64,000 bases of DNA from Deminuibacter soli. GTDB lineage: Bacteria; Bacteroidota; Bacteroidia; Chitinophagales; Chitinophagaceae. Below are positions 1-64,000 of the stretch, piece by piece (position 1 is the first letter of the stretch; each line of letters begins with the position of its first letter). The position numbers and the translations under genes are program-made. The DNA is taken from NCBI RefSeq assembly GCF_003412455.1, contig NZ_QTJU01000004.1:62001-126000 (forward strand), written 5' to 3'. The notes under the pieces were generated by a model that was not told the DNA's origin, made no database searches, and worked only from the letters and a program-made list of their open reading frames with translations.

Positions 1-2
1 TT

Positions 3-1184
3 GCAGACGCCAACCTTGAAATTGCGAATACCCATATTGCCAGTGAAAACTTTGATGCAGCCATTGCACCGCTGAACAAAGTACTGGCCGACCCCAAAGC
101 CAGTTCCATTAAACCGGAAGCCTACCTGAAACTGGGTGTGGCTTATTTCAACCTCAACAAAAACGACGAAGCGCTGGCCAACTTTAAAAAGCTGGTGGCA
201 GCCTACCCCAACTCACCTGAAAGTGATGCGGCGGTTGATTATGTACGCAACATATTTATCAGCGAACAGAAAACCGGCGAGTTTGTAAGCTTTATGCGCC
301 AGAACGGCAAAAACGTAAGTTATTCTGAAGAAGATTCACTGACGTATGCCGCGGCCCTTATTCCTTACAACAACAACGACCAGGCTACTGCGCTGCAAAC
401 ACTGGAAAGCTACACCACCAAATTCCCTGACGGCCGTTATGCACTGGATGCGAATTTCCAGGTGGCCGAACTGTACAACACCAGGAAAGACTTTGTGAAT
501 GCGCTGAAACATTACGAAGCCGTAAATGCCAAAGCACCCAACAAATACGCAGAGCAGAGTGTGCTGCAAACCGCACGTATTTATTACTTCGAGAAAAAGG
601 ATTACGCCAAAGCAGAAGAACTGTTTAAACAGCTGCGTGGTATAGCCAACCAGCAGGATAACAAACTGGAAAGCATGCGCGGTTTACTGCGCTGCCAGTA
701 CAAACTGGGCCAGTTTACCGATGCGGCGCCAAATGCGCAGGAACTGCTGCAGCAGAAAGGCATTGCTACCGATGACAAAATGATGGCCAATATGGTAATT
801 GCCAAAACCAGCCAGTTAAACAACCAGTTGGATGAAGCAGCCACTGCGTACAAAAACGTGGTCTCACTCGGCAAATCAGAATACGCTGCAGAAGCGCGTT
901 ACCGCATTGCTGAAATATTCAACACACAAGGCAAGCTGAAAGAAGCAGAGAAAGCAGGATTCGAGGTAATCAACAAAGCCGGATCGTACGATTTCTGGAT
1001 TACCAAAGCCTATATTTTACTGGGTGATGTATATTTTAAAGAGAAGGATTATTTCAATGCAGAAGCAACATTGAAAAGTGTAGCCGAAAATGCCACAACA
1101 CCTGAACTGAAACAGGAAGCCCAGCAAAAACTGGATGCCGTGGTAGCAGAGAAAAACAAAAACAGTAAAGTAGTGCAACAATAA
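3..1184 (+). CDS. Tetratricopeptide-repeat protein (5' end outside window)
   Basis: The frame is open from base 3 with no start of its own; the first in-frame GTG, at 138, lies inside a repeat, so the gene begins before the window and 393 residues are visible. The protein is helical and alanine/lysine-rich, with TPR-like units (patterns such as YNTRKDFVNALKHYEAV and YYFEKKDYAKAEELF). It ends in a charged tail with no membrane segment. TPR proteins are scaffolds. The barrel gene starts 26 bases after the stop and the HU-CCDC81 gene follows it, so all three probably share an operon and an envelope role. Partners cannot be read from the sequence. Confidence 0.85.
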   Translation, partial: ADANLEIANTHIASENFDAAIAPLNKVLADPKASSIKPEAYLKLGVAYFNLNKNDEALANFKKLVAAYPNSPESDAAVDYVRNIFISEQKTGEFVSFMRQNGKNVSYSEEDSLTYAAALIPYNNNDQATALQTLESYTTKFPDGRYALDANFQVAELYNTRKDFVNALKHYEAVNAKAPNKYAEQSVLQTARIYYFEKKDYAKAEELFKQLRGIANQQDNKLESMRGLLRCQYKLGQFTDAAPNAQELLQQKGIATDDKMMANMVIAKTSQLNNQLDEAATAYKNVVSLGKSEYAAEARYRIAEIFNTQGKLKEAEKAGFEVINKAGSYDFWITKAYILLGDVYFKEKDYFNAEATLKSVAENATTPELKQEAQQKLDAVVAEKNKNSKVVQQ

Positions 1185-1210
1185 TTGCCGAACCGGACAA
1201 ACATTGAACA

Positions 1211-2965
1211 ATGAAAAAAAGCATCTTCATACTTGTTTTACTTTGTGCCACTACCGCTGTATGGGCGCAACGCAAACAAACCCATCGTAAAACGGCTGCC
1301 AAACAGCAAACGCAAAAAAAGGCACCGGCCAAAAGCACGGCAAAGCCTGCTGCAAACAAACCTGCTGCAAAAGAAGCAGCACCCGATGATGTAACACAGT
1401 CTAAAACCGTGACCATTACCTCGTCTTTCAAACCATCGCTGCGCAATGCTTCTAAAATAAATTTCAGTGCGGCTACGCCGGTGAACGACCTGGAGCTGCC
1501 CAAACTGCAATACCGTGTGCCTGCACAAAACCTGTTTTTCACTTACCAGCCTGCTACCCTGAAACCACTGGCGCTGAATCCTGATTCGGCCCTGCGCTGG
1601 GACAACAGCAGTTATGTGAAACTGGGCTTCGGTAACTACACCACGCCGTTTGCACAGGTAGGCCTGTCATTCGGTGATCCTTCCAAAGCACTGGTGAATG
1701 TAAATGCCGATCATATTTCTTCAAAAGGCAGCCTGCCTTTCCAGGAATACCGCAAAACAGGCGCATCGGTAAGCGGCATTTTTACGCCAAACGATAATGT
1801 GGAATGGAATGGCACCGTATTCTTCCGCAATACCAACCAGTACCGGTATGGTTTTACACCCGATACACTGAAATCGTACAGCAAAGACAGCCTGAAACAA
1901 CAGTATACTAATTTCGGTATCAAGGTAGGGTTGCGCAATAAACAGGAAAACGAATACGGCATTGATTACAATCCCACCATCGCTGCCAACGCCTTCTCTG
2001 ATAACAACCATGCCAGGGAAGCCAGCTTTGTGCTGGATGCGCCTTTATCGAAAAGCTTCTCTAAAGTATTTGCTTTTAACCTGGGTGTAAGGGCAGATAT
2101 CACGAGCTATAAAAGAGATTCGGTTGCAAAGAACATCAGCAACAACCTGTTTTATGTAACACCTGCCCTGCAGTTTAAAACACCCGATTTTAAGCTGGTT
2201 GCCGGCGTTACGCCTTCGTGGGATAACGGCGCTTTTCACCTGCTGCCTAATTTTACCGCAGATGCCCGCATCGTGGAAGAGCGTTTTGTACTGCAGGCAG
2301 GCTGGGTAGGTTCTTATAATAAAAATACCTACCAGTCATTGTCAACCACCAACCCCTGGTTGCTGCAGCCCACTTTTTTAACCAATACCCGCCTGGGTGA
2401 AGAGTATGCAGGTTTTAAAGGATCGGCCGGTGCGCACTTTACCTACAACGCCCGTGTATCTTATTTGCAGATACGCAACCAGGCCTTGTTTGTAAACGAT
2501 ACCCTGCTGGGCAATTCATTCAACGTGGTAAACGAAAACAGCATGAACGATCTGCGTTTGCATGCCGAGATTGGTTATACTGTGCAGGAAAAGTTTTCGT
2601 TACTGGGTGGTTTCTCTTACAACCAGTACACCAACCTGAAAGACAACCAGAAAGCCTGGGGTTTGCTGCCGCTGGAAATAAACGGCTCGCTGCGCTGGCA
2701 GGTGGTAAAAGATTTTACCTTTAAAAGCGATGTGTTTTTCTGGGACGGACCGCGTTATTACAACAAATCGTTCGGCGCCGGCAAGCAAGACCCTGCTGTA
2801 GACCTGAACCTGGGTGCGGAGTTCACGGTTTTGCCAAGGTTAAACATATGGCTGCAGGTAAACAACCTGTTTAACAACAAATACGAACGCTGGCACCAGT
2901 ACCAGGTACTGGGTACCAATGTTTTGGGAGGAGTTGTATATTCGTTTGGTCAAACAGCGAAATAA
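1211..2965 (+). CDS. Outer-membrane beta-barrel protein, TonB-receptor-like without plug
   Basis: 584 residues. A signal peptide (MKKSIFILVLLCATTAVWAQ) is followed by a lysine/alanine-rich low-complexity linker (about residues 21-60). The remainder is alternating polar/aromatic strands typical of a 14-22-strand barrel. The C terminus carries LQVNNLFNNKYERW, the usual last-strand pattern of TonB-dependent receptors, and ends on aromatic strands. I see no carboxypeptidase-like domain or plug, so it is better called a receptor-like barrel than a transporter. The basic linker may bind peptidoglycan or a partner (inference). It sits 26 bases after the TPR gene and 2 bases before the HU-CCDC81 gene. 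Confidence 0.8.
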   Translation: MKKSIFILVLLCATTAVWAQRKQTHRKTAAKQQTQKKAPAKSTAKPAANKPAAKEAAPDDVTQSKTVTITSSFKPSLRNASKINFSAATPVNDLELPKLQYRVPAQNLFFTYQPATLKPLALNPDSALRWDNSSYVKLGFGNYTTPFAQVGLSFGDPSKALVNVNADHISSKGSLPFQEYRKTGASVSGIFTPNDNVEWNGTVFFRNTNQYRYGFTPDTLKSYSKDSLKQQYTNFGIKVGLRNKQENEYGIDYNPTIAANAFSDNNHAREASFVLDAPLSKSFSKVFAFNLGVRADITSYKRDSVAKNISNNLFYVTPALQFKTPDFKLVAGVTPSWDNGAFHLLPNFTADARIVEERFVLQAGWVGSYNKNTYQSLSTTNPWLLQPTFLTNTRLGEEYAGFKGSAGAHFTYNARVSYLQIRNQALFVNDTLLGNSFNVVNENSMNDLRLHAEIGYTVQEKFSLLGGFSYNQYTNLKDNQKAWGLLPLEINGSLRWQVVKDFTFKSDVFFWDGPRYYNKSFGAGKQDPAVDLNLGAEFTVLPRLNIWLQVNNLFNNKYERWHQYQVLGTNVLGGVVYSFGQTAK

Positions 2966-2967
2966 GC

Positions 2968-3540
2968 ATGATGCAGACATTGTATAAATATTTGATTCTC
3001 AATAAAAAACTGGCGTTGCCGGGCATCGGCTACTTCACGGTAGAGCATGTTCCGGCGCGGTTGGACTTTGCCAGCAAGAAAATGTATCCGCCTATTTCGG
3101 TGATACGTTTCAGCGGCGACAAAGTGCAGGCCGACCGTCATTTTTTTGCTTTTGTATCAGACGATCTGCAGGTAAACGAGGTGGAAGCCATCCAGCAATT
3201 CAACAATACCCTGCTCGAGATAAAAAAACAAATTGCTGATAACGGCGTAGCGGTGCTGCCGCAGATAGGCAGCCTGCGCAAAGAGTTCAGCAATACCTAT
3301 TCCTTTCAGCCTGCTGCTTCGGCAGGTGATTATACCCCCGAGGTAACCGCCGAAAGGGTAATACGCCATGAAGCCCATACCGTTAAGGTAGGTGAGGCCG
3401 AACGCACCAGCGAAGAAATGCGCGAAATGCTGGCAGACGGCGGCAGCCGTAAAAGCCGCTGGTGGATATATGCGCTGATACTTGCTGCACTTGGCGGCGG
3501 TGCCATTGCGTATTATTATCTTACCCGCGTTAAGCTATAA
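2968..3540 (+). CDS. HU-CCDC81-type domain protein with C-terminal membrane anchor
   Basis: 190 residues, starting 2 bases after the barrel stop; a second ATG one codon in gives MQTLYKY. Residues 1-115 resemble the bacterial HU-CCDC81 fold (LALPGIGYFTVEHVPARLDF, then a second half with IGSLRKEF). About residues 168-186 form one hydrophobic segment (YALILAALGGGAIAYYYL) with a very short basic tail. In many Bacteroidota homologues such a domain is cytoplasmic and is followed by a membrane helix and a periplasmic SPOR domain that binds denuded peptidoglycan. Here the protein stops right after the helix, so the SPOR part is absent. The role is probably envelope or septum related (inference). Confidence 0.7.
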   Translation: MMQTLYKYLILNKKLALPGIGYFTVEHVPARLDFASKKMYPPISVIRFSGDKVQADRHFFAFVSDDLQVNEVEAIQQFNNTLLEIKKQIADNGVAVLPQIGSLRKEFSNTYSFQPAASAGDYTPEVTAERVIRHEAHTVKVGEAERTSEEMREMLADGGSRKSRWWIYALILAALGGGAIAYYYLTRVKL

Positions 3541-3561
3541 GTTGTTTGTTTGTAGTATAAC

Positions 3562-3593
3562 GGGATGATGTTCTTTTCCAGGAGCATCATCCC
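3562..3593. other. Inverted repeat after the HU-CCDC81 gene
   Basis: Perfect 9-base arms (GGGATGATG and CATCATCCC) around a 14-base loop, 22 bases after the stop. There is no T run after it, so it may be an mRNA-stabilising or weak termination hairpin. Confidence 0.4.
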
Positions 3594-3675
3594 TATAGCC
3601 CGGTATGGGGCTTCTTCTATGAGTGATTATGTGTCGTTAAGGATTTGCGGCCCTTCGCTCCAACTGAAGCAGAAC

Positions 3676-3698
3676 TGGCCTTTTATAAGGCCAATTTT
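3676..3698 (+). terminator. Candidate terminator between convergent genes
   Basis: TGGCCTT and AAGGCCA arms with a 4-base loop, followed by ATTTTAAGTTTT on the plus strand. It lies between the convergent HU-CCDC81 and DUF1080 genes. Confidence 0.5.
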
Positions 3699-3713
3699 AA
3701 GTTTTGGCGGTAT

Positions 3714-4433
3714 TTACAACTCCCGGACCTTCACATTCCTGAACCATACTTTGCCGGTGCCATGATAATCCTGCAGGGCAATAGCGCCTTTGGCGGCAGC
3801 GCCGTAACCCGGCGCATCTTTCCATTTGCCATGGGCTTTTTCCTGCTGCCAGGCCTCATCGCCAAGCGTGTATTCCACTACTTTCACATCGTTCAGCCAG
3901 TGTTCAACATGGTTGTCTTTTACCACAATGCGTGTATGGTTCCATTCACCAACGGGTTTGGCCGCATCTGATGATGGTGTGTTCATGGCGTAGTTGGCGC
4001 CGGTTTTCTGGTAAGGCTCAATTTTGCCGGCATAGCTATCATTGTCGAGCAACTGGTACTCCGGGCCACTTAAATAGCTCTGCGGGTATTGCTCGGTTAC
4101 CTTGTATAAAATGCCGCTGTTGGCGCCCGGGGCTATCTTCCAGTCAACCACCAGTTCAAAGTTTTTGTATTGTTTGTTGGTAACAAGGTCGGCGTATTGT
4201 TTAGCTGCAGTTTCATGACAAACAATACTGCTGTCTTCCACTATCCACGAGCCGGGTTTGTGCTGGTAAGTATGCCAGCTGCCGGTGCTTTTGCCATCGA
4301 ATAATAATTGCCAGCCTTCTTTTTTCTCAGTGCTGGTTAGTTGGTTAACGGCTGCGCCGTCCTGGGCTGAAACGTTTCCAGTGCCCGCTGCCAGCGCAAA
4401 TAAAGCAGCATACAGTATGTTCTTTTTTTTCAT
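3714..4433 (-). CDS. Secreted DUF1080 (3-keto-disaccharide hydrolase-like) protein
   Basis: 239 residues from the ATG at 4433; a TTG six bases upstream is less likely. A signal peptide (KKKNILYAALFALAAGTGNVSAQ) is followed by a single DUF1080 domain. Family hallmarks are WQLLFDGKSTGSWH at the start, the jellyroll-type strand LVVDWKIAPGANSGILYKV, and a C-terminal WFRNVKVREL strand. DUF1080 proteins are concanavalin-like folds; some members hydrolyse 3-keto-disaccharides, but most are unassigned. The gene lies 79 bases downstream of the TPR-like gene on the same strand and could be its last co-transcribed member. The substrate is unknown. Confidence 0.85.
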   Translation of the reverse strand: MKKKNILYAALFALAAGTGNVSAQDGAAVNQLTSTEKKEGWQLLFDGKSTGSWHTYQHKPGSWIVEDSSIVCHETAAKQYADLVTNKQYKNFELVVDWKIAPGANSGILYKVTEQYPQSYLSGPEYQLLDNDSYAGKIEPYQKTGANYAMNTPSSDAAKPVGEWNHTRIVVKDNHVEHWLNDVKVVEYTLGDEAWQQEKAHGKWKDAPGYGAAAKGAIALQDYHGTGKVWFRNVKVREL

Positions 4434-4482
4434 ATACAATCAAGTAATTGGTTCAGTATTCAATTGGTGCATAAAAAACAGC

Positions 4483-4515
4483 AAGCCATCAAACAGTCAA
4501 GCCATCAAACCATCA
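4483..4515 (-). repeat. Period-8 stop-codon array at the end of the TPR-like gene
   Basis: Read on the minus strand, four octamers follow each other: TGATGGTT, TGATGGCT, TGACTGTT, TGATGGCT. The first TGA is the stop codon of the gene ending at 4513. Each unit begins with TGA, and the 8-base spacing puts stops in different frames. Confidence 0.75.
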
Positions 4516-6519
4516 TCCCTCGAATTCCAATGCTCCGCTCTTACCAAAAATACGCAGTGCAATCTCTTCAGCTACACCATCTGTTTTCTTAAAGATAATA
4601 CGCTCATTGGTTACCAATGGCTTGCCAATGCTGCTGCGCACATTAATCACGGCTTCGTATTTGTCGCCTTTCTTTTTAAAACTCACCTGCACAACCGGCG
4701 CTGTGCCCTGGCCATTCCAGTCAATATTGCAATCTTTTAAATCGCTGATCACGCTGCCGGTGCTGGCATCTTCCAGGCCCGTGGTAGTTAAATGCAGCTG
4801 CATGCGTACACCGCTGAATGGTACCAGCTGCGGGTATACATCAAATAAAGAATTGCTGTAATTGCGGTAGGCGGTGGCATTGGCCGATCCGGTATTGGCA
4901 AGGGCCAGGCTTTCGTACAACCGGCCGATAAACAGCTTTTCGTTGGCTGTATCCAGTAGTGTATTGCTGGCCAGGTTTTCAAAGTCTGCCCGTGCTTCGC
5001 GTTGTTTGCCGGCTTCCCATTTAAAGCGCGCAGAAAACAGGCTGAAATAACGTTGTATGTTGGGGCGCTTGTCGTTCTGCAGATAGTTATCGTACAATTT
5101 CAAAAAGTAGTTGGGACTAAAATCTTTCATCAGGTACCACGATTCGTCAAAGCTGCTCGTAGCTTCTGCACAAAACAGGTCATATACAATACGCGTACGT
5201 TCCGGGTTATAAGCCAGTTCATTTACCACTACATATTCGGCCATTACTTTCTGCAGTTTGTAATTGGCGATATCATACAGGCATTTGGGATTGTACCACC
5301 AGTTTTTGTGCAGGAATTTAATTACGCTGATGCGTTTATCCAGCAGTTGCACACGCAGCAGGTTAATGGTAAAATCGTACTGGCTTTGCGTTAGGGTAGT
5401 GCCGATGTGTATTTCTTTAAAGTTGGCTGCCTTGTCTAAACAATACGCACTGCTATCCAGCTGGCCATCGTACAAATAACCGCGTGCCATGGCAATATTG
5501 TACCAGCCAAAACCAGGCGTAGAGCCATTCGCAGCGATGATGTCCTTGGTCATTTTGATAGATTCCTTAGGCCTGCCTGCATACACATACAGCTCGGGCA
5601 AGTAATAGTATGGCTCACGCAGCATGCGCTCGTACGATTTATCCTGGTCGCGCTTAAAGAATTCGATGGCGTTGGCAAAATTGCCAATCTCGCTTTGCAT
5701 GCCGCCATAGTTGCTCCACGATATGCTGCCACGCAATGCCAGTTGGTGATAATAGTATTCGCTGCTGTCGTAGTTCTTGTTGTAACAGTGCAGCAGCGCG
5801 AGGTAATGGTAAATAGCGAGTTTATCGGCATCTCCCTGGCCCGGACCAAACCATGCATCGTTCTGCGGTTTGTTTTGTTCTACAAAAGCCAATCCATTGT
5901 AACACCACCTGAAAGCCATTTTCTCATTCTCTTCCACGGAGTTTTTCAGGAAGCTGAATTTGTTGGACGTGAAAAAGCGGTTGCGGTGGTAGGTCCATGC
6001 ACGGTGATAATAAATCCCGAAATAGTCTTTGCGGAAATGGTATTTGTCAATATTGTTCAGCAAGGTCATTACCGAATCAGGCATCTCCAGGTTGTCGTAA
6101 CATTCTTTCAGCGCATTGGTCAGCATAAACATATCCTGGTAGCGGTTAATGTTCTGCGCAAAAAACTGGATATCCGAATACAGGTTGCTGAAAGTGTTGT
6201 GGTAATCTTTTTCCAGCAGCGTCATTGCCTTTTTTAAAGGAACGATGGCATTTTTATAACCGAGATAATCAGCGCTGCGGTCAAATTTATAAATGCCTTC
6301 ATACAGCCAGCCTACGTAATAGGTGCTGTCGAGCCGTATAAATTCACGGCTGCGCGGAAGTGCGTCTTTATCGGTAGGGTTTACGCCAATGCGTTTGGCA
6401 TCTACTTCGTAACGTGCGGCTGCATTGCCCTGTGCTTGCAGGTGCGCAGCGCCGTTAAACAGGGCCAGCAAGGTAAAACAGCAATATACAAGATAGCGTT
6501 GTGGCATATGTTTTATCAT
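4513..6519 (-). CDS. Secreted TPR-like protein of the transglutaminase operon (unknown function)
   Basis: 668 residues. An N-terminal signal (LVYCCFTLLALFNGAAHLQAQ) is followed by a helical, tyrosine- and asparagine-rich body with irregular TPR-like pairs (for example LALLHCYNKNYDSSEYYYHQ, about residues 240-260). The last 100 residues look beta-rich (VVQVSFKKKGDKYEAVINV). I do not recognise a named family. The gene begins 79 bases after moxR on the same strand, behind DUF58 and transglutaminase genes, so it is probably an exported partner of that system (inference). The stop codon is the first triplet of a period-8 array. Confidence 0.75.
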   Translation of the reverse strand: MIKHMPQRYLVYCCFTLLALFNGAAHLQAQGNAAARYEVDAKRIGVNPTDKDALPRSREFIRLDSTYYVGWLYEGIYKFDRSADYLGYKNAIVPLKKAMTLLEKDYHNTFSNLYSDIQFFAQNINRYQDMFMLTNALKECYDNLEMPDSVMTLLNNIDKYHFRKDYFGIYYHRAWTYHRNRFFTSNKFSFLKNSVEENEKMAFRWCYNGLAFVEQNKPQNDAWFGPGQGDADKLAIYHYLALLHCYNKNYDSSEYYYHQLALRGSISWSNYGGMQSEIGNFANAIEFFKRDQDKSYERMLREPYYYLPELYVYAGRPKESIKMTKDIIAANGSTPGFGWYNIAMARGYLYDGQLDSSAYCLDKAANFKEIHIGTTLTQSQYDFTINLLRVQLLDKRISVIKFLHKNWWYNPKCLYDIANYKLQKVMAEYVVVNELAYNPERTRIVYDLFCAEATSSFDESWYLMKDFSPNYFLKLYDNYLQNDKRPNIQRYFSLFSARFKWEAGKQREARADFENLASNTLLDTANEKLFIGRLYESLALANTGSANATAYRNYSNSLFDVYPQLVPFSGVRMQLHLTTTGLEDASTGSVISDLKDCNIDWNGQGTAPVVQVSFKKKGDKYEAVINVRSSIGKPLVTNERIIFKKTDGVAEEIALRIFGKSGALEFEG

Positions 6520-6598
6520 TCGTGCAAACGGCCGGGCAGTTTGTTACCTGGCTGTATGTAATGCGCAATGCGTCTTTAAATCAATAAGCAGGATGGTG

Positions 6599-7597
6599 TT
6601 AGCTGATGCGCAGCTTGCCCAGCCTGTCCAGCTCTTTATCCAGTATGCTGCCCAGCGCTTTTTGTTTGCCTTCCTTGTTGCGGTATATTAAACGGTGATC
6701 CAGTACGGCGCGCGTAATCTGGTGCAGGTCGTCTTCTGTAACAAAGGTGCGGCCGTTCACCAGTGCAAAGGCTTTTAAGCATTTCAGGAAGGTAATGCCG
6801 CTGCGGGTAGATGCGCCCAGCACAATATCCGGGTGGCGGCGGGTTTCCCATACAATGTTGCGTACGGCTGCAATAATTTCTTCGTGTATCTGCACTTTCT
6901 CTGCTTCTGCCTGCAAAAACAAGATCTCATCCATTGACAATACCTGCTGTATGTGCTGCAGGTTATTTTGTATGCCCAGGTAATCTTTGTAAATGCTCAG
7001 CTCGGTTGCTTCATCCACATAACCAAAGTAAATCTTCAGGAAAAAGCGATCCAGCTGTGCTGCAGGCAGGGGATAGGTACCTTCCATTTCTACCGGGTTC
7101 TGGGTAGCAATGGTAAAGAATAGTTGCTCCAGCGGGTAGGTGGTTTCACCAATGGTGATCTGGTTTTCGGCCATACACTCCAGCAGGGCACTTTGTACCT
7201 TGGGTGAGGCACGGTTAATTTCATCGGCCAGCAGCACGTTACAAAACAGCGGGCCTTTTTTAAAGATGAACTCTTTCCGGATATCGTCGAATATATGGGA
7301 GCCGATCAAATCCATCGGCAGCAAATCGGGTGTAAACTGTATACGTTTAAAATTGGCGCCGCCCTGGTGCTGGCTGCCGGCGATGCTTTGTGCCAGTGTT
7401 TTCGCCATCACGGTTTTACCGGTGCCGGGGTTGTCTTCCATAAGAATATGACCCTTTGCCAGCAATGCAGTTAAAATAAACTGTATCTGCGTTCTTTTAC
7501 CGCGTATTACCTGTTCAATATTGGTTACCAGCCTTTGTATATTCTGTAATGCCTGGTCTATGTGTATGGATTGTTCAGTATATAAAGTCTGCTCCAT
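6599..7597 (-). CDS. MoxR-family AAA+ ATPase
   Basis: 332 residues, normal length for MoxR. Walker A is NPGTGKT (residues 56-62), Walker B is VLLADEINRA (about 121-130), and the sensor I strand is FFTIATQNPVEMEGTYPLP. The C-terminal lid domain contains STRSGITFLKCLKAFAL. MoxR ATPases act as chaperones that assemble or activate partner complexes, typically with a VWA or DUF58 protein. It begins 1 base after the transglutaminase stop, so DUF58, transglutaminase and MoxR are translated from one mRNA. The function of the system here is probably envelope remodelling or stress (inference). Confidence 0.95.
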   Translation of the reverse strand: MEQTLYTEQSIHIDQALQNIQRLVTNIEQVIRGKRTQIQFILTALLAKGHILMEDNPGTGKTVMAKTLAQSIAGSQHQGGANFKRIQFTPDLLPMDLIGSHIFDDIRKEFIFKKGPLFCNVLLADEINRASPKVQSALLECMAENQITIGETTYPLEQLFFTIATQNPVEMEGTYPLPAAQLDRFFLKIYFGYVDEATELSIYKDYLGIQNNLQHIQQVLSMDEILFLQAEAEKVQIHEEIIAAVRNIVWETRRHPDIVLGASTRSGITFLKCLKAFALVNGRTFVTEDDLHQITRAVLDHRLIYRNKEGKQKALGSILDKELDRLGKLRIS

Positions 7598-7598
7598 G

Positions 7599-10235
7599 CT
7601 ATTTTATTTTTGGTTGGGTGAAGTAATGAATGGTATGGTAAATATTGGCGAATTTGCTAACCCTGGTTTTAAAAGGTGTTTTCGCGCGTACGGTTTTAAT
7701 GAATGGTCTATAAAACTGTGCCACAATGGCTTTTTCGCCTTCACTCAGCGGCAGGCTGCTGTATTTCAGTTTCTGGTACACATTGCTGAAACGGCTGAAG
7801 CCGGTGCTGTAACGTGCATCTGTTTCCGTTGCATATTGCTGCGGACCGCTCTGGTTGCGGTAATAGCCCAGCTGATTAAGATAGTACATTGCTGCACGGT
7901 ACTGGCGGAAGGTGCGTGCCCGGTCGCTTCCGCCTGCTTTTGCGCGCAGGTGCAGGAACTGCCAGATAAGCCATGGTGTTGCCAGTACAATCACGGCTAG
8001 CGCTGCAATAGCAATTAAGATCGTCCACAACACACGCAGCCAGTCTACCGGCTCAACAGATTCAAAGATGTCTTTCTTGCTGGTTGGCTTTTCACTCTCT
8101 GCTTCAATGATCTTTATTTCATCTACAGGTGTTGGGTTGGGTATGCGTTTTACTACAGAGCTTACATTGTCGTTGCCCTGCGGTTTCATGTTTTTCAGCG
8201 CTTCGGCATAAGAGGCCGCGGTAATATGCATGCCTTTTTTCACGGCAGACAAACGCACTGCGCCGGTATCTGTTGTAACGGTAGCAATGGATGCATCCAC
8301 ATTCAGGGGCACAGGGTTATTGGCTGCATCATAGCTTTCGTCGTGAAACAGCATTTTCTCTACGGTCATCTGCACTTTCTTCGTCACAGTGTCAACGCTG
8401 GTTACCTTGCCATCTGCCACCAGGTAAGCCTGCTGCATGTTCAAAGGCGGTGTGCCATCGGGCTGGCGTGCTTCATGTGTTTCCAGGTCGGGTATGGTGG
8501 TATCAAAGTCTATCCAGCCGTAACCGGGAAAGTATACCTGCACCCAGGCATGCGCCTGGTCTTCATAAAACCAGTACCAGCCGGGGTTTTTGCTGCTGCG
8601 GTCAACTGTTAAAAAGCCTGCTGCCACGCGCGAGGGTATACCCAGTGAGCGCAGCATGAACAGGGTAGCACCTGCATAGTAGGCGCAATACCCTTTGCGG
8701 TTTTCAAACAGGAAATAGTTGAGTTTATTGGCACTTGGCATACCGGGTATGCCAGGGTTGTTGGAGTATTTGAACATGGGCTGCCCTTCACTGTCCTTGC
8801 TCAGGAAATAATCGCGCAGGGCAATCATTTTGTCCATGGCAGTGGTGGCGCCGGCTTTCTGGGTAATCTGTTTGGCGAGGGTGGCTATACGGTCGTACTC
8901 CGCATCACGCGGCATAAAGGTATAGTACTTCATAAAGGCTGCATCCACACCGCTCCAGTCGGTTACCTGGCGCAACAAGCTGAACCGTTCCTGCTGAAAA
9001 TTCTCCAGCATTTTATTGCCTGCAGGGTTGTAAATGAAGTAGGCGCTGTTTAAATCGCTTACCCACATTTTCGCGCGGTAGGCGCTTTTAAACTGGTCTT
9101 TATAGGCATTCTCCACCGGCACAGGCTGGCAAAAGAACGCGGTAGACGGGGCGATATATTCGTTTGCTGCCAGCAGGGTTTTGTAGATCTCGGCATTTAC
9201 CACACGCCGGTTTTTGGTGGCATGCGTGTTTTTAATCACCGTACTGTCTGTCTTTGCAAAGAACAGCGGTATCCGCGAGGGATCGGGCTTAAACAGGTCG
9301 TTGGCAGGCATCAGGCTGTCTGTTTCAAACGTCTGTGTAAGGGTATCGAATTTGGTGTAGTAGTAAGCGGTAAAGTAGAGCGGATTGGGCGTTTTGCCAT
9401 CAGGGAAGAAGTTGTCAAGGCGGGCCACGAACACCAGCCGCTTGTCTTTATTCAATGAGCCGGACAGCTGTGTCTGGTCTTTATTGCCCATAGAACCATC
9501 GCGGTTCTGTTTGGTCATGCTTTCGCTGTTGCCCTTGTTTTTATCGTAGTTGCCGCCTTTGCCATCGCCCCATTCTTTTTCGATGGCAAGAAAGTCTTTC
9601 TTAAACAAGGTAAATACACCCAGTACCAGCAGTAGCAATATAACGCCGAAGCCGCCCACACGTTTGGTAATAAACCAGGCAAAACCCCGCTCGTCTTCAT
9701 TCATGTTGCGTATCAGCTCAGCCGCATAAATAATGTACACGGCGTATACCAGCAGGGGAACAATGGCGCTGATTAATGCCTGTGCATTGATGTTGGGACT
9801 TTTGCTTACCACGATAATCTGTGCGGCCAGCAGAAACACCGACCAGAATACGGTATAATAACGCGATCGCGAGAAGCCGAAACCGGTAATCCAGCCCAGT
9901 GAGAACAAGATGGCAAATACCATGAAACGGATAGATACAAAGAAGGCGTCAAACTCGCCCACCTGCATGCGCGCCACCATCCGGTAACCGATAAAATAAA
10001 AGGCAAACAATAGAGCAGCCGTGGTTATAAAACGGAACCGGTAGCCATAGAATACCGTGGCTATCAGCATACCTGCACCAAAGTACAGGCCCTGGCGCAT
10101 CCAGTCGTTCTGCAGTATATCGTAATAACGATTAACGTTCCACAAAAGATAAAAGGCCAGCAGGGCCGTAGGCACAACCAGCAGCAACACTTGTGCGAAC
10201 ACTTTTTTCCAGCTATGTACTTTTCCGATCTTCAT
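7599..10235 (-). CDS. Transglutaminase-like membrane protein (TgpA-like)
   Basis: 878 residues. About residues 15-215 contain roughly six or seven membrane helices. They are followed by a long periplasmic region with the transglutaminase core: Cys in RKGYCAYYAGATLFMLR (near 515), His in DQAHAWVQVYFPGYGW (near 560) and Asp in IDFDTT (near 573). A further membrane helix lies near residues 720-745 (LRVLWTILIAIAALAVIVLA), and a cytoplasmic tail of about 120 residues resembles the DUF4129-type end of this family. The known homologue TgpA of Pseudomonas is an essential periplasmic enzyme whose substrate is uncertain. The ATG overlaps the DUF58 stop by one base (TAATG), indicating translational coupling. 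Confidence 0.9.
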   Translation of the reverse strand: MKIGKVHSWKKVFAQVLLLVVPTALLAFYLLWNVNRYYDILQNDWMRQGLYFGAGMLIATVFYGYRFRFITTAALLFAFYFIGYRMVARMQVGEFDAFFVSIRFMVFAILFSLGWITGFGFSRSRYYTVFWSVFLLAAQIIVVSKSPNINAQALISAIVPLLVYAVYIIYAAELIRNMNEDERGFAWFITKRVGGFGVILLLLVLGVFTLFKKDFLAIEKEWGDGKGGNYDKNKGNSESMTKQNRDGSMGNKDQTQLSGSLNKDKRLVFVARLDNFFPDGKTPNPLYFTAYYYTKFDTLTQTFETDSLMPANDLFKPDPSRIPLFFAKTDSTVIKNTHATKNRRVVNAEIYKTLLAANEYIAPSTAFFCQPVPVENAYKDQFKSAYRAKMWVSDLNSAYFIYNPAGNKMLENFQQERFSLLRQVTDWSGVDAAFMKYYTFMPRDAEYDRIATLAKQITQKAGATTAMDKMIALRDYFLSKDSEGQPMFKYSNNPGIPGMPSANKLNYFLFENRKGYCAYYAGATLFMLRSLGIPSRVAAGFLTVDRSSKNPGWYWFYEDQAHAWVQVYFPGYGWIDFDTTIPDLETHEARQPDGTPPLNMQQAYLVADGKVTSVDTVTKKVQMTVEKMLFHDESYDAANNPVPLNVDASIATVTTDTGAVRLSAVKKGMHITAASYAEALKNMKPQGNDNVSSVVKRIPNPTPVDEIKIIEAESEKPTSKKDIFESVEPVDWLRVLWTILIAIAALAVIVLATPWLIWQFLHLRAKAGGSDRARTFRQYRAAMYYLNQLGYYRNQSGPQQYATETDARYSTGFSRFSNVYQKLKYSSLPLSEGEKAIVAQFYRPFIKTVRAKTPFKTRVSKFANIYHTIHYFTQPKIK

Positions 10236-11590
10236 TAAATCAATACGGGCTTTTGATATTTTTCCAGTAACCGGGTTAATTTCTTCTCATTGCTCAGCAA
10301 CCTGCCGCGCAGCAGCGATAAGCTCCATGCTGTTTTGTAACGTGCCACTGCATCCTGCTCATTCTTTACAAACAGCCATTTCAGCCAGTCGCCGATATGC
10401 TGCCTTTGCAGGCTGTTAGACAATGCCACAAACACAACAACCATCTCACTGCCGTATTGTTCAACCAGCTGCGCCACCTGTGCTTCATTGCTCAGCGATG
10501 ATATAAACAGGATGGCTGTTTCGTTGGGTTTTACATATGCGGCAAGGTCTTTATCGCTTTGCCATACACTGGTGCTGATGCGGTATTGCACCTGCTTCGG
10601 ATCGCTGGCTGCTACAGGCTGGTCAGGCACATAGCGCACTTCCAGTCCCTGCTGCTCCAGCTCGCGGTAGGCATTCCAGATAACTGTTTTATAATAGTTG
10701 AGAAAAGGCACCTGCACCACTTCATTGTTGGTTACATCGAAATGCGAATAAAAAGAAGCATACAGGTAAATATGCGATGCATAGGGGTCGAGTATCTCGG
10801 GTGTGCGTACTACCAGCTCTTTGTTTTTTGCGTATATTTTCCACACAATGCGGCGCACATCATCATGATGCTCGAAGTTTTTATAGTTCAGGTACTCGCC
10901 TTCCACTTTCTTCAGTTCTTCAATACGGGTATTGGTATCTTCCGTTTTGCGCGGCGTAGCCTGCAATACCCTGGTATCTGTCTGTTTGGGCTGCGTAATA
11001 AAATGACTGTGACAGGGTATTTGCACTGTGAAGGAAAAAAACTGGAAGTAGTCTTCAAAATAGAGGATAGCCTGCTCTATGGAATACTCTTTAATAGCAG
11101 GTAATTCCCAGTTATACGTGCCGCTGATGGTGGTACTGAACAACTTTTTACGTGCACCCTGTACAATGGCAAATTTGCGTGAGTAGTGTGTACCGTCGTA
11201 ACGCAGGCGCAGGCGCACAAAACCGAGCAATGGTTTTAATACCGGGTGCAGTTTCAGCTGCAATAGCTGCTGTTGCTTCTTTCCCGAAGGGGTGGTGCTG
11301 TCCAGGTCAAGACTAACGCGGTTGCGTCTTTTCTGCCAGGCTACATAAATAAAGGCAACAAGTGCAGATACAAATCCCAGTGTTACAACCACCACAATAA
11401 AGAATATCGCCACTCTTATCAGCAGCTGGAATATATCACTGAAAGAGGTATCGGGTATGCGTTGCTGACTGCGCAGCCATTCAAGTGCGAGCAGTACCAT
11501 AACTGCAAATACCACGAAATACCAGGTGACGGGTAGCCTGTAACCGGTGCGTTGTATCAGCGCGCTGCTATTTTTCCACCATTTCTTCAT
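10235..11590 (-). CDS. DUF58 domain protein, first gene of the MoxR operon
   Basis: 451 residues. Two membrane helices near residues 20-35 and 50-75 are followed by a soluble domain with the DUF58 signature EHHDDVRRIVWKIYAKNKEL (about residues 243-262) and a VWA-like C-terminal fold. DUF58 proteins pair with MoxR ATPases and transglutaminases in many phyla. The MoxR is thought to act on the VWA-like part. The start MKKWWKNSS is an ATG. About 250 bases separate it from the divergent methyltransferase gene, so the operon promoter must lie there. Confidence 0.9.
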   Translation of the reverse strand: MKKWWKNSSALIQRTGYRLPVTWYFVVFAVMVLLALEWLRSQQRIPDTSFSDIFQLLIRVAIFFIVVVVTLGFVSALVAFIYVAWQKRRNRVSLDLDSTTPSGKKQQQLLQLKLHPVLKPLLGFVRLRLRYDGTHYSRKFAIVQGARKKLFSTTISGTYNWELPAIKEYSIEQAILYFEDYFQFFSFTVQIPCHSHFITQPKQTDTRVLQATPRKTEDTNTRIEELKKVEGEYLNYKNFEHHDDVRRIVWKIYAKNKELVVRTPEILDPYASHIYLYASFYSHFDVTNNEVVQVPFLNYYKTVIWNAYRELEQQGLEVRYVPDQPVAASDPKQVQYRISTSVWQSDKDLAAYVKPNETAILFISSLSNEAQVAQLVEQYGSEMVVVFVALSNSLQRQHIGDWLKWLFVKNEQDAVARYKTAWSLSLLRGRLLSNEKKLTRLLEKYQKPVLI

Positions 11591-11842
11591 GAATCGTAAG
11601 TTAAATTAAAGAAAGATGTGTTGTAAAGAAAACACAATTCGTTCATCATTATTTTTTTAGCGGCTTGTTTGCATTTATTTCATAATGAATGGTTAACATG
11701 CACGGGTGTTTCACGAATGCACAAAGAAATGATAAAAAAGGATGCCGCTTTCAGGTGTTTCCATAGTAGCGCCTCATGATTTTGGAATTTGTTAACGTAA
11801 TTTGGAATTTGTTTTTGGTATTTCCTTTTCTTTGCCCCGTTT

Positions 11843-12739
11843 ATGACTGAGACTATAACATACCAGGCATGCCCTTGTTGCGGCCAATCCGATATTTCCC
11901 CGGCACTGGAAGCAGAAGACTATACGGTAAGCCATGAGCATTTCCCCATATGGGAGTGTGGCAGCTGTACCGCCCGTTTTACGCAGCAGGTGCCGGCCGC
12001 AGCAGCTATTGGCAGGTATTACCAGAGTGCGGAGTATGTGTCTCATTCAGAAACACGCAAAGGCATTATTAACCGGCTGTATCATATGGTGCGCAGTTAT
12101 ACCCTGCAATCCAAGCGCAAGCTGGTGCAGGCTACCAGTAAAAAAGAAAAGGGCGTATTGCTCGATGTGGGGGCCGGTACCGGTGCTTTTGCTGCAGTAA
12201 TGCAGGAAGCCGGCTGGCAGGTAACCGGGCTCGAACCCGATGATATTGCCCGCGCCAATGCCCAAACACATCACCAGCTTACCCTGCAAACGCTGGATTC
12301 TCTCTATTCCCTGCCAGATGCGCAGTTTGATGTAATTACGATGTGGCATGTGCTCGAGCACGTACACGACCTGCATGGCTATCTCACCACATTTCAGCGT
12401 ATCCTGAAGCCCGGCGGTGTACTGCTGGTAGCTGTGCCCAACTATACCAGCTACGATGCGCAGGTGTATGGCGCACAATGGGCTGCCTACGATGTGCCCC
12501 GCCACCTGTATCATTTCTCCCCAGAAAGCATGCGCCGTTTAATGCAACAGCATGGTTTCCGCATCAATGGCTACGAACCCATGTGGTTCGACAGCTATTA
12601 TGTAAGCATGCTCAGCGAACGCTACCGCACCGGCAAAAACAACCTGCTGCGCGCCCTCTGGAATGGCCTCCGCTCCAATAAAAAAGCTGCATCCTCTTAC
12701 GAAAAATGCAGCTCAGTGATTTATATCATGAACAAATAA
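11843..12739 (+). CDS. SAM-dependent methyltransferase with N-terminal zinc ribbon
   Basis: 298 residues. Two Cys pairs (CPCC at 10-13 and CGSC at 39-42) form a probable zinc ribbon. A class I methyltransferase of the Methyltransf_23 type follows, with motif I LLDVGAGTGAF (around 105-115), an acidic strand end LEPDD, and motif VITMWHVLEHVHDL. Such proteins methylate small molecules or envelope sugars; the substrate cannot be inferred. Upstream, two copies of TTTGGAATTTGTT lie within 60 bases of the start and could be promoter or operator sequence. A 34-codon frame starts 2 bases after the stop but looks like chance. Confidence 0.9.
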   Translation: MTETITYQACPCCGQSDISPALEAEDYTVSHEHFPIWECGSCTARFTQQVPAAAAIGRYYQSAEYVSHSETRKGIINRLYHMVRSYTLQSKRKLVQATSKKEKGVLLDVGAGTGAFAAVMQEAGWQVTGLEPDDIARANAQTHHQLTLQTLDSLYSLPDAQFDVITMWHVLEHVHDLHGYLTTFQRILKPGGVLLVAVPNYTSYDAQVYGAQWAAYDVPRHLYHFSPESMRRLMQQHGFRINGYEPMWFDSYYVSMLSERYRTGKNNLLRALWNGLRSNKKAASSYEKCSSVIYIMNK

Positions 12740-12860
12740 CATGAGCCTGAAAGCCATCGAGAGTTGGGATGGCCTTTCCGAAAAACTTCTTGGGTCCATT
12801 GGACTTCCTTTTAGAGAGCAAGTCTTTAATGGAGTGGGGAGCCTCCTCTGACAGATGCAT

Positions 12861-13496
12861 TTATGTTGTTACCTGTGACGCAAGGCTTGGCAGGTACGCT
12901 GTGAACCAGCTAGGAAGCAACCCCGCCGGGATGGCATTAACCAATAGGCCATTTTGATAAGTAGCAATAGGCAAGTGCTCTGATTCCGATGCATCAATGA
13001 TCTGCACAGAGTCGAACATTGCATAATGCTTGTTCAGCTTTTCCATATTACCATAGAAATTATCCTCTACTTCCTGCCTGGAAACATAATGTCCGCCTTC
13101 ATTATCGCTACGGTCGATAACCCGCAGCATGGATAAATCCGGATCGCGTAAACCGAGAAATACCAGATGAATTTCAAATCCGGCTTCTTTAAATTGACGT
13201 GGGATAGTCCAGGTTGCCTCATTTGTAAAATGTCCTTCGTAAGCAAAATTGGTATTATCCTGAAGATGTCTGCTATATAACTCTTCCCAAACGGTTTCCA
13301 GATGTGCGTGTGCTATTTTCCTTGCTTCTTTAAAAGCCCGCATCCCACTTTGGTAAAGCTCTTTCTTTTTATCCTCAACGAGCTTATCGCCATTGAAAAC
13401 TTCACAAGTTGCTTGGATATGCTCAGGTAAATATACAGCACCAATAGAAGACTTGCCAGCACCATTGGATCCGGTAATAATGTGAAGTTCCGGCAT
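12861..13496 (-). CDS. Zeta-toxin-like P-loop kinase/ATPase
   Basis: 211 residues. Walker A is GSNGAGKSS (residues 9-17), followed by a zeta-type helical insertion and the strand TNFAYEGHFTNEATW, where zeta toxins have their second substrate segment. A further conserved strand is HLVFLGLRDPDLSMLRV. Zeta toxins phosphorylate UDP-N-acetylglucosamine; related housekeeping-like ATPases exist, so toxicity is not proven. The gene begins 3 bases after a small 86-residue gene, the arrangement of a toxin-antitoxin pair. By eye the pair is more A+T-rich than its flanks, which suggests acquisition. Confidence 0.8.
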   Translation of the reverse strand: MPELHIITGSNGAGKSSIGAVYLPEHIQATCEVFNGDKLVEDKKKELYQSGMRAFKEARKIAHAHLETVWEELYSRHLQDNTNFAYEGHFTNEATWTIPRQFKEAGFEIHLVFLGLRDPDLSMLRVIDRSDNEGGHYVSRQEVEDNFYGNMEKLNKHYAMFDSVQIIDASESEHLPIATYQNGLLVNAIPAGLLPSWFTAYLPSLASQVTT

Positions 13497-13498
13497 AA

Positions 13499-13759
13499 TT
13501 AATCTAAATGGTAACGACTGCGAATAGACGTGGAAATGTGTTCCGGCATCTCTTTCACCACAGTAAATTGGCGCAACGAACCAGACATTTTTACCAGTAT
13601 AATTCTTCCGTCCGGATATTCGAGGTAAGACTCGTTTTTAGCAAGATCACTGGAATTGATCATAAATGGCAGTCCCTTCGCAAATTTCTGTTTGCGAAGC
13701 CGTTTTACAGCAGCTGTACCAGTCTGCCGCATTACCTCAATTGTGTTCATTTTTACCAT
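13499..13759 (-). CDS. Small protein upstream of the zeta-like gene (possible antitoxin)
   Basis: 86 residues; an alternative ATG three codons in gives MNTIEVMRQTG. It has a basic N-terminal helix (AAVKRLRKQKFAKGLPF) and a beta-rich remainder (YLEYPDGRIILVKMSG). It is not an obvious epsilon antitoxin and I do not recognise the family. The 2-base gap to the zeta-like gene, same strand and upstream position fit an antitoxin role, but this is inference. A TATCTTTA sequence on the minus strand at 13770-13777, one base off the phylum's -7 consensus, lies upstream. Confidence 0.6.
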   Translation of the reverse strand: MVKMNTIEVMRQTGTAAVKRLRKQKFAKGLPFMINSSDLAKNESYLEYPDGRIILVKMSGSLRQFTVVKEMPEHISTSIRSRYHLD

Positions 13760-13833
13760 ATATGCCTATTAAAGATACAATAAATTATCTGCTTTTCGTC
13801 TAATCTCAGTGCGGCGTCGACAAGATAAAAACT

Positions 13834-13876
13834 CGCTTCAAGCTAACCGCTAAAGGCTACCAGCTAAAAGCTCCTT
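13834..13876 (-). repeat. Period-7 degenerate array after the glutaminyl cyclase gene
   Basis: On the minus strand heptamers such as TTTAGCT, GGTAGCC, TTTAGCG, GTTAGCT succeed one another, starting a few bases after the stop of the gene ending at 13878. The array contains repeated TAG triplets in shifting frames. Confidence 0.65.
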
Positions 13877-13877
13877 C

Positions 13878-14714
13878 CTATTTAAACTTCACCTCAAACA
13901 AATACGGCCACTGTTTGCCGGTAACCAGGAAACTGCCTTTGGCGCTGTCATAGGCAATGCCATTCAGCACATCTTCCTGCGGATCGGGGAGCTGTGCCTC
14001 GTTAAACACTTTGCCGCCATTGGCAAAAATATCTTTCATATCTGCCCTGGCTACCACGCGGCCGCTTTCCGGATTTATCTTGAGGATATAGTTGGTTTCA
14101 AACTGGTTGGCATAAATAAAGCCGTCTACATATTCCAGCTCATTGATGTTGTTTACCGGGCCATAATTATCGGTTACACCTACTATTTTCTGCATTTTCA
14201 GGGTCGCAGGGTCCAGGTACTGCAGGTTAGAGCTGCCGTTGCTGGCAATCAGGCTTTTACCATCGTGGGTTAATGCCCAGCCTTCACCGTTCCAGGGATA
14301 TTCGGCCAGCTTTTTAAACGTGCTGAGGTCATATACAAACACCTTATTGCTGCGGTAAGTGAGCTGGTATATTTTATTGTCGAAAACAGTAATGCCTTCG
14401 CCGAAGATGCTTTTATCAATAAACTGTTCTTTTACGGGTTTGCCTGTGGCAATATCTATTTTGGCAAACTTGCTGAATCCTTCACGGCCGGTGCTTTCAA
14501 ACAGTTCATTGTTGTGTAGCAGCAATCCTTCTGTGTAAGAGGAAGTATCATGCGGGTAAACCTTTACCACCGTATAGTCCATGGCGGCAGGTGGTGCAAG
14601 GGCTGAATTGGTGGTAGATGCCGGATCTTCTTTGGGTTTGTTGTCGTTGTTACAGGCCGTGCTGCCCATGATCATTAAAGCCAGCAGCACTACAGGAAAA
14701 AAACGTTGTTGCAT
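13878..14714 (-). CDS. Glutaminyl-peptide cyclotransferase, lipoprotein form
   Basis: 278 residues. A lipoprotein signal ends in MGSTACNND, with Cys as the lipidation residue. The rest is a five-bladed beta-propeller of the plant/bacterial-type glutaminyl cyclase family (PF05096), with motifs YTEGLLLHNNELFESTGREG, FGEGITVFDNKIYQLTYR, GEGWALTHDG and NELEYVDGFIYANQF. The enzyme converts N-terminal Gln to pyroglutamate, usually on exported proteins; in Bacteroidota many periplasmic proteins start with pyroglutamate after signal cleavage. It lies 52 bases downstream of the FAD oxidoreductase gene and has a candidate promoter of its own in that gap. Confidence 0.9.
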   Translation of the reverse strand: MQQRFFPVVLLALMIMGSTACNNDNKPKEDPASTTNSALAPPAAMDYTVVKVYPHDTSSYTEGLLLHNNELFESTGREGFSKFAKIDIATGKPVKEQFIDKSIFGEGITVFDNKIYQLTYRSNKVFVYDLSTFKKLAEYPWNGEGWALTHDGKSLIASNGSSNLQYLDPATLKMQKIVGVTDNYGPVNNINELEYVDGFIYANQFETNYILKINPESGRVVARADMKDIFANGGKVFNEAQLPDPQEDVLNGIAYDSAKGSFLVTGKQWPYLFEVKFK

Positions 14715-14736
14715 AAGCGTTAAGCGTGAATTGAAA

Positions 14737-14744
14737 CAAAAATA
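14737..14744 (-). promoter_or_regulatory. -7 promoter element for the glutaminyl cyclase gene
   Basis: TATTTTTG on the minus strand matches TAnnTTTG exactly, 23 bases upstream of the ATG at 14714. No clear -33 TTTG was found. Confidence 0.4.
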
Positions 14745-14766
14745 AGGTGTTGAAAAGAGATAATTG

Positions 14767-15897
14767 TTAATACTTCGTCAATCGTTCGGCCACTACCTGT
14801 GCCATAATGGGCGATAAGGCTACGCCCATGCCATTGCAGGCGCTTACCACCCATGCGCCGCGTTGTGTTTGCTGCAGCAACGGTTGCTTGTTGGCAGTAA
14901 AGCCCATAATGCCTGCCCAGCGCTGTGCAATGGTAACAGGTCGTGCTGTAATAAAATGGCGGTTGAGGAATGCTTCCAGCACGGTTTGTATCTCATCACT
15001 TACGGCAATATCGGTGGTTTGTTCTGCTGCAAATGCGGTATTGCGTGCGCCGCCCAGCAGTATGCGGTTGCCCAGGTTACGGAAATAGTAATAGCCCTCA
15101 TCAAAATGGAAAGTGCCGTTCAGCGCCAGTCCTTCAATGGGGTCGGTAAGCAGTATTTGCCCGCGGCCAGGGATAATGTTTACTTCGGGAAATAACTGTG
15201 GGGTAAAAGCATTGATGCAGAACAATGCCTGTGTTGCGGTAAAACGCAGCTGCTGATTGCTCTGCAGTTCAATACCCCGGCCGCTGGGTGTGCAGCCGGT
15301 TACGGTAATGCCATTGATAATCTCCACGCCCATTTCACGCACCAGCTGTTGCAGGCATTGCACCAGTTTGCCGCTGTGCAGGGCTGCTTCCAGCGGGTTG
15401 TACACCAGGGCATCGAACCCGGTAAGTCCCTGGGTGTGCAGGCGGTTATTGGTTAAAGAAAAAACTTCCGGGTTGCCGGTCAGCGGGTGTAATGCCTGGT
15501 TTAGCCAGGGGAGTTGTTCAACTATTTCAGCTACCGGTTGCAGCTGGTTGCTGAGGCATTCATACCCGCCGCAGGGGACATAATCTATTTTATCACCCAG
15601 TAATTCTTTGATGAGCTGCATGCCTTTATACCGGCGTTCTGCCTGTTGCAGCATGGCATCTTCCCCGGCTGTACGGGCGTCGTGCAATAATTCGGTGGCA
15701 CTGCCAAAACATGCAAACCCGGCATTGCGTGTGCTGGCGCCATAGCTCACCGGCATTTGTTCGAGTATCAATATATTCAGCGAGGGACGGGCCTTTTTCA
15801 GTGCATACGCGCACCAGAGGCCCTGTAAACCGGCGCCGGTAATAATAATGTCGCGATGGGCGTAAAAAGCCGTCTGCTCCCAGTACGAAATTTGCAT
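14767..15897 (-). CDS. FAD-dependent oxidoreductase of the DAO family
   Basis: 376 residues from the ATG at 15897; a TTG five codons upstream (15912) gives a less typical N terminus. The dinucleotide-binding loop is IITGAGLQGLWCAYALKKA near residue 20, followed by the DAO-type GASTRNAGFACFGSATELL. The C-terminal FAD segment contains RWAGIMGFTANKQPLL and CNGMGVALSPIMAQ. DAO enzymes oxidise amines or amino acids such as glycine or sarcosine; the substrate here is unknown. There is no signal peptide, so it is cytoplasmic. Confidence 0.9.
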   Translation of the reverse strand: MQISYWEQTAFYAHRDIIITGAGLQGLWCAYALKKARPSLNILILEQMPVSYGASTRNAGFACFGSATELLHDARTAGEDAMLQQAERRYKGMQLIKELLGDKIDYVPCGGYECLSNQLQPVAEIVEQLPWLNQALHPLTGNPEVFSLTNNRLHTQGLTGFDALVYNPLEAALHSGKLVQCLQQLVREMGVEIINGITVTGCTPSGRGIELQSNQQLRFTATQALFCINAFTPQLFPEVNIIPGRGQILLTDPIEGLALNGTFHFDEGYYYFRNLGNRILLGGARNTAFAAEQTTDIAVSDEIQTVLEAFLNRHFITARPVTIAQRWAGIMGFTANKQPLLQQTQRGAWVVSACNGMGVALSPIMAQVVAERLTKY

Positions 15898-15980
15898 GAA
15901 TGGAAGATACAATCTTTACAACTACCGATAAAAATGAGCGCAGTCACAGTCATTTAATTTTCTTTTAGCTTGCGGGTAAA

Positions 15981-15988
15981 TACATTTG
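15981..15988 (+). promoter_or_regulatory. -7 promoter element for the DUF4197 gene
   Basis: TACATTTG is a perfect TAnnTTTG, 33 bases before the ATG at 16021, which puts transcription start near 15995. It supports the ATG at 16021 over the upstream TTG at 15970. Confidence 0.55.
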
Positions 15989-16020
15989 CCCTACTTTTAA
16001 CCATAGACCAACCACCAAGT

Positions 16021-16842
16021 ATGAAAAAAGTTTTGTTGTTTACTGTATTAAGCCTCAGCACTATGTTGCTGCATGCGCAGGGCTGGAAAAACATCCTGAA
16101 GGGTGTAACCGGGAAGGATACCACCAAACCGGCAACCACCACCACTACTTCCTCGTCTTCCTCTTCTTCATCTGGCGGATTAGGCAGCATTATCGGCGCC
16201 ATCACCGGCAGCGGTAAAAAAGATTCGCTGAGTACTACCGACGTGGTAAGCGGCTTAAAAGAGGCACTGAACCAGGGTGTAAACAAAGGCACTTCCAAAT
16301 TATCGGCTGTAGACGGCTTTTTTAAAGATGCAGCTGTAAAAATATTACTGCCTCCCGAAGCACAGAAAGTAGAAAAAACACTGCGCAGCGTAGGTATGGG
16401 CAAACTGGTAGATAACGCCATCCTCTCTATGAACCGCGCCGCAGAAGATGCTGCCAAAGGTGCTGCCCCTATTTTCCTGGGTGCCGTAAAACAAATGAGC
16501 ATTACCGATGCATGGGACATTTTGCGTGGTACCGATACCGCTGCTACCGGTTACCTCCGCAAAACAACCACTTCACCGTTAACCGCTGCATTTAAACCGG
16601 TGATTGATACCTCGCTGAAAAAAGTAGACGCCACCAAATACTGGACAGCGCTGTTCAACGAATACAACAAGCTGCCCATGGTATCTAAAGTAAATCCCGA
16701 CCTCAGCAGTTTTGTAACCGAAAAAGCCCTTGCCGGTGTTTTTTACCAGATCGCACTGGAAGAAAAGTCTATCCGCAAAGACCCGCTGGGCCAGGCTTCC
16801 GATCTCCTGAAAAAAGTATTCTCTTCCGTAACAGGAAAGTAG
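16021..16842 (+). CDS. Secreted DUF4197 protein
   Basis: 273 residues from the ATG at 16021. A signal peptide (MKKVLLFTVLSLSTMLLHAQ) is followed by a threonine/serine low-complexity linker (about 38-55) and then DUF4197, with SGLKEALNQGVNKGTSKLS, ILLPPEAQKVEKTLRSVGMG and MNRAAEDAAKGAAPIFL. The fold is helical and the function is unknown. It is a single-gene unit with a clear promoter element and a strong terminator 20 bases after the stop. Confidence 0.9.
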   Translation: MKKVLLFTVLSLSTMLLHAQGWKNILKGVTGKDTTKPATTTTTSSSSSSSSGGLGSIIGAITGSGKKDSLSTTDVVSGLKEALNQGVNKGTSKLSAVDGFFKDAAVKILLPPEAQKVEKTLRSVGMGKLVDNAILSMNRAAEDAAKGAAPIFLGAVKQMSITDAWDILRGTDTAATGYLRKTTTSPLTAAFKPVIDTSLKKVDATKYWTALFNEYNKLPMVSKVNPDLSSFVTEKALAGVFYQIALEEKSIRKDPLGQASDLLKKVFSSVTGK

Positions 16843-16861
16843 ATTAGTTGTAAAGCTAAAA

Positions 16862-16894
16862 AAGCGGTCCCGGCTCAGCCGGGACCGCTTTTTT
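16862..16894 (+). terminator. Rho-independent terminator of the DUF4197 gene
   Basis: A perfect 13-base-pair stem (AAGCGGTCCCGGC with its complement), a 3-base loop and a run of T on the plus strand. Confidence 0.85.
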
Positions 16895-17130
16895 ATGTGC
16901 CGGCATTCGTGAAGGAACATGCTGTTATGCCACATTAAACCTTAAACTTCCAACTTCCAACATTAATTTTTTCCAGATTAAACCTTTGCACAACGCAGGC
17001 CACATGCACGTTTCAGCAGAAGAAACAACAGTAACGTTGTATCCCTTGCAGCGCATGTGTTACAGGCTGTGTTTGAATGTGTTACTTTGGCACATGCTTT
17101 GGATTACCCATAAAACCTTAAACATTTCTC

Positions 17131-17772
17131 ATGAAGAAGATTTTTGCATCTCTTGCAATTGTGATGCTTGCAGCTGCAGGCAGGGCCGATGCGCAGTTAA
17201 GCTTTGGTATTAAAGGTGGCGTTAGTTTCACCAACATTTCAAACGAATACAACGACCTGACAAGAACAACAGGTCACGGTGGCATTTTCCTCAATTCTAA
17301 AATCGGCTATGGATGGGCCATTCAACCCGAGGTGTTGTATGGCGGCATGGGCGACAGGTACCGGCTTATTCCCAACGGCACGGCTACCGAAGCGCTCAGC
17401 TACATCCAGATCCCGGTAATGTTCCAGTACTACCCGGTACGTGAGTTTTACCTCGAGTTTGGTCCGCAGCTGGGTTTGTTAACCGATGCCAAAGAAAAAG
17501 CACCGCGCACCACGGCCGACGTGCAGTACAAGTACAACACGGCCGATTTTGCGCTGAACTTTGGCGCAGGTTTCAAGATCAACCCGGTGATAGGTTTCTA
17601 TTTCCGCTACAACCTGGGACTGGCTAACCTGCAGAAACCCGAGTATACCAACGATACCTACCAGAACAGGGGCGTATTGCTGGGTATGGACTTAACGCTG
17701 TTCCACAGCGGCGGCAACGGGTATGGCAACAGGGGCGGCGGCCACAGACCCGGTCATAGAAGAAGGTATTAA
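17131..17772 (+). CDS. PorT-like outer-membrane beta-barrel
   Basis: 213 residues. A signal peptide (KKIFASLAIVMLAAAGRADAQ) precedes an eight-strand-type barrel opening with LSFGIKGGVSFTNI, with WAIQPEVLYGGMG and FYLEFGPQLGLLTDAKE, the usual PorT/OMP_b-brl_2 spacing. It ends in an unusual glycine/arginine/histidine-rich tail (GGGHRPGHRRRY), which could bind anionic lipopolysaccharide or metal (inference). It is a single-gene unit followed by a terminator. The gap from the previous gene contains a short period-7 stretch (about 16937-16962, CAACTTC units). Confidence 0.85.
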   Translation: MKKIFASLAIVMLAAAGRADAQLSFGIKGGVSFTNISNEYNDLTRTTGHGGIFLNSKIGYGWAIQPEVLYGGMGDRYRLIPNGTATEALSYIQIPVMFQYYPVREFYLEFGPQLGLLTDAKEKAPRTTADVQYKYNTADFALNFGAGFKINPVIGFYFRYNLGLANLQKPEYTNDTYQNRGVLLGMDLTLFHSGGNGYGNRGGGHRPGHRRRY

Positions 17773-17794
17773 CTACCACTAAGAAGTACGTAAT

Positions 17795-17830
17795 AAAAAA
17801 GGGGCAGCGGTTTAACCGGTGCCCCTTTTT
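17795..17830. terminator. Bidirectional terminator between the PorT-like gene and lpd
   Basis: GGGGCA and TGCCCC arms with flanking A and T runs, between convergent genes; it can serve both strands. Confidence 0.75.
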
Positions 17831-17859
17831 ATAGGTAAACACTTTGCAGTGTTGTGATA

Positions 17860-19269
17860 CTAAATATCGATCGCTTCGCCGTAAGCCACAGCAGTTGCTT
17901 CTTTCAGCGCTTCGCTCATGGTAGGGTGCGGGTGAATGGCGTTCAGAATTTCATGTGCGGTAGTTTCGAGCTTGCGTGCTACAGAAACTTCGGCAATCAT
18001 GTCTGTTACGTTGGCACCAATCATGTGTGCACCCAGGAATTCACCGTATTTGGCATCAAAGATAACTTTTACGAAACCTTCAGTAGCACCAGCAGCGCTG
18101 GCTTTGCCTGAAGCGATGAAGGGGAATTTACCCACTTTAATTTCGTAACCTGCTTCCTTCGCTGCTTTCTCGGTATAACCGATGCTGGCAATTTCAGGTG
18201 TGCAGTAAGTACAACCCGGTACATTGTTGTAATCAATAATATCAGGTTCGTGGTGGTATTTTTTCTCCAGGAAGCCAATGTACTCAGCAGCATTGATACC
18301 TTCTTTGGTAGCAACGTGTGCCAGGGCCTGGCCAGGTACACAGTCGCCGATTGCAAAGAAACCGGGAACATTGGTCTGGTAGTATTTGTCAACCGTGATT
18401 TTGCCTTTTTCCGTTTTAATGCCCAGCTCTTCCAGGCCAATGTTTTCGATATTGGCCGCAATACCAACAGCGCTTAACACGATGTCTGCTTCCAGTGTAG
18501 TGGTAGTGCCATCCTGTTTTTTAACAATGGCTTTTACACCTGCACCGCTGTTTTCCACTTTTTCAACAGAAGCATTGGTCATTACTTCAATACCTATTTT
18601 CCTGAACTGTTTTTCCAGTTCTTTCGATACGTCTTCATCTTCAACAGGCACAATGCGCGGCAAAAACTCAACGATGGTTACCTTGGTGCCCATGCTGTTG
18701 TAGAAGTAAGCAAACTCAACGCCAATGGCGCCGCTGCCTACCACGATCATGCTTTTGGGAACCGTAGGCAATACCAGGGCCTCACGGTAGCCGATTACCT
18801 TTTTGCCATCAATAGGCAGGTTTGGCAACTGGCGTGAGCGTGCACCGGTAGCAATTACCACGTATTTGCCTTCCACAATCTGTTTTGAACCGTCAGCAGC
18901 AGTTACTTCCACCTGGCCTTTGGCCTTCAGTTTACCGTAACCCATGATAACGTCAATCTTATTTTTTTTCATCAAGAACTGAACACCCTTGCTCATTTTG
19001 TCGGCAACGCCACGGCTGCGTTTGATAACCGCGCCAAAATCAGCTTCAACACCGCTGGCGTTAATACCATAAGCAGTGCTGTGTTTCATATATTCGTAAA
19101 CCTGAGCGCTTTTTAACAATGCTTTTGTTGGAATACAGCCCCAGTTCAGGCAAATGCCACCCAATGATTCTTTTTCAATGATTGCCACTTTAAATCCTAA
19201 CTGAGAAGCCCTGATAGCGGCAGGATAACCGCCAGGCCCGCTGCCCAAAACAATTACGTCGTATGCCAT
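17860..19269 (-). CDS. lpdA: Dihydrolipoyl dehydrogenase
   Basis: 469 residues, the usual length. FAD motif VIVLGSGPGGYPAAI (6-20), redox-active pair GGICLNWGC (Cys40 and Cys45), NAD motif IVVGSGAIGVEFAYF, FAD motif ATAIGDCVPG-like segment (FAIGDCVPGQALAH), and the catalytic His-Glu dyad in NAIHPHPTMSEALKEA. It reoxidises dihydrolipoamide of the E2 or GcvH components of the 2-oxoacid dehydrogenase and glycine cleavage complexes, none of which lie in the window, so it is encoded alone here. Confidence 0.96.
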   Translation of the reverse strand: MAYDVIVLGSGPGGYPAAIRASQLGFKVAIIEKESLGGICLNWGCIPTKALLKSAQVYEYMKHSTAYGINASGVEADFGAVIKRSRGVADKMSKGVQFLMKKNKIDVIMGYGKLKAKGQVEVTAADGSKQIVEGKYVVIATGARSRQLPNLPIDGKKVIGYREALVLPTVPKSMIVVGSGAIGVEFAYFYNSMGTKVTIVEFLPRIVPVEDEDVSKELEKQFRKIGIEVMTNASVEKVENSGAGVKAIVKKQDGTTTTLEADIVLSAVGIAANIENIGLEELGIKTEKGKITVDKYYQTNVPGFFAIGDCVPGQALAHVATKEGINAAEYIGFLEKKYHHEPDIIDYNNVPGCTYCTPEIASIGYTEKAAKEAGYEIKVGKFPFIASGKASAAGATEGFVKVIFDAKYGEFLGAHMIGANVTDMIAEVSVARKLETTAHEILNAIHPHPTMSEALKEATAVAYGEAIDI

Positions 19270-19512
19270 AGCAATAGAGTATTTAATTGATAAGATGTGC
19301 GAAAATACGTTTACAGCGCCAAATGAAAAAAAATCAGTTCAGCACCATCCTCAAGGTAAAAAACATAATGCTATTTAACATATTGCACCCATCACGTATA
19401 CATGGAAAACTAACAAACATGCGCATAATTCTTTCCGCAACGCTGCCAAAAATCAGTAACTTAGGCCGCTTTGATTGATTTATTGCCCGCCAACCAAGAC
19501 AACCGTATTTAA

Positions 19513-22077
19513 ATGGATAACGCATTACAACAATTCAAGAACCTTGTAGGAATCAAGTTTCAGTTGTACAACAGTCTTTTCACCGCCCTTCCCTTTCATC
19601 GTATTGAAAAAACCGGCGTTCTGCTCTCCCTGTTCCTGATTCATTGCGAAGAAGGTTACCGAAAGCAGCAAAGCCCGGTGGATATCATCAATTCTTTTCT
19701 TACCCAGTACACCGGGTACCAGAAAGAGCAGGAGCAGATTGATTTGCTGTTTCGCTTTATCCAGTACTCCGAACGCCAGGTGGTGCTATTCGATGCGCTG
19801 GAAGATGCCGCTTTTAAACAGGTGCGTGATATCAATGGCCCCGGTACACTGAAACAGCTTGCAGGCTCTATCATACAATCGCAGAAAGAAGAAGAGCTGG
19901 CCGATAAACTGAAACATTTCTGTGTGCGCCTGGTGCTTACTGCACACCCCACGCAGTTTTATCCCGGCTCTGTGCTCGGTATTATCAACGATTTGGGTAA
20001 GGCCCTTACCGCAGGCGATTCTGCCATGGTGAACCTGTACCTGCAGCAGCTCGGCAAAACACCATTCCTGCAAAAACAGAAACCTACCCCGTACGATGAG
20101 GCGGTAAGTCTCATCTGGTACATGGAAAATGTTTTCTACCAGGCTTCAGGCAAAATACTGGCCGAGCTGAAGAGCCAGTTCCCGCATGCGGTGGATGAAA
20201 ACAACAGCGTGTTCCGACTGGGCTTCTGGCCCGGTGGCGACAGGGATGGTAACCCGTTTGTAAACGCAGCAACCACACTCAAAGTGGCCGATGCTTTGCG
20301 TGGCAGCATTATGAAATGTTATTACTTTGATGTGCGCCGCCTCAAGCGCAGGCTCACGTTTAAAGGAGTTGAACAGCCTATTGCTGCGCTGGAAACCAAA
20401 CTGTACAACAATCTGTTTATACCCGGTCACCAAACCGATATTTCCAGTAAGGAGCTATTACAAACCCTGCGTGATATCCGCGAAACGCTGATCACGCAAC
20501 ACAATGGTTTGTTCCTGTACATGGTAGACAGCCTTATCAGCAAAGTGCAGCTGTTTGGCTTGTACTTCGCTTCGCTCGACATTCGCCAGGATAGCACGGT
20601 GCTTACCGCCACTGTAGAAGCAGCCGCACAAACCGGCGCCCTGCCCGCCAATTATACATCGCTCAGCGATACGGAGAAAATCAATGCACTGTTGCATGCG
20701 AAACCTGTTGCAGATATCACCGTGCTGAAAGATGCCCTGCATAAGGATACGCTTGAAACCATCGCTGCCATCAAAAACATACAGCAGTACAATGGTGAAG
20801 CAGGCTGCCAGCGTTTTATCATTAGCCATACTACCAGTGCGCTCAATGTAATGGAGGTGTACGGACTGTTTTTAATGGGTGGTTATACCGCGGAAAATCT
20901 TGACATCGATATTGTTCCCCTGTTCGAAACAGTGGAAGATTTACAACAGGCAGCGGAAACCATGCGCGCCCTGTACCACCTGCAACCTTACCGCGAACAC
21001 CTGCGCAGGCGCAATAATACGCAAACCATTATGGTGGGCTTCTCTGATGGCACAAAAGACGGTGGTTACCTGATGGCCAACTGGAGTATTTACAAAGCCA
21101 AAGATGAACTTACCCGCATTTCCCGCGAGTGTGATATAGATGTGGTGTTCTTCGATGGCCGCGGTGGTCCCCCTGCACGTGGTGGTGGTAAAACGCACAA
21201 ATTTTACGCATCAATGGGCAGCAATGTGGCCAACAATGAAATTCAGTTAACCATACAGGGACAAACCATCAGCTCTAATTTCGGTACGGTAGACAGTGCG
21301 CAGTTTAACATGGAGCAGCTGCTGAATGCAGGCATTACCAATGCCCTGTTCTCGCCCAGCAAAGCCACGTTGAATGAAGAAGAAGCTGCTTTGCTGCAAC
21401 AGCTGGCTGAAGACAGTTTTGTATCGTACACGGCGTTGAAAAACCATCCCTGTTTCCTTGAATACCTGGGGCATGCCAGTCCGCTGCGTTTCTATGCAGA
21501 AACCAATATCGGCAGCCGTCCTGCCAAACGCAATCCCGGCGCCAAACTCAGCCTCAACGATCTGCGCGCCATCCCGTTTGTAGGTGCATGGAGCCAGCTG
21601 AAGCAAAACGTAACCGGTTATTACGGTGTGGGCGCCGCCCTGAAAAAAATGGAAGAAGCCGGCAAATGGAAAGAGGTGAAAACCTTGTACCAGCATTCCA
21701 TGTTCTTCAAAACACTGATGGATAATTGTGAGATGGCCATGAAGAAAAGCTTCTTCCCGCTCACTGCCTTCCTCTCACGCCACCCCAAATACGGCGAGCT
21801 GTGGAACATGATTTATGAAGAGTACGAGCTTACTAAGAAATATGTGCTGAAACTCTCCGGCGAATCAGATCTCATGGGCGATTACCCGGTTGATCAGCTG
21901 TCTATTCAAATGCGCGAACGCATTGTGCTGCCACTGGTAACCATACAGCAGTACGGCATTACCAAAGTGCGCGAGCTGGAAGAAAAACTCATTACCAGCC
22001 CGCAGAAAGACAGCTACGAGAAACTGGTCATGCGCTGCTCCTTCGGTATCATCAACGCAGGAAGGAATTCTGCATAG
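19513..22077 (+). CDS. ppc: Phosphoenolpyruvate carboxylase
   Basis: 854 residues, slightly shorter than the 880-930 common in the family. The catalytic His is in LTAHPTQFYPG (about residue 145). The PEP/bicarbonate loops are FWPGGDRDGNPFV and VFFDGRGGPPARGGGKTHKF, and the C terminus is CSFGIINAGRNSA. It makes oxaloacetate from PEP, replenishing the TCA cycle and supplying 2-oxoglutarate for the GltBD reaction encoded further along. The gene is single; its TAG stop opens a period-7 array, followed by a perfect palindrome. Confidence 0.95.
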   Translation: MDNALQQFKNLVGIKFQLYNSLFTALPFHRIEKTGVLLSLFLIHCEEGYRKQQSPVDIINSFLTQYTGYQKEQEQIDLLFRFIQYSERQVVLFDALEDAAFKQVRDINGPGTLKQLAGSIIQSQKEEELADKLKHFCVRLVLTAHPTQFYPGSVLGIINDLGKALTAGDSAMVNLYLQQLGKTPFLQKQKPTPYDEAVSLIWYMENVFYQASGKILAELKSQFPHAVDENNSVFRLGFWPGGDRDGNPFVNAATTLKVADALRGSIMKCYYFDVRRLKRRLTFKGVEQPIAALETKLYNNLFIPGHQTDISSKELLQTLRDIRETLITQHNGLFLYMVDSLISKVQLFGLYFASLDIRQDSTVLTATVEAAAQTGALPANYTSLSDTEKINALLHAKPVADITVLKDALHKDTLETIAAIKNIQQYNGEAGCQRFIISHTTSALNVMEVYGLFLMGGYTAENLDIDIVPLFETVEDLQQAAETMRALYHLQPYREHLRRRNNTQTIMVGFSDGTKDGGYLMANWSIYKAKDELTRISRECDIDVVFFDGRGGPPARGGGKTHKFYASMGSNVANNEIQLTIQGQTISSNFGTVDSAQFNMEQLLNAGITNALFSPSKATLNEEEAALLQQLAEDSFVSYTALKNHPCFLEYLGHASPLRFYAETNIGSRPAKRNPGAKLSLNDLRAIPFVGAWSQLKQNVTGYYGVGAALKKMEEAGKWKEVKTLYQHSMFFKTLMDNCEMAMKKSFFPLTAFLSRHPKYGELWNMIYEEYELTKKYVLKLSGESDLMGDYPVDQLSIQMRERIVLPLVTIQQYGITKVRELEEKLITSPQKDSYEKLVMRCSFGIINAGRNSA

Positions 22078-22112
22078 TACAGTGAATAGTGAACGGTCAA
22101 TAGTGAATAAAT
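22075..22112 (+). repeat. Period-7 stop-codon array at the end of ppc
   Basis: Heptamers TAGTACA, GTGAATA, GTGAACG, GTCAATA, GTGAATA; the first triplet is the ppc stop codon. Confidence 0.65.
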
Positions 22113-22150
22113 TATGCCAAAAGGCTCGCACCTGCGAGCCTTTTGGCATA
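22113..22150. terminator. Perfect 38-base palindrome after ppc (likely bidirectional terminator)
   Basis: Perfect 18-base arms beginning TATGCCAAAAGG, around a central CC. No T run follows on either strand, but the stem itself carries AAAA/TTTT. It begins right after the period-7 array. Confidence 0.6.
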
Positions 22151-22294
22151 CTGCCTCTGTCAGTGCCCTCACTGGTAAGCATTTTCCGCAAGGCGCCCCA
22201 ATGCTCCGCTCGCGGAGCTCAGCGCATTTTTCGCGGTTTGTTCTTCGACTTCGGTAATGGCGCTCGTTCCATGATTTCCGCGCTTTCCGCGAAA
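22151..22294. other. G+C-rich structured intergenic segment
   Basis: No credible gene. It contains the small hairpin GCTCCGCTCGCGGAGC (near 22203) and distant TTTCGCGG/CCGCGAAA arms (about 22229 and 22286). It could be a folded RNA or a decayed sequence. Reading frames across it look like chance. Confidence 0.35.
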
Positions 22295-22321
22295 CAAAAA
22301 AGCCGTCCGGAGGACAGCCTT
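22295..22321 (-). terminator. Terminator of the first amt gene
   Basis: On the minus strand AGGCTGTCC and GGACGGCTT pair (two G-U pairs) and are followed by TTTTTTG, 44 bases after the amt stop. Confidence 0.7.
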
Positions 22322-22364
22322 TTCATTTTGCAGTTAGTATTGGGTTGATGGGTTGGTAACGTTC

Positions 22365-23768
22365 TTATGCCGGAACTGCAACGCGTGAAGGTTTTTTTAC
22401 TTCCTGCGCTTCTGCAACAGGCGCTGTTTCGCCATGTACCAGCGAACCATATTCTTCGTTGTGCTGTGAAGCATCGAGACCAAGCTCTTCTTCTTCTTCG
22501 CTTACGCGCAGCGGCTGTATAAAGTTGATGAATTTAAAGATGCCGTAAGATACCGTAAAGCTGTAGCCGATTACAATGGCCAGTGCTTTTACCTGCGTGA
22601 AAAAGAATGCAGCATTGCCATAAAACAGGCCGTCGTTACCACCGCTGTTCACGGTTTTGGTAGCAAACACACCGGTGAGCAACATGCCTACCATACCGCC
22701 CAGCCCATGACAGGGGAATACATCCAGCGTATCGTCGAGTGTAGATTTCTGTTTGTAGTACACAGCTGCATTTGAGATGATGGCTGCTACAACGCCGATG
22801 AAGATGCTCTGCGGCACAGCAACAAAACCGGCTGCAGGGGTAATGGCTACCAGGCCAACCACCGCACCAATACAAAAGCCGAGCGCAGAAGGTTTTTTGC
22901 CGCGCATTACATCAAAAAACATCCATGATAAACCGGCAGCGCCTGCAGCTGTGTTAGTGGTAGCAAAGGCAGATACCGCCAAACCGTTGGCAGCCAGTGC
23001 AGAACCTGCGTTAAAGCCAAACCAGCCAAACCACAATAAACCGGTGCCGATTAATACATAAGGTACATTGGCCGGTGGAATTTCTTTCTGCTCAATATGG
23101 GCTTTGCGTCGTTTCAATACCAGCGCACCTGCAAGGGCAGCGCAGCCGGCAGAAATATGAACCACAGTGCCGCCTGCAAAATCAAGCGCGCCCATTTTAA
23201 ACAGGAAACCATCCGGGTGCCAGGTCCAGTGTGCAATAGGTGCGTACACCAGCAGGCTGAACAGGCATATAAACAGTACATAAGATGTAAAACGGATACG
23301 CTCAGCCACAGCGCCAACCACCAGTCCGGGTGTAATAATGGCAAACATCAGCTGAAACAGCGCGAACAGCGCCAGCGGTATGGTAGGGGCCAGGCTCCAG
23401 GGGGCGCCGGATACCACACCTTTAAAAAACAGGTGGGTCATCGGGTTACCGATAATGCCATGCCAGCTCTCGCCAAAACACAGGCTATAGCCAACCACTA
23501 CCCATAACACACTCACTACACCTGCAGCTACCAGGCTTTTCATCATGGTAGAGATCACGTTTTTGCGGTGAACCATACCGCCGTAAAAAAAAGCAAGGCC
23601 GGGTGTCATTAAAAACACCAGGGCAGTGGCAACAATAATCCATACAATATCGGCACTGCTGTATTTGCTTGCATCACTGAAAACAGGCGCAGAAGGCACA
23701 AACATGGCGGCCAGGGCAATTACGGCCAGCACTACAAAGGGAACAACCCGTTTGGCGGAATACTTCAT
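22365..23768 (-). CDS. amt: Ammonium transporter (downstream copy)
   Basis: 467 residues with an N-terminal signal-like helix and the expected 11 membrane helices. Family hallmarks: VFLMTPGLAFFYGGMV, APIAHWTWHPDGFLFKMG, DFAGGTVVHISAGCAALAGA (first pore His) and DDTLDVFPCHGLGGMVG (second pore His). It conducts ammonium across the inner membrane. It is about 85-90% identical to the copy at 25171-26568, including one stretch of 86 identical bases. The cytoplasmic tails differ after the last helix. No PII (glnK) gene lies beside it. It has its own upstream gap and terminator. Confidence 0.95.
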   Translation of the reverse strand: MKYSAKRVVPFVVLAVIALAAMFVPSAPVFSDASKYSSADIVWIIVATALVFLMTPGLAFFYGGMVHRKNVISTMMKSLVAAGVVSVLWVVVGYSLCFGESWHGIIGNPMTHLFFKGVVSGAPWSLAPTIPLALFALFQLMFAIITPGLVVGAVAERIRFTSYVLFICLFSLLVYAPIAHWTWHPDGFLFKMGALDFAGGTVVHISAGCAALAGALVLKRRKAHIEQKEIPPANVPYVLIGTGLLWFGWFGFNAGSALAANGLAVSAFATTNTAAGAAGLSWMFFDVMRGKKPSALGFCIGAVVGLVAITPAAGFVAVPQSIFIGVVAAIISNAAVYYKQKSTLDDTLDVFPCHGLGGMVGMLLTGVFATKTVNSGGNDGLFYGNAAFFFTQVKALAIVIGYSFTVSYGIFKFINFIQPLRVSEEEEELGLDASQHNEEYGSLVHGETAPVAEAQEVKKPSRVAVPA

Positions 23769-23968
23769 CGTAAAATCGTAAAAAGTTTAATATGAACTAT
23801 GAGAACTAAAGTTAGGAATAAAATATACTAACGCCTGTTTCGTGTTATATATAAATATTTTTTATTTAAGGCTGGTTTCCTTTATTGATAAGGCTTACAG
23901 CCGAAAATACATGCTTTTTAAAAACTGGTTAATTTTTGAGGATGTGCGATGTTTCTACGGTTTGGGGC

Positions 23969-24012
23969 AAAAAAATCCTGCCTTTTTCACTGGTTACAGG
24001 AAAAAGGCAGGA
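23969..24012 (-). terminator. Terminator of the amt/porin transcript
   Basis: Perfect 13-base arms (TCCTGCCTTTTTC and complement) and, on the minus strand, a run of seven T immediately after; it begins 34 bases beyond the porin stop. Confidence 0.85.
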
Positions 24013-24045
24013 AATAAGCTTTGCAGCAGCAGGTAATGTTCAGGG

Positions 24046-25104
24046 TTAAAACTTATAAATGGCTGCAATCAAAAAGTTGCCGGCCGACTTGGTGGGGTCG
24101 CCGCTGCTTTTAACGAACATATCGCTGTTATTGGAATGCTCAATACGTATTTCAGGGATGAATGTCAGTGAATGAAACGTGAAATGTCCGCTCAGGGTGC
24201 TGGCCAGCACATGGCCATTCAGCTGTGCCGAGGCTGTGCTGTTTTTGTCGTCAAAGTACTCTTCGCGCAGGGTTAAGCCAAACAGGTCATTGGCATCGTA
24301 ATTCAGGTAAAGCGCTGTGCCCCACCAGTTTTTGTTGCTGGTGAATTTGTCGCTGCCTTCGTACATTTTGCGGGTAGCCAGGCTGCCGTTTACGGCCAGG
24401 TTAAAGTGTTTGTTTACCGTACCGGTAATTACCACATCATACTGGCTGCCTTTCGAGGTATCGGCGCCGCGCCAGTTTACATAACCGAAGGTGGCTTTCA
24501 CATTGTCCGATACCTGGTAGCTGTACTGTGCAATCACAGACAGTTTGCGGTACAAATCATCCGGTACCGTTTTGCGGTCAGGCGGGTTGGTTAACCCGAT
24601 CATAAACGTGCTTTTGCCCGAAGTGATATCGGCTTTTACACCCGTGTGAAAGAATGGCCCATTTGAGAACAGGTAGCTCATGCTGTAATTGCGGTTGGCA
24701 TACGCATCGGCTACCTCGTAGCCGATGTGCGTATACCAGCTGCCCGCAGTGAGCTTTAACCAGCTGGTAGGTAAATAACTGATGTACAATTGTTTTACCG
24801 CAGCGGTAATGCCATCGTCGTTGTATGAAAATTCTTTGGCCCTGTTACCAAATCCCAGGTCGGCCACCATTTCGGTTTTGCCGGTTTTGTACTCGAATTT
24901 CAGGGACGCCATACCCAGTTCAAAGCTGTTGTGCGATTTGGTGAAACTGGTATAGTTGTTGGCACTTGTTTTTGCGAAATCGTATTTATAATAAGTATCT
25001 ACAGAACCGCTTATTTCAAGGGCAGGTGTTTTGGTGCTGTCTTGCGAAAATGCCGCGTTACAGGCACACAATACCAGCCCTGTTGCAAATAATTTTTGTA
25101 ACAT
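24046..25104 (-). CDS. Outer-membrane porin, BBP2/OmpL-like
   Basis: 352 residues. A signal peptide (LQKLFATGLVLCACNAAFSQ) precedes a barrel of the putative beta-barrel porin-2 type: EISGSVDTYYKYDF at the start, ELGMASLKFEYKTGKTEMVADLGFG-type strands, and an aromatic C terminus (NFLIAAIYKF). It sits between two ammonium transporter genes, 66 bases after the upstream one on the same strand, and shares its terminator, so it probably admits ammonium or small amines through the outer membrane (inference). Confidence 0.8.
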   Translation of the reverse strand: MLQKLFATGLVLCACNAAFSQDSTKTPALEISGSVDTYYKYDFAKTSANNYTSFTKSHNSFELGMASLKFEYKTGKTEMVADLGFGNRAKEFSYNDDGITAAVKQLYISYLPTSWLKLTAGSWYTHIGYEVADAYANRNYSMSYLFSNGPFFHTGVKADITSGKSTFMIGLTNPPDRKTVPDDLYRKLSVIAQYSYQVSDNVKATFGYVNWRGADTSKGSQYDVVITGTVNKHFNLAVNGSLATRKMYEGSDKFTSNKNWWGTALYLNYDANDLFGLTLREEYFDDKNSTASAQLNGHVLASTLSGHFTFHSLTFIPEIRIEHSNNSDMFVKSSGDPTKSAGNFLIAAIYKF

Positions 25105-25170
25105 TGCTTTACGTTTTAGTTTTCATGAAAAGGTGTTGCACGGCGCTACGCTTGTTCCAGAAGCGTAGTA

Positions 25171-26568
25171 TTATGCCAGCAATGCCTTTTCTAATTTTTC
25201 AGCATGACCATTTTCGCCTGGTGTAACCAGAGTGTGTGTACCGGCATAAGCTTCGTTGTGCTGTGAAGCATCGAGGCCCAGTTCTTCTTCAACACTGCTT
25301 ACACGCAAAGGCTGAATGAAGTTGATGAACTTGAATATGCCGAATGATACTATAAAGCTGTATCCCACCACAATCAGCAGGGCTTTTACCTGGGTAAGAA
25401 AGAAGGCCGCATTGCCATAAAACAGGCCGTCGTTGCCGCCGCTGTTCACGGTTTTGGTAGCGAATATGCCGGTAAGCAGCATACCCACCATACCACCTAT
25501 GCCATGGCAGGGAAATACATCCAGTGTATCGTCGAGTGTAGATTTCTGTTTGTAGTACACAGCTGCATTTGAGATGATGGCTGCTACAACGCCGATGAAG
25601 ATGCTCTGCGGTACTGCTACAAAACCGGCTGCAGGGGTAATGGCTACCAGGCCAACTACCGCACCGATACAAAAACCGAGTGCAGATGGCTTTTTGCCGC
25701 GCATTACATCAAAGAACATCCATGATAAACCGGCTGCACCTGCAGCTGTATTGGTGGTGGCGAATGCTGAAACAGACAGGGCGTTGGCGCCAAGTGCCGA
25801 GCCTGCGTTGAAGCCAAACCAGCCAAACCACAGCAAACCGGTGCCGATTAATACATAAGGCACATTGGCCGGCGGAATTTCCTGGTGCTCAATATGGGCT
25901 TTGCGGCGTTTCAATACCAGCGCACCTGCAAGGGCAGCACAACCGGCAGAAATATGTACTACAGTACCTCCTGCAAAGTCTAATACGCCCATTTTAAACA
26001 GGAAGCCATCAGGATGCCAGGTCCAGTGTGCAATAGGTGCGTACACTAGCAGGCTGAACAGGCAGATGAATAGCACGTAACTGGTAAAGCGGATACGTTC
26101 TGCCACGGCGCCTACTACCAGGCCGGGCGTAATAATCGCGAACATCAGTTGAAACAGTGCAAACAATCCCAGCGGAATGGTAGGACCAAGGCTCCAGGGA
26201 GCGCCGGAGGCTACGCCTTTAAAAAACAGGTGTGTCATGGGGTTGCCGATAAGGCCGTGAACCGATTCTCCAAAACACAGGCTGTAGCCAACTACCACCC
26301 ATAATACGCTCACCACGCCTGCAGCAACCAGGCTTTTCATCATGGTAGAGATTACGTTTTTGCGGTGAACCATGCCGCCGTAAAAAAAGGCGAGGCCGGG
26401 TGTCATTAAAAATACCAGCGCCGTGGCTACAATAATCCAGGCTGTGTCTGCAGCATTGTATTTGCTTACATCTGCAAAAGAAGGAAGAGAGGGTACAAAA
26501 ATCGCTGCAACCGCAATGGCGGCCAGGATCACGAAGGGCGCGAAGCGCTTAGAGGTCGGCGTTTGCAT
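25171..26568 (-). CDS. amt: Ammonium transporter (upstream copy)
   Basis: 465 residues, same organisation and pore motifs as the copy at 22365-23768 (HISAGCAALAGA, PCHGIGGMVG). The two proteins differ mainly at the N terminus, a few helix positions, and the C-terminal tail, which here ends GENGHAEKLEKALLA. It is the first gene of a unit with the porin. It lies 272 bases downstream of the gltD stop, behind a terminator, so it should have its own promoter in the A+T-rich gap 26569-26780. I found no sigma-54-type site there. Confidence 0.95.
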   Translation of the reverse strand: MQTPTSKRFAPFVILAAIAVAAIFVPSLPSFADVSKYNAADTAWIIVATALVFLMTPGLAFFYGGMVHRKNVISTMMKSLVAAGVVSVLWVVVGYSLCFGESVHGLIGNPMTHLFFKGVASGAPWSLGPTIPLGLFALFQLMFAIITPGLVVGAVAERIRFTSYVLFICLFSLLVYAPIAHWTWHPDGFLFKMGVLDFAGGTVVHISAGCAALAGALVLKRRKAHIEHQEIPPANVPYVLIGTGLLWFGWFGFNAGSALGANALSVSAFATTNTAAGAAGLSWMFFDVMRGKKPSALGFCIGAVVGLVAITPAAGFVAVPQSIFIGVVAAIISNAAVYYKQKSTLDDTLDVFPCHGIGGMVGMLLTGIFATKTVNSGGNDGLFYGNAAFFLTQVKALLIVVGYSFIVSFGIFKFINFIQPLRVSSVEEELGLDASQHNEAYAGTHTLVTPGENGHAEKLEKALLA

Positions 26569-26783
26569 GTTAGATTGGGATTAAATTAAGAATAATTATA
26601 TATAATATAATTCATCCTGAAGTTAAAAATTAATTAACAGAAAACATTGTGTTTACATATATATTATTACGAGTAATGTATAGTATAATGCGGAAAAAAA
26701 TTGCGGAAACAATAGGGGCAACGGGTTTTTGTTAGAAAAAATGCAGAAAAACATGATTTTTATTGAATACACTTACAAACAGG

Positions 26784-26812
26784 CATAAAAAAACCACCCC
26801 GGAGGGTGGTTT
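26784..26812 (-). terminator. Terminator of gltBD
   Basis: AAACCACCC and GGGTGGTTT arms with a 4-base loop; on the minus strand a run of eight T follows. It begins about 29 bases past the gltD stop. Confidence 0.85.
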
Positions 26813-26840
26813 CATATAATCCGAAAATTGCTGAATTATT

Positions 26841-28316
26841 CTACAAAAATGCCTGTAATAAAGATTCATCCTTTGTTTCGAGGAGTGAATTCCCCATCAA
26901 AAACTCGTCTACCTGCCTGGCACACTCCCTTCCTTCGCTGATAGCCCATACTACCAGTGACTGTCCGCGACGCATATCACCACAGGTAAACACTTTCTGG
27001 ATATTGGTCTGGTAGGCTTTCTCTGTTGCCTTTACATTACCACGGTCGTCCAGGTCAACGCCCAGCTGTTTTACCATGCCCTCGTGCTGCGGGTGCACAA
27101 AGCCCATGGCCAGCAATACCAGCTCGCAGGGAATGGTGCGTTCGCTGCCGGGTACTTCAGCAAAGCTGGCGGCGCGGCCATCGTCGTTCATTTTCCATTC
27201 CAGGTCCACGATCTTCAGTGCTTTCAGTTTGCCCTGCTCGTCGGCTACAAATTCTTTGGTAGAAATTGCCCAGTGACGTTCAACACCTTCTTCATGCGAA
27301 GAAGAGGTTTTTAATATCATGGGGTAGGTAGGCCATGGCATGTAAGCGGTGCGGCTGCTGCTGGGTTTGGGCAACAGCTCAAACTGGGTTACGCTTTTGG
27401 CGCCATGCCTGTTTGAAGTACCTACGCAGTCGCTGCCTGTATCACCACCGCCTATCACTACTACGTTTTTACCGGTAGCCAGTATATCTGCCGCTTCAAA
27501 GGTTTCGCTGCCTACGCGTTTGTTCTGTTGTTTCAGAAAATCCATTGCGTAATGTATACCCTGTATATCGCGGCCGGGTGCGGGCAAATCGCGCGGAATG
27601 GTTGAACCGCCTGCCAGCACAATGGTGTGGTATTCGCGCAGCAGGTCATTGATGCTTACATTAACACCCACATTGGCATTACACTGGAAGGTTACGCCTT
27701 CTTCTTCCATCAGTTTTATCCTTCTGTCGATAACGGTTTTCCCCAGTTTAAAATCAGGGATACCGAAACGGAGCAGGCCACCGGGTTTGCTGTCGCGCTC
27801 AAATACGGTAACGGTATGGCCGGCATAGTTGAGCTGTGCAGCTGCAGCCAGGCCTGCGGGACCGCTGCCTACCACGGCTATCTTTTTGCCGGTACGCATA
27901 TTGGGCTTGCGGGCTTTTACCAGGCCCTGTTCAAACGCAATTTCAATAATGTGTTTCTCTATTTCTTCGATGGCTACAGGTGGCTGGTTAATGCCCAGTA
28001 CGCATGCGCTTTCGCAGGGGGCCGGACAAATGCGGCCTGTAAATTCAGGGAAGTTATTGGTAGATGTCAGTATTTCATAAGCGTTTTTCCAGTTCTTATC
28101 ATACACCGCATCATTAAACTCAGGTATAACATTACCCAGCGGGCAGCCGCTGTGGCAGAAGGGAACGCCGCAGTTCATGCAGCGTGCAGCCTGCTGGTTC
28201 AGTTTGTCTTTGCTGTATTGCTCAACAAACTCACGGTAATCATTCACGCGCTCCTGCGGTGAACGTTTGCCGGGAAGCTCCCGGGTAAATTCTATAAAGC
28301 CGGTTGGTTTACCCAT
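26841..28316 (-). CDS. gltD: Glutamate synthase small subunit
   Basis: 491 residues from MGKPTGFIEF; the in-frame ATG 20 codons upstream is less typical. The N-terminal Fe-S domain has Cys46, 49, 54 and 58 (CMNCGVPFCHSGCP) and a second set CPAPCESACVLG. The FAD loop is IAVVGSGPAGLAAAAQL and the NADPH loop VVVIGGGDTGSDCVG. It feeds electrons from NADPH to GltB. It lies 96 bases after gltB with no terminator between them, so they form one transcript, ending at the terminator near 26800. Confidence 0.95.
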   Translation of the reverse strand: MGKPTGFIEFTRELPGKRSPQERVNDYREFVEQYSKDKLNQQAARCMNCGVPFCHSGCPLGNVIPEFNDAVYDKNWKNAYEILTSTNNFPEFTGRICPAPCESACVLGINQPPVAIEEIEKHIIEIAFEQGLVKARKPNMRTGKKIAVVGSGPAGLAAAAQLNYAGHTVTVFERDSKPGGLLRFGIPDFKLGKTVIDRRIKLMEEEGVTFQCNANVGVNVSINDLLREYHTIVLAGGSTIPRDLPAPGRDIQGIHYAMDFLKQQNKRVGSETFEAADILATGKNVVVIGGGDTGSDCVGTSNRHGAKSVTQFELLPKPSSSRTAYMPWPTYPMILKTSSSHEEGVERHWAISTKEFVADEQGKLKALKIVDLEWKMNDDGRAASFAEVPGSERTIPCELVLLAMGFVHPQHEGMVKQLGVDLDDRGNVKATEKAYQTNIQKVFTCGDMRRGQSLVVWAISEGRECARQVDEFLMGNSLLETKDESLLQAFL

Positions 28317-28412
28317 TTTTATCGATTGGCAGCAGGTGGTTGAAGGCATGCGCAGCAGGTGTATCCTGTTGCGCATGCGTATGCCTGCTTTGTTTGTTAA
28401 TGTTGTTGATGA

Positions 28413-31400
28413 CTATTTTTTCACTTTAACTTTTGCAGCTTCTTCTTCGGCTGCGGCTTTGGCGGCCAGTACTTTTTTGTAATCCCTCGGGAATACTTTC
28501 ACAAAGTGCTGGAGCTGGCTTTCAAAGTCAGACAATACAAACTGTGCAACCGCACTGCCTGTGTAGTTCACGTGCCTGCTGATCAGTGTGTGCAATGCTT
28601 TGGCATCTGCCTGTGTAAGCGGGTCAAGGTCTACCATCTCTGTGTTGCAGAGGCTGGCGAAATTGCCTTTTACATCATACACATACGCTACGCCGCCACT
28701 CATGCCTGCCGCGAAGTTGCGGCCCGTGGTGCCGAGAATAACTACTGTGCCACCGGTCATGTATTCACAACCGTGATCGCCTACACCTTCGGTTACCACA
28801 CTGGCGCCTGAGTTGCGCACACAGAAACGCTCGCCTGCCTTGCCACGGATAAAGGCTTCACCACTGGTGGCACCGTAGAAGGCTACGTTGCCGATAATGA
28901 TGTTGTCTTCAGGCAGGTAGGTGGCCTGTTTGTGCGGGTACACAATTAAGCGTGCACCACTTAAGCCTTTGCCGAAATAGTCATTGGCATCACCTTCCAG
29001 TTCAAGCGTTACGCCGTTGGTGTTAAAGGCGCCGAAGCTCTGGCCTGCGGTGCCTTTGAATTTAAAGTGAATGGTATTATCGGGCAAACCGGCTGCTTTA
29101 TAAATTTTGGTAATCTCGTTGCTGAGTATGGTACCTGCAGTGCGGTTAATGTTGCGGATAGGGAATGAAGCAGTAACCGGTGTCTGGTTCTCCAGCGCAG
29201 GCTGCGCTGCTTTCAGTAACTGCCAGTCCAATACTTCTTTCAGTCCATGATCCTGGTCTTCCTGTTTGTACAGGCCGGTGTATGCAGAAGCAGGTTCTTT
29301 ATACAGGATGGGCGACAGGTCAATTTTGCTGGCCTTCCAGTGTTTAATATCCGGGCGAACTTCGAGGCATTCAACCTGGCCCACCATTTCATTGATGGTG
29401 CGGAAACCAAGCTCGGCCATAATTTCACGCAGTTCCTGTACCATAAAACGGAAGAAGTTGATTACATGGTCAGGATCGCCGGTAAAGCGTTTGCGCAGTT
29501 CTCCATCCTGCGTGGCAACACCTACGGGGCAGGTATTGAGATGGCATTTGCGCATCATGATACAACCTTCCACTACCAGTGCGGCAGTGGCAACACCCCA
29601 TTCTTCTGCACCCAGCAGGGTGGCAATGGCAATATCGCGGCCTGTTTTCATCTGGCCATCGGCCTGTACGGTTACGCGGCTGCGCAGTTTGTTTTTAACC
29701 AGGGTTTGGTTGGTTTCTGCAAGACCTAATTCCCATGGCAAACCAGCATGTTTGATAGAGCTTACCGGTGATGCACCGGTGCCGCCGTCATGGCCGGAGA
29801 TCAATATTACATCGGCCTTGGCTTTTGCCACACCGGCTGCAATAGTGCCCACGCCTGCTTTGGATACCAGTTTCACGTTGATGCGTGCCTGGCGGTTCGC
29901 GTTCTTTAAATCAAAGATCAGCTGAGCAAGGTCTTCAATGGAATAAATATCATGGTGCGGTGGTGGTGATATCAAACCAACGCCTGGTGTGCTGTGACGT
30001 GTTTTGCCAATCCAGTCATCTACTTTATGACCGGGCAGCTGCCCGCCTTCGCCTGGTTTTGCACCCTGTGCCATTTTAATCTGCAGCTCATCAGCTTCAG
30101 TGAGGTACAGGCTGGTTACGCCAAAACGTGCAGAAGCTACCTGCTTAATGGCCGAGCGCATGCTGTCGCCATTGGGCAGTGTCTGGTAGCGTATTTCATC
30201 TTCGCCGCCTTCACCGGTATTGCTTTTGCCGCCCAGGCGGTTCATGGCAATGGCCAGCGTGGTGTGTGCTTCCCATGAAATAGAACCAAAGCTCATGGCG
30301 CCGGTGGCGAAGCGTTTGTAAATGTTCTCCGCAGGCTCCACTTCATCAATGGAAATGGCTGCGCGGTTGGGTTTAAACTGGAACAGGCTGCGCAGGGTGG
30401 CTGCTTTCTCGCTCTGGTCGTTCACCAGTTTCGAGTATTTTTTGAACGTGGTGTAATCGTTCATTTTAGTTGCATGCTGCAGCAGGTGTATGGTAGCCGG
30501 GTTAAACAGGTGAAACTCGCCTTTGCGTTTCCACTGGTAAATACCGCCAACAGGTAAACGGTCGGTAGGTATGTCTTTGCGGCTGAATGCCAGGAAATGT
30601 TTGGCCAGTGTTTCGCGGGCTATTTCATCCAGTCCAAGTCCTTCAATACGGGAAGTGGCACCGGTAAAATATTTGGCTACTACATCTTTGTTTAAACCGA
30701 TGATTTCAAAAATCTGTGCACCCTGGTAAGATTGCAGGGTAGAGATGCCCATTTTGGAGAACACTTTCAGCAAGCCGTCGCAGATGGCTTTGATGTAGTT
30801 TTTCTTCAGGGTATCAATGTCTTGGTCTGTATCCAGCTTGCCGTTGAGCTTCATGTCACGGATAGAAGAGATGGCCAGGTATGGATTGATGGCTGTTGCA
30901 CCGAATGCCAGCAAACAGGCGAAATGATGCACTTCCCATACATCGCCGGCTTCTACTACAATACCAACCTGCCCGCGCAGTCCTTTGCGGATTAAGTGGT
31001 GATGCACGGCAGATACTGCCAGCAGTGTAGGGATGGGCGCGTGATCGCTGTCGATTGCGCGGTCGGATAGTATTACTACTTCAAACCCGTCTTCCACTGC
31101 GTCTACTGCGTAGCGGCAAAGGCGTTCAATACCTGCTTTCAGTGAACCGGGTTTGCCGTCTGCACGGAAATAGGTTTGCAATGTTTTTGCCTGGAAAATG
31201 CCGGTATCAATACTGCGCAATTTTTCCAGTTCGTGGTTGCTGAGTACGGGGTGTTTCAGCGCTACGGAGTGGCAGGTAAGCGGATCTTCCACCAGCAGGT
31301 TGCCGTTATTGCCCACGAAAGTGGCCAGCGACATTACCATGCGTTCGCGGATAGGATCGATCGGCGGGTTGGTTACCTGCGCAAACAGCTGTTTAAAGTA

Positions 31401-32957
31401 GCTGCTCAGGTGCTGCGGCTGATCGCTCAGTACAGCCAGCGGGGCATCAGTACCCATTGAACCGATGGGCTCCTTGCCATCCAGCGCCATGGGGGCGATC
31501 AATGTATCCAGGTCTTCGGTTGAATAACCAAAGGCTTTCTGGTATTTGAAAATCTGGTCGGGTTCCAGGTGTGTGAACATCACACGTGGCTCGGGCAGCT
31601 CTTCCAAACGTATTTTGTATTTGTTCAGCCATTCGTTGTAAGGCTTGGCCGAGCAGATGGACTGTTTCAGTTCTTCATCGCTGATAATGCGTCCCTGCTC
31701 CATGTCTACCACGAACATCCTGCCCGGCTGCAGGCGGCCGTTTTCCAGCACAAGGGCCGGGTCAACAGGCAGTGCGCCGGTTTCAGATGCCATAATTACA
31801 CGGTCGTCTTTGGTAACGCAATAGCGTGAAGGACGCAGGCCGTTGCGGTCGAGCGTAGCGCCGATAATGCGGCCGTCGGTAAATGAAATGGAAGCCGGGC
31901 CATCCCAGGGTTCCATCATGGCAGCATGGTATTCGTAAAATGCTTTCTTAACCGGGTCCATGTGCTCATTGCCATCCCATGCTTCGGGAATCAGCATCAT
32001 CATTACATGCGGCAGCGGGCGGCCGGTGAGGGTAAGCAGCTCAATCATGTTGTCCAGGCAGGCGCTGTCACTCTGTGCGGCAGACACAATGGGCAGCAGC
32101 ATATCCATTTCTTCCTGGGTAAAATAGGGAGAAGTAAATCCTTTCTCGCTTGTTTTTAACCAGTTCAGGTTGCCCTGCAGGGTGTTGATTTCACCGTTGT
32201 GTGCAATGTAGCGGAATGGCTGTGCCAGCTTCCACGAAGGGAAGGTGTTGGTGGCAAAGCGGGAATGCACCAGGCCAAAGGCGGCTACAACGCGTTTGTT
32301 GTTAAGGTCATGAAAATAGGCGCGTACCTGGCCGCTGGTAAGCTGGCCTTTGTACACTACTGTTTTATAAGAAAGTGAAGCCACGTAAAAACCAATCGCG
32401 TCCTGGCGAACGGTGTTGTTTACGGTATGACTGGCGTAGTTGCGCAGTATAAAAAGCTTTCGCTCAAAATCGTCGGGATTATTGATATGATCCGGGCAGG
32501 CAATAAACACCTGTTCCATTTCCGGTTCCACGCTCAGGGCTGTGGCTCCAATACCTGCGGTGTTTACGGGCACCTTACGGTAAGTCAGGATTTCCAGTCC
32601 CAGTTTTTCGGCGGCACGGTTGAAGATGTCACGGCACTCTTCACGTAATCGTATTTCCCTGGGGAAGAAAAGAACGCCCACTCCATATTTGCCATAGGCT
32701 GGCAGGTGAACGCCGAGTTTAATACACTCATCAAAGAAGAATTCGTGCGGCATCTGGATCATAATGCCGGCACCGTCACCAGTGTTGTTTTCACTACCGC
32801 TGGCGCCCCTGTGCTCCATGTTTTCAAGGACGGTTAATGCATCAGCAATAATCTGGTGCGACTTGTTGCCTTTGATGTTCGCAACAAAACCAATACCACA
32901 GGCGTCGTGTTCAAAGGAGGGGTCGTAAAGGCCCTCATGTCTGTTGAATACAGGCAT
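28413..32957 (-). CDS. gltB: Glutamate synthase large subunit
   Basis: 1514 residues, full length. Cys20 in HDACGIGFVA is the expected N-terminal nucleophile after removal of a 19-residue propeptide. The amidotransferase domain includes HSRFATNTFPSW and HNGEINTLQGN. The FMN domain has GEGGEDEIRY and ISGHDGGTGASP. The 3Fe-4S cluster residues are in MMRKCHLNTCPVG (about 1130-1142). The C-terminal glycine-rich beta-helix ends the protein, followed by an alanine/lysine/glutamate tail. It transfers the amide of glutamine to 2-oxoglutarate. The neighbouring amt genes form an ammonium island, but glutamine synthetase is not in the window. Confidence 0.97.
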   Translation of the reverse strand: MPVFNRHEGLYDPSFEHDACGIGFVANIKGNKSHQIIADALTVLENMEHRGASGSENNTGDGAGIMIQMPHEFFFDECIKLGVHLPAYGKYGVGVLFFPREIRLREECRDIFNRAAEKLGLEILTYRKVPVNTAGIGATALSVEPEMEQVFIACPDHINNPDDFERKLFILRNYASHTVNNTVRQDAIGFYVASLSYKTVVYKGQLTSGQVRAYFHDLNNKRVVAAFGLVHSRFATNTFPSWKLAQPFRYIAHNGEINTLQGNLNWLKTSEKGFTSPYFTQEEMDMLLPIVSAAQSDSACLDNMIELLTLTGRPLPHVMMMLIPEAWDGNEHMDPVKKAFYEYHAAMMEPWDGPASISFTDGRIIGATLDRNGLRPSRYCVTKDDRVIMASETGALPVDPALVLENGRLQPGRMFVVDMEQGRIISDEELKQSICSAKPYNEWLNKYKIRLEELPEPRVMFTHLEPDQIFKYQKAFGYSTEDLDTLIAPMALDGKEPIGSMGTDAPLAVLSDQPQHLSSYFKQLFAQVTNPPIDPIRERMVMSLATFVGNNGNLLVEDPLTCHSVALKHPVLSNHELEKLRSIDTGIFQAKTLQTYFRADGKPGSLKAGIERLCRYAVDAVEDGFEVVILSDRAIDSDHAPIPTLLAVSAVHHHLIRKGLRGQVGIVVEAGDVWEVHHFACLLAFGATAINPYLAISSIRDMKLNGKLDTDQDIDTLKKNYIKAICDGLLKVFSKMGISTLQSYQGAQIFEIIGLNKDVVAKYFTGATSRIEGLGLDEIARETLAKHFLAFSRKDIPTDRLPVGGIYQWKRKGEFHLFNPATIHLLQHATKMNDYTTFKKYSKLVNDQSEKAATLRSLFQFKPNRAAISIDEVEPAENIYKRFATGAMSFGSISWEAHTTLAIAMNRLGGKSNTGEGGEDEIRYQTLPNGDSMRSAIKQVASARFGVTSLYLTEADELQIKMAQGAKPGEGGQLPGHKVDDWIGKTRHSTPGVGLISPPPHHDIYSIEDLAQLIFDLKNANRQARINVKLVSKAGVGTIAAGVAKAKADVILISGHDGGTGASPVSSIKHAGLPWELGLAETNQTLVKNKLRSRVTVQADGQMKTGRDIAIATLLGAEEWGVATAALVVEGCIMMRKCHLNTCPVGVATQDGELRKRFTGDPDHVINFFRFMVQELREIMAELGFRTINEMVGQVECLEVRPDIKHWKASKIDLSPILYKEPASAYTGLYKQEDQDHGLKEVLDWQLLKAAQPALENQTPVTASFPIRNINRTAGTILSNEITKIYKAAGLPDNTIHFKFKGTAGQSFGAFNTNGVTLELEGDANDYFGKGLSGARLIVYPHKQATYLPEDNIIIGNVAFYGATSGEAFIRGKAGERFCVRNSGASVVTEGVGDHGCEYMTGGTVVILGTTGRNFAAGMSGGVAYVYDVKGNFASLCNTEMVDLDPLTQADAKALHTLISRHVNYTGSAVAQFVLSDFESQLQHFVKVFPRDYKKVLAAKAAAEEEAAKVKVKK

Positions 32958-33358
32958 AGTACAATCGAATATTAAAATGGAAAAATAATATGGAAGGCAA
33001 CCGATTAAAAATACAAAAACTTAACGTAAAAAGTGAAAAAAATTATTCAAACAGACGTATGTTTGAATGAAATTCAAGATTATCGTCTAATTCATAGATA
33101 ATTTGCAAACGCTTGTTAGTTAATTCCCAGCCTGTAATTCCACACTTTTTTACGATAAGCACCCGTAGCGATATGCGGCGTATTGTTATACACTGCACCG
33201 CAAAACGGCCTGCAAGGTGAACACCATAGGATTAATTTCCGGCAAATACGCGGAACAATTGCATCGTATACCCATTCGCCCTGGTTACCAGGAAAGGCGT
33301 AACAATATATCCAGGTAACTTAGTTAAATAGCTGGCGGGTACTGCCCGCAACAGATGG
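32958..33358. other. 401-base gap upstream of gltB
   Basis: No gene seen. The first 60 bases upstream of gltB are A+T-rich and probably hold its promoter, though no exact TAnnTTTG is present. The palindrome at 33045-33068 is the clearest signal. Smaller imperfect hairpins occur near 33279 (CTGGTTACCAG) and 33334 (GCGGG/CCCGC); the latter lies just past the ispE stop and could aid its termination. Confidence 0.5.
33045..33068. promoter_or_regulatory. Palindrome upstream of gltB (candidate operator)
   Basis: ATTCAAAC and GTTTGAAT, perfect 8-base arms with an 8-base spacer, 88-111 bases upstream of the gltB start. The size and spacing suit a dimeric regulator; its identity is unknown. Confidence 0.4.
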
Positions 33359-34171
33359 CTAGATCGTGAGCGTTAAATAATGGGATGGAGTTGAAATTTT
33401 AATTTCCGACTTTTTTTCGAATATGCCAAAAAAAGTACTGCCGCTGCCGCTCATGGCAGCATAAATGGCGCCTGCATTGTACAGCTGTTTTTTCAATGTT
33501 AGCAGCTCAGGATGTAACTGCATAACAGGGGCTTCAAAATCGTTGGTAAGCACGCCGCGCCAGCTTTGTACAGGTTGCTGTATAATAGTGGAGAGGGTAA
33601 CCGGTGCGGGTTGCGGGGTAATGAGAGAAAACGCCTGGCCGGTAGAAACATGAATGCCCGGGTTGATAACCACAAAGGTGTAAGCCGACAAATCCAGGTT
33701 AACCGGCTGCAGTTTTTCGCCGCGGCCTGCTGCATACGCTGGTTTGTTTATAATAAAGAACGGGCAGTCGCTGCCCAGCTGCAGTGCATAATGCATCAGC
33801 TGTTCTTCGCTGATGCCCAGCTGGTATTTGCGGTTAAGCAGCTGCAGGGTAAAAGCGCCGTCTGCACTGCCGCCGCCCAGGCCTGCACCCATGGGAATGC
33901 TTTTTTGCAGGTGAATCTGCACACCCGGCAGTTGCGGGTAATCCTGTTTTAATAAATGGTAGGCTTTTACGCAAAGGTTGCCTGCCGGATCGCCGGCAAT
34001 GGGTAAACCAGTGGAAGAAAACTGTGCACCACGCAGCGGGCTGTTGATCACTTCCAGCGCATCGCGCAGGGGTAGGGGGTAAAAAACGGTTTCAAGATCA
34101 TGAAAGCCATCTTCCCTTTTGCGGGTGATGTGCAGGCCAAGATTAATTTTGCAATTGGGAAATACTACCAC
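33359..34171 (-). CDS. ispE: 4-diphosphocytidyl-2-C-methyl-D-erythritol kinase
   Basis: 270 residues. The GTG start gives the typical N terminus VVFPNCKINLGLHI. The GHMP ATP loop is PMGAGLGGGSADGAF and the C-terminal motif is AAMSGSGSTFFGIF. It phosphorylates CDP-methylerythritol in the non-mevalonate isoprenoid pathway. It begins 57 bases after the bifunctional nuclease gene and is probably co-transcribed with it. Confidence 0.95.
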   Translation of the reverse strand: MVVFPNCKINLGLHITRKREDGFHDLETVFYPLPLRDALEVINSPLRGAQFSSTGLPIAGDPAGNLCVKAYHLLKQDYPQLPGVQIHLQKSIPMGAGLGGGSADGAFTLQLLNRKYQLGISEEQLMHYALQLGSDCPFFIINKPAYAAGRGEKLQPVNLDLSAYTFVVINPGIHVSTGQAFSLITPQPAPVTLSTIIQQPVQSWRGVLTNDFEAPVMQLHPELLTLKKQLYNAGAIYAAMSGSGSTFFGIFEKKSEIKISTPSHYLTLTI

Positions 34172-34228
34172 AGGTTAAGCTTTCAGGTATGTTTGGCGGC
34201 CGGAGTTGTGATTGCAGTGAAACAGGTA

Positions 34229-34831
34229 CTATTTGCGGCGTTTGTTCATTTCGTCACGAATGGTGATGGCGCGGATATAATCTTCCTGCTCCAGCACATC
34301 GTTCAGCAATGTCTGCAGCTCTTCAAGCGACATATTGCTCAGGTCTTCCCGCACGCCCGCAGGGCCGGCGGCTGTTTCTGTTTCCTGGACAGGTATATCG
34401 GTCTTTTTCTTTTTGCCTGAATCTTCCATTAAAATACCGGCGCTTTCAAGAATGTGCTCATAGGTATAAATGGGGCAGCCGAAACGAACGGCCAGTGCCA
34501 GTGCATCGCTTGTTCTGCTGTCTATTTCCACGGTATCGTGTTCGCTTACACAAACCAGCTTGCTGTAAAAAATGCCTTCCTGGAGGTCGTTGATGATAAT
34601 TTCCATGAGCTCTACGTTAAAAGCATTCATGAAATTTTTCATCAGATCGTGCGTCAGCGGTCTGCTGGGCTGCATGCGTTCAAGGGCAACGGCAATGGCC
34701 TGGGCCTCAAAACCTCCGATTACAATAGGCAAGCGGCGCAAACCATTTATTTCGCCCAGCACCACGGCGTAGGAATGTGTTTGCGTAATACTGTGTGAAA
34801 GCGCTACTATTTCCAGTTCAATCTTCTTCAT
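34229..34831 (-). CDS. Bifunctional nuclease family protein with C-terminal UVR motif
   Basis: 200 residues from MKKIELEIVALSHS. A longer frame starting at 34966 would include the promoter element at 34865, so the ATG at 34831 is preferred. Residues 1-130 are the BFN/DUF151 domain (AVVLGEINGLRRLPIVIGG, SRTSDALALAVRFGCPIY), described as DNase/RNase in plant homologues. A lysine-rich linker precedes a UvrB/UvrC-type motif near the C terminus (LEQEDYIRAITIRDEMNKR), which may mediate protein contacts. Bacterial function is unsettled. Confidence 0.9.
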   Translation of the reverse strand: MKKIELEIVALSHSITQTHSYAVVLGEINGLRRLPIVIGGFEAQAIAVALERMQPSRPLTHDLMKNFMNAFNVELMEIIINDLQEGIFYSKLVCVSEHDTVEIDSRTSDALALAVRFGCPIYTYEHILESAGILMEDSGKKKKTDIPVQETETAAGPAGVREDLSNMSLEELQTLLNDVLEQEDYIRAITIRDEMNKRRK

Positions 34832-34864
34832 GACCTGTGTTAGGACAAAATTTAAGTTATCAGG

Positions 34865-34872
34865 CAAATGTA
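34865..34872 (-). promoter_or_regulatory. -7 promoter element for the bifunctional nuclease/ispE unit
   Basis: TACATTTG on the minus strand, exact TAnnTTTG, 34 bases before the ATG at 34831. It decides the start codon. Confidence 0.5.
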
Positions 34873-35067
34873 AAGATTTCAGCTGTTTAAAAAAGGGGCA
34901 ATGCCGGAATACTACCCTGTTCTTTAAAAAGCACAATACCTTATTGTTCATTCTGCAACAATTCAAACAAATAAGCTATGCGGGGTTATTGCAGTATTGA
35001 AAAAATGTTTAATTTGATAAGCTTTCGTCGAAAAAACGCCTGTATCGCGCGCCAGGCCTTAAAACGT

Positions 35068-35100
35068 CCCTGCCTCCGCAAAGCAGGGGCGGAGGCAGGG
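35068..35100 (-). terminator. Hairpin terminator after the ROK gene
   Basis: Perfect 12-base G+C-rich arms (CCCTGCCTCCGC and complement) with a 9-base loop, starting 23 bases beyond the ROK stop. The minus strand continues ACGTTTTAA, a weak T run. Confidence 0.6.
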
Positions 35101-35122
35101 AACTGTTATTTTGCGGTGCCGG

Positions 35123-36028
35123 TTAACCAACCAGTGCAGCAGCACCAAAAACGCCGGCACTGTCGCCCAGGCTCGGTTTTACTATTGCTACATCCAAACG
35201 GTTGTTGAATATATGCTGGCGTAACGATTCGTAGCCCTCGGTGTAAATACTGTCAATATTGCCCACACCGCCGCCAATTACAATTACATCAGGGTCGAGC
35301 ATATTGGTAATAACAGATAAGGCTTTGCCGAAAAAATGATGCAGGCGCTTAATGGTAGCTGCAGCCGCTTCGTCGGTGCCTTGCTGTTGTACAATGGTTT
35401 TCAGTGATACATCGTTCCCGGTAATACTTTTATAATACCGCTGCAGGGCCGGTCCGCTGAGTACGGTTTCTACGCAGCCGGTTTTGCCGCAATAACAGGG
35501 CCCGCCGCTTTCATCCAGGAAATTATGTCCCCACTCACCGGCAATGCCGTGCAGGCCGTTCCATATTTTACCGTCAATAACAAGGCCGCCGCCGACACCC
35601 GTACCCATAATAACACCAAATACCATCCGTGCTGCGGGGTATTTTTCATTTACCACGCCAAGGTGTGTTTCGGCAAGGGCAAAGCAGTTGGCATCATTGG
35701 CAATTTCAACCGGGATCTGCAGCATGGCTTCGAGATCTTTTTTCAGCGGCATGCCGTTCAGTGCCGTGCTGTTGCTGTTTTTCATGGTATGGGTAACCGG
35801 GTCAAGCACACCCGGTGTACCAAAACCAATGCGTTGGGGTTGCAGGCCCGATTCCTGTTTCAGCCGGTTCACCAGTGTTTGTATCTGCGACAGAATGTGC
35901 TGATACCCCTTGCTGCCTTCTGTATTTACGCGCATGCGCAAAATGGCTTCAGCATCGTTCAGCGAAGGAAGGATCGCTCCTTCAATCTTGGTTCCGCCCA
36001 AGTCAATTCCCCAGAGTGGTGTGTTCAT
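35123..36028 (-). CDS. ROK-family sugar kinase (glucokinase-like)
   Basis: 301 residues from the ATG at 36028 (MNTPLWGIDLGGTKIEGAIL); the longer upstream frame reads through non-coding sequence. The phosphate loop is GIDLGGTKIEGA, the ROK signature is IMGTGVGGGLVI with GEWGHNFLDESG, and the zinc motif CYCGKTGCVET is intact. The C-terminal half has VIVIGGGVGNI. This pattern fits an active glucokinase or N-acetyl-sugar kinase rather than a NagC-type repressor, since no N-terminal winged helix is present. Confidence 0.9.
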   Translation of the reverse strand: MNTPLWGIDLGGTKIEGAILPSLNDAEAILRMRVNTEGSKGYQHILSQIQTLVNRLKQESGLQPQRIGFGTPGVLDPVTHTMKNSNSTALNGMPLKKDLEAMLQIPVEIANDANCFALAETHLGVVNEKYPAARMVFGVIMGTGVGGGLVIDGKIWNGLHGIAGEWGHNFLDESGGPCYCGKTGCVETVLSGPALQRYYKSITGNDVSLKTIVQQQGTDEAAAATIKRLHHFFGKALSVITNMLDPDVIVIGGGVGNIDSIYTEGYESLRQHIFNNRLDVAIVKPSLGDSAGVFGAAALVG

Positions 36029-36054
36029 GTATCTGATTTGAAAATGTGGAAACG

Positions 36055-36076
36055 ATTGAATGGTTAAATGGTTGAC
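36055..36076 (+). repeat. Short period-8 array in the ROK/cupin divergent region
   Basis: ATGGTTAA and ATGGTTGA units. Unlike the other period-8 arrays it is upstream of both neighbouring genes, not at a stop codon. Confidence 0.5.
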
Positions 36077-36082
36077 TGTTTT

Positions 36083-36152
36083 ATTGTTACAGCTGAATTT
36101 TCGGGCGTAAGTTAGGGAATCTGAAAAAACATCGGACAGATTGTTACAGCTG
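36083..36152. promoter_or_regulatory. Two copies of ATTGTTACAGCTG between divergent ROK and cupin genes
   Basis: Identical 13-base copies at 36083-36095 and 36140-36152, 57 bases apart (start to start), in the 216-base divergent promoter region. Each is followed by a TTTT-containing stretch. They are candidate binding sites for a regulator of one or both genes. Confidence 0.4.
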
Positions 36153-36244
36153 CTGATTTTTAACAAAACGGCATGCAGCGTACCTGCTGCAGGCGCTGAA
36201 ATGTTTCGTGATTTTTGTTACATTACAGTACTAAACCAATAACT

Positions 36245-36571
36245 ATGAAGGAAATTTGGGTGAATGAGGTACCGGTTAAAGAAACGGTGCCTGGTTACAA
36301 GGGAAGGTTTATACACACGGCAAATATGACGTTTGCCTATTGGGATGTAGAAGCAGGCAGCGTTTCGCCTGAGCACACACATCCGCAGGAGCAGGTGGCC
36401 AAAGTACTGGAAGGAAGTTTTGAATTAACCATCGATGGTGAAACCGTGGTGCTGGAACCCGGCAAGATAGTGGTGATTCCGCCGCATGTAAAACACGGCG
36501 GCAAGGCCATTACCGATTGCAAGCTGCTGGATGTTTTTTATCCGGTACGTGAAGATTACCGCAGTTTATAA
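36245..36571 (+). CDS. Single-domain cupin protein
   Basis: 108 residues from MKEIWVNEVPVKE. A single cupin barrel with motif 1 VSPEHTHPQEQVAKVLEGSFELT (metal ligands in HTHPQEQ) and motif 2 PGKIVVIPPHVKHGG. Such small cupins are metal-dependent sugar isomerases, dioxygenases or sensors; the exact role is unclear. An SDR gene follows after a hairpin; the two may act on the same metabolite (inference). Confidence 0.9.
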   Translation: MKEIWVNEVPVKETVPGYKGRFIHTANMTFAYWDVEAGSVSPEHTHPQEQVAKVLEGSFELTIDGETVVLEPGKIVVIPPHVKHGGKAITDCKLLDVFYPVREDYRSL

Positions 36572-36589
36572 GAAAAATACCCAATTAAC

Positions 36590-36632
36590 AATGGAACAAT
36601 TGAGACATACACATGTCGTCGATTGTTCCATT
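36590..36632. terminator. Hairpin between cupin and SDR genes
   Basis: AATGGAACAAT and ATTGTTCCATT, perfect 11-base arms, with an inner GACA/TGTC pair; then TAATTTTA. It could be a terminator or an intercistronic attenuator. Confidence 0.5.
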
Positions 36633-36646
36633 TAATTTTATAAAGC

Positions 36647-37435
36647 ATGAACCTCGATTTAACCGGAAAAACAGCGCTCGTAGGCGGCGCATCACAAGGC
36701 CTGGGTGCAGCAGTTGCAACAGAACTGGCCGGCCTTGGTGCCAGCGTAATTGTGTGGGCACGCAACGAAGACAAATTGAAAAATGTAGTAGCCTCCCTGC
36801 CTTTGAGCAAGGGCCAGCGGCACCGTTACCTGGTGGCAGATTCCAATGAGCCTGCCATGCTGCTGCAACAAATAAAGGCATTACAGCAACAGGGTGTGCA
36901 GATACAATTGCTGGTAAACAATACCGGCGGCCCGCCTGCCGGTTTGTTAATTGATACCGATGTAACGGCACTGGAAACCGCTTTCCGCGCACACCTGGTA
37001 ACAGCACACCTGCTGGTGCAGTGTTTGCTGGAAGATATGAAGACTGCCGGGTACGGGCGTATTGTAAACATTACCTCTACTTCGGTAAAAGAACCCATTG
37101 ACCAACTGGGTATTTCCAATTCGGTGCGCGCGGCAGTAAGCAACTGGGCTAAAACACTGGCGAATGAAATTGCACAGTACGGCATTACCGTAAACAATGT
37201 GTTGCCAGGCTTTACCGCAACAGACCGCATTAAGACTTTGTTTGGAAAACGGGCCGAAAGCGCAGGCACAACAACAGCAGCAATTACAGCGCAGGAAACA
37301 GCACGCATACCCGCACGCAGGATAGGTAAACCGGAAGAATTTGCCGCAGCGGTGGCGTTTTTATGTTCACCCGCAGCGGCTTATATCAATGGTGTTAATT
37401 TACCGGTTGACGGTGGCAGGTTAAATGGTTTGTAG
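36647..37435 (+). CDS. SDR-family protein lacking the usual Tyr-Lys pair
   Basis: 262 residues. The nucleotide loop is GGASQGLGAAVATEL, then LLVNNTGGPPAG. In the active-site helix, where typical SDRs read YxxxK, this protein reads SNSVRAAVSNWAK: Ser replaces Tyr and Arg replaces Lys. The preceding Ser (NITSTSV) is kept. The C-terminal part (PARRIGKPEEFAAAVAFLCS, INGVNLPVDGG) is typical of FabG-like SDRs. The relatives that carry this pattern may use another mechanism, so the annotation as 3-oxoacyl reductase would be unsafe. Confidence 0.85.
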   Translation: MNLDLTGKTALVGGASQGLGAAVATELAGLGASVIVWARNEDKLKNVVASLPLSKGQRHRYLVADSNEPAMLLQQIKALQQQGVQIQLLVNNTGGPPAGLLIDTDVTALETAFRAHLVTAHLLVQCLLEDMKTAGYGRIVNITSTSVKEPIDQLGISNSVRAAVSNWAKTLANEIAQYGITVNNVLPGFTATDRIKTLFGKRAESAGTTTAAITAQETARIPARRIGKPEEFAAAVAFLCSPAAAYINGVNLPVDGGRLNGL

Positions 37436-37473
37436 TACATTCAATATCCAAAGTTTATTACAATACAGCACTT

Positions 37474-39060
37474 ATGAAATCACGATTCTCCGGCCATGTA
37501 CTGCTCCCGGGCAGCGACAAGCAGGCGCCTGATGCTACACGGTTAGCTGCCTGCGAACACCACGATGTTATTGAAGTATCCCTTTATTTAAAACCACCAA
37601 AGCCATTGCCAGCCGGCAATGAACCGGCTATCCAGCCACTGGCGCGAACGGAGTTTAACAACCGCTTTGCTGCCAGTAATGAAGATCTGCAAACCGTTGC
37701 AGAATTTGCGCATACGTATGGCTTAACTGTTGTTCGGTCAGATGCAGCTTTGCGACTTGTAGAGCTGCGCGGCACCATACAACACATGCAGGAGGCATTC
37801 AAAGTATCGCTTTCGAAGTATAAAAATCAAACGGGGCAGGAGTTTCGCGGCCGCGAAGGGGTTATACAAATACCCGAGGAATTAAGCAGTATTGTAGAAG
37901 GTGTGTTTGGGCTTGACAACCGCCCGCTTGCTACACCCAAATTCCAGGTGTATAAAAAAGAACAGGAACCTAAAGTAGTTGCAGCCGCACAGGTGCAGGC
38001 ATCTTTTAATCCCAATGAACTGGCCAAACTGTACAACTATCCCTCAGATGTTACGGGTAAAGACCAGTGCATTGCCATTATTGAACTGGGCGGTGGTTAC
38101 AAGCCTGCCGATATCACCAGTTATTTTGCAGGGCTGCAGCTTACTGCACCCAAAGTAGTGGCTATATCGGTAGATGGCGCCACCAATGCCCCTTCCACGC
38201 CCGATAGTGCAGATGGTGAAGTATTGCTGGATATAGAAGTGGCAGGCGCTGTTGCCCCCGGCGCAACCATTGCCGTATACTTTGCACCCAATACCGATAA
38301 AGGTTTTCTCGATGCCATTAAGCAGGCAGTACATGATGCCACTTATAAACCTTCGGTTGTTTCCATCAGCTGGGGCGCTGCAGAAGAACAGTGGACCAGC
38401 CAGTCACTTACCACTTATAACCAGGCCTTCCAGGAAGCAGCTGCACTGGGTGTTTCCGTGTGTGCGGCAGCAGGCGATTCTGGTTCAAACGACAATGTAA
38501 ACGATGGAAAGGCGCATGTAGATTTTCCTGCATCAAGTCCGTATGTGCTGGGCTGCGGTGGTACCAAGCTCGATGTGAGCAATGGCCAGATAACCAGTGA
38601 AGTGGTTTGGCACGAAAGTAACGACAGCGCAACAGGCGGTGGCATCAGTGCCGTATTTCCCTTACCCGATTACCAGCAGTCGGCTGCCATACCGGTGTCT
38701 GTGAACGATAAAAAAGCAGGCCGTGGCGTGCCTGATGTGGCTGCCGTAGCCGACCCTGCCACCGGGTACAATGTACTGGTAGATGGCCAGCGAATGGTAA
38801 TAGGCGGCACCAGCGCTGTTGCACCGCTGATGGCCGGCTTAATTGCACTGATTAATGAAAGCCTTAAAAAACAGGTGGGTTTTATTCACCCGCAGCTGTA
38901 TGCGGCAACCGGTGTTTGCCGCGACATTACATCAGGCAACAACATTACGGTAAGCGGCAACAAGGGGTATACTTCAGGCAAGGGCTGGGACGCCTGTACA
39001 GGCATTGGCGTTCCCGATGGTATGAAGCTGCGCGACCTGCTGAAACAGGGAACGGCGTAG
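37474..39060 (+). CDS. Sedolisin/kumamolisin-type serine-carboxyl peptidase (S53)
   Basis: 528 residues. An N-terminal pro-kumamolisin activation domain occupies about residues 1-150, followed by the S53 catalytic domain. Catalytic Glu and Asp are four residues apart in DGEVLLDIEVAGAVAPGA, the oxyanion Asp is in AAAGDSGSND, and the nucleophile Ser is in GGTSAVAPLMAGL. The C-terminal loop with GKGWDACTGIGVPDG is the Ca2+ site. There is no signal peptide: the protein starts MKSRFSGHVLLPGSDK. It is an acid endopeptidase; export by another route or internal use is unknown. Confidence 0.92.
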   Translation: MKSRFSGHVLLPGSDKQAPDATRLAACEHHDVIEVSLYLKPPKPLPAGNEPAIQPLARTEFNNRFAASNEDLQTVAEFAHTYGLTVVRSDAALRLVELRGTIQHMQEAFKVSLSKYKNQTGQEFRGREGVIQIPEELSSIVEGVFGLDNRPLATPKFQVYKKEQEPKVVAAAQVQASFNPNELAKLYNYPSDVTGKDQCIAIIELGGGYKPADITSYFAGLQLTAPKVVAISVDGATNAPSTPDSADGEVLLDIEVAGAVAPGATIAVYFAPNTDKGFLDAIKQAVHDATYKPSVVSISWGAAEEQWTSQSLTTYNQAFQEAAALGVSVCAAAGDSGSNDNVNDGKAHVDFPASSPYVLGCGGTKLDVSNGQITSEVVWHESNDSATGGGISAVFPLPDYQQSAAIPVSVNDKKAGRGVPDVAAVADPATGYNVLVDGQRMVIGGTSAVAPLMAGLIALINESLKKQVGFIHPQLYAATGVCRDITSGNNITVSGNKGYTSGKGWDACTGIGVPDGMKLRDLLKQGTA

Positions 39061-39156
39061 CTTATTTCAACGGTTAAGAAACAAATCTGGCAGACAGAAC
39101 CAGCGAATTTGTCTATAATAACGTATTAATAACGGAAAGAATAAAGTAGTATTGCG

Positions 39157-39188
39157 CGCCGGTATGGTCTCCATGCCGGCGTCAGTAT
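39157..39188 (+). terminator. Terminator after the sedolisin gene
   Basis: CGCCGGTATGG and CCATGCCGGCG arms (one G-U pair), 3-base loop, then TCAGTATTTT. It ends about 28 bases before the next gene, so the PorT-like gene must use a nearby promoter or read-through. Confidence 0.55.
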
Positions 39189-39215
39189 TTTAACAACCTG
39201 AAACATTCAATCAAA

Positions 39216-39809
39216 ATGAAGAAAAAGCTGTTGCTTCCCTTTATCATTTGCCTGCTGGTGCATGTGGCGCAGGCGCAAACCTTTCATGTGGGTTTAAAAG
39301 GTGGCCTGAACCTTTCTGAAAACCATGGCAATGGTATGAGCGCCACCTTTAAATCCGGTTATGATATCGGCGGTTATGCCAATATCGGTTTCGGTGACAA
39401 ATGGTCTATCCAGCCCGAGCTGTTTTATTCCCTTCGCAACCCTACGGCGAGTGATCATTTTCTTACCTATTACAACAACAACGGCAACACGCTGTACGAA
39501 CCGATTGCCCGTTTAAGTTATATCAGCCTGCCTGTGCTGGCACGCTACAGCATTAAAAAATGGCTGGCAGTAAGTGCTGGTCCGCAGTTCAATTACATTG
39601 CTTTTGATGATGATAATTACCGTAAAGACTACGGCGATTCATTCAGGAAAACAGATATCGGTGCTGCAGCCCAGGTAGAGCTTACACTGGATAAAGTAAC
39701 ATTCTATGCACGTTATTACGCCGGTTTAACCAATATCGAAAATATTGACAGCAGGTATACCTGGAAATCGCGCCAGCTGGGTGTGGGTGTAGGTTTCAGA
39801 CTGTTCTAA
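39216..39809 (+). CDS. PorT-like outer-membrane beta-barrel
   Basis: 197 residues. A signal peptide (KKLLLPFIICLLVHVAQAQ) precedes a barrel with TFHVGLKGGLNLSEN, WSIQPELFYSL and LPVLARYSIKKWLAVSAGPQ, ending in QLGVGVGFRLF. This is the eight-strand PorT/OMP_b-brl_2 type, similar in layout to the gene at 17131 but without its basic tail. No ligand is predictable. Confidence 0.85.
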   Translation: MKKKLLLPFIICLLVHVAQAQTFHVGLKGGLNLSENHGNGMSATFKSGYDIGGYANIGFGDKWSIQPELFYSLRNPTASDHFLTYYNNNGNTLYEPIARLSYISLPVLARYSIKKWLAVSAGPQFNYIAFDDDNYRKDYGDSFRKTDIGAAAQVELTLDKVTFYARYYAGLTNIENIDSRYTWKSRQLGVGVGFRLF

Positions 39810-39824
39810 ACATATTCCGTGAAT

Positions 39825-39866
39825 AAAAAAGCCGTCCGCATTTATTAAGCAGGACGGCTTTTTTTA
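39825..39866. terminator. Bidirectional terminator between the PorT-like gene and etfA
   Basis: GCCGTCC and GGACGGC arms with A and T runs on both sides; it serves both convergent genes. Confidence 0.8.
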
Positions 39867-39874
39867 TTGTATAT

Positions 39875-39906
39875 AACAATGAAACCATTGTTCCATTCAA
39901 CCATTA
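39875..39906 (-). repeat. Period-8 stop-codon array at the end of etfA
   Basis: Minus-strand octamers TAATGGTT, GAATGGAA, CAATGGTT, TCATTGTT; the first TAA is the etfA stop codon. Confidence 0.75.
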
Positions 39907-40857
39907 CTTTTTGATCGCCTTAATGGCTTCGGTGAGTTGCGGCACCACTTCAAAAGCATCACCTACAATACCGTAGTCTGCAGCTTTAAAGAAAGGCGCT
40001 TCAGGGTCTTTGTTAATCACCACAATCACCTTGCTCCTGTTAACACCGGCCAGGTGCTGTATGGCGCCTGAAATGCCGATAGCAATATACAGGTTGGGTG
40101 CAATCTGGATACCTGTTTGACCCACGTGCTCATGGTGCGGGCGCCAGTGTGAATCTGCCACAGGGCGGCTGCAGGCTGTTGCTGCATGCAGCGTATGCGC
40201 CAGGTCTTCTACCAGCTTCCAGTTTTCGGGGCCTTTTAAGCCGCGGCCACCGCTTACTACTATTTCCGCTTCTGTCAATGGCACTTCGCCGCTTACTTTG
40301 TTTACTGCAGTCACTGTTACTTTAGGCACATCGGGTGTTAACGACAACTGGTTAACAGCCGCAGTGCCTTCTGCAGTTTTAATGCTATAGCTGTTGGGGT
40401 TAAGGGTAATGATTTTTACGGCAGAACTGATGGCGATATTGGCAAAAGCCTTACCGCTGAATACCGATTTCTTCACCACAAAACCATTCGACGTATCGGG
40501 CAACGCCACAGCGCCTGTTACCAGGCCTGCTTTCAGCAGGGCAGATACGCGTGGTGCCACTGCTTTGCCGGTTTGATTGTGTGCAAACACAAGCACCGTT
40601 GCATCACCCACAGCCTGGGCAACCAGTTTAGCCTGCACCTGTGCATCCAGCTGGTTCAGTGCTTCGTTGTTTACCTGGTGAACAGTAGTAATGCCATATT
40701 TACCCAGCGCTGCAAGATCATCGCTTACGGTACCCAGCAACAAACCACCGGCTTGTACACCCAGTTGCCTGGCCAGGTCAGCACCATATGTCAATGCTTC
40801 AAACGCCGCTTTTTTGATATGACCATCTGCGTGGTCGATGAATATTAGAACAGACAT
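39904..40857 (-). CDS. etfA: Electron transfer flavoprotein, alpha subunit
   Basis: 317 residues. The C-terminal FAD-binding domain has GGRGLKGPENW, GQTGIQIAPNLYIAIGISGA and VVINKDPEAPFFKAADYGIV, all family hallmarks. It passes electrons from acyl-CoA and related dehydrogenases to the respiratory chain. etfB lies 120 bases upstream on the same strand; the gap holds a period-8 array (the etfB stop array) and a CCGG-rich hairpin. Its own stop codon also begins a period-8 array. Confidence 0.96.
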   Translation of the reverse strand: MSVLIFIDHADGHIKKAAFEALTYGADLARQLGVQAGGLLLGTVSDDLAALGKYGITTVHQVNNEALNQLDAQVQAKLVAQAVGDATVLVFAHNQTGKAVAPRVSALLKAGLVTGAVALPDTSNGFVVKKSVFSGKAFANIAISSAVKIITLNPNSYSIKTAEGTAAVNQLSLTPDVPKVTVTAVNKVSGEVPLTEAEIVVSGGRGLKGPENWKLVEDLAHTLHAATACSRPVADSHWRPHHEHVGQTGIQIAPNLYIAIGISGAIQHLAGVNRSKVIVVINKDPEAPFFKAADYGIVGDAFEVVPQLTEAIKAIKK

Positions 40858-40932
40858 GATAATTTGAAAATTTGCTCCGGGATACTTCCTCCGGAAGAGT
40901 TTGAAAATCGGTTTGGATGGCTGGATTGTTTT

Positions 40933-40980
40933 ATTGTTTGATGGTTATAACCATAAAGCCATTCAACCATCTAACCATTA
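40933..40980 (-). repeat. Period-8 stop-codon array at the end of etfB
   Basis: Minus-strand octamers TAATGGTT, AGATGGTT, GAATGGCT, TTATGGTT, ATAACCAT; the first TAA is the etfB stop codon. The ATGG core repeats exactly every 8 bases. Confidence 0.8.
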
Positions 40981-41721
40981 AATCACTTTCGCTTCTTCGT
41001 GCAGCAACCTTACCAGTTCTGCAACGTTATCGGCAGGTACCAGTTTAACACCGGCTTTGGCAGGTGGCAGTTCAAAGCTGGCTACGCTGGTAAGGCTGTC
41101 GGCTGCTGCGGGTTCAACCACTTTCAATGGTTTGGTGCGGGCAGCCATAATGCCGCGCATGTTGGGAATGCGTTGTTCGGCTACACCTTTCTGGCAGCTG
41201 ATTACAGCAGGCAGGCTTACGCTGTTCACTTCTTCGCCACCTTCAATTTCGCGGTTAACAGTAGCGGTAGCGCCGTTGAGTTCAAATTTGGTGGCAAGGG
41301 AAATATAGGGGAGATCGAGCAAACCGGCTACCAGGCCACCGATAGACGAGCCGTTGTAGTCAATGGTTTCCTTTCCGGTAAAAATAAGGTCATACGCCCC
41401 TTCTTTGGCGATGGCAGCAATTTGGGAAGCAATGTAAAAGCTGTCGTGGTTATCGGTGTTTACGCGGAAAGCTTCATCACCGCCCAGGGCCAGTGCCTTG
41501 CGGATAATGGGCTCGGCATCTGCACCGCCTACGGTAACCAGGTGTACGGTAATGGAAGCGTCTTTTTCTTTCAGTTCAATGGCGCGCACAAGGGCATACC
41601 ATTCGTCGTACGGATTAATGATCCATTGCACACCAGCATCGTCAAATTTGGTGTTGCCGTTGGTGAAGGCAATCTTCGAAGTGGTGTCGGGTGTTTTACT
41701 AACACAGACTAATATCTTCAT
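40978..41721 (-). CDS. etfB: Electron transfer flavoprotein, beta subunit
   Basis: 247 residues, starting MKILVCVSKTPDTTSKIAF. Family features: INPYDEWYALVRAIELKEK, GKETIDYNGSSIGGLVAGLL and LPAVISCQKGVAEQRIPNMRGIMAA, the beta signature. It is the first gene of the pair; a perfect -7 element lies 78 bases upstream. Confidence 0.96.
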   Translation of the reverse strand: MKILVCVSKTPDTTSKIAFTNGNTKFDDAGVQWIINPYDEWYALVRAIELKEKDASITVHLVTVGGADAEPIIRKALALGGDEAFRVNTDNHDSFYIASQIAAIAKEGAYDLIFTGKETIDYNGSSIGGLVAGLLDLPYISLATKFELNGATATVNREIEGGEEVNSVSLPAVISCQKGVAEQRIPNMRGIMAARTKPLKVVEPAAADSLTSVASFELPPAKAGVKLVPADNVAELVRLLHEEAKVI

Positions 41722-41798
41722 ATAACACTAATTTTGAAAAAATTCCTTTCGGGTAAAGATAGGAAGGATAAATAAGTTGTTTATGCAACCATTTGATA

Positions 41799-41806
41799 CA
41801 AATATA
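41799..41806 (-). promoter_or_regulatory. -7 promoter element for etfBA
   Basis: TATATTTG on the minus strand, exact TAnnTTTG, in the 93-base divergent gap; transcription would start near 41792. Confidence 0.45.
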
Positions 41807-41814
41807 ATTTTTCT

Positions 41815-42126
41815 ATGGATAGAATAGCGCAGCTGCAGACTTTTTTAGCCCAAACACCAAAAGATAACTTCGTTCGCCATGCCCTGGCGCTGGAGTATAT
41901 CAAAGCAGGTAATGATGTGGCAGCCCGCGTGCTGTTCGAGGAATTGCTGGCAGATTCGCCTGATTATACGGGTTCGTATTATCACCTCGGCAAATTATAC
42001 GAGCGCAGCCATCTTACCGATTTGGCCATTGCCTGTTACGAAAAGGGCATGGCAGCAGCTAAACAGGCCGGTGAAAAGCATGCCTACAACGAATTGCAAT
42101 CTGCTTACGAAGACCTGGTGTATTAG
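41815..42126 (+). CDS. Small TPR-like protein
   Basis: 103 residues, cytoplasmic, with about two TPR-like helix pairs (VRHALALEYIKAGNDVAARV and SYYHLGKLYERSHLTDLAIACYEKG). No signal peptide. It is divergent from etfB. A protein-interaction role is likely; the partner is unknown. Confidence 0.8.
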   Translation: MDRIAQLQTFLAQTPKDNFVRHALALEYIKAGNDVAARVLFEELLADSPDYTGSYYHLGKLYERSHLTDLAIACYEKGMAAAKQAGEKHAYNELQSAYEDLVY

Positions 42127-42182
42127 CACCGCCACATACGTTTAGCCCAATAGTAAATCAGCATTCATTACAAAGGATTGAA

Positions 42183-43343
42183 GTGAAAGGACAAAGTATA
42201 AAGCCCGTTATTACCGTTTTATTGAGCCTGTTTTTTGTAGCAGCTGCCCATGCGCAGGCAGACAGTACACTGCACGATACCATCAGCATTAAAAGGCACT
42301 GGTGGCAGCCCGATTCACTGGTAAACAAAAAGCTGAGCTGGCTGCCCATCCCGGGCATAAGCAGCAGCCCTGAAACCGGTTTGCGTTTTGGGCTGGTGCT
42401 GCAGTATTTCCTGAACACCTCTACAGGTAAGGATTCTACGAAGAAAGCACGTGATTCATATGCCTATATCGAAGGCTTGTATTCTACCAGGAAGCAAACC
42501 ACCATTGAATCGTACACACAGCTGTTTACGGCAGGGGAAAAATATTTTATCCGCAACCGCATTGGCTATTCTGATAACAACGAACGTTTATGGGGCTTTG
42601 GCAACCATACCGTAGCTGCCGATGCGTATGAGCTGGTGCGTTATTCGCGCTGGTACTGGCAGGCCAGTGTGGCCAGGCAGGTGCGCAATCATTTTTTTGC
42701 AGGCATCAATTTCAACCTCAGCCGCACCTACAATGTGCGCGGTGAAATAAAAGATTCCAACCTGCTGTACCAGCAACCGGGCGAATTTGGCAGCGGTATT
42801 GTTGGCGCAGGCCCTACGCTGGTGTGGGATAAACGGGATCATCCATTAAGTCCGCATACAGGCTGGTATGGCGAACTGGCAGCTACTTTTTATGCGCGTG
42901 TGCTGGGCGCGGGTTATGCGTACAGTGAGTACCATGCCGATTTCAGGAAATACGTACAACTGCACGATAACAGTGTGCTGGCTTTCCAGGGCTGGGGTTC
43001 GTTTACCGGCGGTACAGTTCCCTGGCGCGAGCAGCCACGCCTTGGCAACAGCATGATTATGCGCGGTTATTTCGGCGGGCGTTTCAGGGATAACCAGTAT
43101 GCAGCTGTGCAAACAGAATACCGCAAGCCTGTGCACCGGTTGGTAACGCTGGCCGTATTTGCATCGGCAGGGGAAGTACAACACACAGTGGGGGATTTTA
43201 ATTTCAGTGATCTCCGCGCCGCCGCAGGCGGCGGGGTACGCCTGCTGATTAACAAGGCCAAGCAAGTGGCGGTGCGCATAGATTATGCACGCTCAACAGA
43301 TCACACTTCCGGGTTCTACTTCAAAATAGGAGAAGCGTTTTAG
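42183..43343 (+). CDS. Outer-membrane BamA/TamA-type barrel protein without POTRA domains
   Basis: 386 residues from a GTG start (KGQSIKPVITVLLSLFFVAAAHAQ signal peptide). The rest is a 16-strand-type Omp85 barrel: ISSSPETGLRFGLVLQYF at the first strand, GPTLVWDKRDHPLSPHTGWY, and the LRG-like segment NSMIMRGYFGGRFRDNQYAAVQTEYRKP, where the canonical (V/I)RGF/Y motif appears as MRGYF. The length leaves no room for POTRA domains, so it resembles the surface-antigen D15 barrels found as a separate family in Bacteroidota. Confidence 0.85.
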   Translation: MKGQSIKPVITVLLSLFFVAAAHAQADSTLHDTISIKRHWWQPDSLVNKKLSWLPIPGISSSPETGLRFGLVLQYFLNTSTGKDSTKKARDSYAYIEGLYSTRKQTTIESYTQLFTAGEKYFIRNRIGYSDNNERLWGFGNHTVAADAYELVRYSRWYWQASVARQVRNHFFAGINFNLSRTYNVRGEIKDSNLLYQQPGEFGSGIVGAGPTLVWDKRDHPLSPHTGWYGELAATFYARVLGAGYAYSEYHADFRKYVQLHDNSVLAFQGWGSFTGGTVPWREQPRLGNSMIMRGYFGGRFRDNQYAAVQTEYRKPVHRLVTLAVFASAGEVQHTVGDFNFSDLRAAAGGGVRLLINKAKQVAVRIDYARSTDHTSGFYFKIGEAF

Positions 43344-43360
43344 TGCGCGGGTGCCGATTA

Positions 43361-43695
43361 TATTTTTACCGCAAAGAACACAAAGGGAAAACCCACAAAG
43401 TTCACAAAGAAGCCGTTAACTAAACGACATTGAATCGTCAGTCGTGAGTGAAGAAAGCCGTCGAGAATCGAGAATCGACACATCGAGACTATCTTAGCGA
43501 GTATCAAATTTCAGCTGTCGCTGAGGCGATTTACGCTACACAAGCTTGTAGCTTGCAGCTGTTACCAATCGTGAGTGAGAAGCGGGGATCGTGCGCTTCT
43601 TTGTGTTCTTTGCGTTTTTCTCTCTTTGTGTTCTTTGCGGTAAAAAATAACTCAATGCTTAACCAAACCAACATTGAATCGTGAGTAGTGAATAA
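43361..43695. repeat. Composite intergenic repeat island (period-9 and period-7 units)
   Basis: Starts with ACCGCAAAGAACACAAAG units (43366 onward, period about 9), and ends with the same family inverted (43593-43650, ending TTCTTTGCGGTAAA). Between them lie period-7 units GAGAATC and sequences TCGAGACTATCTTAGCGAG (43484-43502) and ACTAAACGACATTGAATC (43416-43433). The last two recur near 50.65-50.78 kb, the second one inverted. The short frames in the segment look like chance. No gene lies from 43344 to 44068. Confidence 0.65.
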
Positions 43696-43866
43696 AAAAC
43701 GAAACCCCTGTGAAAACAGGGGTTCAGCCAATTGGGGATTCAAATGCCCTTATGGTTCGCAAAAAGTATCGTTTACAGGCTTGCAGTTGGGCAATACCTG
43801 ATATAATCAGTTTATAGCAAAGCAGAACTGTTCCGGGAATGCAGGGCTTTATTAAGGAGGGTGTAG
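43695..43866 (-). ncRNA. Candidate structured small RNA, 6S-like architecture
   Basis: On the minus strand a perfect TATATTTG lies at 43873-43880, and about 150 bases later a strong terminator occurs: AACCCCTGT/ACAGGGGTT (43703-43724) with a run of T. Between them the sequence can pair end to end: AAAGCCCT (43843-43850) with AGGGCATTT (43742-43750), then ACAG with CTGT and CTTTGC with GCAAG, then an inner CTGAT-UAU-ATCAG hairpin, leaving a large internal loop. That layout resembles 6S RNA; it is inferred by hand, not by covariance. A 60-codon frame over the same region does not resemble a protein. It could instead be the 3' part of the upstream T9SS transcript. Confidence 0.45.
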
Positions 43867-43872
43867 TACTTG

Positions 43873-43880
43873 CAAATATA
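43873..43880 (-). promoter_or_regulatory. -7 promoter element of the candidate small RNA
   Basis: TATATTTG, exact TAnnTTTG; a TTTG at 43904-43907 could be the -33 box, with a 23-base spacer, slightly long for the phylum. Confidence 0.5.
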
Positions 43881-44068
43881 CCTACCATTGTGCTAAAAAA
43901 TTGCAAACGAAAACCGCTCCTATGGCCGTTTTCAGGGTAATAGATTCGTATACAGCAACTTCGGTTATCGGCAGAAAATCAATGCCAGTCTATTTTAGGA
44001 ATATTTTAGTACAACGTATGCAGCGCCCTGCTTATTATGTTTTTTTAACATTTTTTTTCCGCTTTTTT

Positions 44069-46114
44069 TTAGCGTATTAATACCGTTGTTCCCTTCTGAA
44101 AAAAGTGCTCTCCGTTATCTTTTTGGGTATACGATAAGGTCCATACGTAGGTGCCGGGCGGCTGGGGTAATCCTTTTACGGTGCCATCCCAGCGTATCAT
44201 CCAGTCGTTGGTAATAAACACCCGTTGTCCCCAGCGGTTAAACACCTGGAATTCCAGTTGTGAGGCCTTAAATCCGTCCAGCGGGTAGAGGTAATCATTC
44301 AGTCCGTCGCCGTTGGGTGTAAAAGCTGAGGGCACGGCTACAATGCAGCTGTTGTAGGCCATAATGCGGCGTGTGGCGGTATCAAAACAACCGAGGCTGT
44401 TACCAACCACCAGCGATACGGTAAAATACTGGCTGCGGTTTACCGGAACAAATTGCTGGGCAGGGGGCGCCTCCAGGGTGCTGGTGCTGCCGTTGCCGAA
44501 GTTCCAGGTATAGGAACTGATTTGCCCGATGCTGCTGTCGAGAAAGTTGATAACATCCTGCGGGCAAACATTGTCCGGTGCGCCGAATTTCGCTTTCAGG
44601 GTATTGGGCAGGCTGATGACCTGGGCGCTGGTATCGCTGCACACGCCATTTGAAACGATGAGCTGTGTTACCTTGTCTCCGAAAGTGGTGTACGTGCGTA
44701 CCGGGTTTTGCTGCTGGCTGGCAGCGCCGCCGTCAAAACTCCATTGCCAGGTGTTTATGTTGTTGGCGCCATCGTGAAAATAGTAAACAATGTCTTTTTT
44801 ACAGCCCAGGTCCGAGCGCCAGGTAAAGGCAGCGGAAACCGTGTCGTACGCAGTAAAATGCAATGTTGCGGGCGGGGTTACCTCTCCGCAGGCGTCTACA
44901 ATGGTGTTGCCATCGCCGCCAGGGAGCAGGGTAATGGTGTAATCGCCGTGCGTTTCAATGGGGCCGGCAAGCTGCACATGAATAACACGGGTATTGTTGT
45001 TGCTGTCGCAATCTCCGTAAGCGCCGGTTATGCTTACAGGGGTAGGGCCTGTTACGCTGAAATCGCTGCCATTGGCAGCAATGCTGCTGCACTGGATATT
45101 GCGTTTGAATACCAGGTTAAGTATTGTGGGGCTGCAAGCCACAGGCGTAATACTATCGAGATAGGTAGGGTGCGGCACTTCGATGGTAAAATCAATACTG
45201 CTGCCTTCATCCAGCAATGCATCACAATCGGTGAGCAGGGTATTGGCATCTGAGCCTGTTTTAGCTACCAGCTGGTAATTGCCGGGTGGCAGTGGTGCGC
45301 TGAGGGTGAGTACCAGCGAATCCATATCAAACCCATTGCAAGTAGGTGACATAGCTGCAACCACGGTAATATTGGTGTTGGGAATCATGAAATCGCTGCC
45401 GTCGCTGGCCATGCTGCTGCATTTCATCCGCATGTTGGTGCGCAGGCCCAGGTGCATGCGGTCGCAATCCGGTTCTATGCTGGCCATTTTGGGTTTCAGC
45501 GTGTCGGTGATTACCGCAGTACCGCCACCGAAGGAGAGTGAGTAACCCTGTTGCGTGGAATCAAAATGACTTACCATCAGCAGGTAATCGTGGCCCACAA
45601 CCAGGTTGGGCATGGCTGTAAAGGTGGGTTTGTTATCAGCAGGGAATGAACCGCACTGCACATAACCTACGCCCGTTGCGCTGGTACCGGTGGGGCCGTA
45701 GGTGCCTGCCCAGTTGGCGGTTACAGTAAGGGCGGCATTGGAAAAAACATCCCTGGGGTTGTGATTGGTTACATCAAACAATTGCCAGTCGTAATCATCG
45801 TTATTGTTGGGGTTAATCAGGAAACCGAGTGTGCCGGCAACATAACAGTGAAATTTATACCAGAAAGGGCCGGAATCCTGGTAGCTGCCGCAACCGGGCA
45901 CAGGCACATAATCCTGCCCGCACTGCGGTACTGTTTGCTGTGTGAAAGTAGTGGTACCGCAAATGGGAAAAGCAGTTTCGGGCGTTTGTCCCTTTACTGC
46001 GCTGGATCCAACTACACAGGGCGGGTAACTGGTGTTAAATTGTGCAGCGGCAGGTTGAAACAGCCCGGTGCCTGCCAGGATACAGATACAAAGAATAAGC
46101 AGTTTTCCATTCAT
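44069..46114 (-). CDS. T9SS-secreted protein with type B (CHU_C) sorting domain
   Basis: 681 residues. A signal peptide (MNGKLLILCICILAGTGLFQPAAAQ) is followed by a CUB/lectin-like N-terminal region (TAFPICGTTTFTQQTVPQCG), two repeated calx-like Ig domains (around 210-310 and 315-410, each with SMASDGSDF- or SIAANGSDF-like turns), a PKD domain (about 430-510, with WQWSFDGGAASQQQNPVRTY), a second short PKD-like stretch (YTWNFGNGS) and the CHU_C domain (PSAFTPNGDGLNDYLYPLDG ... FNRWGQRVF ... GTYVWTLSYTQKDNG). It is exported and surface-linked through T9SS. No T9SS components are in the window. Confidence 0.9.
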   Translation of the reverse strand: MNGKLLILCICILAGTGLFQPAAAQFNTSYPPCVVGSSAVKGQTPETAFPICGTTTFTQQTVPQCGQDYVPVPGCGSYQDSGPFWYKFHCYVAGTLGFLINPNNNDDYDWQLFDVTNHNPRDVFSNAALTVTANWAGTYGPTGTSATGVGYVQCGSFPADNKPTFTAMPNLVVGHDYLLMVSHFDSTQQGYSLSFGGGTAVITDTLKPKMASIEPDCDRMHLGLRTNMRMKCSSMASDGSDFMIPNTNITVVAAMSPTCNGFDMDSLVLTLSAPLPPGNYQLVAKTGSDANTLLTDCDALLDEGSSIDFTIEVPHPTYLDSITPVACSPTILNLVFKRNIQCSSIAANGSDFSVTGPTPVSITGAYGDCDSNNNTRVIHVQLAGPIETHGDYTITLLPGGDGNTIVDACGEVTPPATLHFTAYDTVSAAFTWRSDLGCKKDIVYYFHDGANNINTWQWSFDGGAASQQQNPVRTYTTFGDKVTQLIVSNGVCSDTSAQVISLPNTLKAKFGAPDNVCPQDVINFLDSSIGQISSYTWNFGNGSTSTLEAPPAQQFVPVNRSQYFTVSLVVGNSLGCFDTATRRIMAYNSCIVAVPSAFTPNGDGLNDYLYPLDGFKASQLEFQVFNRWGQRVFITNDWMIRWDGTVKGLPQPPGTYVWTLSYTQKDNGEHFFQKGTTVLIR

Positions 46115-46249
46115 GGTATTAGCAATACATACTGATGATGCTTAAAAGTAATTGAACGTTGCCAAACGAAATGGATAATTCAGGGAATGTTGCTATTTGT
46201 TTCGTCAATTCTGGTATAATTTTTTTATACGATTCAAAAATCAGTCACT

Positions 46250-46735
46250 ATGAAGCCATTTTTGCTGTTTTCGGTGTTGTTGTGCTGCGCGTGCAACAAC
46301 ACACCTGCGCCTTCAAAAACCATTGCCGACACCACACCTGCGGCCGCAAAAAGCGATGCGCCTGCAACGCCCCTGCGTGATACACTGCCGGCTGATACGG
46401 CCCGTCAACCTGGCCTGGTTACACTGCAACCCGGCGCCGATTCCGTAGCGCTGACCGGTGAACTGACGGAAAAAGACAGGAGCCGGACTTTTACCATAAA
46501 CGTGCCCGCCGGTAAAAACCTGTATGCTGAAGTAACACCCGTGGTTGCCAAAAACGCCAATGTGCGCATTAACCAGCTGCTGATGCCCGATGGTTCGGCA
46601 GATGGCCCCTTTGGGCGTTCGCTCAAATATCCATTGCAGCAGAAAGGCCGTTACAGCGTAATTGTAGGGCAAAACCTGATGGCGGGTGACGGTAAATGGG
46701 CAGGTAAATTTATCCTGAAACTGCGCGTAGAATAG
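46250..46735 (+). CDS. Small lipoprotein of unknown function
   Basis: 161 residues. The lipobox LLCCACNN ends a short signal peptide. A Thr/Ala/Pro-rich linker (21-55) precedes a beta-rich domain (LTEKDRSRTFTINVPAGKNL, GRYSVIVGQNLMAGDG), resembling a pre-peptidase C-terminal-type jellyroll. The function is unknown. Confidence 0.8.
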   Translation: MKPFLLFSVLLCCACNNTPAPSKTIADTTPAAAKSDAPATPLRDTLPADTARQPGLVTLQPGADSVALTGELTEKDRSRTFTINVPAGKNLYAEVTPVVAKNANVRINQLLMPDGSADGPFGRSLKYPLQQKGRYSVIVGQNLMAGDGKWAGKFILKLRVE

Positions 46736-46770
46736 ATTTAGCGGGATGTGCATGTTGGGGACTGAACCCT

Positions 46771-46778
46771 TATCTTTG
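46771..46778 (+). promoter_or_regulatory. -7 promoter element for glnS
   Basis: TATCTTTG, exact TAnnTTTG, 28 bases before the ATG at 46806. It excludes the upstream start at 46746. Confidence 0.55.
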
Positions 46779-46805
46779 CTATCCCTGAATTTTAACGTTA
46801 AACGA

Positions 46806-48464
46806 ATGAGCGAAGAAAAATCACTGAATTTTATTGAAGAGATTGTAGAAGGAGATTTGTCGGCCGGGAAATACAAAAGCATTGTTACCAGGTTTCCGCC
46901 CGAACCCAACGGGCATTTACATGTGGGGCATGCAAAAAGTATCTGTCTCAATTTTGGCCTGGCACAGAAATATGGCGGCAGCACCAATCTTCGTTTTGAT
47001 GACACCAATCCCACTACTGAGGAAACGCAGTATGTGGAAGGCATTAAAGAAGATGTAAAATGGCTGGGTTTTGAATGGGCCAATGAATTATATGCCAGTG
47101 ATTATTTTGAACAGCTGTACGGCTTCGCGGTAAAACTCATTGAAAAGGGCCTGGCGTATGTAGACGACAGCACCAGCGAAACCATTGCCGCTGAAAAGGG
47201 CACACCTACACAGCCCGGTAAGGAAAGCGCTTACCGCAACCGCAGCGTGGAAGAAAACCTGCAGCTGTTTGCAGATATGCGCGCCGGCAAATACAAAGAC
47301 GGTGAAAAAGTATTGCGCGCCAAGGTAGACATGGCTTCTACCAATATGCTGCTGCGCGATCCTATCCTGTACCGCATTAAACATGCACATCACCACCGTA
47401 CCGGCGATGCATGGTGCATTTACCCCATGTACGATTTTGCGCACGGTCAAAGTGATTCCATAGAGAAAATCACCCACTCCATCTGTACACTCGAATTTGT
47501 GTCGCATCGCGCACTGTACGACTGGCTGATTGAGCAATTGGGCATATTTCCTTCACACCAGTACGAGTTTGCCCGTTTGAACATGACGTACACGCTCATG
47601 AGCAAACGCAAGCTGCTGCAGCTGGTAAATGAAAAATATGTAGACGGCTGGGATGATCCCCGCATGCCTACCATCAGCGCCATGCGCCGCAGGGGCTTTA
47701 CACCGGAGAGCATCCGCAAGTTCTGCGACCTTATTGGTGTAGCCAAACGTGAGAACATGATTGACGTAGGCCTGCTGGAATTCTGCGTGCGTGAACACCT
47801 CAACAAAGTGGCACAGCGCCGCATGGTAGTGTTCGATCCGCTGAAAGTAGTGCTTACCAACTACACCGATAAAGATGAAACCGTAAGGTGTGAAGACAAC
47901 CCGGAAGATCCCAATACCACGTATCGTGATATTCCATTCAGCGGGGAGCTGTACATAGAGCGCGACGACTTTATGGAGAACCCGCCCAAGAAGTTCTTCC
48001 GCCTGGCACCCGGCCAGATGGTGCGTTTGAAAAGCGCGTACATTATCCGGTGTGACGATGTGATTAAAGATGCGGACGGTAACATTACCGAACTGCATTG
48101 CAGCTACCTGCCCGAAAGCCAGAGCGGCAACGATAAATCTGGTTTGCATGTAAAAGGTACCCTGCATTGGGTAAGCGTGCCGCATGCGGTAAATGCCGAG
48201 CTGCGTTTGTACGATCGCCTGTTTAACACGGAAGATCCTGCATCGTACGAAGGTGACCTGAAAGATATCCTGAATCCCGGTTCATTGCAGATTATTCAGC
48301 ATGCCTATGCCGAGCCTGCTTTGCGCAACGCGAAGTTCGACGACCGTTACCAGTTCCTGCGCAAGGGCTATTATACGCTTGACAAAGACACCAGCGAAGA
48401 CCGCATGGTATTTAACCGTACCGTAACGCTGAAAGATACCTGGGCCAAGGAACAGAAGAAATAG
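46806..48464 (+). CDS. glnS: Glutaminyl-tRNA synthetase
   Basis: 552 residues from MSEEKSLNFIEEIV. The HIGH motif is PPEPNGHLHVGHAKSI, the KMSKS equivalent is LMSKRKL, and the C-terminal anticodon-binding beta barrels carry VVFDPLKVVLTNY and LPESQSGNDKSGL-type segments. It charges tRNA-Gln directly, so Gln-tRNA is made without GatCAB. A clear promoter element and terminator make this a single-gene unit. Confidence 0.96.
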   Translation: MSEEKSLNFIEEIVEGDLSAGKYKSIVTRFPPEPNGHLHVGHAKSICLNFGLAQKYGGSTNLRFDDTNPTTEETQYVEGIKEDVKWLGFEWANELYASDYFEQLYGFAVKLIEKGLAYVDDSTSETIAAEKGTPTQPGKESAYRNRSVEENLQLFADMRAGKYKDGEKVLRAKVDMASTNMLLRDPILYRIKHAHHHRTGDAWCIYPMYDFAHGQSDSIEKITHSICTLEFVSHRALYDWLIEQLGIFPSHQYEFARLNMTYTLMSKRKLLQLVNEKYVDGWDDPRMPTISAMRRRGFTPESIRKFCDLIGVAKRENMIDVGLLEFCVREHLNKVAQRRMVVFDPLKVVLTNYTDKDETVRCEDNPEDPNTTYRDIPFSGELYIERDDFMENPPKKFFRLAPGQMVRLKSAYIIRCDDVIKDADGNITELHCSYLPESQSGNDKSGLHVKGTLHWVSVPHAVNAELRLYDRLFNTEDPASYEGDLKDILNPGSLQIIQHAYAEPALRNAKFDDRYQFLRKGYYTLDKDTSEDRMVFNRTVTLKDTWAKEQKK

Positions 48465-48498
48465 CAACAGCCGTAAAAGGCAGCAAAACATACATTTT

Positions 48499-48530
48499 AA
48501 CCCGCCTGCACTGAGCAAGCGGGTTTTTTA
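48499..48530 (+). terminator. Terminator of glnS
   Basis: AACCCGC and GCGGGTT arms with a 13-base loop and a run of T; the tilS start follows 15 bases later. Confidence 0.8.
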
Positions 48531-48544
48531 TTGAATATTGCAGT

Positions 48545-49903
48545 ATGGATGTAGCAGAACAGCTGAAAGTATACTGGAAACAGCAGTTTCCCAACCTGGA
48601 TATCACTACTGTGCCCTTGCTGGTGGCAGTAAGCGGCGGTATTGACAGTGTGGTGTTGACCGATGTGCTGCACAAGGCAGGCGCATTGTTTGTAATGGCC
48701 CACTGTAATTTTCAGCTGCGTGGTGAAGAGAGCGAAAGAGACGAACAATTTGTACATGAGCTGGCAGCAGGTTATAACAAAGAATTGCTGGTGCAGCGTT
48801 TTGATACCAAACAGTATGCGGAGCAGAATAAGCTGTCTGTGCAGGAAGCTGCGCGTGAGCTGCGGTACAACTGGTTTCAGGCATTGGTGAATGATAACAG
48901 CATCACCATTCCCGGCTGGAAAGGTAGGGCATGGATAGCCACTGCACATCATGCCAATGACAGTATTGAAACCCTGCTCATCAACTTCTTCAGGGGCACC
49001 GGCATCGGCGGTTTGCACGGCATATTGCCATTGCAGGGTAATATTATACGCCCCCTGCTGTTTGCTACGCGTGAACAGGTTAAACAGTATGCGCAACAAC
49101 ATGCCCTGCGTTGGGTAGAAGATTCATCCAATGCATCGGATAAATATGTGCGCAATCATTTCCGGTTGAACCTGATTCCCGGTTTGCAGCAGGTATTCCC
49201 GAATGTTGAACAGAACCTGCTGCAAAACATCGAACGTTTTCGCGACGCAGAGCTGCTGTACAAACAGGCGGTGCAGTTGCATACCCGCAAGCTGCTTGAG
49301 TATAAAGGCGATGAGGTACACATCCCGGTTTACAAGTTATTACAGCTGCAGCCATTGACTGCATTGGTATGGGAGATCTGCAAGCCCTACGGTTTCAGCG
49401 TGGCGCAAACACCGGAGATCATCAAGCTGCTGCATGCAGACAATGGCAGTTATACCAGCTCGGCCACGCACCGTGTTATCCGCAACCGCAACTGGCTTAT
49501 TATTGCGCCGCGCAATACAGAACAGCCGGGCCATATACTGATTACGTCAGCAGCAGAAAAAATCATTTTTGCCGGCGGCACATTACAATTCGGGGTGCTG
49601 CCCAACAGCGAAGCAGCCATCAGCACGCAACCCCAGGTAGCCTGTCTTAATGCAGCCGCAGTACAGTTTCCGCTGCTGTTGCGGCCCTGGCGCCAGGGCG
49701 ATTATTTTTACCCGCTGGGTATGCCCAAAAAGAAAAAGATCAGCCGCTTTTTAATAGATCAGAAGCTCTCTGCCACCGACAAGGAAAAAGTATGGGTACT
49801 TGAAAGCAACCAGCGCATTGTATGGGTGGTAGGCCGCAGAATTGATGACCGGTTTAAGGTAACACAAGGCACGCGCAGCGTGATTAGCATCACGCTACGC
49901 TAA
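48545..49903 (+). CDS. tilS: tRNA(Ile)-lysidine synthetase
   Basis: 452 residues. The PP-loop is LVAVSGGIDSVVLTD and the family motifs are HCNFQLRGEESERDEQFV, AARELRYNWF, TAHHANDSIET and RNHFRLNLIP. The C-terminal domain has RPWRQGDYFYPLGMPKKKKI. It converts the anticodon wobble C of tRNA-Ile2 to lysidine, an essential modification. The TAA stop is the first triplet of a period-8 array that continues towards the rhomboid gene's stop. Confidence 0.95.
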   Translation: MDVAEQLKVYWKQQFPNLDITTVPLLVAVSGGIDSVVLTDVLHKAGALFVMAHCNFQLRGEESERDEQFVHELAAGYNKELLVQRFDTKQYAEQNKLSVQEAARELRYNWFQALVNDNSITIPGWKGRAWIATAHHANDSIETLLINFFRGTGIGGLHGILPLQGNIIRPLLFATREQVKQYAQQHALRWVEDSSNASDKYVRNHFRLNLIPGLQQVFPNVEQNLLQNIERFRDAELLYKQAVQLHTRKLLEYKGDEVHIPVYKLLQLQPLTALVWEICKPYGFSVAQTPEIIKLLHADNGSYTSSATHRVIRNRNWLIIAPRNTEQPGHILITSAAEKIIFAGGTLQFGVLPNSEAAISTQPQVACLNAAAVQFPLLLRPWRQGDYFYPLGMPKKKKISRFLIDQKLSATDKEKVWVLESNQRIVWVVGRRIDDRFKVTQGTRSVISITLR

Positions 49904-49934
49904 TGGTTAAATAGCTTAATGGTTTAATGGTTGT
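49901..49934 (+). repeat. Period-8 stop-codon array at the end of tilS
   Basis: Octamers TAATGGTT, AAATAGCT, TAATGGTT, TAATGGTT, then a degenerate end; the first TAA is the tilS stop. Confidence 0.75.
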
Positions 49935-49943
49935 TGTTCTGTG

Positions 49944-50591
49944 TTACTTGCCAAAGTGATAGGATTGTACCTGTTGAATAAAGGCCTGTATAGGCGGGTA
50001 GCTGCTGAACAGAGCACAGATGGCGATTACGTATATAAAGCCGTATACCGAGCCCCATAAATGCGCGGAGTGATTGATATTGTCCATGCCGCGGCGGGAG
50101 AGGTAGCTGCTTATAATGAGGTATAGTGCGCCGAATATAAAACCGGGTATGCCAAAGGGCAACGGGAAGATGCCGATTTCATTCAGCGGGAAAAACAGGA
50201 TACCGGCAAATACCACGGCTGATACAGCGCCGCTGGCGCCCAGGCTGCGGTAATGGTAGTTGTCGCGGTTGTTGAAGTACGTGGGCAGCAGGCTTACGAC
50301 CAGTGCAGAAATATATAACAGCAGGTAGTAGATTCTGCCTGCAGGACCAAATATCTGGTTCAGCGCATCTTCTACCATGGTGCCAAAACTATACAGCGCC
50401 CACATGTTAAAAAACAGGTGGAAGAAATTCGCGTGAATAAAACCCGAAGTGATAAAACGATACCATTGCCTTCTCCTGTCAACAGCAGGCGGGTAGAAAA
50501 TCAGGTCTTCCTGTATTTTCTGGTTAGAGAATGCTGTAAACGAAATAACAGCCGTGATAATAACAATGGCTAAAGTAATGCTCATTTCCAT
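49944..50591 (-). CDS. Rhomboid-family intramembrane serine protease
   Basis: 215 residues with about six membrane helices. The catalytic Ser120 is in GASGAVSA and the His177 in HSAHLWG. The structural HxxxN pair is in FFHLFFNMWAL (H58, N62). It cleaves transmembrane helices; substrates are unknown. The start MEMSITLAI fits the first helix. It is convergent with tilS. Confidence 0.93.
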   Translation of the reverse strand: MEMSITLAIVIITAVISFTAFSNQKIQEDLIFYPPAVDRRRQWYRFITSGFIHANFFHLFFNMWALYSFGTMVEDALNQIFGPAGRIYYLLLYISALVVSLLPTYFNNRDNYHYRSLGASGAVSAVVFAGILFFPLNEIGIFPLPFGIPGFIFGALYLIISSYLSRRGMDNINHSAHLWGSVYGFIYVIAICALFSSYPPIQAFIQQVQSYHFGK

Positions 50592-50622
50592 AATGAGGGC
50601 AATATAATAAAAAGCGCTGAGC

Positions 50623-50856
50623 CGTCAATCGTGAGGCCCGATCGTGAATCAATGTCGTTTAGTTAAGCGTGATTGATATTTTTACCGCTCCGGAGGATCA
50701 GTCGTGAGGGATCTTAGCAGTCCGAAATTTATCGAGAATCGAGAGGCGACACGTCGAGACTATCTAAGCGAGTATTATTGCGGGGCAAGAAATCGCTTCG
50801 ATAAAACTCACCACTCACTGCTCACCACTCACTAATTTATTGACTATTCACTCCTG
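50623..50856. repeat. Second composite intergenic repeat island
   Basis: Contains the same TCGAGACTATC[TA]AGCGAG sequence as the 43.5-kb island (50753-50771), the ACTAAACGACATTGA sequence inverted (about 50650-50667), and then a period-7 array on the minus strand (about 50806-50856) with GTGAGTG, GTGAGCA, GTGAATA and GTCAATA units. This array starts about 34 bases past the RlmH stop, not at it. Confidence 0.65.
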
Positions 50857-50883
50857 GTATAACATTCCGGAACGGATAACCCC

Positions 50884-51357
50884 TTACATATGATGATATT
50901 TTTCATTGCGCAGGATGGTGCAGGCGCGGTATACCTGTTCGGCCAGGATAAGGCGCACCAGCATGTGCGGGAATACGAGTTTGGAAAGGCTCCAGGTGGT
51001 GTTGGCGCGTTGTTGTATGCTGGCATCTACACCGAAGGCACCGCCGATTAAAAAGATCAAACGTTTGGTACTGTCGTTGGCTTTTTGCTGAATTACCTGC
51101 GCCAGTTCAGGCGAGCTGAATTGTTTGCCGCGCTCATCGAGCAGTATGAGCTGGTCATCCGGCTGCAGCAGGTTTAATACCAGTTTGGCTTCCTGTTTTT
51201 TTAGATCGCCTTCAGACAATACGGCTGCATTTTTAGGCGGGGCAATTACCTGCCACTCTGCCGGGAAATATTTGTTGATGCGCGCGGTGAAATCTTCCAC
51301 ACCGGGTTTAATATAGCTGTCATGCGCCTTGCCTATGGAATAGAAGTAAAGTTTCAC
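50884..51357 (-). CDS. rlmH: 23S rRNA pseudouridine-1915 N3-methyltransferase
   Basis: 157 residues, family length. SPOUT-fold hallmarks: KRLIFLIGGAFGVD and the knot region SLSKLVFPHMLVRLILAEQV, ending YRACTILRNEKYHH. It methylates the pseudouridine at position 1915 in helix 69 of 23S rRNA. The ORF starts MKLYFYSIGKAH, typical of the family. Confidence 0.96.
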   Translation of the reverse strand: MKLYFYSIGKAHDSYIKPGVEDFTARINKYFPAEWQVIAPPKNAAVLSEGDLKKQEAKLVLNLLQPDDQLILLDERGKQFSSPELAQVIQQKANDSTKRLIFLIGGAFGVDASIQQRANTTWSLSKLVFPHMLVRLILAEQVYRACTILRNEKYHHM

Positions 51358-51513
51358 CCTGCCAAATTACGATAATCAATGATTCGTGAAAGTTTGGGTT
51401 TATAAAGGCTTAACACAGCGGTAAACATTTGTGACGAACTTCTGCTTCGCTGTTTTGTAATAAAAGACAATGCAGGGGCATTGCACCTGTCATTTTTTTT
51501 GAGTAAATTACTA

Positions 51514-52119
51514 ATGGCAAGTATCCGTATCAATCAATCAAACCAACGAACCATGAACACCGAAGGAAGCTTCCCCGTTAAACCGATCAGGACCAATGAA
51601 AACTGGAATAACCTCCGCATGGGCCGCAGTACACAGGAGCAGGTAAATGAAGTAAAAAGCTGGTTGCAGCACAATACATCTTCACGTACACCTGATGGCG
51701 GTGATCGTGTGGGCAATGGCTTCAGGGCACTGTTTGCAGGGTCGCCTGCCAGTGGCAAGGCAGCAGCTGCATTGCTGGCCCAGGAAGCAGGCAGGGAGGT
51801 GTTTCATATTTCCTTGTCGAAAGTAATATCGAAGTATGTGGGGGAAACAGAAAAGAATCTCGATACTTTATTCAGCCAGGCTGCCGAGCACAACTGGATT
51901 TTATTCTTTGATGATGCAGATGCCCTGTTTGACAGGCGCACGGTAACTACAGATACGCAGGATAGCCATACGGCGCAGGAAAGTGTATACCTGTTACAGA
52001 AAATTGAATCGTACGGTGGACTGGTAATACTGGCTACCGGGCGGGAGCATCACCTGAATGATGTGGTGCTGGGCAAGTTGAATACAGTGGTGAATTTTGA
52101 ACCGCAATTACAAGCATAA
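51514..52119 (+). CDS. Degenerate AAA+ ATPase (probably inactive)
   Basis: 201 residues from the first ATG (51514); the ATG at 51553 is an alternative, and neither has a good ribosome site. The AAA core is clear: FRALFAGSPASGKAAAALLA, LSKVISKYVGETEKNLDTLF, WILFFDDADALFDRRTVTTD. The usual functional residues are changed: Walker A has Ala where S/T normally follows the Lys, Walker B is DD rather than DE, sensor I is ATGRE rather than ATN, and the arginine-finger region is VVLGKLNTVVNF instead of an RRF-type sequence. It resembles the AAA proteins of phage-tail-like injection systems, but no such genes are nearby. Confidence 0.75.
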   Translation: MASIRINQSNQRTMNTEGSFPVKPIRTNENWNNLRMGRSTQEQVNEVKSWLQHNTSSRTPDGGDRVGNGFRALFAGSPASGKAAAALLAQEAGREVFHISLSKVISKYVGETEKNLDTLFSQAAEHNWILFFDDADALFDRRTVTTDTQDSHTAQESVYLLQKIESYGGLVILATGREHHLNDVVLGKLNTVVNFEPQLQA

Positions 52120-52154
52120 GCTGTACATAACCAAACAGAGGCCTGATGCAGCAG

Positions 52155-52193
52155 CAGGGGCATACAGTGAAAGCTGTATCCCCTGTTTGCATT
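52155..52193 (+). terminator. Terminator of the AAA gene
   Basis: CAGGGG(C)ATACAG and CTGTATCCCCTG pair with one bulged C; a 6-base loop and TTTGCATTTT follow. It lies just past the end of the suf operon. Confidence 0.6.
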
Positions 52194-52196
52194 TTA

Positions 52197-52508
52197 TTAC
52201 ATGTAGCCAAGTTCCAGTTTGGCTTCTTCGCTCATCATGCTCTTATCCCAGGCAGGGTCAAACGTAAGGTGCACGTGCACGTTTGGTTCGCCGGTCATGT
52301 TCTTTACTTCATTTTCTACCTGGAAAATAATATCACCCGCTACCGGGCAGCCGGGCGCTGTTAAGGTCATGGTTACCTGTATGCCTTTCTCGTTGATATC
52401 TACTTTATATACCAGTCCAAGATCATACACATTTACCGGTATCTCCGGATCGTACACTTTGCGCAGTGCGTCGATCACCAGGTCGTATTTTGAAACTGAT
52501 TCGCTCAT
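52197..52508 (-). CDS. sufT: SufT / MIP18-family Fe-S assembly protein
   Basis: 103 residues, single DUF59 domain: ALRKVYDPEIPVNVYDLGLV and TLTAPGCPVAGDI (with the conserved Cys), WDKSMMSEEAKLELGY at the end. It assists Fe-S maturation of target proteins. It is the last gene of the suf operon, 5 bases after sufE. Confidence 0.93.
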   Translation of the reverse strand: MSESVSKYDLVIDALRKVYDPEIPVNVYDLGLVYKVDINEKGIQVTMTLTAPGCPVAGDIIFQVENEVKNMTGEPNVHVHLTFDPAWDKSMMSEEAKLELGYM

Positions 52509-52513
52509 AGAAA

Positions 52514-52933
52514 CTAATTTGCTGAATTGAAGTGAACGGCCAGCGCTTTAATCTGCTGTATCATAGAAGCCAGTCCGTTGGCCCTGTTCGATGACAGGTG
52601 GCTGCGCAAGCCGATTTTATCTACAAAATACAAGTCAGCTGCTGCAATATCTTTTGCCGGCTGGTTGTTGAGCACCCTTACTACCATCGATATCAAACCT
52701 TTGGTGATAAGTGCATCGCTGTCGGCTTCAAAATGCAGGATGCCATTCTGTTCTTTGGCATCAAGCCATACGCGGCTTTGGCAGCCCCTGATTAAACGGT
52801 TGTCGGTTTTCAGCGTTTCATCCATTGGCGGCAGTTCATTGCCCATATGGATAATGTGCTCGTATTTTTCCATCCAGTCATCCATCAGCTCAAATTCTTC
52901 TACCAGCTGGTCTTGTATATCATTAATCAGCAT
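52514..52933 (-). CDS. sufE: SufE sulfur-transfer protein
   Basis: 139 residues. The sulfur-accepting Cys is in NRLIRGCQSRVWL and the second signature is ALITKGLISMVVRVL. It takes sulfur from SufS and passes it to SufB. It starts 18 bases after sufS. Confidence 0.93.
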   Translation of the reverse strand: MLINDIQDQLVEEFELMDDWMEKYEHIIHMGNELPPMDETLKTDNRLIRGCQSRVWLDAKEQNGILHFEADSDALITKGLISMVVRVLNNQPAKDIAAADLYFVDKIGLRSHLSSNRANGLASMIQQIKALAVHFNSAN

Positions 52934-52951
52934 CTGCCTGTCTTTATTGTT

Positions 52952-54202
52952 TTAGCTTAACATCCTGATGGCCTTCTGAAGCGCTTTGATAAACACATCC
53001 ACTTCTTCCAGCGTATTATAAAAAGCAAAGGAAACACGTGCAGTTCCGTTTACCTGCAAATGGCTCAGCAATGGTTCGGTACAATGCATGCCCGAACGAA
53101 CGGCCACACCCTGTGAATCGAGCAGGGTAGCTACATCGGAGTAGTGGGCATTTTTTACATTGAATGAGAACACGCTTGCCATATGCTCAGGCCTTGCGGC
53201 CAGCTGCACTTCGGGTAATTGCTGCAGTTGTTCCAGTGCGTAATGCAGTAATTGTTCTTCCTGCTGTTGTATAAAATCGTATCCTACTTCGTTCATGTAG
53301 TCGATGGCTGCTGCCAGGCCTACTGCACCTGCCACATTGGGGGTGCCTGCTTCAAACTTGTAGGGAGCTTTGTTGTACAGGGTATTGCCGATGGTAACAC
53401 TGCCGGTTTGTATCATACCGCCACCGCCGCGGAAGGGAGGCATCTGGTTGAGCCAGCTTTCTTTGGCATAGAGTACGCCAATGCCGGTTGGCCCCAGCAT
53501 TTTGTGGCCCGAGAAGGCAACAAAATCGGCGTCCAGGTCCTGCACATCTATCTGGAAATGCGGAACAGACTGCGCTGCATCAATCAGCACAGGAATGCCT
53601 TTTTCGTGGGCTATCGCAATAATGTCACGCACCGGGTTAATGGTGCCGAGTGTGTTGGATACATGGGTTACAGCCACCAGGCGCGTGTTGCTGCTGAGCA
53701 GTTCGCGGTAGCTGTTTATTAACAGGTTGCCCTGTGCATCCATGGGTATGGCTTTCACCGTAGCGCCGCAACGTTGTGCTGCCAGCTGCCAGGGAATAAT
53801 ATTGGAATGATGTTCCAGCGTGCTCACCAGTATTTCATCGCCTGCTTTCAGCAAACCATTGCTGAAAGAATATGCCACGAGGTTAATGGAATCGGTAGTG
53901 CCGCCGGTGAAAACGATTTCGCGTGAAGAGGCTGCGTTCAGCAGCCTGGCAACTGTGTCTCTTGCACCTTCGTAACAATCGGTAGCGCGTACGCTTAATG
54001 TATGCGCACCACGGTGCACATTGCTGTTGGAATGAAAATAATACCGGTTCATGGCTTCCATTACCTGCATGGGCTTCTGTGAAGTGGCCGCATTGTCGAA
54101 GTATACGAGGTGATGGCCATTGATGGTTTCATTCAGAATGGGGAAGTCGGCGCGTATGCTTTCTACGGATACGGACGGTGTGCTGGTGCTGATGGCAGAC
54201 AT
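52952..54202 (-). CDS. sufS: SufS cysteine desulfurase
   Basis: 416 residues. The PLP lysine lies in DFVAFSGHKMLGPTGIGV, the catalytic Cys in RSGMHCTEPLLSHL, and the N-terminal signature is VYFDNAATSQKPMQV. It extracts sulfur from cysteine. It follows sufD across a 138-base gap that contains a large stem-loop. Confidence 0.96.
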   Translation of the reverse strand: MSAISTSTPSVSVESIRADFPILNETINGHHLVYFDNAATSQKPMQVMEAMNRYYFHSNSNVHRGAHTLSVRATDCYEGARDTVARLLNAASSREIVFTGGTTDSINLVAYSFSNGLLKAGDEILVSTLEHHSNIIPWQLAAQRCGATVKAIPMDAQGNLLINSYRELLSSNTRLVAVTHVSNTLGTINPVRDIIAIAHEKGIPVLIDAAQSVPHFQIDVQDLDADFVAFSGHKMLGPTGIGVLYAKESWLNQMPPFRGGGGMIQTGSVTIGNTLYNKAPYKFEAGTPNVAGAVGLAAAIDYMNEVGYDFIQQQEEQLLHYALEQLQQLPEVQLAARPEHMASVFSFNVKNAHYSDVATLLDSQGVAVRSGMHCTEPLLSHLQVNGTARVSFAFYNTLEEVDVFIKALQKAIRMLS

Positions 54203-54265
54203 AGTAATACGTTTAAAGTGAATGTATCACGGGTCGAAGCGGTTCGGGGTTGCCTTAAGTATAGC

Positions 54266-54331
54266 GGGTTTCATGTAACCGCTGCACAAACGGGTTTGAA
54301 TGTTTGCTGCAGTTGCCGGTACATGAAACCC
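54266..54331. other. Large stem-loop inside the suf operon (sufD/sufS gap)
   Basis: GGGTTTCATGTA (54266-54277) pairs perfectly with TACATGAAACCC (54320-54331); the stem extends imperfectly inward. There is no T run on the minus strand, and the operon continues. It may be an mRNA-processing or stability element, or an attenuator. Confidence 0.55.
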
Positions 54332-54340
54332 TGAAATATA

Positions 54341-55663
54341 TTACATCTGGTCCAGTGCTTTTTCAACGAGATCGGCCACATAGCTGCGGATAGATTCCTG
54401 CTCTATGGTTTCGGTTACTTCGTTTACAAAAGCCTGTGACAGCAATTTAACTGCGATCTCCTGTTTAATGCCTCTTGCAAGCAGGTAAAACAGTTGCTGG
54501 TTATTCATTTGTCCCAGTGCCGAACCGTGTGTGCAACGCACATCGTCGGCATAAATTTCGAGCTGGGGTTTTGAATTAATCACCGCATGTTCGCCCAGGG
54601 GCAGGTTGGCATTCTTTTGAAAGGCATTTGTTTTCTGCGCATCGAGGTGCACATAAATGCGGCCGTTGAACGTGCCGGTACCTTTATCGGCCACAATGCC
54701 TTTGTACAGCTGGTTGCTGGTACAGTTGGGGCGCAGGTGGTTAATACCGGTGCTGTTGTCAATTACCTGCTGTGGCGATACCATGTACAAACCATGCATG
54801 TCTGTATGGCTGTAAGTGCCTTTCAGCGCAATATCCAGGTTGTTGCGGATAAAGCGGGCAAAGGGCAGCGAGATAACATGGTTCTTATAATCGCTCTGCT
54901 GTTCCTGGCGCACCACTTCACTTAAAATGAGGTTGGTTTGCTCGTTGAGCTGCTGCACCAGGAAGTGATCCAGCGTGGCTTCTGCAGCCAGCAGTGTTTC
55001 GGCAGCGTGGTTTACCACTACATTTTTACAGCTGCTGTCGGCAATAAAACTTTCCACCACGGTAAGGTGTGCGTTTTTATTGGCTTTCAGCTGCAGCCTG
55101 GTTTGCAGGAAGGTATTTTCAATACCGGTGTAGTAGTGAATAATGTGCACGGGTATGTTTACCTGGCTGTTGGCTTTTACTTCCAGTTGTAAACCGTGTA
55201 AAAACAGGGCCCTGTTGAGCAGGGAGAACGGTTTGTTGATGGCCTGCTGTACAACGGTATCGTTATCGCCATCATCTTCGGTAGACAACAGGAAATCCTG
55301 CACATCGCTTATCTGCAGGTTGTCTTCCTTGCTGCCGGTAGGGCGCTGAATGGTATGTAATTTACCATTGATGGTTAATATCGTGAGCCATTCTGCCGGT
55401 GCATGCAGTTTTACCAGCAATGCGGCGCCTGCGTCCTGTGTTTCTTTAACAGCGAGTGGTTCAACGGGTACCTGCAGCGCATCGTTCAGCAAACCGGTGA
55501 TATTGCTATACTTCCATTGTTCGCTGCGGATGGTAGGGAAGCCGTTGTTGCTGAAGCGTTTGAACGCTGCCTGCCTGCTTTCGAGCAGGGTAGCGCCGTT
55601 CTGTGCTTCTGCACTTTTAACCAGCTCTAAAAATTTAGTATGAAGTGTATCAGTTTGCAACAT
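54341..55663 (-). CDS. sufD: SufD scaffold subunit
   Basis: 440 residues from the ATG at 55663 (MLQTDTLHTKFLELVK). C-terminal signatures of the SufB/D family: PQLEIYADDVRCTHGSALG (DDVxCxHG) and NNQQLFYLLARGI. It is part of the SufBC2D scaffold. It begins 17 bases after sufC. Confidence 0.95.
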   Translation of the reverse strand: MLQTDTLHTKFLELVKSAEAQNGATLLESRQAAFKRFSNNGFPTIRSEQWKYSNITGLLNDALQVPVEPLAVKETQDAGAALLVKLHAPAEWLTILTINGKLHTIQRPTGSKEDNLQISDVQDFLLSTEDDGDNDTVVQQAINKPFSLLNRALFLHGLQLEVKANSQVNIPVHIIHYYTGIENTFLQTRLQLKANKNAHLTVVESFIADSSCKNVVVNHAAETLLAAEATLDHFLVQQLNEQTNLILSEVVRQEQQSDYKNHVISLPFARFIRNNLDIALKGTYSHTDMHGLYMVSPQQVIDNSTGINHLRPNCTSNQLYKGIVADKGTGTFNGRIYVHLDAQKTNAFQKNANLPLGEHAVINSKPQLEIYADDVRCTHGSALGQMNNQQLFYLLARGIKQEIAVKLLSQAFVNEVTETIEQESIRSYVADLVEKALDQM

Positions 55664-55680
55664 TGTTCCTTTCTTTTCTT

Positions 55681-56448
55681 TTATTGTGCAGGCTCTTTGG
55701 CATGTGCCATTTCTTTCACCCAATCGTATCCTTTTTCTTCCAGTTCCAGGGCCAGGTCTTTCGTACCTGTGAGGATAATTTTACCATCGTACAGTACATG
55801 CACAAAGTCGGGAACAATATAATCGAGCAAACGCTGATAGTGTGTAATCAGTACAAACGAGTTGTTGTTGTTTTTCAGCCTGTTTACGCCATTGGCGATA
55901 ATGCGCAGGGCATCGATGTCCAGGCCTGAATCTGTTTCATCGAGAATAGACAGTTTGGGTTCGAACATTGCCAGCTGAAAAATTTCGTTCTTCTTTTTCT
56001 CACCGCCTGAGAAACCGGTGTTCAGCGAGCGGCGCAGGAACTGGTCGTCGAGTTCAACCAGTTTCTGTTTCTGTTTTATCAGTGATAAAAACTCACCTGC
56101 AGTTAATGCAGGCTGGTTGCGGTATGACCTGATTTCATTTACAGCAGTTTTGAGGAACTGCATGTTCGATACACCCGGAATTTCTACGGGGTACTGGAAT
56201 GCGAGGAACAAACCTTCTTTAGCCCTTTCATCGGGAGACAGTTCCAGTAAGTCTTTCCCCTCGAACAACACTTCGCCGTCGGTAACCTGGTAATCTTCCT
56301 TGCCTGCCAGTACAGATGCCAGTGAGCTTTTGCCAGAGCCGTTGGGGCCCATGATGGCATGAATTTCACCGGGGTTCACCTGCAGGTTAATACCTTTTAA
56401 GATTGCCTTGTCTTCGATACCAGCGAATAAATTCTTAATCGTTAACAT
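55681..56448 (-). CDS. sufC: SufC ATPase
   Basis: 255 residues from [13 protein letters not shown]. Walker [11 protein letters not shown], Walker [17 protein letters not shown], signature [11 protein letters not shown], and the Q-loop segment [14 protein letters not shown]. It is the ABC-type motor of SufBC2D. It starts 16 bases after sufB. Confidence 0.97.
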
Positions 56449-56464
56449 GATGATATACGCGTTT

Positions 56465-57913
56465 TTAACCCACACTACCCTCAAGGGTAATGGCTAATAA
56501 TTTTTGTGCTTCAACAGCAAATTCCATTGGCAGTTTCTCCAATACTTCCTTCACATAACCGTTCACAATCATACCTACTGCCTTTTCGGTATCAATGCCT
56601 CTCTGGTTAAGATAGAAAATCTGGTCTTCACCAATTTTAGAAGTGGTGGCCTCATGTTCTATCTGTGCGGTATTGTTTTTAGATTCGATGTAAGGGAAGG
56701 TATGCGCACCGCAGCGGTCGCCTATCAGCAGTGAATCGCACTGTGTATAGTTGCGCGCGTTGCGTGCGTTGGGACCCACCTGTACCAGTCCGCGGTAAGC
56801 GTTCTGTGCTTCGCCGGCAGAAATGCCTTTGGAGATGATACGGCTTTTGCTGTTTTTACCGATATGGTACATTTTGGTGCCGGTGTCTGCTACCTGTTTG
56901 TGACGGGTAACGGCTACAGAATAAAACTCACCGCTGGTATAATCACCTTTCAGGATAACGCTGGGGTATTTCCAGGTAATTGCCGAACCGGTTTCTACCT
57001 GTGTCCATGAAATTTTTGAATGGTTACCGAGGCAGATACCGCGTTTTGTAACAAAGTTATATACACCGCCTTTACCGTCTTTATCGCCGGGGTACCAGTT
57101 TTGAACGGTAGAGTATTTGATCTCTGCATTTTCCAGTGCCACCAGTTCTACCACAGCGGCGTGCAGCTGGTTCTCATCGCGCGAGGGGGCTGTACAACCT
57201 TCGAGGTAGCTTACATAGCTGTTTTTATCGGCGATAATCAGCGTACGTTCGAACTGGCCCGAGTTTTTGGCATTGATGCGGAAATAGGTGCTTAATTCCA
57301 TGGGGCAGCGAACGCCTTCCGGAATGTATACAAACGAACCGTCTGAGAAAACGGCCGAGTTTAATGCTGCGTAATAGTTGTCTGACTGCGGCACCACAGA
57401 GCCGAGGTATTTCTGTACCAGCTCAGGGTGTTCTTTAATGGCTTCGCTGATAGAGCAGAAGATGATACCTACCTTACTCAGTTCCTCGCGGAAGGTGGTC
57501 ACTACCGAAACACTGTCGAACACGGCATCAACGGCAACGCCGGTGAGCTGTTTCTGCTCGTTCAGGGGGATGCCCAGTTTCTCAAATGTTTTCAGCAGTT
57601 CAGGATCTACTTCATCCAGGCTCTTCAGTTCCGGTTTCTTTTTCGGCGCTGCGTAGTAGGAAATAGCCTGTAAATCCATTTCAGGCAGTTCAAAATTCTG
57701 CCAGCGGGGAAGCTGTTGTTTTAAAAAGGTTTTGTATGCCTTTAAACGCCATTGCAAAAGCCAGTCTGGTTCGCTTTTTTTTGCAGAAATAAAAGCGATG
57801 GTTTCTTCGTTTAAACCGGGGGGCGCATACTCCATGTCGATCTCAGTGCTGAAACCATACTCGTAGTCGCCCGTGGTTACTTTCTCCAATATGTCGTTAG
57901 ACGTGTTGCTCAT
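56465..57913 (-). CDS. sufB: SufB scaffold subunit
   Basis: 482 residues from the ATG at 57913. Family features: [40 protein letters not shown] and [20 protein letters not shown], and the C-terminal [20 protein letters not shown]. It builds the nascent Fe-S cluster with SufC and SufD. It follows sufA by 26 bases. Confidence 0.97.
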
Positions 57914-57939
57914 AATCGTATGCTCAATCAAAAAAATAA

Positions 57940-58266
57940 TTAAACTGCAAAACTTTCGCCGCAGCTGCAGGTACGGGTGGCATTGGGGTTGTTAAACACC
58001 AGGCCCTTACCGTTAAGGCCGCCTGAGTAATCGAGTTCGGTGCCGTACAGGTACAACAGGCTCATCCGGTCAACCACCAGCTTAATGCCTTTGTCTTCGT
58101 ACACTTCATCGTTTTCTTTCACTTCAGAATCGAAGTTCATTTTATATTCAAGGCCAGAGCAACCACCACCTTTTACACCTACGCGCAGGTATGCCGTCTC
58201 AGGCTCATTCTGCTGCTGCATGAGGTTGGTGATATAATCTTTGGCTGAAGAGGAAACAGTGATCAT
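57940..58266 (-). CDS. sufA: SufA/IscA-type carrier
   Basis: 108 residues. The three Cys ligands are present: [11 protein letters not shown] and CSCGESFAV at the very C terminus. It carries clusters to target enzymes. It is the first gene of the suf operon (sufABCDSET) and is divergent from the SufR-like gene across a 188-base gap. Confidence 0.95.
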
Positions 58267-58373
58267 ATAAACGCGAATTATAACGGATTACACGAATTTG
58301 GTTGTCATTTATGATAATTTGAATGCAAACTACCATACCATAGACTTAAACAGTATTGCTGAAGCCTGGGGGG

Positions 58374-58381
58374 CAAAGATA
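58374..58381 (-). promoter_or_regulatory. -7 promoter element of the suf operon
   Basis: TATCTTTG on the minus strand, exact TAnnTTTG, giving a leader of about 100 bases before sufA. Confidence 0.5.
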
Positions 58382-58417
58382 CCGAAGCTAGCTGACTGAA
58401 TAATTTTTCTATTTCAG

Positions 58418-58438
58418 TGCAAAAATAAGATATTTGCA
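58418..58438. promoter_or_regulatory. Candidate operator next to the SufR-like gene
   Basis: TGCAAA and TTTGCA, 6-base arms with a 9-base spacer, 17 bases upstream of the TTG start and within the divergent control region. It could bind the adjacent regulator. It is unlike the CAAC-N6-GTTG site known for cyanobacterial SufR. Confidence 0.35.
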
Positions 58439-58454
58439 TTAAATAAGTAAACGC

Positions 58455-59102
58455 TTGGAAAAATACCAGCCATATTTTTCATCTGCATTTGACCGGTTTC
58501 TGCTGCTGTTAAAGAAGCAGGGATTGCTTACTGCCGCGCAGGTAGCAGGCGAGCTGGGCATTACTGCAGAGGGGGCCCGTTTTCAATTACAAAAGCTGGC
58601 GGACGAAGGTTTGGTAGAAGCCCGGCTGGAAAGCAGGGGCGTAGGCCGGCCTGTACAGCGCTGGGGATTAACCGAAAGGGGCAATGCCCGTTTCCCTGAT
58701 ATGCATGCCGATTTTTCCCTGCACCTGATTGATGCGGTAAAGCAGATGTTTGGTGCGCCTGCGTTGGATACACTTATTGAACAGCGCGAAATCTCCATCC
58801 GCGAAAAATACCAGCAGGCCATTGAGGCCACCGATTCGCTGGAAGAAAAAATAAACAAGGTAGCCGAGCTGCGCAATAACGAAGGGTATGTAGCCGAATA
58901 CCGCCGCGAGAAAGAAGCCTATTTACTGGTTGAAAACCATTGTCCCATCTGCGCTGCAGCCAGCCGCTGTGAAAAAATATGCCAGTCAGAACTGCAAACC
59001 CTGCAAACCATACTCGGCAACGATGTAAGCGTTGAACGCACCGAACACCTGGTTAACGGTGACAGGCGTTGCGTATACCGGATCGAGAAGAAGATGGATT
59101 GA
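58455..59102 (+). CDS. SufR-like Fe-S-sensing repressor
   Basis: 215 residues. The TTG start (EKYQPYFSSAFDRFL) is the only reasonable one. An N-terminal winged helix-turn-helix (LTAAQVAGELGITAEGARFQLQKL, about residues 20-45) precedes a coiled dimer region and a C-terminal Cys-rich segment (NHCPICAAASRCEKICQSEL) that can hold an Fe-S cluster, as in SufR. It is divergent from sufA, so it is likely the repressor of the suf operon in response to cluster status (inference). The stop codon TGA opens a period-8 array. Confidence 0.85.
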   Translation: MEKYQPYFSSAFDRFLLLLKKQGLLTAAQVAGELGITAEGARFQLQKLADEGLVEARLESRGVGRPVQRWGLTERGNARFPDMHADFSLHLIDAVKQMFGAPALDTLIEQREISIREKYQQAIEATDSLEEKINKVAELRNNEGYVAEYRREKEAYLLVENHCPICAAASRCEKICQSELQTLQTILGNDVSVERTEHLVNGDRRCVYRIEKKMD

Positions 59103-59125
59103 TTGTTTAATGGTTTGATGGTTCC
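59100..59125 (+). repeat. Period-8 stop-codon array at the end of the SufR-like gene
   Basis: Octamers TGATTGTT, TAATGGTT, TGATGGTT; the first TGA is the stop codon. Confidence 0.7.
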
Positions 59126-59194
59126 CTATCCAATTTTTAGCTTCGCCCGAGGATCGTCGGAGGTTCGTTCAAGGTTCGTTCAAGCTTTTACGGC

Positions 59195-59232
59195 AAAAAA
59201 AAGCGAAGCCGCTGCAAATACAACGCTTCGCT
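59195..59232 (-). terminator. Terminator of the dioxygenase gene
   Basis: AGCGAAGC and GCTTCGCT arms and, on the minus strand, a run of eight T. Upstream at about 59161-59183 (plus coordinates) an 11-base unit AGGTTCGTTCA is present in two tandem copies. Confidence 0.8.
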
Positions 59233-59238
59233 CAGTTC

Positions 59239-59307
59239 ATTCACTATTCACTATTGACTATTCACCGTGATCTTCCTCACTCACTACTCACCACTCACTA
59301 CTCACTA
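59239..59307 (-). repeat. Period-7 stop-codon array at the end of the dioxygenase gene
   Basis: Minus-strand heptamers TAGTGAG, TAGTGAG, TGGTGAG, TAGTGAG, an irregular stretch, then GTGAATA, GTCAATA, GTGAATA, GTGAATG. The first TAG is the stop codon. Confidence 0.8.
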
Positions 59308-60123
59308 CTTATGCGCCTTGCTGGTAAACCTGTGATAGAACGGCGTTTTGCTGTTTTCGTCTTTCGGGGTGAATTTGCCGGTAACAATGGGCAGGTACAT
59401 CACGCGGCGGCGGCTTTTTTCGCCGATATGGGGCGATTGCTGTACGCGGTGCCACAGGCGGCCGTCGTGTACGGTTAAATCACCGGCTGTAATATCGAAC
59501 CCGATTTCTTTCTCATCCGGGTTATGGTCAATAAAGTATTTTTTGCCGAACAGCAGTTTCAGGATACCCTGTTTGTGGGTGCCGGGAATAACACGCAGTC
59601 CGCCATTGTCAAACGGGCAGTCATCCAGGTGAATACCTACATTGAGCATGGGCATAATGCGCTGGCCCATAAACAGATCGCGCGGGCTATCGGTATGCCA
59701 GCCCATGTGCGAGAAGGTGCTGTTTTGTGTGCGGATATAATTATTGAGTACCAGGCCGTCTTTTTCCTTTTCGCCAATACGGCCTTCAAACGGGTGCATC
59801 AGTGCGGTAAGTGCCTGCAGGCGCGGGTCGTTGGCCAGCAGTTTGTGCAGCGGTTCGCTGTACAGTGATAAAAAGCAAAAGCGCTGGATAGTGGCATTGC
59901 CCTGCTCGTCTTTCCCGAATTTGAGGGGAACGCCGTTGATTTTATCGGTACCGTTTTCGAGGAGTGTTTGTTCAACACGCGCAATATCACGGAGATAAAG
60001 GTTTACCTGTTCGCGGGTGAGGAAGTTTTTGAATACAATGTATCCTTGTTCCTGGAAAAAGTGCAGTTGTTCGGTCGACAGCTGATTGCCAAGGCTGAAG
60101 GGTGGGGGTGCTATTTTGCTCAT
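59305..60123 (-). CDS. Phytanoyl-CoA dioxygenase-family protein
   Basis: 272 residues from MSKIAPPPFS; an upstream TTG three codons earlier carries the AAAGGA ribosome-site-like sequence, so that start is less likely. Fe(II)/2-oxoglutarate ligands: HTDSPRD (His and Asp, near 141) and the distal His in LTVHDGRLWHRV. The substrate is unknown; such enzymes hydroxylate small molecules. It is divergent from the inositol-phosphate synthase gene. Confidence 0.85.
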   Translation of the reverse strand: MSKIAPPPFSLGNQLSTEQLHFFQEQGYIVFKNFLTREQVNLYLRDIARVEQTLLENGTDKINGVPLKFGKDEQGNATIQRFCFLSLYSEPLHKLLANDPRLQALTALMHPFEGRIGEKEKDGLVLNNYIRTQNSTFSHMGWHTDSPRDLFMGQRIMPMLNVGIHLDDCPFDNGGLRVIPGTHKQGILKLLFGKKYFIDHNPDEKEIGFDITAGDLTVHDGRLWHRVQQSPHIGEKSRRRVMYLPIVTGKFTPKDENSKTPFYHRFTSKAHK

Positions 60124-60215
60124 TCCTTTCAAAATTTATCCTGTCTACACGTATAGTGCCATCCAACGGGTCAGGAGCCGGGGTTGCGTATATTGGATTT
60201 TATTGATAAAAACAA

Positions 60216-60240
60216 AACAAAATTGTTTAACAATTTTGTT
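60216..60240. promoter_or_regulatory. Palindrome upstream of inositol-phosphate synthase (candidate operator)
   Basis: AACAAAATTG and CAATTTTGTT, perfect 10-base arms with a 5-base spacer. It overlaps the presumed -33 region; GAATTTTG at 60241-60248 is one base off TAnnTTTG. It lies 87-111 bases upstream of the start. Confidence 0.5.
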
Positions 60241-60326
60241 GAATTTTGCACAAAAGTACGCTTTATTTTTCAAGCTATCCAGATAAAGCGTAGTTTTAAT
60301 AATTTAATGCAAAATTAAACTAACTA

Positions 60327-61655
60327 ATGAAAAGTCAAATTCAAAAGGCTGAGGGTAGACTGGGGATTTTGACACCGGGAATGGGTGCAGTTGCTACCAC
60401 ATTTATGGCAGGCGTTATTGCAATAAATAAAGGACTGGCTAAACCGATTGGCTCTGTATCTCAAATGGGTAATATCCGTTTGGGTAAACGTACGGAAAAC
60501 AGGATGCCTTTGATTAAGGACTTTGTGCCTTTGGCTAACCTGAAAGATATTGTTTTTGGCGGTTGGGATTTGTATGATGACAATGTATACCAGGCAGCAG
60601 CGCATGCAAAAGTGCTGGAACCTGCTATGCTGGAAGCCATCAGGCCCGAGCTGGAAGCGATTAAGCCCATGAAGGCTGTATTTGACCGTACATTTGTTAA
60701 AAACCTGGATGGTACCTATGTTAAAACTGCGGCTACCAAATGGGACCTGGCTAAACAGGTAATGGATGATATTGAGAACTTTAAAGACCTGCATGACCTG
60801 AACAGGGTAGTGCTGGTTTGGTGTGGTTCTACCGAAATTTACTTTGAAGCATCTGAGGTGCATGAAACCGTGGAAAGCTTTGAAGCCGGCTTAAAAAACA
60901 ACGATCCCAATATTGCGCCCAGTATGATTTATGCATACGCGGCACTGAAACTGGGTGTGCCTTTCGCAAACGGTGCGCCTAACCTTACCTGCGATATTCC
61001 TGCACTGGTTGAGCTGAGCAAACAAACCGGCACACCGATAGCGGGTAAAGATTTCAAAACCGGCCAGACTTTGATGAAAACCATCCTGGCGCCCGGTTTG
61101 CAGGCAAGGGCCCTGGGTGTAGACGGCTGGTTCTCAACCAATATCCTGGGTAACAGGGATGGCTGGGTACTCGACGACCCGGATAACTTTAAAACCAAGG
61201 AAGTATCTAAACTGGGTGTACTGGAAGATATTTTTAAACCCGACACCAACCCCGACCTGTACGGTGATATTTACCATAAAGTACGTATCAACTATTATCC
61301 TCCGCATGGCGATAACAAGGAAAGCTGGGATAATATTGACATATTCGGCTGGATGGGTTACAAAATGCAGATTAAGGTAAACTTTTTGTGTCGTGATTCT
61401 ATCCTGGCGGCGCCTATTGTGCTTGACCTGGCGCTGTTTTGCGACCTGGCCAAACGCGCAGGCATGAGTGGCATACAGGAATGGCTGTCATTTTACCTGA
61501 AATCGCCGCAAACCGCACCTGGTTTGCGCCCGGAACATGATATTTTTAAACAGCTGATCAAACTGCAGAATACACTGCGTCATATGATGGGCGAAGATTT
61601 AATTACCCACCTGGGACTGGATTATTACCAGGATCTGGTAGAAGCTATATCGTAA
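60327..61655 (+). CDS. Myo-inositol-1-phosphate synthase
   Basis: 442 residues. Bacterial MIPS hallmarks: GMGAVATTFMAGVIA near the N terminus, VVLVWCGSTEI, YAALKLGVPFANGAPN, GKDFKTGQTLMKTILAPGLQ, WFSTNILGNRDG. It converts glucose-6-phosphate to inositol-3-phosphate. It is the first gene of a unit with a PgpA-like phosphatase (TAATG overlap) and GtrA, the arrangement seen in inositol-lipid clusters of Bacteroidota. Confidence 0.95.
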   Translation: MKSQIQKAEGRLGILTPGMGAVATTFMAGVIAINKGLAKPIGSVSQMGNIRLGKRTENRMPLIKDFVPLANLKDIVFGGWDLYDDNVYQAAAHAKVLEPAMLEAIRPELEAIKPMKAVFDRTFVKNLDGTYVKTAATKWDLAKQVMDDIENFKDLHDLNRVVLVWCGSTEIYFEASEVHETVESFEAGLKNNDPNIAPSMIYAYAALKLGVPFANGAPNLTCDIPALVELSKQTGTPIAGKDFKTGQTLMKTILAPGLQARALGVDGWFSTNILGNRDGWVLDDPDNFKTKEVSKLGVLEDIFKPDTNPDLYGDIYHKVRINYYPPHGDNKESWDNIDIFGWMGYKMQIKVNFLCRDSILAAPIVLDLALFCDLAKRAGMSGIQEWLSFYLKSPQTAPGLRPEHDIFKQLIKLQNTLRHMMGEDLITHLGLDYYQDLVEAIS

Positions 61656-62110
61656 TGATGCGTTTCAGCAAGTTAATTTCCACGAGTCTGGGTATTGGTT
61701 ACATAGGGAAGGGAGCGGGCAGCGTTGCAGCTGCGGTTTGCTGCTTTGCCTGGTACTTTATCCAGATTCGTGGTGTTAGTACGCCTGCAACATTTGCAGC
61801 CATTGTGCTGTTATTTTTTGCGGGTGTTTGGACAGCCTCTGTAGTAGAGCGCGAATGGGGAAAGGATCACAACAGGGTGGTGATTGACGAGGTACAGGGA
61901 ATGTGTGTTAGCCTGTTTTTGATTCCGGTATCCTGGAAATTTGTAATTTTGGGGTTTATTCTGTTTCGTTTTTTCGATATCACCAAACCACTGTTCATCC
62001 GTAAAGCCGAATCATTACCCGCCGGTTGGGGGGTGATGATGGACGATTTGCTTGCTGGTATTTGTAGTAATGTAGTACTGCAATTAATTGTGAAAAGCGG
62101 ACTTTTGTAG
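61655..62110 (+). CDS. PgpA-like phosphatase (probable phosphatidylinositol-phosphate phosphatase)
   Basis: 151 residues, four membrane helices. PgpA motifs: GYIGKGAGSVAAAV, WGKDHNRVVIDEVQGM, FRFFDITKPLF and AGWGVMMDDLLAGI. PgpA dephosphorylates phosphatidylglycerol-phosphate; next to MIPS its substrate is more likely phosphatidylinositol-phosphate (inference). The ATG overlaps the MIPS stop by one base; a second ATG follows directly. It is followed by gtrA with a 1-base gap. Confidence 0.9.
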   Translation: MMRFSKLISTSLGIGYIGKGAGSVAAAVCCFAWYFIQIRGVSTPATFAAIVLLFFAGVWTASVVEREWGKDHNRVVIDEVQGMCVSLFLIPVSWKFVILGFILFRFFDITKPLFIRKAESLPAGWGVMMDDLLAGICSNVVLQLIVKSGLL

Positions 62111-62111
62111 C

Positions 62112-62486
62112 ATGTTTACTTTTTTAAAGGCACAGGTTGCTTCATTGACAGGATCGCTGGTTGACTTTCTGACCTTCTTGTTAGCCAAAAACGTAGTGGG
62201 TGTGCATTACCTACATGCGAGTATTTATGGAAATGTAATGGGAGCCATTACGAATTTTTGCATGGGCCGTATCTGGGTTTTCGAGGCCAGGCAAAAACAG
62301 GCTGCTCCTGTTCAAATGATTAAATACCTGCTCGTATGGTGTGGCAATGTAGCCCTAAACTCGGGTGGATTATACCTGGCTGTGCATTATTTAAAATTAG
62401 AAGAAACAATCGCAAAAGTCATCGTTTCCGTAATTGTAGGCTTCAGCTATAACTACCTGCTTCAGAAAAAATTTGTGTTTAAATAG
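62112..62486 (+). CDS. GtrA-family membrane protein
   Basis: 124 residues, four membrane helices, with the GtrA pattern QVASLTGSLVDFLTFLL, NFCMGRIWVF, VIVSVIVGFSYNYLLQKKFVF. GtrA proteins are thought to help move lipid-linked sugars. Here it probably serves the inositol-lipid pathway (inference). It begins 1 base after the PgpA-like gene. Confidence 0.9.
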   Translation: MFTFLKAQVASLTGSLVDFLTFLLAKNVVGVHYLHASIYGNVMGAITNFCMGRIWVFEARQKQAAPVQMIKYLLVWCGNVALNSGGLYLAVHYLKLEETIAKVIVSVIVGFSYNYLLQKKFVFK

Positions 62487-62494
62487 ATTGTAAG

Positions 62495-64000
62495 ATGAAT
62501 TATTCAGGTGAACTACTGGTTATAAGAAGAAAATGGTGGTTAACGGTGCTTTTCTTTATCGGAATGTTACAGGGCTTTGCCCAAACTCCGCAGGTTGTAC
62601 TGAGCGGTACTGTTAAGGATGCCTCGAATGGCAATCCCATTAATAATGCGAGCATTTATGTGCCGGGTTATAAAGGCGTTATTTCTACCGATTCAAGCGG
62701 TGCCTTCCGGGTTACCATTGATCATTACTTCAAACAAATTACCATTGCCCTGGTAGGGTATAAAAGGCAGATTGTCAACATCACGCAGGGTAAGGAAAGC
62801 GGGCTGGACATTTCCCTGTATTCTACCGAGAACGATTTGAACAACGTTACGGTAAGTACAAAGAAAAGGGCCAAATACCGCAATAAAGACAACCCGGCGG
62901 TAGAACTCATCCGCAAGGTGGTGGCCAATAAAGACAAAAACCGCCCTGAACATTACGATTACGTACAATACGAAAAATACGAAAAGCTGCAGGTTTCACT
63001 GAGCCGCTTTTCTGAAAAAATGGCCAACAGCAAACTGTTGCGCAACTATCATTTCCTGTTCGAGAATGTAGATACCACCAAAATTGAAGGCAAAAGCCTG
63101 GTGCCTGTTTATCTCGAAGAGAAAATATCTGATGAATACTACCGCAAAAACCCCTACAAGAAAAAGGTTTTTGTAAAAGGTGACCAGAAGGTTAACTACG
63201 GCGAATTTATTGACAACAACGGCGTAAGCACCTACCTGAACCGCCTGTACCAGGATATTGACATTTACGACAACAGCATATCACTGTTTACCAACCAGTT
63301 TGTAAGCCCTATTTCCAATGCGGCGCCCGACCTGTATATGTTCTTTATCCGTGACACGGTAGAACTGGAAGGCAAAAAACTGGTGAAACTGTATTTCACC
63401 CCCCGCAATACCAATGACCTGCTGTTTCGCGGCACCATGTGGATTACGCTCGACGGCAACTACGCTGTGCAGAAGCTGGAAATGTTTACCAGCAAAAACA
63501 TCAACCTGAACTTTGTGCGCGAAATGAAAATTGAGCAGAGTTTTGAAAAGAACCCTGACGGCCGTTTTCACCTGAGCAAAAGTGATGTGATGGCAGAAGC
63601 CGGTTTATCGCGCAATGGCAAAACCAACGGTATTTACGGCGAACGCAGCGTGAGCTTTAAAGACTATGTAATTGATTCGGCCAAAGACGATAAGTTTTAT
63701 GAAGGTGCCAGCGAGGTGGTTGCCGAAAATTCTGCTGCCCAAACTGACAGCTTCTGGCAGGAGCACCGCCACGATACCCTGAGCCGCGCAGAAGCCAAGG
63801 TATACCATAACATTGACAGCCTGCGTAATATGACCTCGTACAAACGCATGATGGATATTGCCAACCTGCTGTTTGTAGGATACAAAAGCTTCGGCAAATT
63901 TGAAATCGGTCCGGCGAACGCGTTTTACAGCTTTAACCCGGTGGAAGGTTTCCGTTTGCGTTTCGGTGGGCGTACCACGCCATTGCTGAGCAAGCGTATT
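62495..64000 (+). CDS. DUF5686 outer-membrane protein with carboxypeptidase-like domain (3' end outside window)
   Basis: 502 codons, open to the window edge; the ATG at 62495 is 8 bases after gtrA. A signal peptide (WWLTVLFFIGMLQGFAQ) is followed by a CarboxypepD_reg-like domain (VVLSGTVKDASNGNPINNAS, about 30-110). The DUF5686 region has NPAVELIRKVVANKDKN and later VEGFRLRFGGRTTPLLSKR at the end of the visible part. Most DUF5686 proteins run to about 800-850 residues with a C-terminal barrel. The function is unknown; its place at the end of the inositol cluster suggests an envelope role. Confidence 0.85.
   Translation, partial: MNYSGELLVIRRKWWLTVLFFIGMLQGFAQTPQVVLSGTVKDASNGNPINNASIYVPGYKGVISTDSSGAFRVTIDHYFKQITIALVGYKRQIVNITQGKESGLDISLYSTENDLNNVTVSTKKRAKYRNKDNPAVELIRKVVANKDKNRPEHYDYVQYEKYEKLQVSLSRFSEKMANSKLLRNYHFLFENVDTTKIEGKSLVPVYLEEKISDEYYRKNPYKKKVFVKGDQKVNYGEFIDNNGVSTYLNRLYQDIDIYDNSISLFTNQFVSPISNAAPDLYMFFIRDTVELEGKKLVKLYFTPRNTNDLLFRGTMWITLDGNYAVQKLEMFTSKNINLNFVREMKIEQSFEKNPDGRFHLSKSDVMAEAGLSRNGKTNGIYGERSVSFKDYVIDSAKDDKFYEGASEVVAENSAAQTDSFWQEHRHDTLSRAEAKVYHNIDSLRNMTSYKRMMDIANLLFVGYKSFGKFEIGPANAFYSFNPVEGFRLRFGGRTTPLLSKRI

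Follow-up and report, generated by a model that had tools for sequence, protein, structure and literature searches.

The DNA analysed here, referred to as the window, is a stretch of 64,000 nucleotides (G000:C19:62001-126000) from a genome of 5.83 Mb in 24 contigs; the named relatives of its dioxygenase indicate Chitinophagaceae. A gene for a PhyH-family dioxygenase (59305..60132, minus strand, Pfam match PF05721) ends with a TAG codon (59305..59307) that lies within a tandem array of 7-base units at 59279..59309 (TRF unit ACTCACT, 4.4 copies, 91% matches), which reads AGTAGTGAGTAGTGAGTGGTGAGTAGTGAGT on the minus strand. A second period-7 array of the same repeat family, here termed family A, is located inward from the 3′ edge of the dioxygenase gene at 59239..59265 (TRF unit ATTCACT, 3.9 copies, 90% matches, GGTGAATAGTCAATAGTGAATAGTGAAT on the minus strand). 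Read together on the minus strand, the two arrays run AGTAGTGAGTAGTGAGTGGTGAGTAGTGAGTG...GGTGAATAGTCAATAGTGAATAGTGAAT with the PhyH TAG in the first one, and the gene itself ends in gcgcataagtagTGAGTAGTGAGTGGTGAGTAGTGAGTG. The initial annotation had let the dioxygenase gene stop with the TAG of a heptamer array, and this is what we find. The convergent gap also contains a central, terminator-like inverted repeat, AGCGAAGC...GCTTCGCT (59201..59233), a period-11 duplicate, AGGTTCGTTCA (59161..59184, plus strand), and a period-8 array, TAATGGTT/TGATGGTT (59093..59123, plus strand), directly after the stop (TGA, 59100-59102) of the convergent plus-strand gene, for which no Pfam match was obtained. 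The PhyH gene of the window is a paralogue without syntenic reference; its C-terminus showed no truncation when compared to the second copy, which is found at approximately 197.5-198.3 kb of G000:C19. Some 76 kb of this contig separate the two paralogues, and it is the second copy that is orthologous, and syntenic, to the gene in related genomes.

Further arrays are found elsewhere in the window. The ppc gene (19513-22077, plus strand, PF00311) is followed, 4 bases past its stop, by the family A array GTGAATAGTGAACGGTCAATAGTGAAT (22082..22108, plus strand) and then by a terminator-like hairpin at approximately 22116-22147. The gene end reads tag-TACA-GTGAATAGTGAACGGTCAATAGTGAATAAA with the intrinsic-terminator-like hairpin immediately 3′ of it. 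The earlier placement of this stop in a TAGTACA/GTGAATA array was right in substance; the TAG precedes the GTGAATA units by one heptad, and TAGTACA itself is unrepeated. After the stop (13878) of a glutamine cyclotransferase gene (13878-14714, minus strand, PF05096) we identified an AGCTTTT/AGCGGTT heptad array by TRF and sequence (13840..13872, minus strand). This array, AGCTTTTAGCTGGTAGCCTTTAGCGGTTAGCTTG, represents a third heptad family and begins 5 bases past the stop, so that the proposed start of a glutaminyl cyclase array within a few bases of the stop was right in substance, with a different heptad family. A period-8 TAATGGTT array detected by TRF and sequence (49901..49932, plus strand) starts with the stop of a tilS-like gene, and TRF located a family A array (50806..50833, minus strand, CAGTGAGTGGTGAGCAGTGAGTGGTGAG) about 50 bp past the stop of a SPOUT methyltransferase gene as well as a family B array, TCGAGAATCGAGAATCGACA (43461..43488, plus strand), without a stop codon on either strand. 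In a single gap at 43370-43640, CACAAAG-type short repeats (ACCGCAAAGAACACAAAGG ... CTTTGTGTTCTTTGCGGT) are inverted around TCGAGAA arrays.

The genome-wide context was assessed on a sample of 1.544 Mb (26% of the genome), read in stretches and comprising 921 intergenic gaps with 216 kb. Gene prediction with a simple codon model gave 1096 genes and a coding share of 81%; the stop positions of predicted genes are exact, while starts and small genes are less certain. In this sampled part, intergenic period-7 arrays numbered 149 versus 1.0 per dinucleotide shuffle and period-8 arrays 35 versus 0.7. Other short periods were rare (one array of period 4, none of period 5, and two each of periods 6, 9 and 10), as were periods 11 (5), 12 (0), 13 (5), 15 (8), 17 (10) and 18 (3), with higher counts for periods 14 (80) and 16 (26); the shuffles gave about one or less per period, and 1.7 for period 4. 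Arrays of periods 14-17 are largely compounded 7 and 8. Within coding DNA only periods 3, 12, 18 and one array of period 16 were detected. The pattern GTGARTAGTGARTAGTGA has 16 matches genome-wide and its reversed control none. The 7-base arrays are therefore real and beyond chance. They are short, with exact-motif runs of two to four units dominating and, in family A, four units slightly more frequent than three. The units found were GTGAATA, GTGAGTR, TCGAGAA, CGTCAGT, GTTTGAA, GTTCAATG and AGCTTGC. The view of the initial annotation that two unrelated unit families share a stop-specific arithmetic is too narrow, since the genome holds at least seven families and these occur at start edges as well.

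All families follow the same polarity. The G-richer strand runs inward from the nearest gene edge, so that arrays are in sense after stops and in antisense before starts. Within 100 bp, and counting one array per region, 99 arrays pointed inward and 9 outward at stop edges, and 38 and 2, respectively, at start edges. Within 50 bp of stops, inward arrays accounted for 55 of 56 in family A, 18 of 18 in B, 10 of 10 in C, 13 of 14 in D and 18 of 19 in E, and within 50 bp of starts for 6/6, 4/4, 3/3, 4/4 and 9/9 in the same order (in total 114 of 117 at stops and 26 of 26 at starts). At more than 100 bp from a gene edge the rule is weaker. Polarity of the motif-defined families was fixed after inspection of the data; in a cleaner test, the polarity of de novo units was learnt at stop edges only and then tested at start edges. 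Agreement at start edges was 19 of 22 in this genome and, in small samples of 80 kb from each control genome, 19 of 19 in G022, 10 of 10 in G004 and 6 of 6 in G056. The inward rule is found again in three further genera, where the heptamers are different. Units of G022 are mostly different (GATGACC, GTGAGAC, TTGGATG and CCACAGAG), genome G010 carries still other heptads, and G002 and G059 have almost none. Where arrays of one family share a gap, 41 pairs face each other and 6 stand back to back. An orientation that simply follows the sense of transcription was rejected because start-edge arrays are antisense.

With respect to placement, period-7/8 arrays were found in 41 of 124 convergent gaps (33%), 68 of 466 codirectional gaps (15%) and 12 of 170 divergent gaps (7%), roughly in proportion to how many gene 3′ ends a gap has. 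The link of the arrays to gene 3′ ends is genuine. The gap preference itself might reflect tolerance outside promoters; a 3′-end function would yield these ratios just as well. The arrays are also dispersed as whole phrases. They recur with the same internal variant; a total of 32 genome-wide matches, against none for the reversed control, was counted for the 21-mer GTGAATAGTGAATAGTCAATA or its GTGAATA variant (phrase GTGAATAGTGAATAGTSAATA), and this phrase is present in 23 of 296 genomes of the bacterial family. The flanks of the phrases are partly shared, for example AAAGCCG on the upstream side and AATAAAA or GATCTTAGCGAG on the downstream side. Families A, B and C, although built from unrelated heptads, show a common grammar of several units, one of them with a G to C exchange (GTGA to GTCA, CGAG to CGAC), and after the last unit ATCTTAGCGAG or AATAAAA. 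In four relatives (L111-L114) the conserved gap between the PhyH and SDR genes measures approximately 62-113 bp and holds a compact terminator, whereas the same gap in this genome is 246 bp long and has gained, beyond its own terminator, two GTGAATA arrays that face each other. Arrays have likewise enlarged a second conserved gap, the one from gene 98 to gene 97. None of 14 readable loci carried arrays at the orthologous PhyH 3′ end. In all of these loci an SDR gene directly follows PhyH, unlike in the window, which raised the possibility of a synteny breakpoint at the PhyH locus of the window; this was dismissed, because the window gene is a paralogue, and next to the syntenic copy the SDR gene is still in place, with arrays inserted between the two.

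Taken together, the array at 59 kb is probably one of several hundred dispersed, short and degenerate intergenic 7/8-base repeats with inward polarity, in which the stop codon is incidental. These repeats have mostly two to four units, are intergenic and concentrated at 3′ ends, and have been copied as phrases rather than merely expanded in place. The 7/8-base step would be set by the way the repeats form, by polymerase slippage or copying as in Mrazek's heptamer proposal, and not by the reading frame. The arrays may then be tolerated where no promoter, ribosome binding site or coding sequence is broken, and such tolerance would therefore lead to the order convergent over codirectional over divergent gaps. 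Where such an inward array meets or runs into the end of an open frame and its unit carries TAG, TGA or TAA, it would necessarily supply the stop. The likeliest source of polarity might be the arms of imperfect inverted repeats, whose pairing is clear for a part of them, in the GTTCAATG family here and in most arrays of G022; that the remaining arms were eroded or exchanged is the least certain step.

Inverted-repeat ancestry is shown for family E and for G022, a fraction of the material that does not include families A-C. In family E, 25 pairs within 200 bp face each other and 4 stand back to back. In G022 the arms pair within their gap (match score of at least 14 in 45% versus 15% across gaps), and array gaps fold far below shuffles, with a median z of -13 in convergent and -6.4 in codirectional gaps versus about -1.3. 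In the present genome, comparing the two sides of one gap gave no better matches than comparing sides taken from different gaps (a best match of at least 14 in 4.1% of own and 8.7% of cross comparisons), and pairing of same-gap palindromes was therefore rejected as the full cause here.

A possible, albeit doubtful, function of the arrays is that of extended bidirectional transcription terminators or 3′-end hairpins, in which the stem arms would come G/purine-rich first and end or stabilise transcripts. The gathering of arrays at 3′ ends, the strong folding and within-gap arm pairing in G022, and the many family A arrays that lead into AATAAAA and a GC hairpin are consistent with this function, as are the 75 of 102 arrays with a detected terminator that point to it. 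However, array gaps in this genome show no stronger folding than codirectional gaps free of arrays (median z -1.1 versus -1.7), with no extra folding outside convergent gaps, for 215 of 317 arrays no terminator was detected in the gap, and many gaps retain a separate compact terminator. The terminator was also considered as the pointer of polarity and discarded, since only 102 of 317 arrays have a detected one and the inward and terminator-ward directions mostly coincide.

It is unlikely that the arrays represent the ends of miniature mobile palindromes of REP or MITE type spread by a transposase. Exact phrases are indeed scattered genome-wide, filled and empty gaps occur within conserved synteny, REPs prefer the same gap types (PMC3733652), and the genome encodes one RAYT-type Y1_Tnp gene (PF01797, 2.7e-20). 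On the other hand, an inverted partner of the same family within 200 bp is rare (15 of 112 arrays in family A, 2 of 71 in B and 0 of 35 in C), neither target duplications nor fixed ends were seen, and the Y1_Tnp gene has no flanking arrays in the stretch read. This single RAYT-like gene (155 aa) is located at G000:C17:415449-415784 (L126) between chorismate-mutase-like and aroB-like genes.

Other repeats accompany the arrays. Dispersed hairpins, GCCGGTGTCCCCACCGGC and GGCTGTGTCCCCACAGCC, recur in array-bearing gaps of G000 (e.g. C19a 36849-37114 and C20 136978-137135), and in the same genome GTCCCCAC is approximately 100-fold enriched in intergenic over coding DNA. On G022:C1 (e.g. 136136-136553 and 274873-275240; L097, L104), the dispersed palindromes GTGCGAGACC...GGTCTCGCAC and GTCGCCAGAGGCGAC are nested between facing heptad arrays, and about thirteen tandem copies of ATTCACG face a GTGAGRC array at G022:C1:226962-227210, apparently a recent one-sided expansion.

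More speculatively, and with a small chance of being correct, inward polarity with a step of 7-8 bases could be the general mark of a single process shared by unrelated bacteria (the Chitinophagaceae studied here and, from the literature, Xanthomonas and Nostoc), whatever the unit sequence and regardless of stops and quadruplexes, by which repeats would be laid down 5′ to 3′ from the gene-side flanks to mid-gap through template-switching or gap-filling synthesis with a step of 7-8 nt. Addition of repeats at broken ends, where 3′ ends would be extended 5′ to 3′ with short repeats and then joined, both sides pointing inward, is quite improbable. It predicts inward polarity whatever the gene direction and independent families on each side, as seen here, and bacteria able to make telomere-like tandem repeats are known from DRT10 (PMC12632851). 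A genome search for RVT_1 reverse transcriptases gave no match, however, so that a telomerase-like enzyme of the DRT10 type from that family is absent and was rejected as the source. Moreover, array gaps are not clearly synteny breakpoints (2 of 26 conserved versus 4 of 61, a small sample with low power), and two array-bearing gaps sit in conserved synteny.

A translational fail-safe, in which 7/8-base units are selected after stops to place stops in every frame, is very improbable. In its favour, family A units (GTGAGTA, GTGAATA) put a stop into each of the three sense-strand frames while the opposite strand is free of them, and among 1096 genes 15 family A arrays, together with 6 of other families, overlap a stop codon. 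The suggested comparison of periods after stops also came out as anticipated, with 58 arrays of period 7 and 15 of period 8 within 40 bp past a stop in the sampled gaps versus none of period 6 and two of period 9. The same spectrum is seen, however, away from both stops and starts (periods 7, 8, 6 and 9 with 81, 14, 2 and 0 arrays), and periods 5, 10, 11 and 13 sweep the frames just as well without comparable enrichment, which removes frame-sweeping as the reason for the period. Furthermore, arrays of TCGAGAA (family B) and TCGACAG contain no stop in any frame of either strand, and the period-8 unit GTTCAATG (family E) is stop-free on its sense strand, yet these families show the same location and polarity as the stop-bearing ones; stop content is therefore not the driver of the pattern. 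Antisense arrays at start edges are not predicted by a stop-supplying role either. With the stop-sweeping arithmetic ruled out on these grounds, the in-array stop codon is a by-product of inward polarity and unit sequence, and not a purpose.

Elements forming G-quadruplexes, as proposed for the Xanthomonas GGGAATC repeats, can be dismissed almost entirely, since polarity, unit number and a related consensus (GGGAATC versus GAGAATC, GTGAATC and GTGAATA) are shared but a G3 quadruplex motif was found in none of 271 arrays of families A-C, which rejects a G3-type role for these families and shows that quadruplexes are not the general reason for the polarity.

The closest known systems are heptamers. 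Rehm et al. 2015 (PMC4692102) described GGGAATC heptamers in Xanthomonas that are placed in sense within 50 bp of a stop, overlaps with the stop included, and in antisense within 50 bp upstream of an ORF start; arrays on opposite strands face each other in pairs, four units are preferred, and few arrays lie between divergent genes. The authors favoured quadruplexes. Like these repeats and the GGGGA(C/T)T repeats of Nostoc, the arrays studied here are intergenic, have 7-base units with few copies per array, the same polarity at gene edges with some stop overlaps, facing pairs, and a low frequency between divergent genes. They differ in the many families per genome, the occurrence of period 8 besides 7, the stronger preference for convergent gaps and the missing GGG tracts and quadruplex potential. 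A second type are the TAACTGA repeats of Beggiatoaceae, Cyanobacteria and some Bacteroidetes (MacGregor 2015, PMC4679880), intergenic heptamers whose arrays, in one orientation, contain stops in every frame and overlap the ends of 13 genes. MacGregor pointed out that a heptamer which stops every frame can overlap a gene at its end only, and referred to Mrazek, who proposed that the 7-nt length mirrors the contact of the polymerase. The description of heptameric repeats as not stop-linked in the initial annotation is contradicted by both studies. In the TAACTGA system one unit dominates and, in BOGUAY, mostly reads towards the start directly downstream, whereas arrays here read away from starts. 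In genome G281 the reversed control pattern matches 20 times, owing to a TAAGTGA/TAACTGA-like heptamer family that resembles MacGregor's repeats. REP, BIME and REPIN elements with RAYT (PMC3733652, PMC3116915) are likewise dispersed, intergenic, located after coding regions and often arranged in facing pairs; they are palindromes of 20-40 bp with a GTAG or CGTC tag, in contrast to direct-repeat arrays, and the RAYT-type transposase they share with this genome was not adjacent to arrays in the stretch read. The TAACTGA unit was not among the units of the arrays in this genome. The cyanobacterial STRRs of Mazel et al. are reportedly short heptameric intergenic tandem repeats and in this respect similar to the arrays described here, with a different sequence and host.

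Heptamers that overlap stops and lie in sense after stops and in antisense before starts are thus already known from the work of Rehm et al. 2015 (PMC4692102). What is new is the Xanthomonas-type polarity of many families that have no potential for G3 quadruplexes. Two attractive explanations, stop-codon arithmetic and G-quadruplex formation, are thereby removed, and the rule that remains, a 7/8-base step running inward from gene edges, is independent of sequence and may point to the origin of bacterial intergenic repeats.
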